Positions 1-64,000 of a stretch of DNA of 64,000 nucleotides are shown here, in pieces. Numbering within the stretch: the first letter of the stretch is position 1; each line of letters starts with the position of its first letter. This stretch comes from Chlorophyllum brunneum (lineage: Eukaryota > Basidiomycota > Agaricomycetes > Agaricales > Agaricaceae): assembly GCA_963576785.1 (NCBI GenBank), contig OY756151.1, forward strand, positions 1,302,001-1,366,000, written 5' to 3'. Made by a program: the position numbers and the translations under genes. The notes below the pieces were generated by a model. It had not been told where the DNA came from. It saw nothing but the letters and a program-made list of their open reading frames with translations, and made no database searches.

Positions 1-1013
1 ATCCCCTCTCAATAATCTCATCCCCTTATCCCTCTTGCTAACGAACTCCAGTTTCGGACGTTTGTCTGGGTTATGCTGGTTACAAACTCCTATCAGCATA
101 ACTCTTGTAGGGCTTTAAAAGTAGCCAAACCTACCACATCGTCCAAGGTATACTCTCCGACATTGAACAAACAATGCTCTTGAGAGACCTTCTTACTCGC
201 AACCAGAAGTGGTTGATTCTTCCGCCCTAGAGTATAAGACTTGTCTGTCTTTAGCAGTTTAGATTCTGTAATGGTATAAGCCTATATCGACACAGAAAAC
301 ATTGGTGAGTTTACTTTGAAAGGAGAGGTCTGCACCAATCTCGGTGTCAAAGGGACCAGTGATTATCCACATTTTAAAGCCTGATACCTCAATTAAGTGC
401 ACCGAACACAAGCAACTGTCAGTACACTCACTCAACAGTCATAGAAAGTCACCAGTTTTGAAACCCAATAAATTATGAAGCCGATATCCAATAAGCAGAT
501 ATTGTAGCACTGGTGTATCTTGTTATCCTTGAAGCAGAGTTCCGCTTAGGAGATAATTCGACAACTCAGGACGGTTGTATTGGAAGATGAGCAACGCGGA
601 GGAGCAGATGACTCTGGTGGGAACCCAATTAACGCGTTCTGTCACGGCAGTAACGCGCTTGTGACTATCAGCACTTCCCGTTCACCACCTGAGCCAAAAC
701 AACCGTGCATTATACTACAAGATGTACATTTTAGTGCCAACTTCATTAAAACACCATCTCAACGTCAAACAGACAGGTATAAATACGAACATTAAGCGAC
801 TATCGTAGGCAAGAAATCACAAACAAACTTGACAGGCTAACCTAGGTCTCAAGACTGCGGAGAATACGAAGCAGCGGGCCAAGGGGAAGGGTAAAGAGGG
901 GGAGCGAGGGGGGGAAGCTAAGCGCGAAGAAATGAGACAACAGAACAGTGAGGCATCATAAAGATATAATATCCAAACAGAGCAAACAAAAGGGGTAATA
1001 TAATTACAAGGCA
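1..1013. other. Intergenic, no gene recognised
   Basis: AT-rich sequence with frequent stops in all frames. The longest frames are short and resemble nothing known. The last ~150 bases probably hold the 3' UTR of the neighbouring minus-strand demethylase gene. No repeat, tRNA or promoter element could be supported. Confidence 0.5.
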
Positions 1014-8698
<7,685 letters not shown>

Positions 8699-9969
8699 AT
8701 GCCACTCAATTCGAAAATTCTGCACGTTCCTCTCTATGGTGCGCAATACCCCATGCAATAAGTCGATGTGGGGCTGACGCGACGCACAGCTGTCCCCGAA
8801 ATATCGTCCGGAGCTTCACTGTATCGACCAGAGTATGGCCAACGAGCCTCCTCCCTACTCTCATCGTATTTAGAATCGGTGGAATACCCGCTGAGCCGAG
8901 AGCCAATCAGGTACGGTGAATCGTTTGAAGGTTAGTCTCAGAAAAGGAACTATTTTCACAATCCTGACTTCGGTGTGCCCCAGACCCTCGGTTATCGTTG
9001 TCGCGCTGGCTAGACTCGAGTCCGCCCATTCCAGAGCATGAGTCTTTCGATTGTAAGTCACCCCCGGAATACCAACGTACCCTTCTGACGACTTTCTAGC
9101 ACCACCGGGAACTTGGAGCTCTCTATCCCCGTCATCTTACGACCACTATGTGCCAACAATGGGTAAGCTGGGCTTTTACCCAAGCTCCAACCGACATCTG
9201 GCTAACGAGGTTCCAGATGAAAATAACTATCTGACATGGTCATATGATGTATCCGATGTCAACCCCTCACTTTATGCATCTTCCACCCTCTTATCACACC
9301 CTGCTTCTCCATCCATGTCCATAGTAAGTGCTTCCACGGAAGACGGTGGTATGTGGTATGCTTCTTTCCTAGAAGCACATCAATCCTCATTTCCTGCCAA
9401 TAGCTCTATCGCCGCCCCCATCGCTGGCGGAATTCGCGAATGCTTTTGATTTCGATTTGGGTGCTTCGCTCCCGAACGACGGGCCCCGCATCTCTTCCCC
9501 GCAATGGCTTCAGGTTCCGGGTCATCATCCCATTCCATCACATCAACAGCCTTACCTTCAAACATCATGTCCATCTCCGGCCCAGTCTTCCGCAAGTGCA
9601 GAAGGGTCCGAGTCACGCCCGGCACGTTCGCGCGAGTCTTCTCCGAACCAAAGCGATAACGACCAAAATAACCCCAGGAGGCGGTACCCGTGTCTGATCT
9701 TGGGTTGCACGAGACGTTTCACGAGCCAATATACCCTTAAGGTGCATATGGAAGCACATAAACCTAAACCGCGCGTGTCCTTCCCTTGCACACTGGGTTG
9801 CTCCGAAAAGTTCTCCCGACAGCATGATCGACTCCGACACGAAGTTGCGAAACACGGCAAGGTCTGCGAATTCTCATGTGAGGAATGCGGACGCTTCTTT
9901 TCAACCAAAAAGACGCTCGGCAACCATAAATGTCCGGTCGCCCAAGGAACCCGGTGGGTGGATGGTTGA
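8699..9969 (+). CDS. C2H2 zinc-finger protein, putative transcription factor
   Basis: Probable nuclear DNA-binding protein. Six exons join in frame: 8699-8738, 8790-8930, 8984-9052, 9100-9162, 9217-9323, 9373-9969; 338 residues. The first ~240 residues are low-complexity and rich in S, P and Y, as in fungal regulator activation regions. The C-terminus has two clear C2H2 fingers: C-x4-C-x12-H-x3-H (CLILGCTRRF...HMEAH) and C-x3-C-x12-H-x4-H (CTLGCSEKF...HEVAKH). A third, degenerate finger follows (CEECGRFF...HKC), where the last ligand would be cysteine and the final H-x-C spacing is too short for a classic finger. The start is the only ATG that feeds the first splice donor in frame. It cannot be tied to a named regulator such as CreA or a pathway from the sequence alone. 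Confidence 0.85.
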
Positions 9970-10639
9970 ACATTGTCGCCCTTCGATATCCCCTTTGGCC
10001 TCTTCCTTCATTCGTTTCATCATCTTTCTCATGGGCATCTGGGTAATTAATTGCATGGTTAATTTGCTAAAATCGGACAATTTTCTGGTGTCTGTGCTTA
10101 TATCGCTTAAATTATCTCTGTACTACTTACCGTCATTGGACAACTTCATCAAACAATACAACGAAGACAACTGCCATGGCTATTCCCCAAATTTTCGACC
10201 CAGTATCAGGTTTCCCATGGGATCTGAAATCCAGCGCAAACGTCCCGGTCCCATTGCCACCGTAATCCCGTCTGACTAGCATTGACTTGCGTGATTCGCC
10301 AACTATTACTTAAGGCTGATACGACCATATGCAGGCCTATCGAAAGTCAACCGGCGGCAGAAGAAAATTTTAGTGTATTCATTGTGTTTGCCCCCTCGCA
10401 TCGTGATTTAGCTAGTAGAAACGAGTATATGACGGATTATCAATCAAGAGTTTACCATTGGTACCGGATTTAGCACCGGAGCTTGGGGGCACACCGTTCC
10501 CGCCCACATTGGGAAACGGAATACACATGCACTCGAAAATGCTTACTAGAACAACTCTACATATAGCATAAGTCCCAGGGATGGGAGTTGTAGCACAGTT
10601 TCTAGCCCGCACCAGATACTGAACTCTTCGACCACTAAC
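9970..10639. other. Intergenic, 3' region of zinc-finger gene and promoter of FAD monooxygenase
   Basis: No convincing coding frame. Both flanking genes read in the plus direction, so this should hold a 3' UTR followed by a promoter. No clear TATA box was assigned. Confidence 0.4.
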
Positions 10640-12300
10640 ATGAATAACACACCTAGGATAAGAGTCGCGATTGTGTAAGTTGATCATGTCGAACACTCTT
10701 TGCTGTTGCGTTACTTAGATTCTGGGTAGGGGTGCTGGGATAGGTGGTTTGACGCTAGCCGTTGCCATTAGTCGATTAGACCACGACAAGAATATCGAGC
10801 TACACATTTACGAGGCCACGCCAAAGCTGGAGGAAATCGGAGCTGGACTCACGATCTGGTATCGGACCTGGGAGCTTTTGAAGACCCTTGGCTGTCAAGA
10901 ATCATTGAAGAATCGAGCTCTCAACAATGAAGCGGTCTTCCGATTCAGAAAAAGTGATCAGAAGGACGGTTTCACTTTCCTTGACTTGAGGGTTCCTGGT
11001 GCGATTTCTTCCCCACATATAGATGCTGTTTACCAGCCAAATTTTCAGGTGGTAGCTGGACCATTCATCGCGCTGACCTGCAAAAGACTCTCCTCGAGAG
11101 ATTAAATGAAAACGTACACATACACTTAAGCAGCCGCGTTGTTGTGTGTGAAGAGCGGGGTAGTGCTGCGACGCTCAAGTTTCAGAATGGAGAAACTGCC
11201 AGTTTCGACCTTGTCGTTGGGGCTGATGGGCTTAGGTCTGTTATCCGCAAAGACCTACTCACGGCTAAATTTCCCAATGAGAAGGACCGTATTGATCCCA
11301 TTTGGAGCGGCACATACGCATACCGTAGCTTGATCCCTGCAGAAACACTGGCGCGGAAAGCACCAGATCACCAGGCAGTCGTAGCTCCAATGATGGTCAG
11401 TTTCGCTTGATCGAATGCGGGTTAGGGACTAACGGTCTCGCTAGTATTGCGGCAAGAACAAGGTCGGCTCGTCATGGCTCACTCCATGAAACGGACGCTG
11501 AAAAATTCCGGTAGCACGTTGTCACATACCCAATATCTATGGGCCGTATCATTAACGTAGCGGCCTTTTACTCGAAACCAGAACAAGAGGGGAGAGCTTT
11601 TTCCGGTGAGACTGTTCAAGAGGCATCACGGGAAGAAGTCCTTCAACGGTTTGAGGGCTGGGAGGACGAAGTTGGAAAACTTCTTGAGGTGAGCCTTGAC
11701 CTTCGCGATAGGAAAACTATGTATCACAACTTCGCCAGTGCATGGATAGGCCATCACGTTGGGCGATGTTGGCATCGAAGCCCCTATCTGCCTATGGATC
11801 TGGGAGGATTGCATTATTAGGGGACGCTGTAAGTAAAACGTCCGCCCAGCCTTATCTCCTTATTCAGTGTTGCCGGGTTATGGCCGCAGGCACATTCAAT
11901 GACTCCTCATCTGGGAAGCGGTGCTGGTCAAGCGATGGAGGTACGAATATTGAACACCTCATGGTCCAAACACTTTGATTTTGAAAGACATGTCAAACAG
12001 GATGCGTATGTATTGGCATCTGTCCTAACAATGGGCCTTCAGAACGGAATCGGCATAGCTCGAATGATAGAAATCTACAGCACAGTGCGACAGCCTATGG
12101 GGAATTTCGTTTTGAACGCCTCTAGGAAGCAGGGACTCCGTTTTGAGCTCAACGCTGGTGGGTTGGAAGGTATAAAGGAGAACGAGCCAGTTCAGATAGC
12201 CCGCCTCGCGAAACTGTCTGAGGAGATCACTCAAGGCTGGGAGTGGTTATCGAATACGTCCGTGCAGGAGGGCCGAAGGCGAGCAATTGCACGTCTGTAG
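10640..12300 (+). CDS. FAD-dependent monooxygenase, salicylate hydroxylase-like
   Basis: Class A flavoprotein monooxygenase (FAD_binding_3 type), using FAD and NAD(P)H to hydroxylate a small, often aromatic, substrate. Eight exons: 10640-10674, 10730-10998, 11049-11395, 11445-11462, 11515-11688, 11739-11828, 11890-11940, 12001-12300; 427 residues, normal for the family. The N-terminal Rossmann motif VAIVGAGIGGLTLA is rebuilt only by the first splice. The second FAD/NAD(P)H site DLVVGADGLRSVIRK and the GD motif RIALLGDA are present, followed by AHSMTPHLGSGAGQAME. The fourth exon is only 18 nt (YCGKNK). The seventh intron (11941-12000) is 60 nt and free of stops, so its retention would insert 20 residues without a frameshift. 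It could equally be a 6-hydroxynicotinate- or kynurenine-type enzyme; the substrate is unknown. Confidence 0.9.
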
Positions 12301-12396
12301 ATTACCACCCAAATATGATGACGTAACACATTCCCACAATTCTACTGATGCTATAAGTATTGGTTGCGGAAATCGTCAGCGGCACCTCACACTCAT

Positions 12397-13695
12397 ATGG
12401 TCATGGCGGACAGACCTCGCAGGTCAGCAAGGCAACCAGCTAGGATCCCTGTCGTTCAGACGAAAAAGGAGTCATCTGATGTGGTCACCGTCCCTTCGCG
12501 CCCAACGAAACGTAAGGCTCCGGAACCTGTCGATCCTCAAACCCAACTGCGCAGCATCCTGGAAAATCCCAAAAGTGTATTGACGACAACGGACATATCC
12601 GTACGTTCTACCACCCAACAGCCGGAACGAATCAAAATGCCACCGTTCACATCAGGACTAGGCTACATTAACTCAACACATCTTATTAGGAGCTGCTTAA
12701 CGCCAATACTTGGGAAATGCTCTCTGACAAGTCTCGGAAGGCGCTTTTGACGTTGCTACCATCAACTGCCTTCGCGGACCATCTACCTGGTGCTAGTCAC
12801 TTGGGGAAATCCTCGCAAGATCAAGCAAGGGCTGCCTCTGATTTGACGGAGGGAACCTTGAACTTGAGCATTTTCAACGATCCGCATTTTTTGGACGCCG
12901 CCCACACTTTCCAAGATCACTTGTTTAGCGGATGGTTCACCGCTTCGCACCATGCTAAGCTAAATAAATACCACGACGGGGTTCAAGACGGGACTCTCGC
13001 GGTACCATGGAAAGATGAGGTTTGGGAACGGGAGAATCCACGTCCCGTTATACCAGTGGACCAAGCCAGTACTACAAGTTTGGGTGTCGCCACAGGGTTT
13101 GGAACGAAAGCAACAGCAGGGTACGTGATCGTAATCATCATTCCGGGCGCAGAAGCTGAGGCTTCTTGTGCAGCGCCTCTGCCGACCTAAAGCTTTCGGA
13201 TCTAGTAAAAGACAAGGTGCTACTTGTCGGTGATATAATCTCATACAGGAGAAATTTCTCAGGACTCGGTATTGTGGTCGAAAAGGATACAGTAGTGAGT
13301 GGCATGTACCCGTTTTAAACGGCTCATTTCTCATCTTCGCGTCGGATCGATAGATCCAATCTACTGATCCACTCACGCACACCCTGGCCGTTCTAGTGCC
13401 AAAGGGCACTACCATTTCGCTACCTTCTTCGCTCACCCGCCACAAACCTGACGATCCTGGATCCGAGGTTATGTCGGTGACGATTTCGACGCCTCAAATG
13501 CTCGAAACACTTGTCCTGGATACGGACGGGAGAGTCAAGAAGAACCAAAGACCAAATGGAAACGCGTGGAAATCTTTTACGGTCAGCAGATGGAGGGAGG
13601 GCTACACTTTTGATGACACGACGGACCCGAAAGGTGGCCGTGAAATTCATGGTACCTTATTTTACCTTCGAGGTAGCCACTATTACGAACGGTAA
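12397..13695 (+). CDS. ASXH (DEUBAD) domain protein, fungal Additional sex combs homologue
   Basis: Likely regulatory subunit of a UCH-type deubiquitinase. Four exons: 12397-12600, 12690-13120, 13174-13294, 13354-13695; 365 residues. After a basic N-terminus (ADRPRRSARQPAR) the ASXH/DEUBAD core runs from about residue 50 to 165: ILENPKSVLTTTDI, then ELLNANTWEMLSDKSRKALL, LLPSTAF and a NEF-like segment FNDPHFLDAAHTFQDHL. A middle part (about residues 210-255) fits the conserved central region of fungal ASXH proteins, and the end is GTLFYLRGSHYYER. In animals such domains bind and activate BAP1/Calypso or UCH37. The gene converges on a UCH gene ending only 286 bases away, which supports a partner role. 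Assignment rests on remembered family patterns, so moderately sure. The first ATG (12397) was taken; 12403 is also possible. Confidence 0.8.
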
Positions 13696-13981
13696 ATTGG
13701 TACGTTAACTTCGGACTAAAAAAAATGGTGGACGTAGATCCAAAGGAGAGGACAAGGGTCTACTTGTTTAGTCCTTGCCAAGACACCGCGGAAGGGATGC
13801 GTTTCATGAAGCGATCCCAAATACCAGGGCGCAGATGACGATCGATACATGCAACCTGTTCCAGTTACTGGTGTACAGACGGTATACTTCATCTGCCGTC
13901 CAGATGTCAGCAACATCGAGGCAGCGCTCGCAATTGAGGAGCTCTCACACCAGGTGACAACAGTAATGAAGACGACCGATC

Positions 13982-15612
13982 TTATGATCTCTGTTTTTTG
14001 GAAAGCGGCTGCTTTATCTTCCGACCGTTATCATCGAGATTCAAAATCGGGTTCAGAAGTCCTTGATCATGCAACTCCGATACGAACGATTTGAAAAAGG
14101 GTTCATAGTCGAAAGTCCGCTTCAAATGTTCCGTCTTTCAAAACCAAATTTTGTTCGATGATTGGGGATGGCTCAACTAACATGAGTGAAACGCCACTTA
14201 CATACTCCTGAGTACGTTTCGTAACTTCATCCTGAAGCGCAGATCTTGCTCGGATCGCATCTTGCACTACCGTTTGCCACACCAATGCCAGCACATCTTG
14301 AGACATATCCATTAACTCCAAGTCGCGTTGCATCCTCTTATTGGCAAACCCTGGCGGATGCTCGTAGCCGTCATGAATAGGGTACTCAAAGACCGTCTGA
14401 GATTCTTGATACAAGAGCGGATCGACCTGTATTGATTGTTAAGTTGAATGTGAAGAACGTGTTCAAAAACCTGGAGTTACCTTTTGTTCCCAGCCTGTTT
14501 CCATTCGACTCTCCAGTTTCCCCTTGTCCCTTTTTAAGAACTCGAGCTCGTCGGTTAATTTAACCTGGGTATCTGGAGCAACGGCGAGAAGGCTGAACCG
14601 AATTTCACCGTCCTCCAAGCTGGAACCACCGTACTTGGCCATCTTGAGGCGCAATGCCGGTCGTGCAACATCCATCCACCCATCCCTACTCAGATCCGAG
14701 GCTAGTTCCCCTACTTCGAGGGGACCGGATTTCAACCCGTCCAACTCCCATACTTTCCCAAAAGCTGGGACATAACCAATGAAGTGATAAGTGGGGATTT
14801 CACTTTCATCTGGCTGCTCTTCCACTTTTCTCGCTCTGCCGAACTTAGCCGTCCGCGCCTTTGGTGTCCTCGCCTTCGCGCCCGAAGACTGAGTCCCCTT
14901 TTTCTTCGAGTCTGTCGTATCGATTGCGATAGCGTTCAACGAAGCACGAATATCAGCAGGACTTGATGGAAAATCGTGATTGACATGAGGGAGAAATCAA
15001 GATTATCGGAGAATCATTAATATATCAGAGTGACATACCGAGCCAAGGAATTATGTACCCGACGGAGTAATGGTGAATTGGTGATTGCCAACCCTCTCAT
15101 CTGGGGTTCGAAAGTCAAAAGAAGAAATTGCAAAGAGCAACCGTAAACTGAATGCGTACCACGGGCGAAAATAGTTGTGTTTCTTTTCGGAAATGCTCCA
15201 GTTCATCCCCAAGTTCAAGGTCCGGACAATTGAAAAGAACATTCAAGAGAGCATGTGTAGCGCAAGCATCGTCGCTGAGTTGATTTGCGAACCATACCCG
15301 TTCAGCCGCGGGATCCCCGAAATCCGTCGGGCGATGAGTGTCCTTATGCCACGTAAAGCAAAGTATCAGGCCATAGAGATCCAAATGCTCCACGGCCCAT
15401 GGTTCAATATCATAGAGCTCAACAACTTCGACTCTCTTCACCCCCAGTCCTCTGGTTAGCGAGGAAAAAACGCCTGGCACACCGAACCAAGAAGTCAGTT
15501 ACCTGTGAAGATGATAGGAATTCAACTGACCAGGGTCTGACTCTATGACTGCAAATGGGCCCCCAACGAGGTCCAATGAGGGACCAGAGACACTTTCGGA
15601 GGTTCCATTCAT
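13982..15612 (-). CDS. Ubiquitin C-terminal hydrolase (peptidase C12), UCH37/BAP1-like with ULD tail
   Basis: Cysteine deubiquitinase that removes ubiquitin from small adducts, histones or proteasome-bound chains depending on partner. Six exons: 15612-15531, 15473-15160, 15100-15039, 14961-14481, 14426-14202, 14134-13982; 438 residues. The N-terminus has the family signature AVIESDPGVFSSLTR. Catalytic residues are visible: oxyanion Q92, nucleophile C98 (QLSDDACATHALLNVL), H212 (YHFIGYVP) and D227 (WELDGLK). A basic insert (residues 171-200) sits in the crossover-loop region. The C-terminal part holds a coiled stretch and a ULD-like tail (FDYEPFFKSFVSELHDQGLL) ending in a lysine-rich tail, as in UCH37 and BAP1/Calypso. 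The CATHALL motif and tail lean towards BAP1; GEIRFSLLAV leans towards UCH37. It converges on a gene for an ASXH/DEUBAD protein. Confidence 0.92.
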
Positions 15613-16033
15613 CCTATAAACTTGCGTGAGTTTCGAGTCTTGGACATGGACATACACGTGGGAATCAAAGAGCCAAGAATGCTCACACTCCGCACCTGGT
15701 ACTCCAATCGCACCCACCTCGGTAGCCTACATATCTATCTAGCTGAAATTTATCCCTCAGCCCCACAGAAACGGTCAAATAATTCTGATGTTGGTACTGT
15801 AGGGTTTCTCACTTATATACAATATCTGGTGCGTTGAGCACGTCTCGCGTGGCTTGCTGTTCTCGGTGCCTAAAGGGGCGGCGAATTATCGGGATTTAGG
15901 CATCTTCTCTTTAGCTCAGCTGCTCACTGGATTACTATTTCTCCGGCAGGTGAAACAGTTATCTGCAGTTATTTGGAATCCCCCTTTAGTTGGACGCGTA
16001 CTCCATTATCTCACCTTCATCCGATTATCTACT
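15613..16033. promoter_or_regulatory. Shared divergent promoter region of the UCH and GH5 genes
   Basis: The 421 bases between two start codons pointing away from each other must contain both promoters. I see no unambiguous TATA box. A short frame open through part of it on the plus strand has no recognisable content. Confidence 0.5.
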
Positions 16034-17769
16034 ATGTCACTGCTCAGAGTCTCTGGAACTAGAATCGTCGACGAGGCTGGCAAAGAGATCGTTCTCCGTG
16101 GCGCCGGTCTCGGAGGATGGATGAAGTGAGCACGGCACGTCGCAACGCACAAAGATCAATTTGCTGATGTCTTCGCAGCATGGAAAACTTCATCTCTGGT
16201 GGGTGATGAAGAAATCTTCCCGGGGTATTCAGTTAATTGTCGTACTAGGTTACCCTGGCTGTGAATTCCAGATCCGCGAAGCCCTTGCTGAGTCGATCGG
16301 ACAGGAAAAGTCAGAGCTCTTTTTCGATAAAGTGAGTGATTGTCATCATGACCTTAAATTTTATTGTATCTAATGCCAAGTGCAGTTCTTGGAGTATTTC
16401 TTCCAAGACGATGACGCCAAATTCTTCCAGAGCCTCGGATTGAACTGCATCCGCATTGCCTTCAATTACCGTCATTTTGAAGGTGAGAAACATTACAGTT
16501 TTTGTTACCTTTCCAATTCTTACATGATCCCAAGACGACATGAATCCCATGGTCCTCAAACAGTCCGGATTCAAGCATTTGGACCGCGTGATCGACATTT
16601 GCGCCAGACACGGCATCTACACCATCCTGGATCTCCACACCGCTCCTGGTGGTCAAAACACCGATTGGCATTCCGACCACGGAGGCCATATCGCCAACTG
16701 TAAGTAGGATCCGTTGAGCTTTGCAGTGCTCTCTCTCTAATACGTCCGCTAGTCTGGAATCATCGCCATTTCCAGGAGCGTGTCATTTGGTTGTGGAAAG
16801 AACTCGCCAAGCATTACAAGGACAACAAATGGATTGCAGGTTACAACCCCCTCAACGAACCTACCGAATCCAAGCACACCCGCCTCATCACCTTCTACAA
16901 CGAAGTTCATGCTGCAATTCGTGCACAAGATCCCGACCACATCATCTTCTTTGATGGAAACACTTTTGCTTCTGACTTCTCTCACTTCGGGGATGCACAC
17001 AAAAAATGGGATAACACCGCCTACTCCATCCACGATTACTCCGTGTTTGGTTTCCCCGCCGCGCCAGAGTCGTATACTGGCACAGATGAGCAAAAACGTC
17101 GTCTCAGGAGGAGTTATGAGAAGAAGCGTGAGTGGATGGATGAGCGTGATCTTTGCGTCTGGAATGGCGAGTGGGGCCCAGTTTACGCTCGCAAACAATA
17201 CGATGGCGAGAAGACTGATGCCATCAATGAGGTCCGTTACAAGGTCCTCAATGATCAGCTCGAGATCTACACCAAGGTACGAATAATGTTCGCTAGATCC
17301 CTGTAAAAGCTCACCCAAGTCTCAGGATCGCCTGAGCTGGTCCATCTGGCTGTACAAGGACATCGGCTTCCAGGGAATGGTTCACACTTCCCTTGACACT
17401 GCTTACATGACCCTCTTCAAAGACTTCCTAGCCAAGAAACACCGTCTCGCCGTCGACGCCTGGGGTGCTGATGAGAAGGATATTCGTCACGCCTATCAAC
17501 CCCTCACCGATCTCATCACCCAGGAAATTCCGGAGCAATATCGCAGCTTGTACCCCGCTCCCGTTTGGAAGCTCACCGATCGCATTGGTCGTCTCGCCCG
17601 CAACATCTTGGTCACCGAATTCTTGATCAAGGAGTGGGCCGATCACTTTACTGGCAAGACTGAAGCCGAGATCGACATGATTGCCGCTAGCTTCAAGTTT
17701 GAGAACTGCTTGAAGAGAGATGGTTTGAATGCTGTCTTGACGGCTAATGCTAAACTTGCTCAACAATGA
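16034..17769 (+). CDS. Glycoside hydrolase family 5 (cellulase-fold beta-glucanase), apparently intracellular
   Basis: Retaining GH5 enzyme, probably acting on beta-1,3- or related glucans or beta-glucosides; subfamily not resolved. Seven exons: 16034-16125, 16179-16198, 16249-16331, 16386-16482, 16535-16699, 16753-17276, 17326-17769; 474 residues. The N-terminus RIVDEAGKEIVLRGAGLGGW is the usual exo-glucanase opening and there is no signal peptide, so the product is likely cytoplasmic. GH5 landmarks: IRIAFNYRHFE, ILDLHTAPGGQN, acid/base E188 in YNPLNEP, HDYSVFG and nucleophile E292 in VWNGEWGP. The C-terminal extension of ~110 residues beyond the barrel is unassigned. Exon 2 is only 20 nt. 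It shares a 421-base divergent promoter region with the UCH gene. Confidence 0.93.
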
Positions 17770-17904
17770 TTGACGGATTGTGACTCTTCGCTATCATATG
17801 TATCTCATACTGAAAAAAATAAATGTATTGATATTGTTAACAGACAAACGATGAACCAAACTCGACATCTGAGACGAGGAGACTACCTCATCACCTGTAT
17901 CCCT

Positions 17905-18989
17905 TCAACAACCATTGAGAATACTGCTGATGGCAGATTTCTCTGCAGAGTCGATAGTAAGATCATAGAAATGCTTCACTTGAACCCATGCCCTTGCATA
18001 TGTGCAGACAAAACTGTCCAAGGGGGGTATCCATTCAGCGATATCTAGAGCGTATGTCTGGTCAGCACCTTTCCTCTATCGCTTAGGAAATTTATCTCAC
18101 CTCTGTCACCTAGATATAGGGTCAGGGAGGGATGAACTCAATTGGAAACTTAAACGCATTTTTACGTACCTTTGGATTCATTGAGGCTGTGTACGATTGA
18201 TATGTGAGCGTCAGAGTGAACCACTGAAGGCAGGCCACTCACTTGTCTGTCACAGCTACGAGCTGCGGCCTCGTCAAATCATTAGCAAATGCTTCCCTCT
18301 GAGCAGCCGTCCAGTCACGAGCTCCAGAAATCCAGGCCTACGAAACGCATAAACTGAGCCACCACCTCTAAAGTACGTGCATAGAAACCCCCCACCTCTT
18401 TAAGGGGGACGAGATGATCCTATAGCATATCAATAACCACGAACCAAACGATCAAGAACGCATATACTCACAATATCAAGGTCACTCGCAAGAGTAGTAG
18501 CGACACCATCATAAGGCGAGACCCAGTGTCCAGATGTTGCTTTGCAAGAACTATCGGTCACGACGCTGGTCCCATCTCGCTTCAATACAGCTAGTATTCC
18601 AAAAAAATGTCAACAAAGCCTAGCATCATTTGACGGGAACACAACTCACTTTCGCGAGTGTCACAAGTCCCAGAAACTATCCAGCCACAACCATTAAGTA
18701 CAACTTGGGCAACAATATAAACCTATTTCTTGCTTACTGATATCCCAAGTCTTGAACAGGTCTCGACTATATGCGGGCGAGTTTGAAGGTGTAGCAACGA
18801 CCACTAATAACAAAAGCGAACTTCAACAACGCCACTCTTCTCAATGCCAAGAGAAGTATACTCACATTCAGAGAGGTAGCTCTTGGCGGTCGAAACGGCA
18901 ATAGGTGTCGGTAAAGCCCTTCCCTCGAGTGGGGCCGCAGAAACAACAGTAGCAAGGAACAAGAACGAGAGATACGTCTTGGGGAACAT
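17905..18989 (-). CDS. Secreted HNH nuclease family protein (DUF1524)
   Basis: Predicted extracellular or vacuolar protein with the HNH-like DUF1524 fold; nuclease activity is inferred from the family. Nine exons: 18989-18866, 18803-18738, 18676-18650, 18590-18472, 18419-18396, 18337-18243, 18186-18170, 18109-18101, 18044-17905; 206 residues. A signal peptide (MFPKTYLSFLFLATVVSAAP) opens the protein. Family landmarks: ISGTCDTRE, TVLKRDGTSVVTDSSC, the metal/His motif LDIDHLVPLKEAW, REAFANDLTRPQLVAVT and NLNESKGDR followed by a conserved tryptophan region. Four exons are tiny (27, 24, 17 and 9 nt), yet each restores family sequence in frame. Skipping the 9-nt exon would also keep the frame and delete GDR. 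Its gene tail lies 135 bases from the end of the GH5 gene. Confidence 0.88.
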
Positions 18990-19712
18990 TATAACCGATC
19001 GAACAAGCCACAGCGTGGTTGGACAAAAGAAAGCTCGCTTCCCGACCCCCTAGCCTCTTAATATACAAAATACGCCACGACTAGTAACAAGTGAGTGTGT
19101 GCCACTTCCACATGCGTACTAAAGAAGGACACATGTTCCGTGATATCCATCAACTCAAAACATCCATCACACTCACTACACCCTCGGTTGTTTCTCTATC
19201 AACCAACCAACGAATGCTTCGGTTCACAAACGTGAGTACTCAAAAGCTCCGCCAACATGCATACATCACTTGACAACCTATAAATAGAAATATCACCCAC
19301 GTTAATGCATTAATCAAAAAGTGCTTCTGGCTTTATTCAGGTGATCGTCTACATCATGCGTTCGAGGACCCATGGGTTGGTTCGCATGTGCAACTGCTTT
19401 ATATACGAAGGATAATACCATATGTTCATTTCATCTTCTTTCTATGACTTTTGCTTCGATGGTGTGTCCCACGTTTGTCGTATGTACTCCATGAACATGC
19501 GTTTTGTGCCTAGGAAATTTGAATTGCTGCGTAAAGAAAAGGAAAAAAGAGGCCAAGATTTTTTTTGAGGGTGTGGAGAGTTGATAAGAAAATATGGTGG
19601 GAGGTGCTTATACACAGGTTTGATAAGGTACAATCTAAAGACTGTCCATCAAAAGAAAAAACATCACCTCATCGAGTAGTAACCCTCGCCCACTCGCCAA
19701 AAATCATCACGA
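18990..19712. other. Intergenic between nuclease gene and kinesin gene
   Basis: Holds the promoter of the minus-strand nuclease gene (near 18990-19100) and the 3' region of the minus-strand kinesin gene. AT-rich with no coding signal. Confidence 0.4.
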
Positions 19713-21945
19713 CTACCGCGTAGGTTGTTTCTTCGCAGTCCCAATTTGCGTATTATTCACCTAAACAAAGTTTAATATTATTTTTCAAGTATAAAAGGGG
19801 AGAACATACCTTGGTAGCAAACCTCAACGAAGTCAACGATTCACCCGAATGACAAGCCAAAGGCGACAAATTTAAAAACATCTAACATGTCATAAGTCAA
19901 GGATACCATATAAATAACTTGAACGGAAAAACACTTACCAAAGTCTTCGAATTCCCACTCAGGGAATTCTGCAACAAATAGGTCAACTTTGAATTCCTAT
20001 ACGGCACGTGAAATTGTCCTCCTCCAGTAGTAGCTCTCTCTCTCTCCCCTTTCTCTCCCAACGCAGCAATCACATCCCCCAACGCACTCAAACTCTTATT
20101 AATATTCTGCGTCTCCTTCACTCTTTCCTTACCTGGCCCTTGTACACCAGGTCCATGCGCAAAACTCACATTCAACCTCTCACTCCCAGCCAAATCAACC
20201 AAATTCAAACATCCTTCACATCTTTCACCTGTACCTTCCACACCACCTTGAGGAAATCCGACATTAACACCTGAGATACGTAATGTGAATACGGAATGTG
20301 AACGGGATGAACGTTCGTTGACGAGTGTTGCTGCTACACTTCGTCGTTTGTTTGCTAATGCGAGAAGAGTTTTGGTTTGGGATGGGGAGGTTAGAGATAG
20401 GACTGTGAGATCCGTTACGCGTGTTGTGTTGGTTTTGGGGTCGTGTTTAATTTCGTGTTTTTTAGTAGATTCGGTCGAGATGGAGGACGAGAGAAGGTCG
20501 TTGATCGTTTCGTTATACTAACCAAAAAACACATGAGCGTATGTTCAAGTAAGGGAAAAGGAACCTACGATTTCGAGGAACTGTCCTTCGACAGTATACT
20601 CCCATCCTTTACTCCTCATATCCTCTTTAACTCTAAACACCTGTTCCACCGCACGCGGAATCATACCCGCGCTTTGTTCGTTTCCACCACCTTCCATCGT
20701 ATAACTCTTCCCACTCCCCGTCTGTCCATATGCAAAAATACAAACATTATACCCATCCATACAACTCTGCGCAAGTAATTCAATTTCTTCAAAGACTTCT
20801 TGTTGAGTTGCGCTAGGGTCAAACACGCGATCGAATGCGAATGCATGTGTTTCAGCTCGTGTGTTACCTGTTGCTGTGAGTGAGCTTGTGTGGAGTTGAA
20901 TTGATTTGTCGTCATCGGGGTATGAGATGTCTGCTGCCACGGAGGAAGGAGAAGGGGACGCAGACGAATCGGGGGATGATGTAGGAGAAGGGATATCTGA
21001 GGGAAGGATAGGGCGCACGCGACAAAATACGCGAATGTTGCCCTTGAGCTCTTGAACCATGTTATGAAGTTTTCGGCGTACGATCTCGCTTTCTATAATT
21101 TCCTTCTTCAACTCTGCGATTCTTTCGTCGTTGGTTTCCATTTCGAGTTTATACTCCTCCACCGTCCTCGCAAAAGTATCATTTTGATCTTGAAGAACCG
21201 TGTTTTGAGTTTGTAGAGCTTGAACTTGAGCTGTGAGTTGCACATGATTTGTTGTTTGTCGTTCAATTGTCGCTTTGAGCAACGACGCATTCTCCCTTTC
21301 CCTATCCAAGTTCGTTTTACACAACCGCAATTCCTCACCGACTTCTCTAACCTCTCTCTCCCGTCTCTTCACCTCCATCTCCAAATCACCGATTTCCCTT
21401 TGGTGTTTTTTCTTCATCTGTTCCAGTTCATCGGAGAATCCTACAAGTTCACGACGTTGATTGAGGTCTTGTGCACGCGCCGCTGCGAGTTGTTGAGATA
21501 ATGAAGCGTGGTTGGCTTGTAGTTCTGCGCGTTTATTTTTCTCGGCGGCCATATCTGCCTCGAGTGAGGATTGTGACTTGCCATTATGAGAGAGGGTTGG
21601 GCCTGTTCGCCCAGCGGTACTCGTAAACCCGCGAGTAGGTGGTGCACTTGTTCCTCGGGTGGTTCGGGTTATAGCCGGCGCACGGGGCTTTGTCAAGGGT
21701 TTTGGTAGAAGCGCACCAGATCCACTGGTAGATCTTGCACCATTGGTTGCAGTCCGGGTAGGTTGCAGGGGTCGACTTGGCCTGCTGGGTCCCACCGCAG
21801 CGACTTTTCTTGGTTGTTGGTGAAGCAAGTCCTCAGCCTCCTCTTCGTCTTCCTCGATAATTGCTTTGCGTTTGAGGCTGCGGGTGGTGATTGTTGAGGG
21901 CATTGTGGGCTCTGGTGAGCTGCGCAGCCTTGGAAGCCGGGACAT
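19713..21945 (-). CDS. Kinesin-14 (C-terminal motor, Kar3/Klp2-like)
   Basis: Minus-end-directed microtubule motor for spindle and nuclear-fusion functions by family. Four exons: 21945-20569, 20517-19939, 19881-19810, 19760-19713; 691 residues. Order: basic, proline-rich tail (1-125), long coiled coil (about 130-310, heptad-like with many K/E/Q), then the kinesin-14 neck [18 protein letters not shown] directly before the motor, which marks the C-terminal motor class. The P-loop GQTGSGKS is at 407-414. Switch I ([11 protein letters not shown]), switch II ([10 protein letters not shown]) and the helix [13 protein letters not shown] follow. The protein ends just after the motor ([15 protein letters not shown]). 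Coding frame and splice phases are consistent throughout. Confidence 0.96.
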
Positions 21946-24735
21946 TGATTACAGGGTGAGAGGCGCTATGCTATATTTGGAACACTCGCGACAATCAACC
22001 ACCGACGCGTCAGGTCACATGTTCTCCATCATTGCACCGCCACATAAGCATTGCATGTAGGGGTCATCAGGTCGTAGGATGGATGCACCAGGGTATACGT
22101 GCACCCGTAGTCACGGTTCATGGTCCAGTTTTACCCCGGTCGTCAACTAAAATAATCAGAATAAACTCGCCTTCGAGGCGTTATCACTAACCTTGACTCG
22201 TTATATAGAGAGCCTCCATGTTAAGCCCTTCTACGGGCAGAGACGCCATCAGAAAGCGATCTACAGAAGATGGATTACTGGGCTGAGCTGATGGGGTATA
22301 TATACATATGCAAGGACTCGTGTATAAATATATATATCAACTCGTGAAACAGGGCAATGAAGATGATGGAAGGGACTTTTATCAGTGCTCTGGGTGCGTA
22401 CCTCCTCTTCCGCGACCCTCCCAAACTGCTAATACTCGTCACACGCCTAGTATGCCATTTGTAATTTTCTTTTGTAACATGATATGCACCATATCCCAAA
22501 GCTTCAACCATAGCCGTACTTGTTTGCATTTTGGTATATGAATTTATCGGCCTACTACCACGAGAGGTTAGCGCTCCCACACATACATGGACACCAACTC
22601 CTCATGGTTAATTGAAAGATCGAAGCTATCCGGTCAGGAAAGTGGGTGAAATATCAACACTATATAAGTGTTTTGTCGGTATATCCCTTTCCTAGACCTT
22701 TCATTCACATTCAGCAGTAAGCATATACTTCCTAGTTTCGGAAGTCAGACTGATCACCACCACAGCAAGAAGCAATGTGCGGATTAGGAATCTCATACCA
22801 TTACACTGATTTGTTGATTTATTGATCGACAAATAGGATTCTGTTCGTTTGCAACGTACGCTATTGTATGTAAGTCGAATCAAAACATACACAATACCAA
22901 ATTTTCATTTCTCACTTCAGGGAATTGGCCTAGCGGCCTCTGAGCGTGAGTGAACTCATACCTACCTCGTAAGTTAGCCTTATTACCTCTAGCCAAAGTT
23001 CGTTTCATCCTCCGGGCATATGCGTTATGGGGCACCTCACGAGCAGTAGCAATGTTCCTTTCTGCGTTGTCACTTGTCAGTCACCGACGTAATCCAACTT
23101 CTGCACACTCTGATGGGGACAACATAAAAGGGGATGATAGGTGGATTGGCGGCTGATGCTATCAAAACAAGACCAAGGGACAATAGTCAAGGTAGTGGTA
23201 GATCCATCTGTCGAAAGGGCCCAATGGTTTAATCAGCCTCAAACAGGTTCAAGTGTCCCGTTTTTCTCAGTTTCATCTGTCAACTCGAGGGACCGGGATC
23301 ATTCGCGATGTGGGCGTCGGTCATCATACTCATAATTGATGCTGGTGAGATATATCCACCATTGTCGCGTTGATGACTCATATTTAACATCCTGGTTACC
23401 GTATCAATGGTGATATGGGCAACGGTCGCTTTATATCAAAGTCATCGAACAAATATGCTGTTAAGGAAAATTTACAGAGATGCTATCTTATACTTCTTCC
23501 TCAACTGCTATGAGCAAAGTTCCCTAGTGCGAATTCCGAAACTGATTTTTGGGGAAAAAAGTTCATCGCAGCAGGGGCAATTGTGATCTATTTAAAATTC
23601 TCGCCTCTTACACTGGTGTCATCACGGTCGGTAGCTGCAACATCGCGAGGGTTCCATAATTTGACAATGTACACGCAGCTTCAGCGCAGTTCTAACCAGT
23701 GTTCTATCAAGTAGAATGATCCTTTCACTCAAAGAAGACGAAAATCATTCGTCTTTCGCCGTGCCAATTACTTCGCTTGTATCCGATATTCATTTTGCTT
23801 TGCGACTCGGGATGACCGAGACCGAAGCGGATTGAAGCTAACCCCGTTGAGTACTAAGCTGTCAGATGTACGATAATAGAGTAGAAGCGGTTGTGGCAAG
23901 ACATGAGCCTTTTTTGTTCACTGCGAATGGAGTCAAACAGTTATTTATACCCATATATTTCAGCCAGGGGGGCGGGGGGGGGTATTCGTGGACAACACAG
24001 AGAGAGAGTGTGTGTGTGTGTCCCGTTATTTTACGAGCTTGCGATGCCCATGGTTCCTTTGTTCAAAAGTTCACGACAGGTAGCTGGAGGTCGTCTAAAT
24101 TAACGTCCCTGGGAATTGTGGTGGAGCACATATCGGTGGCGTGGATTCTGACCATCGTCCATCATGAAGGAGATCAGCTTCTTCGAACATATGTTGAAAA
24201 TAGGGGGCATCGGGCTACCCTCGCATTCCGATGTGCATCTGCCATCATTTCCCTGTTCCATTGACTCGGATTTCGTTTATCTGACGAATTTCGGTCTATA
24301 TTTAGAATCCCTTTCGTTTCCGTATTTTCTTCGCGGATTTCGGTGTGTTGTTCAATACTGGACGTTGTAGAATGTTGTAGCTATCGCAGGGATAAATGAT
24401 CTCGTGGCAGAAGCAAGGAATCATATTCATTTTTCTCCCAGACACACATCCCTTCTCGATCAGCCATGGAAGACTCAGGTGCAGACGGATGAGAGATATT
24501 TGATGGTAGTGCGATATGTGATTCACTTGATGTAACAATTTGCTCATGGCAAGCTGGATTAGCGCTGAAAGAGAGATGCGCTCACTGCTGATTGGAACAG
24601 TAGGTTTGCAAGGTCAACATTTTCAGGCTTCGTTTAACCCATCACATCAGGTGCATGGACCGCCTTGCGGATCTCTCCTTTGTCTGTAGCCGTATTTCTA
24701 GTCGGAGCTAATACTTCGGTACACCTACCCCCATA
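21946..24735. other. Long intergenic stretch
   Basis: About 2.8 kb without a supportable gene. It includes the kinesin promoter at its left end and the promoter of the membrane protein gene at its right end. A GA/GT simple repeat lies near 23998-24020. Short frames show no family motif. A decayed gene between 22,650 and 23,350 is conceivable but not demonstrable. Confidence 0.4.
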
Positions 24736-26535
24736 ATGCAATCGGAAAAGCACGACTACTCCCTACTCCCTGACACCAAAATCCTATCTATCGGCAGGCG
24801 TCTACCCGTCGCCAGACGCCGATTTATCCGCAGAGACCAAAGCCATGCGTACGATTGGAATTCCATCATCCCCAGAATTATCACATTTGTATTTCTCGAA
24901 CTCGCATTCATCGTCCTCGCCTGGATTGCATACAAGAAACAAGGGTTACCCCTCCATATCCACATCTCGGATCTCACGGCGAAAAGCATTACCCATGGTT
25001 TTTTCACTGTGCTTGTGATCACCTGGAACACGATCGCAGTCAGCGCTTTGAAGGACATTGTGCTGTACATGTTCAGCACTGAGTGGCTCTCACAGGAGAA
25101 GGAGGGTGCTTTAATTGCTGGTGAAGCAGATCGAGTCTCTGTCGTGACTTCGGGATTGACTGACCAGATTCCCCACTTTTTCTCTGGGGTTGCCACCGGA
25201 AGGTACAAGATTTCGATGGTGATGTTTGTTCTTCTCCTGTTCTCAAAGGGCTTCGTCCCGGGAACTATCTCACTTGACACCGCCTTCGTCAACGTGACAC
25301 TCTCTCAGGGTCTGGACATCGCAAATGTTACCTTCGCGAGCAACAGCGCGGAACAAGTAATGGGGATGGGCTTGACTAGAGCCACATTTCTAATGAGAGT
25401 GGAACAGCTCGAGGGGTTAAATTTTGGATACAACTCTAGTAACTTTCTAATTCCGTGGCCGGAGGACATGGGCCCAATGACAGCGGGGGTTAAACTTCAC
25501 AAGCAACTTTGGTATCAAAGTGATGTCATGTCGTATGGCTTCATCTGTAATTGGACTGCTCCTGTTGCTCAGCCCCAGTTCAACGTGTCTAATAATTTTT
25601 CGGTGTGGGAAGTAGAGATGAATGGTCAAAAAACTCCGCTGCGCTCTTCCCCGAACTGGGATATACTTGGTACGTCCTTCTTCAACACAATGCAGACGTT
25701 CGGGACTGACAGTCACAACTTCACAGGACTCACACCATTAACCCTGCTCGTTGGTGATTGGAGGGACCATCCCCTTGTCATATTCGCTTTTCAACAGTTA
25801 GTGGGGGACCCAGCAACGTCCACTAGTTTCGCCCTTAACGATCAGGATCCGATCAAACGATTTGACCCACCAGTGTCATGCGACGGAAAACAGAACTCCA
25901 CAAACATGGAAGCTGCATCAATACTCATTTGTGATCCGCAGCTAAACATATACACTGCGGAAGTGGAGGCCAATTTATTGGCTTCGCCAACCTTAGAAGT
26001 TTCCAGGGAGGTGTCGTCGGTACCCACCGTTGGCAACTTTGCTCAAGGCTTCGAAACTGAGCTCCTCCTGAACCTATTTTTCGGTCCTCTCACGCTACCC
26101 GACTCTCTTTTCGGGAAATCCCAGCAGCCTGGCTTCAACTCGCTAACACGACTCCTCTTCTTTTGCCATCGGTCCGATTCGTGCAAGGGTAACTTCCCCC
26201 CACTCCCGCTCTGGAAAATCACACAAAACATGAACGCATTTTTTGGATCCGGGATGAAGGCATACCTTGATGGGTATAATGGTACTGTTTCTGGATTACA
26301 AAATTTGGCGGTGTCAAACTATTACACTTTCCCGGTGGATGTCATTATACAGGAGAATATCGGATTGATGTTGGTTACGAGCCTACCGTTCGTGATTACG
26401 ATAACAGTAGCGTTCGTTTGCATCGTATGTCTCTTGATCATCCTGTACTTCAATATCGGGAACCTCAAAGACTTAAGAAGCTTCAGCTTGGATACTATTG
26501 CTGATGTCTTCGATGTTAAACCTGGACCTCTGTAG
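24736..26535 (+). CDS. Intronless multi-pass membrane protein of unknown function (upstream tandem copy)
   Basis: Single open frame of 599 residues from an ATG, unusual here because it has no intron. Three hydrophobic helices lie near the N-terminus (about 44-66, 86-112 and 156-176) and one near the C-terminus (about 545-578). Between them is a large, presumably extracellular region with many N-glycosylation sequons (NVT, NFS, NFT, NST, NGT) and several cysteines. I do not recognise a named domain; the layout resembles lineage-specific fungal surface proteins. A clearly homologous but broken copy lies directly downstream (27124-28926). This copy has no visible lesion, so it is probably the functional one. 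Role unknown. Confidence 0.8.
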   Translation: MQSEKHDYSLLPDTKILSIGRRLPVARRRFIRRDQSHAYDWNSIIPRIITFVFLELAFIVLAWIAYKKQGLPLHIHISDLTAKSITHGFFTVLVITWNTIAVSALKDIVLYMFSTEWLSQEKEGALIAGEADRVSVVTSGLTDQIPHFFSGVATGRYKISMVMFVLLLFSKGFVPGTISLDTAFVNVTLSQGLDIANVTFASNSAEQVMGMGLTRATFLMRVEQLEGLNFGYNSSNFLIPWPEDMGPMTAGVKLHKQLWYQSDVMSYGFICNWTAPVAQPQFNVSNNFSVWEVEMNGQKTPLRSSPNWDILGTSFFNTMQTFGTDSHNFTGLTPLTLLVGDWRDHPLVIFAFQQLVGDPATSTSFALNDQDPIKRFDPPVSCDGKQNSTNMEAASILICDPQLNIYTAEVEANLLASPTLEVSREVSSVPTVGNFAQGFETELLLNLFFGPLTLPDSLFGKSQQPGFNSLTRLLFFCHRSDSCKGNFPPLPLWKITQNMNAFFGSGMKAYLDGYNGTVSGLQNLAVSNYYTFPVDVIIQENIGLMLVTSLPFVITITVAFVCIVCLLIILYFNIGNLKDLRSFSLDTIADVFDVKPGPL

Positions 26536-26558
26536 ATATTAAACATGGACCTCTGTAG
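26512..26558 (+). repeat. 23-bp tandem duplication spanning the stop codon
   Basis: The last codons and stop of the membrane protein gene are repeated once with a 23-base period: GATGTTAAACCTGG... at 26512 and GATATTAAACATGG... at 26535, both running to CTCTGTAG. Two mismatches over 24 bases. Because the first unit already ends the frame, the second lies in the 3' UTR. Confidence 0.75.
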
Positions 26559-27123
26559 TTAGTCATTTTGATTTAACTTATTGTATCTCAGTTATTGTAG
26601 AATACGACCGAATAAAGGACATTAATTAGTTTGTTTGTGTGTGTGGGGGAGGGGGGGATATTTCAGAGGACGGGCCCAGGTATTGCGTTTCACAATATCC
26701 CATTGTTCGGTCACTCACGGCATCCTGTGAAAACATTTGTATCATCAGGGTTTGATACATCACGGCCACATCCAGCAAGACCACGAGGATCAGGTTGATC
26801 AAACCCCCCCCGGTCATAGTGCCTGCGTTGGGAGGATCCAGGAGTCGAACCGCACTGCCTCCAGCCACTCGATGTACACGCCTTCTGCGGAGATGTTCTT
26901 CGCATCGCGAAGGTGTGAGGAACATGCTCAAAAGAACCACTCTGACTCTGGGACTTCTCACAACAAGTCCATATGGAGGAACCAACATGCTCATAATTTG
27001 GGTCAGCGTTGAGGAATATATATACACTCAGTGGCACCTGCCAATCGGTTAATTGAGGTGAAACAGTCCATGGGCGGTCTTCAGGGTCTTCAGGGTTCTC
27101 TTCCTTGTTCGCGGCCGTATTTC
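26559..27123. other. Spacer between tandem membrane-protein copies
   Basis: About 560 bases with no supportable gene. A minus-strand frame of 133 codons covers part of it but lacks family motifs. A G-run and GT repeat lie near 26632-26658. Confidence 0.4.
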
Positions 27124-28926
27124 TAATGCACACGGAAGAGCACGACCACCCCTGCTCACCGAAAACAAAACCAAATCTATCGTCAGGCGTCCATCCGTCG
27201 CCAAACAACGACTTATCCTCAGAAACCAAAGCCATGCGTACCATTGAGATTCCATCATCCTCAGAGTTACTACTTTTGTATTTCTCGAACTCGCATTCAT
27301 CGTCCTCGCCTGGATTGCATACAAGAAACAGGGGATACCCCTCCATATCTACATCTCGAATCTCATGGTGAAAAGCATAGCCCAGAGTGTTTTCACTGCG
27401 TTTGTGATCATCTGGAACACGATCGCAATCAGCGCTTTGAAGGACAATTGTGCTGTATATATTCAGCGCTGAGTGGTTCTCACAGGAGAAAGAGGGTGTT
27501 TTTATTGCCGGCGACGCAGATCGAGTCTCTGTCCTGACTTCGGGACTGATCGACCAGATCGTCTACTTTTTTTCTAGAGGCGCCACCGGAAGGTACAAGA
27601 TTTCGATGGTGATGTTCGCTCTCCTACTGTTCTCGAAGGGTTTTGCTCCGGGAACCATCTCGCTTGACACCAGCTTTGTCTTTGTCAACGTGACACAGGG
27701 CCTGGACGTCGCGAATGTTACCTTCGGTCAACTAAACCCAACAAGCAACATACTGGATCAAGCAATGACGTCGGGGTTGGATAGAGCCACAAGTTTTATG
27801 AGGTTTGAACAGCTCCAGGGAATACCTTATGGGTACAACTCTAGTAACGTTCTGATACCATGGCCGAAATCCATGCCCGCGGTTGTACCGGGAATCAGAG
27901 TAAACAACGAATTTTGGTACAATAGCGATGTCATGCCATATGACTTCATCTGTAATTGGACCCCTCCTGTCGTTCCCCCCCAATTCGATGAATCTCAAAA
28001 TTCTACTACATGGGAAGTAGAGCTGGATGGTCAAAAAACTCAGCTGGGCTCTTACGAAGGCTGGAGTATACCTGGTACGTCCTTCTTCAACCATGAAATA
28101 GTGTGGACATTGGGACTGAGGGTCGCAACTTCACAGGATTCATGCCATTAGGCCTGGTTGCCGATGATTGGAGGGAACACCCTCTTGCCATATTCGCTTT
28201 CCAGCAGTTGGCGGAGGACCAAGTAGTGTCCACTAGCCTCACCCTTGGCGATCAGAATCCGCTCAGACAATTTGACCCACCCGTGCCGTACAACGGAAAG
28301 CAGGGCTCTGCAAACATGACAGCCGCGTCGATACTCATTTGCGATCCACGGCTACGCACGTACACTGCAGAAGTGAGGATGAATAGTGCCGCGTCAACCC
28401 TAGAAGTTTCCAGGGAGGTGTCATCAGTCCCCACCATTGGCAACTTTGCTCAGGGATTCGAATCCGAGCTCGTCCTAAACGTATTCCTAAGCCCCCTTCT
28501 CCTACCCGACTCCGCCTTTAGGGATCCACCGCTCCTCTTCAACTCGCTAACATGAATACTCTTCTTTTGCCCATGGTACGATTCGTGCAAGGGCGATTTG
28601 ACCCCCTCCCACTCCAACAAATCACACAAAATATGAACGCATTTTTTGGATCCGGGATGAAGGCATACCTTGATGGGTATAGTGGAACTTTGTCTGGATT
28701 GCAGACCTTGGGAGTGGCAAACTATGATACTTTCAGAACGAGTGTCACTGTCCAGGAGAAAATCGGTTTGGTGATGATTGCGAATCTACCGTTCGCGGTT
28801 ACGATTACGGTAGCATTTGTTTGCGTCGTAGGTCTCTTTATGACGGGCAACCCCAAAAACTTAAAGAGCTTCAATTTGGAGAGCGTTACTGAGGTCTTCG
28901 GCTTGGATAGTAAACACGGAGAGTAG
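27124..28926 (+). pseudogene. Decayed tandem copy of the membrane protein gene
   Basis: Aligns by eye over its whole length with the gene at 24736-26535, including the start region, glycosylated middle and C-terminal helix. Disabling changes: a one-base deletion soon after the start (about 27150-27170) that puts the first ~100 codons out of frame until a one-base insertion near 27447; a five-base insertion near 28092-28110; a nonsense codon (TGA at 28553, where the other copy has CGA); and a one-base insertion near 28570. The remaining frame resumes and ends at 28926. The two copies differ at many positions, so the duplication is not recent. It is unlikely to make a functional product. Confidence 0.85.
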
Positions 28927-29141
28927 ATAGCTTTTATTGCATCAGAGCCATATCACGTATCCCCATCTACACACTGATTCTACCAGACTCCTACACACCT
29001 CATCTCAGGACATTCACTATCATTACGCGTATACATCCCCCAGTCACGTAGTTATCTCGATAAGGATGTAATGCGGATCAACCACTACCATATCACGTGC
29101 AGCGGCAAGAGCATTGTCAGCTGGGCGCTGTTGTAGCAACC

Positions 29142-30682
29142 ATGCTGCCTCCATCTCTCCTCTGTCTAATATCCCTTATATTGTCTACAAATGCTCAGTC
29201 AAGAAAACAGCTCTCGTTAAACACAGTCGCTCTCTCAAATTCTCAGTCTTCCTTTACAATACCAGGCCAGGACGAGCTGACGATAACCGTAGCGCTATGC
29301 TCGTCCTCTTCTCCTCGGTTCTTTGTTTCCAACAGTACCAATAATGCGCTAGAAGATGACCCTGGGCTTGATGGCGGCGAAGATGTGTATGAAATTTTGC
29401 TCCAGGATGGTTTTGGTAATTGGACTGGAGCATTTCCGAGCGGAGGAGTACTTGCGGTGGAGGGTCTCCCTCCAGGGGCATCATTCGAAGTCGGTGTCTC
29501 CAATGACGGTGTGTCCTTCAGTATTTTTCCGGCTCTTTATTGTTTACTTACTGTTCTACAGGTCCACTGCACGACATTCTCTCCGATTATCCACTATTCG
29601 GCGATTCCACGAGTAACCAGGCCATATTGTTCTCGCATCCCTTGACCGCCTCTTCCATCATCGAAGAACCTCAATACCCCAACTACACTCTACCCGCTGC
29701 AAATGCTACGTTTCCAGACCATCCGTCTCCGACCCCTAACCTCACCCTCATCGTCTCCCAAACATCAAACACTCAATTACTCCGCACATCATGTTTCCTT
29801 AATTCCTCAGCAGTGTCTAAGACCGGCACGATTGTGAACAGCTCGTTATGGCTGCGAGATCCACAAGATGGTTGGCGAACAGAGTGGTTACTGCGTGGGC
29901 TGGCCCCACAAACGAATTATACGGTGTTTGTCATCCAAGATGATCACAAGGTATCAGGTCCAATTAACTTTGTCACCAAGTCAGTTTCATTCGGATGTAC
30001 ACTCGTCCATGCGCTGCCCTTTTGCCCCTCTACATCATATGCCCTCCCTCTTCCTGCTCCCGATACCGGAAACACCAACAACTTCCCGATATACGACACC
30101 ACGAACTTACCCAATCAAATCCAAACAACGCTCGTTAACACGCTGAGAAATTTTACAGTATCCCTCTCCACATTCGCCTGTGGACGGGACTGGTACTCTC
30201 CGCTCGTAGGGTGTGCTGATTGTCAGCGCGAATACCGAAAATGGCTTTGTACAGCGATATTTCCACGTTGCACCGAGCCCAGTCCGTCTAACCAGGACTT
30301 TATCACCCCCAACCCAAGCTCCAACGGAATCATTAACGCCGGGCCCACAACTACTCCCTCACCTGGTTCGCCCACCCAAGCAGTATTTTCCGCTTTACTC
30401 CCTGTACCCTCCCAGCCACCATCGGATTCCTCTTCCTCCTCCGCAGATACGCTACCATACATGCGTGATGCGTATACAAGACTCTTACCTTGCATGGAGA
30501 CTTGTACATCCGTCGACCGCGCTTGTCCACCTTTCCTGAAATTCCGTTGTCCTTTGGTTACGTTTAACGGAGCGTCGACTTATGGATATGGGTATGTTGA
30601 TGGTGCGGATGGGGGTGAACGAGCTGGAGTGGTTAATGCTGCACAAGATCGATGGGGAAATGTATGGTGTAATGCTGGGTAA
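29142..30682 (+). CDS. Stretch-activated calcium channel subunit, Mid1 family
   Basis: Regulatory subunit that works with the Cch1 channel in high-affinity calcium influx at the plasma membrane or ER. Two exons (29142-29508 and 29562-30682) give 495 residues. A signal peptide (LPPSLLCLISLILS) is followed by a heavily N-glycosylated ectodomain. The C-terminal third holds the conserved cysteine-rich Mid1 region: FACGRDWYSPLVGCADCQ, REYRKWLCTAIFPRC, LLPCMETCTSVDRACP and FLKFRCP. Length is typical of basidiomycete Mid1 proteins. The start is the first ATG giving a signal peptide. It lies 215 bases after the membrane pseudogene in the same direction; no functional link is evident. Confidence 0.93.
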
Positions 30683-31865
30683 AATCACTGATTTTTGGGC
30701 ATTTCGTTCGTAGTGTCGTGATATCTTATATAATTGTGAGTTTGTCGGTCTTTTTTTTGGAAGATTGCCACTTACGAGGTGTTAGATTAGAAAGGACTTT
30801 TTTTTGTTACATGTGTATTTTGCTATTGCATATATGTACATTTAAGTGGCACGCATATCGCACGTCCTCACCGCCGAATCCCTCGAAACAAATGAAAGGA
30901 CCCGAATATATTAGGGGGTTGATCCTGGTCTTTTTTTTCTTGTCATGATTGCTGTTGATTGAAGTCTACGACTGACCACAGGCTAGTAAATTCCCTCTTC
31001 CTGTGTATTTCACCGATGCTCCGGTGAATCCAGGTATTGATTCCGTCTGGTTCGCGATCCGGGATGAGGCCAGAAGCTCTGATGTCAAATGTCAAGAAGG
31101 GACACCACATCCGATTGGAAGACGTATCATCGGAGTCTCTGAATCCTTACATGGACATCATATACAGAAGATCTAGGGCATTCGAATGGTATCAATCTGT
31201 GTCTTGCGATTGTCGCTCCTTCTCATAGACAGGTGAATGCAACAATGCCAATGCCGTAAGTCGGATGTTATATTTCTCAATCCCTGTTTATTGAACTATA
31301 GCCAGACGACCCTGAGTTTTTGGGGATAATGATCCAGGTAGAGATTGTGTAAAGATGTTCTATCCCCACGGCACCTATCCTTCGGAAAATATGACTATAG
31401 ACGGATACTATTGGGGACATCAATAATTTCGGCCACCGTTTTGATTTCGGATTTTGGTGGTCGTTAACGCGGATGACGAACCAGCTGAATCAACATCATA
31501 CCATGTCATCGATTTCACGGCGAAATGGGGCGTGCTAGTCCTGATTACTTCGTATGTCTTCTCGTGATCTCCGACCTTGTAATAAGCCAGCTGTTTTCAG
31601 ACCAATCGTCTGGCCTGGATACCTGAACATCGGGCGTTGAGAACCGATTTGTGGGTGAAGTTTGTACTCACATTGTTTGCCTTTCATTAAATCACGATTC
31701 CCAGAGCCACTGCGCATTCTATGAAACTGATCATGTTGAAGCAACGCTCTGGCCGTGAGTTACTTTTCGGGTTTTACCATGTATGAGGTCAAGTAAGTCT
31801 CAAGCACGGCTCGGGCACATGTTGATCGATAAGCTCTATTACAGGCACCAACAACAAGGTATATG
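30683..31865. other. Intergenic
   Basis: Between the tail-to-tail Mid1 gene and the hypothetical gene at 31866, so it should hold two 3' regions. T-rich runs at 30750-30810. No supportable gene. Confidence 0.4.
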
Positions 31866-32792
31866 TCAAACGCGATCCTCCTGGCCGTTGATGCACCCTC
31901 TTAGCCATCGCTGTGTTCTGATCCACTTCAATCGAGCACTAAAAGCTGTGGCAACCCATGTCCTGTGCAGCTTCTGTTTCGGGCTCATCGCCATACTGTT
32001 TCCCCTCTCTGATCTTTCTTCTCCATTCTCGCGGACATCCAGGGCTTCCTCCTTGGAGTTTCCCTCCCTTCCACCGCACGCACTACCCTGGACATCCAAA
32101 AATCCACACTCCGTACGCTTCTTGTTCTTCGTCAAAACACGCCTTCCGGTTCCCCCATCAATATGGACAGTTGGCTCGCCTCGACTTCCGTTGACAGAAT
32201 AATGTGCTGTGTTGTCGAAGTGTGAATACGAGCATGCCCGTGAAGCCGGGAGAGTAAAAGTGTATGGCACACATGATACGTTTCGATGATGTTCGAGAGC
32301 CGACGTTTCAAAGCCAGTGTGCAGAGATGAATACGATTCAAGATACGTGGATTGCATGTGTGGGAAGGTAAACGTTTCCCAATACGCCAGAGAGGTCCGT
32401 GATCTCTTTGGCAACCTTGTGGTCCAGCTATCGTTTGAACTGATCGTCGTGTCCGTGGAGTGGCCATCGTTGGGGGAACAGTGTCCGGAGGATAACAGAG
32501 GAAATGGTCGATGGTCAATATCGTGTAGATGTCCCGCGGTGTCGACGTAGTAACCACCTCCACTCATTGCCCTGCTCATAGGGTGACCGGTCTTAGACGT
32601 TCGTCGGGGAAGATAAATAGGATCCATAATTCGTGAAAGCTCCTGCGCCTCGGTCTCAAGCTGTCGGTTCTTCTCCGAGTCCTTGCGTAAACAAAGGTCG
32701 AGAGCTAGAATGGAGGGTTTGTGTGTGATGGCTTGATACGAGGAGAACGCAGTGTCGACAGGGTTGGGCGAGGGAGTGTTCCGAGTGGCCAT
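31866..32792 (-). CDS. Hypothetical protein, intronless
   Basis: Single frame of 308 residues from a true ATG. No transmembrane segment or signal peptide. A short motif SRAMSGGGYYVDTAGHLHD, followed by RPFP, looks like a conserved block of agaricomycete hypothetical proteins. The central part is aromatic-rich (SLAYWETFTFPHMQSTYLES). The C-terminus is strongly charged and includes KNKKRTECGFLD. No catalytic motif is seen and I assign no function. The upstream in-frame ATG at 32792 is the only reasonable start. Confidence 0.6.
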   Translation of the reverse strand: MATRNTPSPNPVDTAFSSYQAITHKPSILALDLCLRKDSEKNRQLETEAQELSRIMDPIYLPRRTSKTGHPMSRAMSGGGYYVDTAGHLHDIDHRPFPLLSSGHCSPNDGHSTDTTISSNDSWTTRLPKRSRTSLAYWETFTFPHMQSTYLESYSSLHTGFETSALEHHRNVSCVPYTFTLPASRACSYSHFDNTAHYSVNGSRGEPTVHIDGGTGRRVLTKNKKRTECGFLDVQGSACGGREGNSKEEALDVRENGEERSERGNSMAMSPKQKLHRTWVATAFSARLKWIRTQRWLRGCINGQEDRV

Positions 32793-33681
32793 TCGTCTTT
32801 CTGAGGGTGAAACTGGGTTGTGCGGACAGCGGTAGTGAATCTTGTACGGTTTTTCGTCCAGGATTTATTCTCGAGCGTGCTTTCGCTTGATTGCGTGCAT
32901 GGATTCGCATGGACGCGATCGGTGCACGGAGAGTTGCAAAGGTCGTGCACTGCTGCGTGCTTATTGAACTCGCGTGCACGCTTTGATGTGGCTTGGACCA
33001 AGCGCAAACCACCCAATACGTTAGTTGCACATTAACATATGCGTGGACTGTTGCTCTTGGCCTTTCTGTTCCACATCAGAATACGATGGAAAAAAACCCT
33101 GCTGTATGAATCCACGATTCCGCGTCGGTCTCGAGACGATGTTGGCTAACGCCGACCAAAGATACAGAGACTTGTGATATTTGTTTTGGGCGAAGTTTGC
33201 CAGTCCCACCGTCGGCAGGGGCTTTCCCCCAAATCCCGCCGAACAGGAGAGTCTCTGTGTCCGCTATAACTATGACGGCGAGGGGTGTAGAGTACAATAA
33301 GTTTCAGATGCAGCCCAGCACTGGGAATATACTCTTGAGCTTGAAGAACTAGAGGGCGACACATGGTATATGTATGTACTCGTGAAGAAAGATGGCGTCA
33401 AGGATAACAGCCCTGGCGACGGCTCACAGCAGGGTTACGGGTGTTTAGATGTCTTGTGTGGAGAATATGACGCTTGTGTTCTCTTTCCCACCATTATTGT
33501 CACCCCGTGCTTGGGCGTCAACAAGACAAGTTATTCTCGAGAAAAGGTTTGCTCCCGAACTTGTCTGTCGTGGTCAGAAGGAACTGTGTACGATGCGATC
33601 TAACTTCTTATAGATAGTACTACACGGCACTGTGGGTCTCGTCGGCCCCTCTCTTGTTAAACCGCGTCCCCCCTCATCAGC
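32793..33681. other. Divergent intergenic region
   Basis: Lies between start codons pointing away from each other (32792 minus and 33682 plus), so it carries both promoters. No gene supported. Confidence 0.4.
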
Positions 33682-35564
33682 ATGCCCTGCTTTGGGAGCG
33701 CGGGGCTCATCTTTGACTTGCTGAAACTTCCTGTCTCGCCGTTTCTGCGCCGTCCTCGCTCCTCACTACGCTCGTTTTGCTTTTCCTTCCCCGGCTCCAT
33801 CTCCACCACGACCTGTCGGCCTCCACGTCGCGCGTTCTCGATCACGGCGCACTCCCGTGACGACCTTTTCAATTACACGTAAGGGCGGTGGATGTAAGTC
33901 TCATGTATTTTGTTCTGTGTCGTATATGTCTGACCCGTATTCTAACACGTCCAGATTCAACGATGCTCTTCGCCACGCAGAGCGCAGGCTTCTTTTCAAC
34001 GTCGATGGGCTACGTCAACTTGCAGCGCAATCCGTAGGTCGGAATCCTGCTAATATCATCCACTTTGCAAAGCTCGCTGAGGGTGGATTCAACCGAACGT
34101 TCCTCATCACCATGTGCGACGGCTTCCAGTTGGTAGCGCGTATCCCGTACCCGGTTACGGTTCCCAAGTACTACGCTGTTGCTAGTGAAGTGGCCACCAT
34201 GGCCTTACTCCGTTCCTCTGGGCTGCCTGTTCCAGAGGTATATGGATACTCGCCTTGGCCGGACAACCCGGCGAAAACCGAGTATATCTTCATGGAATTC
34301 GTCCGAGGCTGCAAGTTAAGCGATGTATGGCCTGATATAGGGGACGAGGAAATTATTTCAGTCCTACGCCAGCTTGTTCAACTCGAGTCGAAGATGATGT
34401 CGATTCCTTTCCCCGCTGGCGGCAGCCTGTATTATGCACAAGACCTGGAAAAGGTGGCCGGGGGCCGGGCGTCCCGCTAGAGGACGAGCGTTTCTGTGTC
34501 GGTCCGGATACAAGACTGGCTCTGTGGTATGGCCGGAGATCACAGCTCGGTGTAGACCGTGGACCATGTACGCCGCTTTCTACCTTGTTTTTATTACGAC
34601 CTTGAACTAATCGATAACTATAGATGATAGCGCCGAAGCAGCGCTTGTAAAAGCAGCCCACAAGGAATTAGCTTATCTAGAGCAGTTCGGTCAACCGCTC
34701 CTGCCATTCGAGCGCGCAAGGAGGGAAGGTTATAAGTACCGGGAGCAGTCGCCGTCAGACCATATCGAGAATCTGAACCGCTATCTCCTCATCGCGTCGT
34801 CACTCGTCCCCAGAGATCCTGCCCTCGGTCGTTTCCGTATCCGCCATCCCGACCTCCAGCACAACAATATCATGGTTTCTAGGTCACCCGACTCTGACTG
34901 GCAAGTCGTCGGCCTGCTCGACTGGCAACACGCCTCGATCCTGCCCCTGTTTCTCTTTGCCGGTGTACCCCAACGCTTTCAGAACTACGATGATCCTGTC
35001 TCGCAATCTATGGCAGAGCCATCGCTACCGGAGAATTTCGACAATTTAGAGGAAACCGAGCAGGGGCGAGCGAAGGATTTCTACCATAGCCGCCTCCTCC
35101 ATTACCACTACGTCAAGAACACGAAGGATTGCAACGAGCTCCATTCCGTGGCCTTCACGGACCCCATGCATGTGCTCCGCAGCCGCCTCTTCCACTTCGC
35201 CGGGAAACCGTGGGAGGGCGAGACCCTCGCGCTGAAGGTTGCGCTAATAGAAGCAACGGAGGAGTGGGAGAGACTTACGGGAGGAGGCGCGCCGTGTCCA
35301 GTCGTGTTCGACGCTGAGGACGTACGCAAGACGATGGAGCTGGATAAAGTACAGAGAGGAGCAGACGAGACTCTGGAAGCATGCCAGAACGCCATCGGCC
35401 TCGGACTGGAGGGCTGGGTGCCCACCGAGTACTACGAGGAGACCATGGCACGCAGCCAGAAGATTAAGGAGAATGCGTTGGCGGCGACCGAATCAGCGGA
35501 GGAACGGGCTGAGATCGTGGAGCACTGGCCCTTCGACGACATGGCCGAAGAGAAATATACGTAA
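33682..35564 (+). CDS. AIM9-like mitochondrial phosphotransferase (APH kinase fold), frame interrupted
   Basis: Protein of the aminoglycoside-phosphotransferase-like kinase fold, nearest to fungal AIM9-type mitochondrial proteins; substrate unknown. Exons 33682-33878, 33955-34567 and 34624-35564. The N-terminus is basic and serine-rich (RRPRSSLRSFCFSFPGS), consistent with mitochondrial import, then AHSRDDLFNYT. Kinase landmarks: KLAEGGFNRTFLI, RIPYPV, EYIFMEFVRG, catalytic loop IRHPDLQHNNIMV and VVGLLDWQHAS. Two problems: the longer donor (33894) would leave an in-frame TAA at 33880-33882, so the donor at 33879 must be used; and one base is missing in the G-rich stretch 34454-34471, shifting the frame (LEKVAG.. 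then GVPLEDERF in another frame). Either a young pseudogene or an assembly error in the G-run. Confidence 0.8.
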
Positions 35565-36436
35565 TGAATCGAGCTAGATACTCCGCGGTGTTTTTTTTTT
35601 TTTGCTGGAGCGTGGCAGAAGCTCTTGAGGGACGGTAGCCGGGGAAGGATTGGAGGCACGGATTCCCGCATTCTATCCAATAGTGCAGGCAGAGTTGGTC
35701 CCTAGAATATTTCCAGTGGGAGGGACTCGAGCCAAGGACAAGCTAAACCCCAGGAGACATTGTCGAACGTTGAACGATGACTATTACTGTGTTTGTCGTC
35801 GAGATATGTCGGACACGGAATTGAATCATTCAGTTAGGGAAGAAGTGTAGTGGATGGGACCACCGAACAATTGTCGTGCATGAGGCACTCTAACTAACCG
35901 AGTGTGATATTCCAAAGAAAGGAGTGGCCAAAGTCCGCTGACATGCTGTAGTGTACGTCAAGTCTATTGGGGGTTTCATTAGTATGGGCGCTCGGATAAA
36001 TCTTGAAAATGCTCCAATTGAGATATTCTCCTGCCGCAATGTGATGAAGATCGTTCCCTGAAGTTTCCCTAACAGGTTCGGGTAGAGCATACAAGGATCC
36101 ATTCCAAATGGTTAGACGGACGGTGGTCGTGGGTGTCTAAGTCTAGGCTGTGGGCATGTATCCGGATGCGAAGAGTAGAACAGTTTGATGGAAGATCTAT
36201 ATTGATGGACTAGTACCGAATTGTCAGATTGGGATTGGAGCACCGTGAGGGAAAGGATGCGGGACGAAGCCGTATAGGTAGTCAATATTTCAAGATGACC
36301 TGAAAAGTAAACTGGGGTCATGACTTCCAAGCTGATGCCGTCAAGGATCACCCAATCTACACCAGAAAGCCAAAAAAGAGATGGTCTTATCTATTGGAGG
36401 GACAGCTACAGTCGTGTCAATGGAAATGGTATTCTT
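35565..36436. other. Intergenic between convergent genes
   Basis: 3' regions of the AIM9-like gene and of the minus-strand FAD oxidoreductase gene. A T12 run lies near 35591. No supportable gene. Confidence 0.4.
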
Positions 36437-38182
36437 CTAGTGTTTCCAACTCGTAAGATAGTGTTCCGGTAACCAATCCGGTGCTTCCCATTCTTTGCCT
36501 GTCAGCTTGGCTGCTATCATGCCAGCGACAGCCTCGGCTCTTCAAAGGATGATGAGAAGCCCGTAGAAAAGAAAAGAAGAGCAAACACATACGCAGCGAA
36601 GGCTCGGGGCATGCCATGGCCGGTGAATCCAGCAGCAATATACTGTCCGTCTAATCCGGCTATTGGACCAATTATTGGCGCGCCGTTGGGTCCGAATCCC
36701 ATGATACCTGTCTATAATAAGGGGATCAGCGACAAAAAACGGCGTCTTGGCGGATTTATGCTAACCCATTCCATCTCAGGTTCCCTCCCTTCTTCAAACA
36801 TGTCCATACCTGCCCATAATTCCGGTAAAAAGCGCTTCAAGGTCTTGCTCACATTAGCATTGAGGACACTATCATCCATCGTATATTGATCTTGCATCGG
36901 CCCAGCAGTGTCACGTCCTCCGCCAAGGATAACCAGAGGTGGCTTGTATTCCTTCCCATCTTCAACTTTCTCCTCTGGTCGCGGAAACCAATACTCGTAC
37001 CCCCAATTCGCTTGCCAGGAACGACGGTCTAGACGGTCTAGAGAGGATTTAGCACGAAGAGCGATGACTTGACCACGGGTTGGGATAATTTTGTCCTGGA
37101 ATTGGGGTAAAAGATAGGAAGCGTAGGCGTTGGTAGCGTGAATGATATGCTTGCAGGTCAGGGAACCACGAGGTGTTTTGACGATCCACTTGATGTCTTG
37201 GTGGGCGGAATTGGAGCTACCGGGGGACGGAAGAATAGATGTGACGGGTGTGAGGGTATGTAGTTTGAGTTGAAATGATGGCTTTGCAGAAGACGAAATG
37301 TTGTACAGGCCCGTAACAAGCTTGAGAGGCCAGAGATTATAGGAGGGAAAGAAGACACCAGTGTGATTGACTCCATACCTCTGCAAGAGGAAGCTAGTTA
37401 GCACAATCGTCGGGGCTAGACAGAGGAATGCATACCTCCAACATCGTCTTCCTATCTAAAAACCTGACATCTTTTAGGTCCAAACCACCTTCTTTTGCAT
37501 CTTCGTAATCACACAGGGCCCGTTGGGCTTCTTCCTCTTCAGAGAATAGAGTGATGTGATCGCCTTGTACGAGGTCGACGGTGTCAACCAACCCATGAGA
37601 ATGGATGATATCTGAAATTGCTGAAGATACGTAGTCCTCCAGAAGGTAGCTCTTCCTGGTGTTGGCGTTGCCAAAGTGACGTTCTCGGAAGGCGAACCCG
37701 TTAAAGGGATTCCTGGTAAGATGTCCCCCGTTCCTTCCTGTAGCACCTGAGCCTGACACATAAGAGATTTGTTATTGTGTCAGTGTCCATTTGCAACGCT
37801 TGTGGGATAGAGTATACTCACAGAATTCACGTGCCTCTAGAACGACAACCTTTGTATCGACACCTGTCATCCCCTGTGCATCTAGCAACCGTTGAAGATG
37901 GTAGACTGCTGAAATTCCTGTAATTCCTGACCCAATGACACAGACATCTATATCTTCGTCTCCGAAACCTAATGGTCCTGTGCTGCCCTCGCGCGCTAAT
38001 GGGTTAGCACCAGGCGTATCTGTCCAGAAAGACTTTGTTGGGTTTGGCACTGGTAGAGTCAACCACGACGGTCGAGAATTGGAAAGTGGAAGGGGTATTT
38101 GTTGGTCCAGGGTTTGGGAATTTGTCGGCCGGAATATCGTATAAAAGAGGGTATATGCGATCAAGAACGAGTATCTGGGCAT
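36437..38182 (-). CDS. FAD-dependent oxidoreductase (DAO family) with N-terminal membrane/signal segment
   Basis: Flavoprotein of the D-amino-acid-oxidase/glycine-oxidase superfamily, oxidising an amine or amino-acid-like substrate. Five exons: 38182-37822, 37752-37436, 37380-36766, 36711-36593, 36539-36437; 504 residues. It begins with a hydrophobic segment (YSFLIAYTLFYTIF) that could be a signal anchor. The dinucleotide motif DVCVIGSGITGISAVYHLQ is at about residue 78. Next come CSGATGRNGGH, HIIHATNAYASYLLPQF and PTRGQVIALR, all typical of the family. The C-terminal FAD loop is TGIMGFGPNGAPIIGPI, then IAAGFTGHGMPRAFAA. The protein ends a few residues after WLPEHYLT. Substrate cannot be deduced. 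Confidence 0.92.
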
Positions 38183-38731
38183 CGAGGGGATGTTGAAATA
38201 GACCGAGCAGGTAGTTCCGGATCGAGCAGCCCTTGGACGTCACCACGGATTAAATTGCAATGACCACATGCATAGAATCTCTGGCAGCACACTCACACGA
38301 CAGGGACACTGGACGCCACTTGCCCTGTCCTGGATACCCTGCGACCGCCGACGTTTCAAATTCTGCCGGAAGACAATATACAGACAGCCTCTGCCACCAA
38401 GCCTATTCACAGCTCGTTGTATGGTTCCCTCCCCTTCTTCTGTTCTCATCCGTTCGACCCACCCATCGCCAGTCTCCGCACTCACTTATCTGAACCAATT
38501 CAGGAGCACCGACCACGCCCACCCAGTGTAATACAGGTTAATTGCCGAACTCGTGAGTAACACGCCTACCTTCGGCCCCGATAACCAGTATGTCGCCATC
38601 GCTAATAGTGCTAGCTGTGACTGCCAAGGTTTCAGTTTGGATCCAGTTTGCCCCTGTCCCCCTTGTCGCCAACTCGAACATTTCCATCTATAGGCAGTCC
38701 TCCGGAACCCGCCAGACATATCCTCGTTAAC
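38183..38731. other. Divergent intergenic region
   Basis: Between the start of the FAD oxidoreductase (38182, minus) and the start of the DUF6533-type gene (38732, plus); both promoters must lie here. No gene seen. Confidence 0.4.
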
Positions 38732-40510
38732 ATGTTGGAAACATTGCCTTCGGGATCCCTGGATTTTGTGCTTCTGAACGCTTTCTCTGGTGAACGCAAG
38801 CCTCCTAGCCACTTCTTATCATTGGCTGACACGCCGGACAGTGTTTGCGGTTTCAATTTTCATTTACGATGCGCTCCTCAAGCTTGATAAAGAGGTTAAT
38901 GATATTCTTTCATGTCTGCCTGCGTCATGGTGTGCTTCTTTCTGAATCTCCTAACCTTTCCACAGGTCGAGTTCGTGTGGAGGTAAGAGGCACGTCTTTT
39001 TAGCTACTTGTTCATGGTTCTGAAACTCCCCAAAGGCAGCCGTGGTCTCTGAACAAGATTCTTTATCTGTTGTGTCGATACCTTTTTGCAGTGGTAATAA
39101 TGTAAGTCATGTTTACGAACAGTCATCACGCGCTCGCCTGACAAACTTTCAATTCTAGAACGACGTTTTCCTGTACGAGCCTCTTCATTCGCTCCGTTTC
39201 CGTACAACCTGGTTGAGAAACACGATATCTCCTTCGGCTACAGTGAACGCGAGTATAAATCCACCGGAAAAAGTGCGCATTTTATTTCTTGTTCCCTCAT
39301 TCCGGTTGTTAAAGCATTTCTCTTGCTCCTCTCGTCAGCTGTGCGCTCCCTACTTCTTCGGGTTGCGATGTACCCTTATGCAGTTATTACCTCTAAGATG
39401 TCGCGCATGGCAAGATGCCTGGATGTGGATGTCAGTACCAGACAATGTCAAATATTATCACTGATTAGGTCCCTCTCCCTGTCGATACATCTAGATTCCC
39501 TAACTTCTCGGCCGTTTTCTCTGACGCCATGATTCTCCTCCGCATAGGCGCGTTGTATCCAACAGAGCCCAAAAGTGAGCTAGATCCTTGGTTATGTGTC
39601 CTTGTTCTCATCTGGCTAACTGGCCGCTGAATTCAAGTTCGGTATCTGACGATGGCAATCTTTACTAGTGAGTCGTCATTTCAAGCTCTCCGTCTGGTCG
39701 TTGCCCTTGACACATGTTGTAAATACTAGTTCATGTCCTGGTACGATCATCTGCTACTCGCTGGTTCATCCCAACAGGTCGTCGTAACGTTCACCAATAC
39801 CTCAGCTATCTTTCACCTTTTGGGGTATCAACAGTAGGGGAAGAATTGTGGTCGTCCTTTCCCATATATCTCCCGAGGATTTCCAACAACAAGGGTGCAA
39901 GATATACCTGTATCAAGGCTCACATACATTGGCTGTCCTTTCGTTGTAAGCTCCCCATTTCCAAGCTTGACATCCCTTATTGATTGTCCGTGTGCTATTT
40001 GTAGGATAACTCCTGTCCTTGCACAAGGTCGGTGGACGATTCCCATAATCATTATACACGGATTATTTACGCGCCAGGAAGCCTACTATTTCAGCGTCAT
40101 ATTTTATAAATTCGTAAATTGTGCAAGGGAGGTCAAGATGAGATCAAGACCTCATTTCAACTCTATGCTAGGCGCACGCGGATTTATTCCTATTCATTTT
40201 GCTCTACTCCGCGACGCTGCCGTGTTCTTCTTTGTGTGAGCTTTTTCCCCATCATTTTGACAACTTATGCTAAATTCTATTTTTCAAGGGCAATGCGTAA
40301 GTTATCCTCCGCTCTGTAGCACTATGGGACGCCTTAGTGACATATCGGTCTCGAACTACAGTGATGTATGTGTTGATTGTCACTATGGTCGTCCTACCTA
40401 GCGCGTCACCGACATTGTGGTTACCAGGAGTCATGTACGTCACTCTCTCTCCAGCTTTCTCCTTAATTAATGAGCAGGATATAGAATGATCATGACAGTC
40501 AACCCGTTGC
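38732..40510 (+). CDS. Probable DUF6533-type multi-pass membrane protein (exon structure partly unresolved)
   Basis: Fungal family of about seven-helix membrane proteins of unknown role. The first four exons are clear: 38732-38789, 38842-38894, 38966-38982 (17 nt) and 39036-39101, giving SVFAVSIFIYDALLKLDKE, VEFVWR and QPWSLNKILYLLCRYLFAVV, the hallmark opening of DUF6533. Later pieces fit the family too: CRAWQDAWMWIFPNFSAVF then MILLRIGALYPTEPK (exons ending 39430 and 39495-39574), IRYLTMAIFT (39638-39667), an 11-nt exon (39730-39740), and IPIIIIHGLF...FYKFVN...LLRDAAVFF (about 40014-40238). I could not join the region 39102-39380 or the section after 39778 in one consistent frame, so exons are missed or the gene is decaying. 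The end coordinate is approximate. Confidence 0.55.
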
Positions 40511-41277
40511 TAGTGAGTCTTTTACTCGGAACCCATGGAATGCTAGTGTGACGAGATTGGGCCTCAGGCTTCTCGACTGTATCTGAACATGAAGGATCGA
40601 GGACAGATAGAAAACAACGCCCGCCTATTAGCATTTGGGGAGGATCTGCGGCTTAATACTATGGGGGTTCCCGACCTCCGAGGCTCCACTAATCAATCAA
40701 CCTGCGACCAGGTAATAGTAATAGAATGAAATCTGGTGTCGTCTCCTTTGCGCTGCAGCCGTTGCATCTGACAACCACGACCTATAAACTACCAACTCCT
40801 TTAACTGGGGTGACGCAGCCATAATTTATCGCCCCTTGCTTCTATCGTTCTCCCACTATGTATATTTGAACTTGCTCCGGCATAGGTGTGCATCTTCAGA
40901 TTAGGCAATGACAACGTTCCGAACCAATTTGATGGTGCCAGACTGCTCTCTCGCAATCCGAGACTTCGCACAAGCTTCGCGCCGAATAACATCAGTCGGG
41001 AGCAATTAGGCGAAAAGGTATTCTTAGAACCTAAATCACAGTGCCGCGCTTGGGAAAGTAAAGGATACGTTAACAAGTATTGGGCTTTTCGACACTGGTT
41101 ATTGTGGAGACCCGATAGAGACCGATTGGCCGGGGTTCATTTCGGGATCAAACTCTAGTTATCGATTACATAGGGCCAACTCATCTATACATTCTACGAA
41201 TCTATGGCAACATAAAAGGGCAGAAATTACATACCATTACGCGAATATCATATTCAAGGTCTAGACTGTACTGATCC
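40511..41277. other. Intergenic
   Basis: No supportable gene; a 90-codon frame at 40886-41158 has no motif. It holds the 3' region of the F-box gene. Confidence 0.4.
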
Positions 41278-42831
41278 TCAATCAAATAAACCCTTCAATT
41301 CAACCTTGACACCCATTTTCTCTAGCGAATCGACACCATGCTTCCAGCCCCGGCTAAAACGGGAATGAGGTATAGACGAAAGTCCAACACTGATTCGTAC
41401 AAGCGGGTGCCGTCTTCCATCGCTTCCCATGGCCTGGATCCGTGCGCGCACCATTCGCGCAAGGTCAGTGCCTAGGTTGATGTCGGCTTCACACTTCCGC
41501 AACACCAAAGACTGCAGATTGGGAAGTACGCTTTCCATCCCAGTAAGGAGCTCTGAGGGGTAGAGCAAGTTCGTGACGGTTAACTCCTCCAAGTCCCCGA
41601 CTTCTCCTAGAATTCGGCAAATGGAATCTGGTGCGTAGTCGGTGATAGACAGTTTTTTGAGACTGCATCGTGACCATCTGGTCATCTGTACCGCAGCCGC
41701 AGCGTATATCCTGCTAAAACCGCGTTTGGAAATCAAACGCAGGGAGGATAGTTTAGGTGTCTTGAGGGCGTCGAATATTTGGCTCGTCGTTGGAGAATTG
41801 CTTGCGACTTCGAGGTACTCTAAATTAGGAAGAAGGATCCGCTCTTGGACCTCATCCTGTTGGCAATAATCTTCTATTGATCTAAATTCGACCAGCAAGG
41901 GCATGAGACGCAGGATAGGAAGGAATCGACGAAGCTCGAAAGACGTAAAATGGGTAATTTGGTGCCAAGGAAGGTCGAGATGATCTTGCGGTCTCTCGAA
42001 TTCATTTAGGGAAAGTCGTACCAGGGAAGGCGCTCTCGAGAATGCTTGTAATGGCCGTGCTGAGGAATCCCATTCCTTTCCTAACGCGTCAAGGTCCAAA
42101 ACGCGTAGATTAGATAGCTTGTCGTGGATTTCAGGCTCCAAAGCCTGGAGAACGGGGAGGTTGTTGAATGCAACGGATGACCAACGCGTGGACTCAGCTG
42201 CGAGGAGCTTTCCAGCCGCGAGAAAGTCTTGATTTGCATGGAAGACAAAGTGTAGCAGTCTGGACCGAGAGTGCGAAATACAGTCCTTGGTAAGTTGCAG
42301 GGCTTGGAGTATCATCGTGGGGGCGTCCCTCTCGCTTGGTCGGGAGAAAGGTTGGCGAATGACGCTAAAATGCGACCACAGTTCCGAGTAAGACAAGGCT
42401 ACGTCTCGCCAGAATTGGCATACCCTTAGCAACGTCCAAAGCTCGATATTCTCCAGTGCATCGTCACCATAACAGATTGGCGAGGAAAGATCCCGCAGCG
42501 AGAGGAATATCTGGCCCAGGATTTCTGGGGGTAGGCGCCTAATTGGAGAGAGCAAGCTCTCCTGACACGTCACATAATTTTTCACTCTCTCCTGCTTCCG
42601 CTCCAAGTCTGCGAGCGCTTCTTGAACCCGTTGTATTTCCGTCTCTAGAGAGAGCAGCTGGTGCTTCCCATATGAGATAGACCTCAATATATCCTGGGTT
42701 TGGGAGAACGAAGGAGCACAGTTCGAGCGGAATAATGCCAGGTCCATACTGAGATTGCACGCAGTCCTGCAATTGCCGGACTCGCAAGTTGGACAGGTCA
42801 CATGAAGATTTGAGACTTGACTTGAGAGCAC
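41278..42831 (-). CDS. F-box domain protein
   Basis: Predicted substrate adaptor of an SCF ubiquitin ligase. One long frame of about 517 codons. An N-terminal cysteine pattern (CPTCESGNCRTAC) is followed by a coiled segment (LLSLETEIQRVQEALADLERKQ) and then the F-box (LLSPIRRLPPEILGQIFLSL...LRVCQFWRDVALSYSELW). The rest is leucine-rich and repeat-like (LSNLRVLDLDALG, LPNLEYLEVAS, LPNLQSLVLRKC), the usual layout of the large agaricomycete F-box family. The 5' end is uncertain: the frame opens with GTG, the first in-frame ATG is at 42747, and an upstream exon ending at 42881 with an intron 42821-42880 could supply an ATG at about 43086. Confidence 0.85.
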   Translation of the reverse strand: MLSSQVSNLHVTCPTCESGNCRTACNLSMDLALFRSNCAPSFSQTQDILRSISYGKHQLLSLETEIQRVQEALADLERKQERVKNYVTCQESLLSPIRRLPPEILGQIFLSLRDLSSPICYGDDALENIELWTLLRVCQFWRDVALSYSELWSHFSVIRQPFSRPSERDAPTMILQALQLTKDCISHSRSRLLHFVFHANQDFLAAGKLLAAESTRWSSVAFNNLPVLQALEPEIHDKLSNLRVLDLDALGKEWDSSARPLQAFSRAPSLVRLSLNEFERPQDHLDLPWHQITHFTSFELRRFLPILRLMPLLVEFRSIEDYCQQDEVQERILLPNLEYLEVASNSPTTSQIFDALKTPKLSSLRLISKRGFSRIYAAAAVQMTRWSRCSLKKLSITDYAPDSICRILGEVGDLEELTVTNLLYPSELLTGMESVLPNLQSLVLRKCEADINLGTDLARMVRARIQAMGSDGRRHPLVRISVGLSSIPHSRFSRGWKHGVDSLEKMGVKVELKGLFD

Positions 42832-44364
42832 ATTAGACTGAGTGTAGGTCCAGTAATGAGAGTAAGAGTGTTGTACTTACCTCTCTGCCATGTCAGATGT
42901 CCTGTATTTGGGATATGACAATCCGAGGAGAACGGCAGACAAGCGCCTATCCAACCAAACGTACCGTGGTAACTTCCATCGCCACTCCTGAGCCAACAGT
43001 GCGGCTGACAGCCCATCGTTTACATCAACATCCTTTGAAGGGCCGCTCGGAACGATTTTCTGCTCACTGGAAATTGTAGGGATCAAGTATTCGAGAGGTA
43101 GGTATAGAGTCGGAGGGAAGGTGTGAAAGCCAAAACCGGCACCGTGACCTTTGGAAACTCTGGGAACAAATTTCCTTCCTCAATAATCCAACGACCACGA
43201 TCGCAAGTGGATCCTAACAAATCTCTGCCTCACCTTACTCGGGAGTGTAAAAGCAGTCCGCATCCCTCCTTGACGGGCGAAAAGGTCATGTGCCGAAATG
43301 AAGAAACGCGAAACATACCCAAAACATATCACACGGCGATCGTGTGTCGAGCTTCACGACCCCTAAATTACTTACGACCAATATAAGCTTGCCGTAACGG
43401 CAGTAAATTGTTCCCAGTACCCTTTACCTATGAGTGTCACAGAAGTTGACGACTCCACGTAAGGGTAGGTGTTCCATCACTATGGAATGTTTAATTTATA
43501 AAGGAGGTTACATGCTACTTTGCACCCACGGGCTCGACTCATGGCAAGGGCGGTGACTTCCAATAGATTTGCATCCCTCTCAGGATCAAATGTCAATACA
43601 TCTGAAAGATGTTGCTTAACCAGTTCTCATGGAAAGACTAAGCAGCCTGGATCACCAGTTATTGAATCGTCACCAAAGGACATTGTTGTGTCATTCCCTG
43701 TGTTGATTTCTGCTTCCTTCCTAGTGACCTCATGTAAACCTGATCATTTACACCCACACGTGACTAACTAACGAGGAACAATAGTTATATAAAGGTACAC
43801 AATAATATATAGTTCCTCTCTTCCTTTTTCCTTTGACTATCTATAATCCTTTCTCTGTATATTTCCCGATACGCGTATCCCTCCTAATAATACGACCGAG
43901 AACACTCCTCTAGCGTGATCGTAAGTAACTTTCTTAGTGAGCCTACGGGCTTTCACCTCAACACAACTACGAGGTGACAACACCGGATTAGTATAGCTGG
44001 TGTATAAAGGTAGAACCTCGTCAAACCTCGATGAGGTTAATTCAGTGGTGCTAGACTGCTGTTAATACATATTGGGCAATGTAAGTCTCATTACCTCAGA
44101 GTATACATAGACGACTGAGGTGGATGGCATCTTTAATCAAATAAGAGTGTAGGAGGGGTGTAGGTGGATAGAAAACTAGTGAAATCCTCCGTAAATATAA
44201 AACGGAGGCCTCATGTGCAAACACGAAATGAATTGGGCACAGCATCGTCGTTCGGCCGATCCAAAACTTAACAAAAGCTACTTGGACTTATGTCCTTAAT
44301 CCTTCCAGAGTAGGCTAATACTTCATTTGGAGCCACATCTCTTCGAGCTACATCAGTCAATTAC
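42832..44364. other. Intergenic with AT-rich segment
   Basis: May include a 5' exon of the F-box gene (42881-43086). The rest is non-coding and contains a possible solo LTR (43435-43979) with a TATATAAAGG box near 43786. No other gene seen. Confidence 0.4.
43435..43979. repeat. Candidate solo LTR-like element
   Basis: 545 bases bounded by the inverted hexamers TGTCAC (43435) and GTGACA (43974-43979), i.e. the TG...CA ends of an LTR. It contains a TATATAAAGG box and a pyrimidine-rich stretch, as LTR promoters do. No matching target-site duplication was found directly at these ends, and no second copy or internal retroelement genes occur in the window. Weak call. Confidence 0.25.
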
Positions 44365-46353
44365 CTAATCCATCAATCCAGAATTGCGGATCAATTCTTC
44401 GGCTTTCTTTGATCGGGGCGTGATCCTGCACTCAAACTCTTCTGGGTATCTCTCAACGGTACCCGACGCCCGCTTAGTTCTGTCGCGTCGAACAAGGAAT
44501 TGTTTGCTCACGAGAGTAAACCATCCGTCATCTCAGGTTTGATCTCTACCTCTTGTTCGTCTTTAGCTAAACCAGGTCTGATGTCATACACGGCCAGCCG
44601 GTGAGTAACGATAGAGAACAGAGAGTTCTCGCTGAAGAACCTGCCGGGGCAGATTCTTCTCCCAAAGCCAAAGGATGCGACGGTGGGATCCCGAACCGTA
44701 GGATCAATCTTCCCATCTTTGATCTTTGAGGTAGCGGTCGGGATTGTAGACAAGCGGATCCTTAAAGACCTCCGGGTCATGCAGGATTGACCTGTGAGCG
44801 GAGTACGATACAGGCAGTGAACTTGTTTTTTACGTACCATGAATTTCCGAATACAACAGAACCCTTGGGTATGTAATATCCATTGTATTCATCTGGTTGG
44901 AGGACATGTGAGCAACGGCTAAGGGTACACGACTTCAAGCGTGTACAATGTGGTAGTAGAGGGGACGCACCAAGTGGTGTGACGAGCTGACAACGCATTG
45001 ACTCTTTCAGCATTGCGTACGGAAGGTTCGGTCTGTCATTGAATTCAGGTAAGCGACCTGTCGAGCTCTGCCTGGGCTTTCTTCTGGGCTTCCGGATATA
45101 GACACATAGCTATGAAGAATGACTGCACTGTTGAGACGGTCTAGCGAACATGTTGAACAAGCAAAATGTTTGGTGCGTAGACAAGCTTACAGTATCTCCG
45201 CGCCCTGTAGCGGGCATAAAACCTAGCTACCTTTGAATCGTATGAATGCTGGAGCTTACTAACGAAAGCGACAGCACACGCATCACGACATATAATCCCT
45301 TCCTCTTGACGACCTGGTGAATCTTCATCCGGTAAGCCCTCGATCATGGTTGTTGCAACGCAAGGCTCTGCCTTTCCTTGTTTCTCTGCACATCGTTAGT
45401 GCCGCTGTTGGAGGACAGAGGAGAACACTTGCCATTCGCTCTTTCACTAAGCCCCAAGGATAATTCGCGACAAGCTCGTTGACATATCGCCACCGAGCTG
45501 CTTCCTCTTCCACCCGACACCAGGGAACCAATCTTCATGATAGGAAACAGGTCAACCAAAAAGGAACCTGTATGGCCGGCCTCCGCAAGCCCTGCCATAG
45601 TTTCTTCGGCATTCTCCACATATGGATCACCGTCTTGGACAGAGAAACCATACGCAACTTTCACAAGGGTCGATGCAAATGAACTATCCAAAAGTTATGA
45701 TCCAACTCCGAACCATGGAACATTGTACGACTTACTATCGGATGTGGTGCCTGAAATTCTCTGGAGATTCTAGGAGTCGGCGTATAAATGCACGGACTGT
45801 ATTGAGCTGTATCGGCCGATACTTGTTGACGACATTGGGATGGAAATGATTGTGGAATGTGCGGCGGTGCCTTCTCCACCAGCTCCCGTACGGTTGAAAT
45901 GCGAAAATGTAATTTCAATCCAGTTTAACTCCGCGCGTCTCACGGGAAATAAATATCGAACAGTTCATTTAGCATAACCAGACGAGGGCGGTTAGAGTAA
46001 TTAGACGATCGTTTCTCAAACAGATCGTACACCCCTTCCAAATCTCCGAGAATGAGGAATCCCTGACCAAGGACCTTGGAGTAGATTATATTCTCTAGTA
46101 CGGGGATCAGAGTGGCGGCATCTCAGACCGAGGAGGAAATTACCATGTATCTTGAACCATTTGTCGTATACTAGCCAGGCCCTGTAAGTGGGGAAGACGA
46201 ATAAACTGCCAATGATTGGGTAGCTTTCGGACCGGGAGGGGGAGGGAGGTTGTTTGGGTTGTCCCGACGTTCTTGGATTCGGCCATGAAGCCACCATGCA
46301 GTAAAGGCGATACCAGCCAGACATAGAGTGGTTGTGTTCGAGACGGAGTTCAT
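44365..46353 (-). pseudogene. Cytochrome P450 pseudogene (downstream tandem copy)
   Basis: Exon-by-exon homologue of the P450 at 48447-50408, with the same introns. It starts with the same membrane anchor (NTTTLCLAGIAFTAWWLHGR). Lesions: a one-base deletion after LPPPPGPK (about 46223-46230) shifts the frame; the 3' splice site of intron 2 is deleted (about 45915-45925); a ten-base deletion in exon 4 (about 45530) shifts the frame again. The heme region still reads FGFGRRICPGRF and the last exon is intact (TC, then AACTAAG, and so on to PRSKKAEELI and a stop at 44365). Such lesions make a functional enzyme very unlikely. Its promoter still resembles that of the other copy, including the TATATAAA box. 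Confidence 0.85.
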
Positions 46354-48338
46354 ATTTTACCAACAGGATCAGAGAAACTGCGAGTTTATATAGACATGGT
46401 ACCCGCCTTCTAGGTAACCAGACTTGCAGAATAAGGCAACACTCTCTGGCCAATAATATTGACTTCTCATGTCCGTGTTATCTAGTCCTTGGTTTTGGGA
46501 ATATCTTGCGGGCGCCGAGAAGTGAAACCAATCGGTTGACGATCGTCGAGTGCCCGAGCACAACATTGATAGAGAAAGAGAAACCAGATGAGAGCTTAGC
46601 TGAGGCCTCGTCAATGACTCACCACATATTCTGGGTGTAAACTACCCACAAATGACATCCGCCTTCACGGTAATGTATACCCGTATAAACGCATGATTAT
46701 TCCTGCGGAGCATTAGGGTGGTGGCCGCGATCCACTTCCTACCCACTTGTGAGCACCATCTCAATTTTGCGCCCAACTGTTGATGCATTGAGGGAGGAGG
46801 AGGTGAGCGCATTTGACCGGATACTGCACTTACAAGATGAACACAGGTGTAGTCCCCACAGTGTGCTTCTTCAACTGACTTGTACGTAAACTCCAGAGAG
46901 ATACATAGCAATCAACAAGAAAGTTACATTGAAGAAGCATACACAACGTTCATGCGCTCTGCTGTATCTCATGCTATTCTCTATGCTGGACTGTGTACGT
47001 TGTACTCCATGAACCACCTGCCGCTCTCGCATGGCGCGGGAGTCAGACGCCATATACGCCTTCTGGGGGCTGCCAGGCATTCTCCCACTGTCATGTGAAA
47101 GAGGGGTTCAGACGACATTTCGTACGGCATCTGTGTTATCAAAGAGACCATATGGTAGGAGGTGAGAATGGGGTGGTAGAAAATAACTGGACCGGACCCG
47201 CACACACTCAACATATCTGATAACTTATCGGAACTAACGCCAGGGACATGCAGAGGCAACAATACTACCAGTAAGCATTATCAGATTCTAGTGGATGGAG
47301 AAGAGGTTGTTTTTTTACCCAGGGGGATGGGGGTATATTCAGATCGTATCCAAAAATATACAGTACATAGTTGCTGGATTGCATCGGTAAAAGGCTAAAA
47401 GGAGATTTCAATGACCTCGTTCAAAGTCAGCGAAGATCCGAACCTGCGATTTTGCTCTCCTCAAGGGTAGGCTAAAACTGCGAGCCGTAGGACATCCCTC
47501 ATTGGCAAAATCCAAGTCACTGATATGATAAATACTACCATGCGAGCACCCGCTGAACAACGATACGAGCTCTCGCTTTCCCCTCCCGTCCCGCCCCGGC
47601 CTCTCTTCTCTATGAAACACGTTTTCTCGTAGAACGCAATCCTGCACGAACGTTTTACAACACATGTAATAGAAATATCATTGGTATTCACTATCTTGGA
47701 TCGAAACCCAGCCCCAGACACTGGCAGACCTTCAGTGCTACTAGGAAGTACAGTCGCGCCGATACCGGTGGCCGAAACCAGCGGTCGCATCCGCAGAAGA
47801 ATAAGGTAATGAGAGTCTGCCGTTATCACCTAGATTGCAACGAGGAGGAGGGGGGGTAATATAGACGTTCCAAGTACAGCTACGACTGCACTGCGAGCTT
47901 CGAGCTTTTTGGATATGTGAACGATCTCGTATGTTGAGGTATCAAGTACTTCCGCCCCAACATTGAGACTTGAAAAAGGACTTTTACAGCCCCCCCACCT
48001 GTTCTCATTGCTGTAACGGCTTCACACACCCTTTGGAAAGCTTCCGCCTCACGGTCGGGTGACCCTCGGAGGTCGGAGTCTCATGTGAGCCTTGGTAGCA
48101 TTTTCTAGCATTCACGGAGAATGACCATGTCCTGGCACTACAACTTTCCAATGACTTGTGCTATTACTATAAGTAGTTTTATACCAGGCGCATGAATATT
48201 TCTGCAATGTCCTTACATATCAAGGATATGAGTACAAACGTGCTCTGATCAAGACGGATCTTGCAATATCTATTCCAACGCCTTGTTTGTATGTACGAGT
48301 ATTCGTTCGAGATTTTTGCTCAGGTTCTTCAACCACAC
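46354..48338. other. Spacer between tandem P450 copies
   Basis: The first ~200 bases resemble the region upstream of the other P450 copy (50409-50570), including the minus-strand TATATAAA at 46385-46392, so the duplication includes the promoter. Weaker similarity may continue near 46740. No gene supported in the remaining ~1.7 kb. Confidence 0.45.
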
Positions 48339-48446
48339 CTACTCCATCAATCCAGAATTGCGGATCAATTCTTCGGCCTCCTTTGATCGGGGCGTGATCC
48401 TACACTCGAACTCTTCTGGGTACCTGCCGACCGTGATCGAAGCCCG

Positions 48447-50408
48447 CTAAGTTCTGTCGCGTCGGACAAGAAATTACTCACTCACGAGAGTAACCCATCT
48501 GTCATGTCCGGCTTGATCTCAACCTCTTTTTCGTCTTTATCTAGACCAGGTCTGATATCGTACACGGCCAGAAGATGAGTAACGATAGAGAACAGAGAGT
48601 TGTCGCTGAGGAATCTGCCCGGGCAGATTCTTCTCCCGAAGCCAAAGGATGCAACAGTGGGATCCCAAACTGTAGGATCAATCTTACCATCCTTGAGGTA
48701 ACGATCAGGATTAAAAGTGAATGGGTCCTTGAAGGCCTTGGGGTCGTGCAGAATTGACCTACGAGCGATCTTGAGTATGGTATCAAGTCGAGATAACAGG
48801 TCTAGTGAAGTCTTTCTTCGTACTTACCATGCATTTCCGAATACAACAGTACCCTTGGGGATGTAATATCCATTGTATTCATCCGGGTTAGAGGACATGT
48901 GGGTAACGGCTAAGGATGCAGGACTTCTTGATGACCGCGCACAATGTCAATGGTAGAAAGCACGCACCAAGTGGTGTGACGAGCTGCCAACGCATCAACT
49001 CTTTCATCAATGCGTTGACGTACGGAACGTGAGGTCTGTCGTTAAATTCGGGTAAGCGACCGGCAAGAACCTTGTCGAGTTCTGCTTGGGCTTTCTTCTG
49101 AGTTTCCGGGTACAGGCACATAGCCATGAGGAATATCTGCACTGTGGAAACAGTCTAGCGAATGCGTTGAGCAACCAAAGAAAATGGTACGCTTGATGCG
49201 TAGATGAACTTACAGTATCTGCGCCCCCTGCAACGAACATGATCCCTTAGAAGCAACTCTTGAACAATGTGAGTACTCACCAACAAAAGCGTTTGCGCAA
49301 GTTGCACGACATATAATCTCTTCCTCTTGACGAGTTGGTGAACCCTCATCTGGTAAGCCCTCGATCATGGCTGTAGCAATGCAAGGCTCTGCTTTTCCCT
49401 CTTTCTACATTCATTGTTAGGGCCATCGTCAGGGGACAAAGGAAGAGAAACACTCCCCATTCGATCTTTCACCAATTTCCAGGGATAGTTGATGACAAAC
49501 CCGTTGACATCGCGCCACCGGGCTGCTTTCCTCTTCCAGCCGGCACCAGGGAACCATTCCGGGATGCATTTCATGACAGGAAACAGATCAACCAAAAATG
49601 AACCTGCATGACCAGCCTCTGCAAGGCCCGTCATAGTTTCTTCAGCGTGCTCGACATATGGATCATCGTCCTCGATGGAGAAGCCAAATGTAATTTTCAC
49701 AATAGTCGATGCAAATGAACTGTCCAAAATCTATGATCCAACAAGTTTGTCGCTGAACATTGTATGACTTACAATCGGATGTGGTGTCTGAAGTTCTCCG
49801 GAGACTCCAGGAGTCGGCGGATAAATTCACGGGCTGTATCGAGCAATATTGGGTGATACTTGTTGACGACATTGGGATGGAAATGATCATGGAACTTGCG
49901 ACGGTGTCTTCTCCACCAGCTCCCGTACGGTTGAAACGCAAAATAATGACGCCAATCCATCCTAAGGGGGAGCTCAGTTTAACTCCGCACGTCTCATGGG
50001 AAAGAGATATCGCACAGCTCATTTAGCATAACCAAACGAGGGCGGTCAGAGTAATTGGACGATCGTTTCTCAAACAGATCGTACACCCCTTTCAAATCTC
50101 CGAGAATGAGGAATCCCTGACCAAGAACCTTGAAGTAAATTATGTTCCCTAGTACGGGGATTAGAGTGGTGGTACCTCAGACCGAGGAAGAAATTACCAT
50201 ATATCTTGAACCATTTGTCGTATACTAGCCAGGCCCTGTAAGTGGGGAAGACCAATAAACTACCAAAAATTGGGTAGCTTTTTGGACCGGGAGGGAGTGG
50301 GAGGTTGTTCGGGTTGTATCGACGTTCCTGAAATCGGCCATGAAGCCACCATGCAGCAAAGGCGATGCCAGCCAGACATAGAGTGGTTGTGTTCGAGACG
50401 GAGTTCAT
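48447..50408 (-). CDS. Cytochrome P450 monooxygenase with premature C-terminal stop
   Basis: Membrane-anchored heme-thiolate monooxygenase, probably of secondary metabolism. Exons: 50408-50198, 50148-50016, 49961-49773, 49719-49454, 49400-49281, 49227-49214, 49154-48968, 48909-48828, 48758-48486, 48453-48447. N-terminal anchor SNTTTLCLAGIAFAAWW, then the proline hinge LPLPPGPKSYPIFG. Helix-C region YGSWWRRHRRKFH. I-helix GGADTTVSTVQIF, made partly by a 14-nt exon. ExxR in KELMRWQLVTP. Heme loop FGFGRRICPGRF. The last exon meets TAG after two codons, whereas the sister copy has AAG there; the older stop is at 48339. Loss is about 35 residues after the heme loop, so activity is uncertain. Substrate unknown. 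Confidence 0.85.
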
Positions 50409-50441
50409 CCTTTACTGACAGGATCAGAGACACTCGGCGAG

Positions 50442-50449
50442 TTTATATA
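50442..50449 (-). promoter_or_regulatory. TATA box of the P450 gene
   Basis: TATATAAA on the minus strand 34-41 bases before the ATG. The same element sits at the same distance (46385-46392) upstream of the pseudogene copy, within a stretch conserved between the two. Confidence 0.5.
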
Positions 50450-51491
50450 GACATGGTACCTGTCTTCTAATTGATTGGACTTGCGGAATAAGACGACACT
50501 CTCTAGCCAATAACACAGGTCTGCGTTATCTAGCCCTTGGTTTTTGGTAATATTTTGCGGGGACCGAAAAGGGGTACCATTACCCGGCGACCTTCAGAAG
50601 GTGGACTTGACTGACGCCCCATTTTCTGGACACCTCCATGATCATGTGTGCTCCTATACGGGTATGTTGAAGTTGGATTAGTTGACTGCAATTTACTTCT
50701 TGCCCATGGTGAGGTACTGTCTCCACCTTATGCCCAACATTTCATGGATTTAGAGGGGTGAAGCATACACGCTCTCGACTCATGCTGTCATTAGAACCAA
50801 CACCAGAGTCATGAGATCCAGTGACCAAATGCCATTCAAATACATTACCAGATTTCCGTGGATGTGGGTGGAGGAATTTAGACCATATCCAATAGTATGC
50901 GGTATTCAGCTCCATAATAGTTGGACAGCGCAGAACTCTTACTTCACAGTGGAGCCATGACATTCGAAGTCCATTCCAGGGACATATTAGCACAATGACC
51001 GTGAACCTCACTTGGGGAAGTCGAAGTAGGTAAAGCTCTGCACCGGAAGCTTCAAGCCAAAATCTGGTAAGTTGCCAAGAAGCAGTTCGAATGACAATCA
51101 TACCTGCGGGATTGGCGGTTCAAATTCGTCTGTTTCATCCCACGCATCTATATCATTCAAAGTCGGCGAATTCCGAACATACGGTTTACCCTTGGCTCGA
51201 GTACAGGGAATCGGATGCCGGGAAAATCGCAATTTCTGTGCTCACATTTTGGGGGGGTATGAACACCCCAAGTATGGCTAAGATTGCACCCCAAGACCGA
51301 GATTGGACACACGAACCATCTCGCATATTGGTATCAGATACTAATATTCCAGGGTAAAACCGTTCATATAAAATCGTCTAATCAAGAAAAGAGACTTCAA
51401 GGCATTCCGTCAGAATAAACAAAAAAGGGAGGTACATAAGAAGGTCAATCCATAACCCATTCATTCCTAGATTCATTCTTAAAGACGTCAC
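50450..51491. other. Intergenic
   Basis: P450 promoter at the left, 3' region of the Mam3-like gene at the right. No gene supported. Confidence 0.4.
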
Positions 51492-54400
51492 TTAAACCTC
51501 TCCCTCCTTAGCCTTCTCACTTCCGCCCTCCTCCTCTTTCTCTTCTTTCTCCCTCCTCAAGCTCTCCCTAACCTTCTCCGCTACAACAAGGGGCGACCCA
51601 GCACCAGCACCAGCACCACTCCCACTCCCAGATACAGATGCAAGCGGACTGCTCTTGAACCCTTTCCCCCTCACTACGCTACTTTCCCCATGTCCCACGC
51701 CAGTAGCCACACCAACACCAACGCCAACTCCAGGAGAACTCAAATTAGTCTCCCTAGCCAACCTTCTCCTACTCCTCTCGAGAAGAATAGCTTCCAAAGA
51801 CGGTGCAGGACTCACACTCCTCGAATTACTCAAACTCTTCGAACCACCACCAGGAGAACCGGTCGCAGCGCCACCACCACTACCGAAGGCCGTGTTCGTA
51901 CCAGCAACTGAAGGAATCAGACTCGTCATCCCGAGCTGTTGAATCGTCGGCCCGGGCATTCCACGAACAGGCATAGGCATTTTTATTTCCTGCGTTGCAG
52001 CTCCCACCGGAACCGATTCACTACGAACGTCCAACGCGGGTCTCGCAGGGGTCGGAGTAGGAATAGTAGCAGGGGTGGGTGCGGTATCAGTCATCACACG
52101 ACCACTGGTTGCCTCCATCCCATCATCATCCCCAACGCTCGTCATCTCCACCTTCATCTCCTCGGCTTTCAATTCTTCCTCTTCAACCTTTTCATCACCC
52201 TCATCATCCGCCTCATCCTCAACTCCTGACTCCGTCTCACTCTGGCTCGGCTTCGGTTTATCCCTCGGTACGGGCGGCGCACTCTTCGACCTCCTCGTCA
52301 AAAACCCGAACCCTCTAAACACCGGTATCCCAATTGGTATCCCAGGAAGTAGCACCGGTCGACTTGTGCCGACAAGGGGGGGACCAGCACCTCCACCCGG
52401 TGTCGTATTACCACCGCCCGTTGGTGTATTAGGCGCAGTCGCGGCATGGAGATCAGAAATGGTGATGGTATGGTTATAATTATTACCGGCTTCGTTGGGG
52501 TATTTCACGTCAAGGGGGTGTGCAAGTCCTGCCGCAGCCGCATTCTGGGAAGTTGGCGGAGGTAGTGGAGGGTTGGAACCAGATGGTGATGCAACGTCGT
52601 ATGCGTATGGATCACCATGTGCACCTTGGGGATCGAATTCATCGTAGATCTCTTCTCCAATTAGTTCTAATTACGAGTGATAATTAGCATATGAATGATG
52701 AGCATTCCCAGAGGCATCAAGCGCATCACGCTCACCTTCCAGAACGTCTTCGAGTGTGATAATACCAAGGGGCATTACCGCCGGATCAATACTTTGCAAA
52801 AACTGGAAAAAAAAAAAAACCAATGTCTTGAGTACAGAATCTCCGCCAACATAATGAGCAAAACCAACCTCATCGGCGCCCTCCTTAGCCAAAACGGCAT
52901 CCGCAGGCATACTCTGTTCCAACAAACTACCAGTCATGACCGCCCCAGCCTGCTTCGACAACGCCGAAAGTTGAAACGTCGTCTTCTTTTTCCCACCACT
53001 TCCACTACCGGTACCGGTACCGTCACCTTCAACAACCTTCACCTCGCTAATCCGTTTATTCTTCTGCTCTCCGGACGTCGAACCCCAGTCCTGTGTATGT
53101 GTCTGCATCTCAATACCATCGATATCACCACCAACGGCATCAACGCCAGTCCCAACGGACGGCGGAGTCGAAAACATGGTCTCGGGGGTTCTATCCTCCT
53201 TCAGTGTATCACCGTCCGCATCGAGAGTAGCTCCGTCTTCTGTTTCAGGATTTCCTTCCTCTACATCATGGTCCTTCTTGAATCCGCTGATAATCCTTCT
53301 CCTCCTCGCTTGTTGCTTTCTCCCAGCCCAACGTTTAGCGTAACTTAAACCGGATGTACCAGAGTCGGTCTCCTCGTCGGATGAAGAAGACGAGGACGAA
53401 GAATCCGTGTCCATTCCTACACGTGCGCGGAGACGTTTGGTTAGGCCCGTTTTGACTGCTTTCTTGACGCTTTGTGCCTATATGCGGTAAAGGTATGTCA
53501 GTAGAAGATATAGGTTACGTTGGGGTTCACTGACCTTCTCGACGCTATACCGACTAACGATAGCCATATGACTACGACCTTCTTGGAACTTGTCCAGCAT
53601 TCCCAACAGAGGTTCGTTGTTCGGTACGAACGGGACTTTATTCAGCGGAATCTTACGCAAAGGCGTAGCATCTACCGAGTTATGATAAGCAATCTGAATG
53701 CGGCCAATTTGGTGAAAACTCACCTCTGGGATCCAACAAAACACAATGCTTGACCAATAAAACACCAACGATTTTCTTCACCTTGACCATTCTTTGATTC
53801 TTTTTCGTGGCATCTCCCCCTTCAGTAGTGCCACCCGGAGAAGCATCACTACTAACAACCGAAGACGACTGGATACCACTCCCGAGAGGAACAGCGGCAA
53901 TAGGAACCTGGACTTCTTCGTAAACCGGTACGCGACTATGTCCAGTTTGACATATCTTCTTCAAAAGGTCATAATCGAGTTTCGCATCAATAGAGAGCAT
54001 GAAAACATCATTGATCGGTGTCATGGCCTAAGGGTAAAAGACGGATATAAGAATCAACCGACTTGCTTAAGGGAAAATACATACCTGGCGTACAACCTTT
54101 TCTTGAAGATCAAGTGTGGCGCCGATGATGGTGACGGTGTCGGTTTTAAGATCACCTCCATGGGCTTCATGAGAGCCATGCATGGCTATCAGTTCTTTGA
54201 GTTCTAGACAGTGCTATATCAGATTGGTTTCCCACTACTCGACAACAAAGAACTCACCAGCACGTCGGTAGATAATTCCATGATGGCTGCCTAACACCAA
54301 CTCAAGAAGTTTGGCCACAGGCCACGAAATGATACCCTACAAATTCATAAAATATGAGTCAAAGCTCAACAATACCAGTCCCAAAAACGACTCGCCAAGC

Positions 54401-55185
54401 CATAAATGAGGATCGTCGTGAACCAAGCCATCTTGGCACCAAGATATAATCCATGGCGGGTGAAAAGCGATTGAGGAATGATTTCCGCGAAACTGAATAT
54501 CGCGCAAAGGGCTAATGGTTAGCAATCAACCAACCACGGGGAAAGTAGAGAAAAAAAGAAGATACGTACATGACAATCAAGACAGTACTGACTACTACGC
54601 TGGGAAAGCCACCGCCAAGGACAGGGTCCGCTATGACGGGTAGAGTCTCATTGACGATCATATTAGCCAGAAGCAGCGTCACGAGCAGCAAATGTCCGTT
54701 CTTGCGTATCGGCTTGATCTTGTTCGCATACTCGCGTTGTTTACTACACAACTCCCATTCAGCAATTCTCATCAGGGGTAATAAAAAATAAAAAAAAGCA
54801 CATACGGAGTTCCGCTGATACTCAACACATTCAACTGCGTCTCATCCAAACTCATATAACCCAATGTCAAACCGGCAAACACACCCGATAGGAGAACGAG
54901 TACGGGTATAAGCAACGGGAAGACAATCCTTCGCCACGGCGGAGCTCCATCAAGACCACTCGCTCTTCTAAACAACCCACCTCCACCTCCTCTTCCACTC
55001 CCCTCCCCGAACCCCCCTTCCTCCGTACCATTTCCATAATACCCAGTCCCATAAACATTCTCCTCAGCGCGCAGGAACTTGAGAGCATGTTTAGACAAAA
55101 GAGAAAGAACAACGTAGAGTAACCTCGGAGCAGCACTAGACGGCGACGTGCGGTATTTCGTATGCAAAAGCGAGACAGGGACCAT
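51492..55185 (-). CDS. CNNM/Mam3-type membrane protein (DUF21 plus CBS pair)
   Basis: Ancient-conserved-domain protein related to yeast Mam3 and animal CNNM, linked to metal (Mg/Mn) handling at vacuolar or plasma membranes. Ten exons: 55185-54806, 54743-54570, 54492-54396, 54336-54258, 54203-54085, 54027-53724, 53671-53535, 53477-52869, 52802-52736, 52666-51492; 1046 residues. The DUF21 helices include IVFPLLIPVLVLLSGVFAGLTLGYMSLDE, split here as FAGLTLGYMSLDE, then NGHLLLVTLLLANMIVNETLP and AEIIPQSLFTRHGLYLGAK. The CBS pair begins RQAMTPINDVFML and ends MPLGIITLEDVLE; a ~230-residue acidic/serine-rich insert interrupts it. The C-terminus is long, low-complexity and disordered. The third intron (54337-54395) needs a GC donor. 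The eighth intron is stop-free and a multiple of three. Confidence 0.94.
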
Positions 55186-55891
55186 TCGCGGGGTGGGGCT
55201 AGGCGCTTTCGCAGTGTCGACGTCAGAGGAGAGCCGAACGGCCTTTCAGTTATATATGTGCCTGGTCCCCATCCCACGCCCTATATTTAGCGTTCCCAGT
55301 CCTGGGTTATAAATTACAGTCCCCTCCCCACCACTCTCCTTCTCCGGACCCGTGGTTTGACAGATCCCACACACAGACACATCATTTATTTAAGTGAGAT
55401 TGGTTGACCAAAGCACTTTATCTTGTGTCTTGCTCCCGACAAGCTAGGAGCATAGACCACGTGCCGCAAATGATAACGACACCATCCTTCTATTCTCCGA
55501 CACCACCCAATGGTACATCACCACAATAAGTCACTCCAAGTTCACAACTCCTCCAAACTCCTCATCATGCGACTCAACAGACCCCAGTCCCACCCATCCC
55601 GCGGATCACAAATGACGCATATGTGACTACATCCGCTCGTTCATTTCCAATCACACATAAGCAAACTAGAACACTTTCATAACTCATTACCGCCCAACGC
55701 CATAAACTCGGTCTTAGCGTAGAGATAGCAGATGCTTCGATCCTTCACATTAAACGCATGACCAACAACCATACCAGAAGTCTTTATCTCATGACCAGCC
55801 AACTTCAATAACACCAGTTATGCCGATCATTATATTACCTCGCTTCCCAGTCTATTAATAGTCTAAGAACGTGTGCCACCAAGTCCACGTA
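55186..55891. other. Intergenic
   Basis: Mam3-like promoter and 3' region of the MCP2-like gene. No gene supported. Confidence 0.4.
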
Positions 55892-58093
55892 CTACCCGGC
55901 AAAGGCGCCTTCATCAAACTCGATACCCAACCCTTCCTTCGCAAACTCCCGCATATTCCTCTCAAGCTCTTCCTCAAAATTTCTCCTCACCCATCCACCC
56001 CGTCCACCAAACAACCACACCTTGATATCCCACAACCAGCTCACAAGCTTCGTTTTCCAAAACGATATATCCAATGAAATCATAACACCCTGAAATATAA
56101 TATGATGCCAGGTTTCTTTCAGCCTCTGGATGAGCGTAAGATTCCGATTGCGAATTTGTGAACGAGAGGCCCAGTATCCCGTTATCTTGATCCTGTTCAC
56201 TGGAGAACCAAGTGACTGATTATTCCCTGTGAATAACGCACTAAATTAACACGTTCAATACCAAAACAAAAAGACGAACCTTGCACTATTCGCATATTCC
56301 TCTCCAAAAATATCAGTACCTTTGGCATCATATCCGTATCCTGTAGAAACCCCTTCAACTTTTGTTTGAGAATCACACTCTTCTCATACTGCGTTAACTC
56401 CTTCCTTTCCTTCTTCTCACCCTCCCCATCTCCAACCTTCTCTTCCTTTTTCTTCCTATTCCTCCTCAACACAACCGGTCTCATCAACGCAAAACTCGCC
56501 AATAAATCCGGCATTCCAATTCCCCATCCTTTCGTCACCTCTTCCACCTCACCAAAATCCCCCGACAACATCCCTCTCCACAATCTCACCCATCCACTCT
56601 TGAATTCATCAGGAACGTGAACGTATAACCCATGATCGATTAAGACGAGTTGTGGCCGAGTAGGGTTGGAAGGAGATGGTCGGATGAGAACGTTTCCAGG
56701 ATGTGGATCGCAATGTACCCAACCCCATTCAAACATTTGCGCTGAAAATAACTCTACCATGATTTGCATGATACTCTGTGTTCCACCCTTTAGTGGTTTA
56801 GCTGGGAAATTGAACGTCGTCGCAGGCTGTGATTCCACAAACGGTGTGGGTGTCGAGGGCGCTGCTGGAGGAGCCGAAGCGACAACCATGGGTATACGCA
56901 CATCCACGATGGGTTCTTTCTCCCCAACCAGCTTCCTAATCCCCTTCCTATCGCTCAGCCGCACACCATCAATCCACTCGGCCGTCATAACCTTCTTCGT
57001 CGTATACTCCGGGTAAACCTTTGGAATATACACATTTCCTCTCAACCTCGGTTCATTCTCAACAAAGTTCGCCGTCTTCGTCGCATTCTCTGCCTCCCTC
57101 TCAAAATCCAACTCCTGCCTCAGATGATCCGAAACAAAATCTACACACGCAATCAGCTCCCCTTTCAACATTCACCGACCAAAAACTCACCAACGATAAA
57201 GTACACTGGCAAATCGAACGCCCAATTCTCAAACATCCACATCACAGCTTTATACACTCCCAAATCCCATTCCATCTGGATCCCAACTTCAGGTTTCTGC
57301 ACCTTTACCGCAACCCATTCATCCTTCCCCCACAACTTTGCTCTATGCACCTGCGCAATACTCGCACTCGCCACCGCCATTTCCTCAAATATTTCAAATA
57401 CACCATCGGGTCCGTCTGGAGGTTTACCCAGTTCGTTAATAAAGACTTGACGGATTGTACTATAGGGAACTTGTGGTGCATCGTCGAAGAGGGACGCGAA
57501 TTTGATTTGCATAGGTTTGGGAAGGACTGCAGCGTTTGCGCCTATCGCTTGACTGGTGTGAATTTCATCAACTAAGAGTAGCTAGGCAAATGGAGAGAGC
57601 GCACCCGATCTTGATGTAAAGTCCGCCGTTGGTAGTGAGGAGATCATATACCCTCTGAGCAACACGTTCATGAAGTTCAGGTATCTTCTCACTCTTTTCT
57701 GGTGTAAAATTGAGTTTATAATCATATGTTATCGCAGCGCACTAAAACAAAACGGCGTACAGTCAATTCGCTGAAGCATCACAAATTACCAGGGAAAAAA
57801 ACACGCACAGTCCAGAGCGTCCGCAAATTCCTCAGAATTGCAGAAGCATTGTAATATTTATCCACGACATAAAACGTTCCAAGGCCAAGAGTGACATACA
57901 CCACCCGTTTCCCGTATCCCCGTATTCTGGAAGGTTGAGGTTTGAGCGTTGGCGGTAACGGCGGGAAAGTCGAGAACTCGCGTAGTAGTCTCTTCCTCTG
58001 AACATGACCACCGGATCTACCACCCACAGTCGCGCCAACTGCGTTCTGTCTTGCACAAGTTGCCCGACACACCGAAAGCCAAGAACGCAACAT
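55892..58093 (-). CDS. ABC1/UbiB family atypical kinase, MCP2/ADCK-like, mitochondrial
   Basis: Atypical kinase-like protein of the ABC1/ADCK/UbiB family, by family located in mitochondria and tied to lipid or coenzyme Q homeostasis. Five exons: 58093-57809, 57741-57605, 57552-57191, 57140-56280, 56226-55892; 659 residues. The N-terminus is basic, as an import signal (SVCRATCARQNAVG), with a hydrophobic segment near residues 66-78. Family hallmarks: KxGQ (GGLYIKIGQAIGANAAVLP, formed across a splice), A-rich loop VASASIAQVHRAKL, VAVKVQKP, catalytic loop WVHCDPHPGNVLI and metal motif LIDHG. A proline/threonine-rich insert sits in the C-lobe. A decayed duplicate of its 5' part lies at 60138-60521. 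Confidence 0.94.
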
Positions 58094-58746
58094 CCAACGA
58101 TCCCAATCCTGCTCCCGAAAATTTATCCGTTTGATATAGGGTAGTTGCTAACTCCCTCGAGCTCAGGATCTACAAGAACCCAGACAGAGACCAGAAACGC
58201 GCGTCGTCCAGAATCTACGATTAAGAGAAGAAAGAGGTAAGAGGGAGAAACATAGTCCTCTGGACGAGATGGCTGAGAGAGTGATGTGGTGCTGAGTGAA
58301 TGACGCACAATAGAATCAGTTCCGGGTGGCTGTGTCTTTCCCTTTTTTGTCAGACCGAAGTAGTTGCAGCCAGACCACGTCAGCTTTCGGGTCGGCGTCG
58401 TTGGGACTGTTCTAGTGCCACGCCTTTCGGCCCCGACGTTGTCTTGTGCGTGTTCCTCGGCAGGGCTCATATCCGATGCCAGCTCTACAGAACTTCTGTC
58501 GCCCATCATAATAACGAGGTTCGAGGGGTAGTGTGATATCTCCTACGAACTCGTTCAGATATCTTGAGGACGAGAAACGGGGTGGCAAGTGAACGGTCGT
58601 AAGCAACAGTGCCAAACCCATCAACGATACTGCCATGCAGAGTTCTCATCGGCCGCATCACCGCAGTAGACCAAGATCAACTAATCATCTGCGTTGCTCA
58701 TATAGTCCACCAATCTCGAGTCCGATAGGATTTCAGGTTCTGCCCC
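58094..58746. other. Divergent intergenic region with an uncertain small frame
   Basis: Between the MCP2-like gene (minus) and the membrane protein gene (plus), so both promoters are here. A minus-strand frame at 58123-58509 (128 codons) and an overlapping one at 58412-58636 with a hydrophobic start (AVSLMGLALLLTTV) could be parts of a small gene, but no splice joins them convincingly. Confidence 0.35.
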
Positions 58747-59947
58747 ATGCGCACCCTTGACTTCTCAGACCCAGACTTTCTCCAACAGAGCGAAAGCTAC
58801 TGGTTTTATGGCATAATCCTATCAACCATAGGCTATGGTATCAACATCACCCTCTTTGCCGCCTGTATCAATCTCCTCGTTCACGAACTCTCTCATCCAA
58901 AAAACCGACGTTTAGCCATCTTGGATAGGAATTCCCAGCGGCAACGTCTAGATATATTGTCAATTAGTTTGACATTTCTCATGTTCAGTTTCGCAACTGC
59001 GAGCATAATTCCCATCATCATAGTCGGCGAAGGGGCCTTTGTCAAATCGCAGAACTTACCAGGCGGCCCTTCACAAGATCTTTACGAGCACGTCTTCGTA
59101 CATGTCACAACACTCAAAGTGCTCTGTTCTACAGCCGTACTGGTGCGTACCAGGGACTTCTATTCATCATCCTGATTACTAACATTGGTCCTCGTTAGCT
59201 GTGGCGCTGGTTCCAAGTTTACAAAGTCTCAGTGGGACGTTCCCCGCCAAGAGAACGGCGCCACATAAACAGGTTGATAATGATACTACCGTTCTGCCTA
59301 TTGTTCACCTCGTTAGGTCTGTTTTTTATCCCGTTCCAACCGCTCACCTCCCTGATTTCGCCTCAGCGACCGGGATAATATTTGTGATGCAAGCCATTGC
59401 ACCTTCCAGACTCTCCGATGAGTTGGCCTCCAAAAATTGGGTTTTAATCTGGGGAACAATCGCTACAATTCTGTCATGTGGCCTCACTGGCGTGCTTTCT
59501 ATCCGTTTACTATTATTTCGATGTGCACTTCTGAAAGATTTGGGGAAACACCTCCAAATTGACTATACAGGCATAGCGACAATACTTGTTGAATCGACAG
59601 CATTGCTATCATCGTTCACCGTGTTTTTCATGGTCGCATTCTCTGTCAAGTCACCTTCACTGGTGATGGTCCCATTTTTGTTGACGCAAGTTCAAGTGAG
59701 TGTTTATGTGTCGGATATACTACTAATCTGAGCCTCTGGATGATTTCTTCGTTAGGTGATATCCCCTTTGCTTGTCACATACCGCGTAATGAGCAGGAGA
59801 GTTCGGACGAAGGAGGACACTCAGGAATGCAGTATTCCGACTTTTGCGGATAGTATTTCAACTCTTGATAGTAGAGAGACATCTCCACCAAAGGTCAGAA
59901 AGATGCATTCGGCTGAGTACGACGGCTTAGGTACTTTTCATGAGTGA
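58747..59947 (+). CDS. Multi-pass (about seven-helix) membrane protein, basidiomycete-type
   Basis: Four exons: 58747-59142, 59199-59316, 59367-59695, 59756-59947; 344 residues with all phases consistent. About seven hydrophobic helices are visible: YGIILSTIGYGINITLF, ILSISLTFLMFSFATAS, a third around TTLKVLCSTAVLLW, LIMILPFCLLFTSLATG, WGTIATILSCGLTGVLSI, ILVESTALLSSFTVFFMV and LVMVPFLLTQVQVISPLL. WRWFQVYK after helix 3 and ILVES in helix 6 recur in a large family of agaricomycete seven-helix proteins. The C-terminal tail is hydrophilic and rich in S/T. It may be receptor-like, but no G-protein-coupled receptor signature is evident and the function is unknown. Confidence 0.8.
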
Positions 59948-60137
59948 AGAAAAAGAACATTGTAGGCCAAGTGTACTTCGGGTGTGATCAAATAGGAATT
60001 CCAAATCGCGTGGATTCCACAGGAAGCAGGACTGTTAAAAGCAACTGTGCAATCACTCAAAAGACCATTCCTGTGCATGTTTCATTACCACTGACCAGCG
60101 AACAGACTCTGTAATCTGATTATATGTTGCTCTCGGA

Positions 60138-60521
60138 CGCCCTCCTCGAAAGGGACGCCGATTTAATTCGCATAGGTTTAGGAAGAACTGCGGCGTTTCT
60201 GCCTATCGATTGGCTAGTGTGTGTCTTAGCTGAGAGAATGGAGAGAAAGATAAGACGTGCCCGATATAGTGTGGAATCCACTGTTGATAACTTAATGAGG
60301 AGATCGTACACCCTCTGAGCAATACGTTCATAAGGCTCAGACTCCTCACTCTTTTCCGGTGTGAAATTAAGCTTGTATCGCAGTACACTACAACAAGCTG
60401 ATTGAGGAGGGGTATCCTACACTGACACAGAAGCCAGGGGAAAGCAACGCACAGTCGGAGGTCCGCCAATTTCACCGGATCCACAATCCATAGCTGAGCC
60501 AAACACGTTTTATCTAGCACC
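60138..60521 (-). pseudogene. Decayed fragment of the MCP2-like gene
   Basis: Reads like the 5' portion of the gene at 55892-58093: recognisable pieces are ERIAQRVYDLL, IGRNAAVLPKPMRIKSASL and AQLWIVDPV. The match covers the start of exon 3, intron 2, exon 2 and intron 1 and then jumps to sequence from early exon 1, so introns were copied and part of exon 1 and its neighbourhood is missing. Frames are broken in several places. It is a DNA-level duplicate, not a retrocopy. Confidence 0.75.
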
Positions 60522-61117
60522 TATCGTCTGGACAGATTAGGTTGGAAATAGATTGGGCTTCTAGAACAATTTCTCCATAGTCTTTTTGCTCATGGGATAC
60601 GGTATAATGAGCTGAGAGTTCGGGCGAAGAATGTGGACATTCAGGGATTTAACATACCGACTTGATTCACCTGTTTGTGTTCGAGGGACACGTCCACCTG
60701 ATACCAGGAAGAACACACCCAGGCCGAAGGATGGTATGAGCGTGTAGAGTCAAAATACAGGATATTTCATTCCCTGAGGAGCCTGGAGGATGGATGACAA
60801 CCTCCACGTAGGAAGTCTTTCGGCGTTGTTGATTCATATCACTTTGCAGAGGAAATAAAGTCGAAAAGGCCAACAAACCCTTCTCCAGCTTCTCTACTCA
60901 CCGTAGTCACACCGTCTCCGGGGTGCTTCAATGGCTCCCTTTCCATTGACGTCCCTTCTCAAATCAACGATGGATGCTGACAGGCTTACGGTGTAATAAC
61001 AACTTTGCAAAAGGGTGTACATGATTTACGCTGGTCATACTTACATATAATACATAAACGGAACACTCTTCACTTCTTATACCGCTATTTCCCATGAGCA
61101 TAGCATCGTTTTACAGT
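60522..61117. other. Intergenic
   Basis: No gene supported. With the stretch 59948-60137 it forms the surroundings of the MCP2-like fragment; the right end holds the 3' region of the membrane protein gene at 61118. Confidence 0.4.
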
Positions 61118-62409
61118 TTACAGTCGGGCGGCACACTTAGATGACACCTTCGCCTTATTCTGGGTCTCTGTTGGGTTATCGTAAACACTTGACTGATTAT
61201 CTGAGTTCAAGGCCGACCTTTGGGAGCCGTTGGTGACTTGGTGGGAACTGGTCCGTTGAACGTTCCGGGAGATTGATTCCGTCGCTGTAGATTCTCTGGC
61301 TCCCGACGGGGATGGTTGAACGAACCGGATAGGAGTTGCCATAGGGAAGAGAGACGACTGGTTGTCGATTTCAAATGTCTTCAGGTTGCGGAACACCCGG
61401 CATGCCATAGAGGCAGTTAACACTGCCGTTGCAAGTGACAATGTCGGAATATAGGTGAGTGGGGTGGAAGGAGAGTAGAGGACCGGGCCTATTATAGCTG
61501 TCACTACAGCGACGATTCTGGGATGAATCAAGTTAGCATTTATTCATATTTGAGAGTTGGGGCTGACAGGTAATACTGTTGTCCGCCTCGTAACAATGCG
61601 CGCGAGAGCCGAGGTAATGCTCTTCCCGTGATAACATTCCTCCAGCTCAGTCCTTCACCAGTCACGTCATGACGCTCAATGAGCTTATACGAAATCGCAA
61701 AAAAAATGACGGTATCAAAGCCTGCGGGGACAAAACCAATCACGGACGCATAGCTGTCGACCTTGTAGAAGGAGCAATAATTCGTTCCTGGGATATGTTG
61801 CATCTGGGTAAACTTGAAGATTGGGATTATACAGGAGGTTAGTCCCAGCCAAAGGAATGTGAAGACCCATCGGACTCTAAAATTTTCCGTATAGACAGCG
61901 TGGAGGCGACGGAGGAAGAGGAACGATGTGGATGACATGGATAAAGCGCAGGAAATCTCCATGGCAGTTTCCATTTCCTGGCAGTGTGCCACTGGATGAT
62001 CTGTCAACACGTAGGTTGTCAATTGGAACAGAATTCACTGTAAAGCTTGGACGTACTTTGGACAAGAACGAACATGACTGCGTAGGCGATGGCAAAGATC
62101 CTTTGGACGTGGTTTAGTTCAAGACCGCACACGGACATGAGCTTCTAGCTTGCCTTGAAAATATGAAGCAGAAAATAACGAGGCTGAATCCCTTCCGTGC
62201 GATACGGATGTCAAGTGGGACGTAGACTAGAACATCCCACACGGCGGCCTTACACCTCCTTGTGAGTAAAAATTATCGCGATTACTGGCTAGGCGTACCC
62301 CAAGCATAAGCAAATAAAGATTTCTCGCGGCTTCGAATTGTGGGAATTCTACGGGGAGTAGATGGTTGAGGTAGACGTCAGGATCAGAGAGAGTAGTCGT
62401 GTTCTCCAT
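61118..62409 (-). CDS. Multi-pass (about seven-helix) membrane protein of an agaricomycete family
   Basis: Five exons: 62409-62299, 62248-62154, 62100-62057, 62000-61568, 61517-61118; 360 residues. Typical family blocks: DVYLNHLLPVEFPQFEAARN near the start, LGAAVWDVLVYVPLDIRI, FVLVQNHPVAHCQEMETAME, SFLFLRRLHAVY, WVFTFLWLGLTSCIIPIF, GTNYCSFYKVDSYAS, DTVIFFAISYKL and LPRLSRALLRGGQQYYL. About seven hydrophobic helices and a hydrophilic S/T-rich tail. The second intron (62101-62153) uses a GC donor in the context AG|GCAAGC, with all flanking phases consistent. No sequence similarity to the membrane protein at 58747 is obvious beyond topology. Function unknown. Confidence 0.82.
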
Positions 62410-64000
62410 ACGAAATGTACGTCGCTTATACTCCAATGGCGAGCGTCCTTGGCCTTTTTAACTGTGCTAGGTGGGATATTTCGGTATTCATGGCAGATGG
62501 ATGAAACAATCTTGGTGATTGGCTGGATCAATTCGTGATTTTTACAGAAGTTAAGTTTGGATTGGGAAACCCCAACCTACACAAAAGGGTACGGCTTCTC
62601 ATATGTTAATAGACACGGGAAACACGATTGGTTGATATTCCTGCAGCGAAGGATTCGGGAAAAAGTGCAGGGCATTGCACATCATTTACATCGGATGAGA
62701 ACGATGGTGGGTTGCTTGTTGGTAGTAGAGTGCAGGGACAGGTGAGAAAAGATCAGGGATTGGGTGGCTGTGTCCATTCGTCGCACTGCATCGCGGCGAC
62801 CTTGAGGCCTTGAGCTTGAAGCTTTCACCGGGAGCGAAGCAACTTCTTCATGGTCACGATGAGGAGACAGAGTTTCGAGGTGTTCTTGTGCAGGACAAGG
62901 AGATTGACTGAGGAGGAAGAAATAGGTGCGTAAATATTCCATCCTGAACCCCAGTGTCGCTGCTGAAACGTATTCCTAAAACTTTAGATGCCATCGAGAC
63001 ATGTCAAAGGCATCATGATAGAGGACAATGACCAACAAAATATCATGGTTTACGCACAATGCCGTGAGGTTCTTGCGCCTCACTTCGGAGGGACGATGGA
63101 GATGGAGGGATACGTTTGCACCACGTTCATCTCCTAGAATGAGCCTTCAAGTCGGGTCGTTTGGGATTCTTCAGCCCTTTTCTCGTCCTTGCAGCATTAC
63201 GAAGGATTTCGCCACCTTTCTGGACATCCCATCGGTTCCTCCATTGACTGGTCAATGCGTTCTCGGAAAGCCCCTTGTCGATAGAATGCACAGCTCTTCT
63301 TCCTCCGGCTCTTCCAACAATCTAGAATGTAAGACGAGAAGGTTTCATCATGATTGTGCTATCGAAGTCGTGGCAGTTAGGCCCCAAAGCAGAACGCAAT
63401 CCCGCCGCAACTGCTAGCTCACGGGTTTTCTATTTTGGATTGAAAGGGGTGATAGTGTTGTGTGTTTGAGTTATAGTTAGTACCTCCAAGCCCTAGACTC
63501 ACTTCAGGTTATTGACCTGCGTATTTAAACCAGGAGTCGATGCGACACCTCCCGTCCTGTGAATTACAATTCAGGTTTCATTTCTTGAGAAGATTGAATC
63601 CTTCACCTCGCTAAAATCGACACTGCTACTGGATAGGACTAACTCGGTACTATCAAGCCATTGATTCTTGTGTTTGTTCCTGATGCATCTCATGAGACAG
63701 ACCCAACCGTTACTTGCCCCAAAACCTTGATGATTGATGAACCTCCAGGAGGATCTTGAAGTCATGATACTGTGGTGCTTATTTAGTGAACCTACATCCA
63801 CGCGTCGAGCATCGTGGATGAACGGTCGGGGTTTGCGGGCTCGGCTCTCGAAGTGCGTGTAAATAGCGCTTTCAATGACCCGGACCTATCGCACAAGCGG
63901 TCTATCTTCGTCACTTCTAGTGAGTTGATTTTCTTTTCTTCTGCAATTTACTCACCCTTGCAAACAGCCAATCATGGGCGAAGCTTGATCGGGAGTTTGT
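62410..64000. other. Right end of window, no gene recognised
   Basis: Promoter of the minus-strand membrane protein gene at the left. A plus-strand frame from an ATG at 63028 to 63417 (129 codons, ending in a Ser/Arg-rich part) has no recognised motif and may be chance. A gene could begin near the right edge but cannot be supported from what is visible. Confidence 0.35.

What the first reader, a model, noticed from the sequence alone, without database searches (positions are those of the whole stretch)
12397..15612. Convergent gene pair encoding a DEUBAD/ASXH protein and a UCH deubiquitinase with ULD tail
The sequence shows an ASXH-domain protein (12397-13695, plus) and a UCH enzyme with complete catalytic residues (Q92, C98, H212, D227) and a C-terminal ULD-like tail (13982-15612, minus), stop to stop only 286 bases apart. 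In animals, DEUBAD domains of ASX/ASXL bind and activate BAP1/Calypso (the PR-DUB that deubiquitinates H2A), and DEUBADs of RPN13 and INO80G control UCH37. Adjacency of the two halves in a fungus suggests a fungal PR-DUB-like or UCH37-DEUBAD module kept as neighbours. The physical interaction is inference.
Basis: partly seen in the sequence, partly recalled or inferred. Interest (0 to 1): 0.78.

Follow-up and report, generated by a model that had tools for sequence, protein, structure and literature searches.

The report
Mushroom ASXL–BAP1-like deubiquitinase gene pair
Two neighbouring genes in a mushroom genome encode likely counterparts of the two halves of an animal enzyme that strips ubiquitin from chromatin; the proteins look real and well matched, but their being neighbours is no more conserved than the link to an unrelated gene next door.

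Summary

The inference from adjacency fails its control. ASXH and UCH share a contig in 35 of 71 species, but the glucanase gene on UCH's other side shares UCH's contig in 38 of 54; in 42 species with all three, 21 versus 28. Not kept from animals: the ASXL 'NEF' motif and the dimer asparagine; no HARE-HTH or PHD was found. BAP1 versus UCH37 ancestry is unresolved, and whole-protein scores lean to UCH37. A conserved C-terminal domain gives a weak RAMA-like signal. Interaction and substrate remain inference.

The parts
12397..13695 (+). ASXH/DEUBAD gene, four exons 12397-12600, 12690-13120, 13174-13294, 13354-13695; 365 aa; likelier start at 12403
   Evidence: splice model without stops; relatives of similar length
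12529..13037 (+). ASXH (DEUBAD) domain, residues 45-184, interrupted by intron 12601-12689
   Evidence: Pfam PF13919 E 2.9e-24; fold of relative P0001 matches Asx/ASXL1 DEUBADs
13011..13013 (+). codon of K176, aligned with Asx K325 (DEUBAD monoubiquitination site); Lys in 70 of 70 aligned relatives
   Evidence: printed alignment to 9v33_L, counted by hand; column count; site function seen as passages of PMC6197237
13174..13692 (+). most of the conserved C-terminal domain (intron 13295-13353 inside), weak RAMA-like signal, function unknown
   Evidence: conserved columns; RAMA in 6 of 70 relatives, best E 0.0094, below cut-off; mostly confident in the model of P0001
13696..13981 (.). 286-base tail-to-tail spacer between the two stop codons
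   Evidence: sequence and models
13982..15612 (-). UCH deubiquitinase gene, six exons; 438 aa
   Evidence: splice model; 70-78% identical relatives
15262..15282 (-). active-site stretch with Q92 and C98; Q and C in 60 of 60 aligned relatives
   Evidence: columns
14739..14786 (-). active-site stretch with H212 and D227; H in 60 of 60, D in 59 of 60 aligned relatives
   Evidence: columns
14808..14918 (-). basic, lysine-rich insert between catalytic Cys and His; NLS-like by a simple text pattern in 48 of the 53 sequences (of 61, own included) in which it could be delimited
14054..14348 (-). ULD, the DEUBAD-binding tail of UCH37/BAP1-type enzymes, with the motif KRTFDYEPF (intron 14135-14201 inside)
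   Evidence: UCH_C 24.2 bits, cut-off 26; R 60/60, T 59/60, D 60/60; BAP1 and UCHL5 ULDs aligned
16034..17769 (+). neighbour used as synteny control: GH5 glucanase-type gene, head to head with UCH; hand-joined model; not part of the proposed module
   Evidence: homologue search, tally

Best explanation
The two genes encode a PR-DUB-like pair. The DEUBAD of the ASXH protein would dock on the ULD of the UCH enzyme, fix the ULD against the catalytic domain, steady the crossover loop and so raise affinity for ubiquitin, as in Calypso/Asx and BAP1/ASXL1. The conserved DEUBAD lysine (K176) could be monoubiquitinated and feed back on activity, as in animals. The likeliest place of work is chromatin, with ubiquitin on histone H2A the first substrate to test. 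Shown: domains, catalytic residues, ASX-type DEUBAD sequence and predicted fold, lysine conservation, a separate UCH37-like gene and RPN13 DEUBAD in the genome. Inferred: binding, activation, nuclear place, substrate.
Confidence: 0.57

Rival explanations
1. The window UCH is a second UCH37-type enzyme that works at the proteasome (with RPN13) or another complex, and the ASXH protein acts elsewhere; they are neighbours by ancient accident.
For: Higher scores to UCHL5 than BAP1 for the whole protein; sources name several relatives 'isozyme L5'; adjacency not above the neighbour control; in the tree it is the C1 gene, not the window's, that sits beside BAP1/Calypso, on long branches.
Against: Another gene in the same genome has UCHL5 as best PDB match and scores 394 to UCHL5, 347 to BAP1 and 262 to the window UCH, so the proteasomal place may be filled; the window's ULD slightly prefers BAP1; ASXH and UCH distances correlate beyond GH5.
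Confidence: 0.27
2. The ASXH protein is an inhibitor rather than an activator of this UCH, as INO80G is of UCH37, because its ubiquitin-side loop differs from NEF.
For: NEF is replaced by a family-specific D-x-H-F stretch (D130 in 52, H132 in 55, F133 in 68 of 70); passages of PMC4729829 call this region a critical site for regulation, helping ubiquitin binding in RPN13 and blocking it in INO80G.
Against: Only Asx/ASXL1 DEUBADs stand out in the fold comparison (other DEUBADs not listed are not excluded); the lysine of the activating monoubiquitination is kept in 70 of 70.
Confidence: 0.1
3. The pair is a functional module held together by selection for adjacency.
For: Same contig in 35 of 71 species, 35 of 49 outside Mycenaceae; locus tags one apart in 6 of the 8 species with running tags on a shared contig (read; Galerina, with JGI numbers 11 apart, left out).
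Against: UCH and its GH5 neighbour share a contig in 38 of 54 species, and in 28 of 42 against 21 of 42; linkage lost in 22 of 22 Mycenaceae while both genes persist; convergent genes share no promoter.
Confidence: 0.06

Closest known systems
PR-DUB of animals (Calypso/Asx; BAP1/ASXL1-3)
   Same: ASX-type DEUBAD by sequence and predicted fold; UCH plus ULD with complete active site; 'RT' in the ULD motif as in BAP1; lysine at the DEUBAD monoubiquitination site
   Different: NEF motif and dimer Asn not kept; no HARE-HTH (Drosophila Asx lacks it too, PMC7660087 passage) and no PHD; a conserved C-terminal domain of its own; short basic tail; no PRC1 partner pathway shown here
UCH37 (UCHL5) with RPN13 or INO80G
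   Same: UCH plus ULD, highest whole-protein sequence and fold scores; DEUBAD-based regulation
   Different: the genome has another UCH37-like gene and a separate RPN13 DEUBAD; the window's DEUBAD protein matched ASXH and no other Pfam family
MPND / MYSM1 (RAMA domain joined to an MPN-type DUB; PMC9963953 passage)
   Same: possible RAMA-like domain in a protein tied to deubiquitination
   Different: the DUB here is a UCH in a separate polypeptide; the RAMA match is far below cut-off

Membership tests
ASX/ASXL (ASXH domain proteins) | ASXH/DEUBAD domain over Pfam cut-off | tested here: met
   86 bits against 25.8; a match in 70 of 70 relatives scanned
ASX/ASXL (ASXH domain proteins) | DEUBAD fold of the ASX type | tested here: met
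ASX/ASXL (ASXH domain proteins) | monoubiquitination lysine (Asx K325, ASXL1 K351) | tested here: met
   aligned with Asx K325; Lys in 70 of 70; modification itself not testable
ASX/ASXL (ASXH domain proteins) | NEF motif | tested here: not met
   D-x-H-F instead
ASX/ASXL (ASXH domain proteins) | C-terminal PHD finger; HARE-HTH in vertebrate ASXL | tested here: not met
   no PHD or HARE-HTH in Pfam scan; no HARE-HTH in the genome, control rang in 3 of 14
BAP1/Calypso | UCH active site Q, C, H, D | tested here: met
BAP1/Calypso | ULD | tested here: met
   UCH_C 24.2 bits, under cut-off 26 for this protein; PF18031 precomputed for 89 of 120 listed relatives; helical tail in model; alignments to BAP1 and UCHL5 ULDs
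BAP1/Calypso | groups with BAP1/Calypso rather than UCH37 in a tree | tested here: inconclusive
   long branches, no resolved sister; C1 UCH37-like gene falls beside BAP1/Calypso instead; whole-protein scores favour UCHL5
BAP1/Calypso | dimer residue N292 (Calypso) / N251 (BAP1) | tested here: not met
   E 48, D 8, Q 3, V 1 of 60; column aligned by hand to the BAP1 chain
BAP1/Calypso | cationic C-terminal extension | tested here: inconclusive
   18-residue tail with 6 K/R here; under 8 residues in 7 of 56 measured of 61
BAP1/Calypso | removal of H2A K119 ubiquitin with an ASX partner | not testable with these tools
   needs biochemistry; a Lys at the K119-equivalent place by eye in two H2A tails read
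UCH37 (UCHL5) | partner with an RPN13-type DEUBAD | tested here: inconclusive
   the neighbour is ASXH and RPN13_C lies on C6, but binding cannot be tested here
RAMA domain | Pfam RAMA over cut-off | tested here: not met
   best score seen 15.3 bits against 35.2; 6 of 70 at E up to 10, best 0.0094; window's own protein none
RAMA domain | RAMA fold | tested here: inconclusive
   7ydt not among the 50 entries shown; whole-chain model only; hhalign to one recalled MPND-like sequence found nothing

The most novel reading that the evidence does not exclude
Mushrooms keep a PR-DUB-like complex without the known H2A-ubiquitin writer of animals, and its ASX subunit carries a RAMA-like DNA- or nucleosome-binding domain, so that the ubiquitin eraser and a candidate DNA sensor, split between ASXL and MPND in animals, sit in one protein.
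Probability: 0.2. Interest if true: 0.75.

Novelty: new variant of a known kind. Interest (0 to 1): 0.5.

Why it matters
In the papers seen, PR-DUB is an animal complex that opposes PRC1. A review of fungal Polycomb states that no fungal genome then examined encoded known critical components of canonical PRC1 and that H2A ubiquitination had not been studied in any detail in fungi, though its table lists a Bmi1 in Cryptococcus (PMC7348808, passages); a survey finds PRC1 in deep-branching fungi (PMC10638273, passages). An ASX-type DEUBAD with an invariant regulatory lysine and a matching UCH across Agaricomycetes would make a direct question: what does the eraser act on if the known writer is missing? 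It also shows how a tempting synteny argument falls to a simple neighbour control.

Tried and rejected
Adjacency as evidence of function: rejected after the GH5 control.

BAP1 or UCH37 by tree: unresolved; both C1 genes sit on very long branches.

Polycomb context: RAWUL, VEFS and NFRKB gave no match, but nothing rang in the controls, so these say nothing about absence.

Fruiting link: an ASXH gene lies in a 10 kb interval mapped for monokaryon fruiting in Flammulina filiformis, but the paper's segregating change is in the neighbouring splicing gene and the ASXH changes in its table do not segregate (PMC12295547, passages).

The structure tool takes single chains only, so the complex was not predicted.

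Full report
WHAT IS THERE. The window lies in a 38.9 Mb genome in 14 contigs; the nearest named relatives of the proteins are Leucoagaricus, Leucocoprinus and Agaricus. Both genes of the finding are real and intact. The ASXH gene has four exons and 365 codons; the start is more likely the second Met (12403), because many relatives begin MxDRPRRS or MDRPRRS. The UCH gene has six exons and 438 codons with Q92, C98, H212 and D227. The first automatic scoring placed the fifth intron wrongly; donor GTAAGT at 14201 and acceptor at 14135, chosen by hand, restore the ULD frame, and relatives read the same way. The stop codons are 286 bases apart.

THE UCH. In 60 aligned relatives (of 120 listed, 494 found) the catalytic Q and C are in 60, H in 60 and D in 59. 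The model of P0123 (pLDDT 85.6) matches UCHL5 best, then Calypso and BAP1. Descent is not settled: whole-protein scores favour UCHL5 (160 versus 137 bits; profile 251 versus 206), identity is about 40% to each, and the ULD alone very slightly favours BAP1 (17.7 versus 16.5 bits, both weak; the hand-made consensus 26.7 versus 26.1). In a 23-row tree the 18 window-type proteins form one group (98/98) with no resolved sister; the C1 UCH37-like protein falls beside BAP1/Calypso (91/87), against my assignment, but the program flags this as long branches meeting.

THE REST OF THE GENOME. Peptidase_C12 rings at four loci. One on C1 is UCH37-like: best PDB match UCHL5, 124 bits, against 100 for BAP1, and by eye a ULD-like open frame beside it. 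It scores 394 against UCHL5 but 262 against the window UCH, so the two look like old paralogues. Two others look UCHL3-like by eye. An RPN13 DEUBAD is on C6. So a proteasomal UCH37/RPN13 set may exist besides the window pair. HARE-HTH was not found. RAWUL, VEFS and NFRKB were not found either, but with silent controls. Of four H2A C-tail matches two were read; both have a Lys at the K119-equivalent place by eye.

ADJACENCY AND ITS CONTROL. The protein search gives the length of the contig for each hit; I took equal length in one species as the same contig. Of named species in the two lists (107 with ASXH, 108 with UCH; only the best 120 hits of each search are listed, unnamed rows dropped), 71 are shared and 35 have both on one contig: 0 of 22 Mycenaceae (membership recalled), 35 of 49 others; 1.75 would be expected if places were independent in 40 Mb genomes. 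Where running locus tags can be read on a shared contig they differ by one in 6 of 8 species (Panaeolus 4, Blastosporella 2; Galerina, JGI numbers 11 apart, left out). UCH and GH5 share a contig in 38 of 54 species; in the 42 species with all three, ASXH-UCH 21, UCH-GH5 28, both 15, only the first 6, only the second 13, exact p 0.17; outside Mycenaceae 21 and 20 of 32 (counted). Counts are lower bounds, since a species may be represented by different assemblies. The pair is thus no more tightly kept than an unrelated neighbour, and its adjacency is not evidence of a module. One control pair is not a genome-wide background, so this weakens the inference rather than measuring the background.

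A SECOND LINE, EXPLORATORY. Tree distances over the same 42 species correlate: ASXH-UCH rho 0.72, ASXH-GH5 0.62, UCH-GH5 0.51; partial ASXH-UCH given GH5 0.59 (permutation p 0.0005), partial ASXH-GH5 given UCH 0.43, partial UCH-GH5 given ASXH 0.12. GH5 is slow and has paralogues, so it is an imperfect stand-in for the species tree, the permutation ignores phylogeny, and ASXH also keeps a correlation with GH5; I count this as mild support.

THE C-TERMINAL DOMAIN. RAMA is the only other Pfam family found in more than one relative: 6 of 70, best E 0.0094, below cut-off. In the three matches seen with coordinates, positions 3-5 of RAMA pair with residues 210-218, where this domain begins. The order of helices and strands in the model looks compatible with the MPND RAMA sequence printed, but MPND's elements were inferred by eye from its sequence, not from coordinates. 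A fold match was not seen and hhalign to a single sequence gave nothing. Passages of PMC9963953 say that RAMA domains are often fused to DUB domains in eukaryotes and that MPND's RAMA binds dsDNA, while 6mA made no difference. This is a lead only.

MECHANISM. By analogy with the animal complexes (passages of PMC4729829, PMC6158172, PMC7683540) the DEUBAD would bind the ULD, order it against the catalytic domain and raise affinity for ubiquitin. The kept lysine suggests the same feedback by monoubiquitination. The lost NEF motif and dimer residue suggest that the ubiquitin contact and any 2:2 assembly differ. The basic insert before the catalytic His (48 of 53 with an NLS-like pattern) might serve nuclear import or nucleosome binding. 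All of this paragraph is inference.

LITERATURE. Searches aimed at a fungal PR-DUB or fungal ASXH listed no paper whose title or abstract start describes one; several listings were cut (20 of 91, 149 and 144; 10 of 19). Sources already label relatives 'Asx homology domain-containing protein' and 'isozyme L5', so the families are annotated, but I saw no functional study. The library is open-access only.

VERDICT. Observation confirmed; interpretation partly supported; a new variant of a known kind; interest 0.5. On checking, the confidence of the main reading was lowered from 0.60 to 0.57 and that of the UCH37 rival raised from 0.25 to 0.27, because the tree's placing of the C1 gene beside BAP1/Calypso had been left out; the adjacency rival went from 0.07 to 0.06 after the count outside Mycenaceae.

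Noticed in passing
window 15612-17769: UCH and a GH5 glucanase-type gene lie head to head about 420 bases apart, and the two share a contig in 38 of 54 species: possibly a conserved divergent pair; adjacency itself was not checked in those species.
   Followed up: partly
L011 (G000:C13:1378500-1384000), match about 15 kb beyond the window end: A weak, UCHL3-like Peptidase_C12 match (25.7 and 23.9 bits; 46.2 and 42.8 with neighbours in frame; one TAG inside the first) on the same contig as the window pair; gene or relic not decided.
   Followed up: partly
Agaricus bisporus has listed close relatives of UCH and GH5 but no ASXH protein among the 120 listed, though Leucoagaricus and Leucocoprinus do; missing annotation or loss was not checked.
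   Followed up: no
P0082 (Athelia sp. TMB): One listed ASXH protein also carries a ribosomal L27A domain, perhaps an annotation fusion.
   Followed up: no
window 10719-12300 (+): By eye, a flavin monooxygenase-like coding stretch in several frames ends about 100 bases before the ASXH start codon; spacing between genes is very tight here.
   Followed up: no
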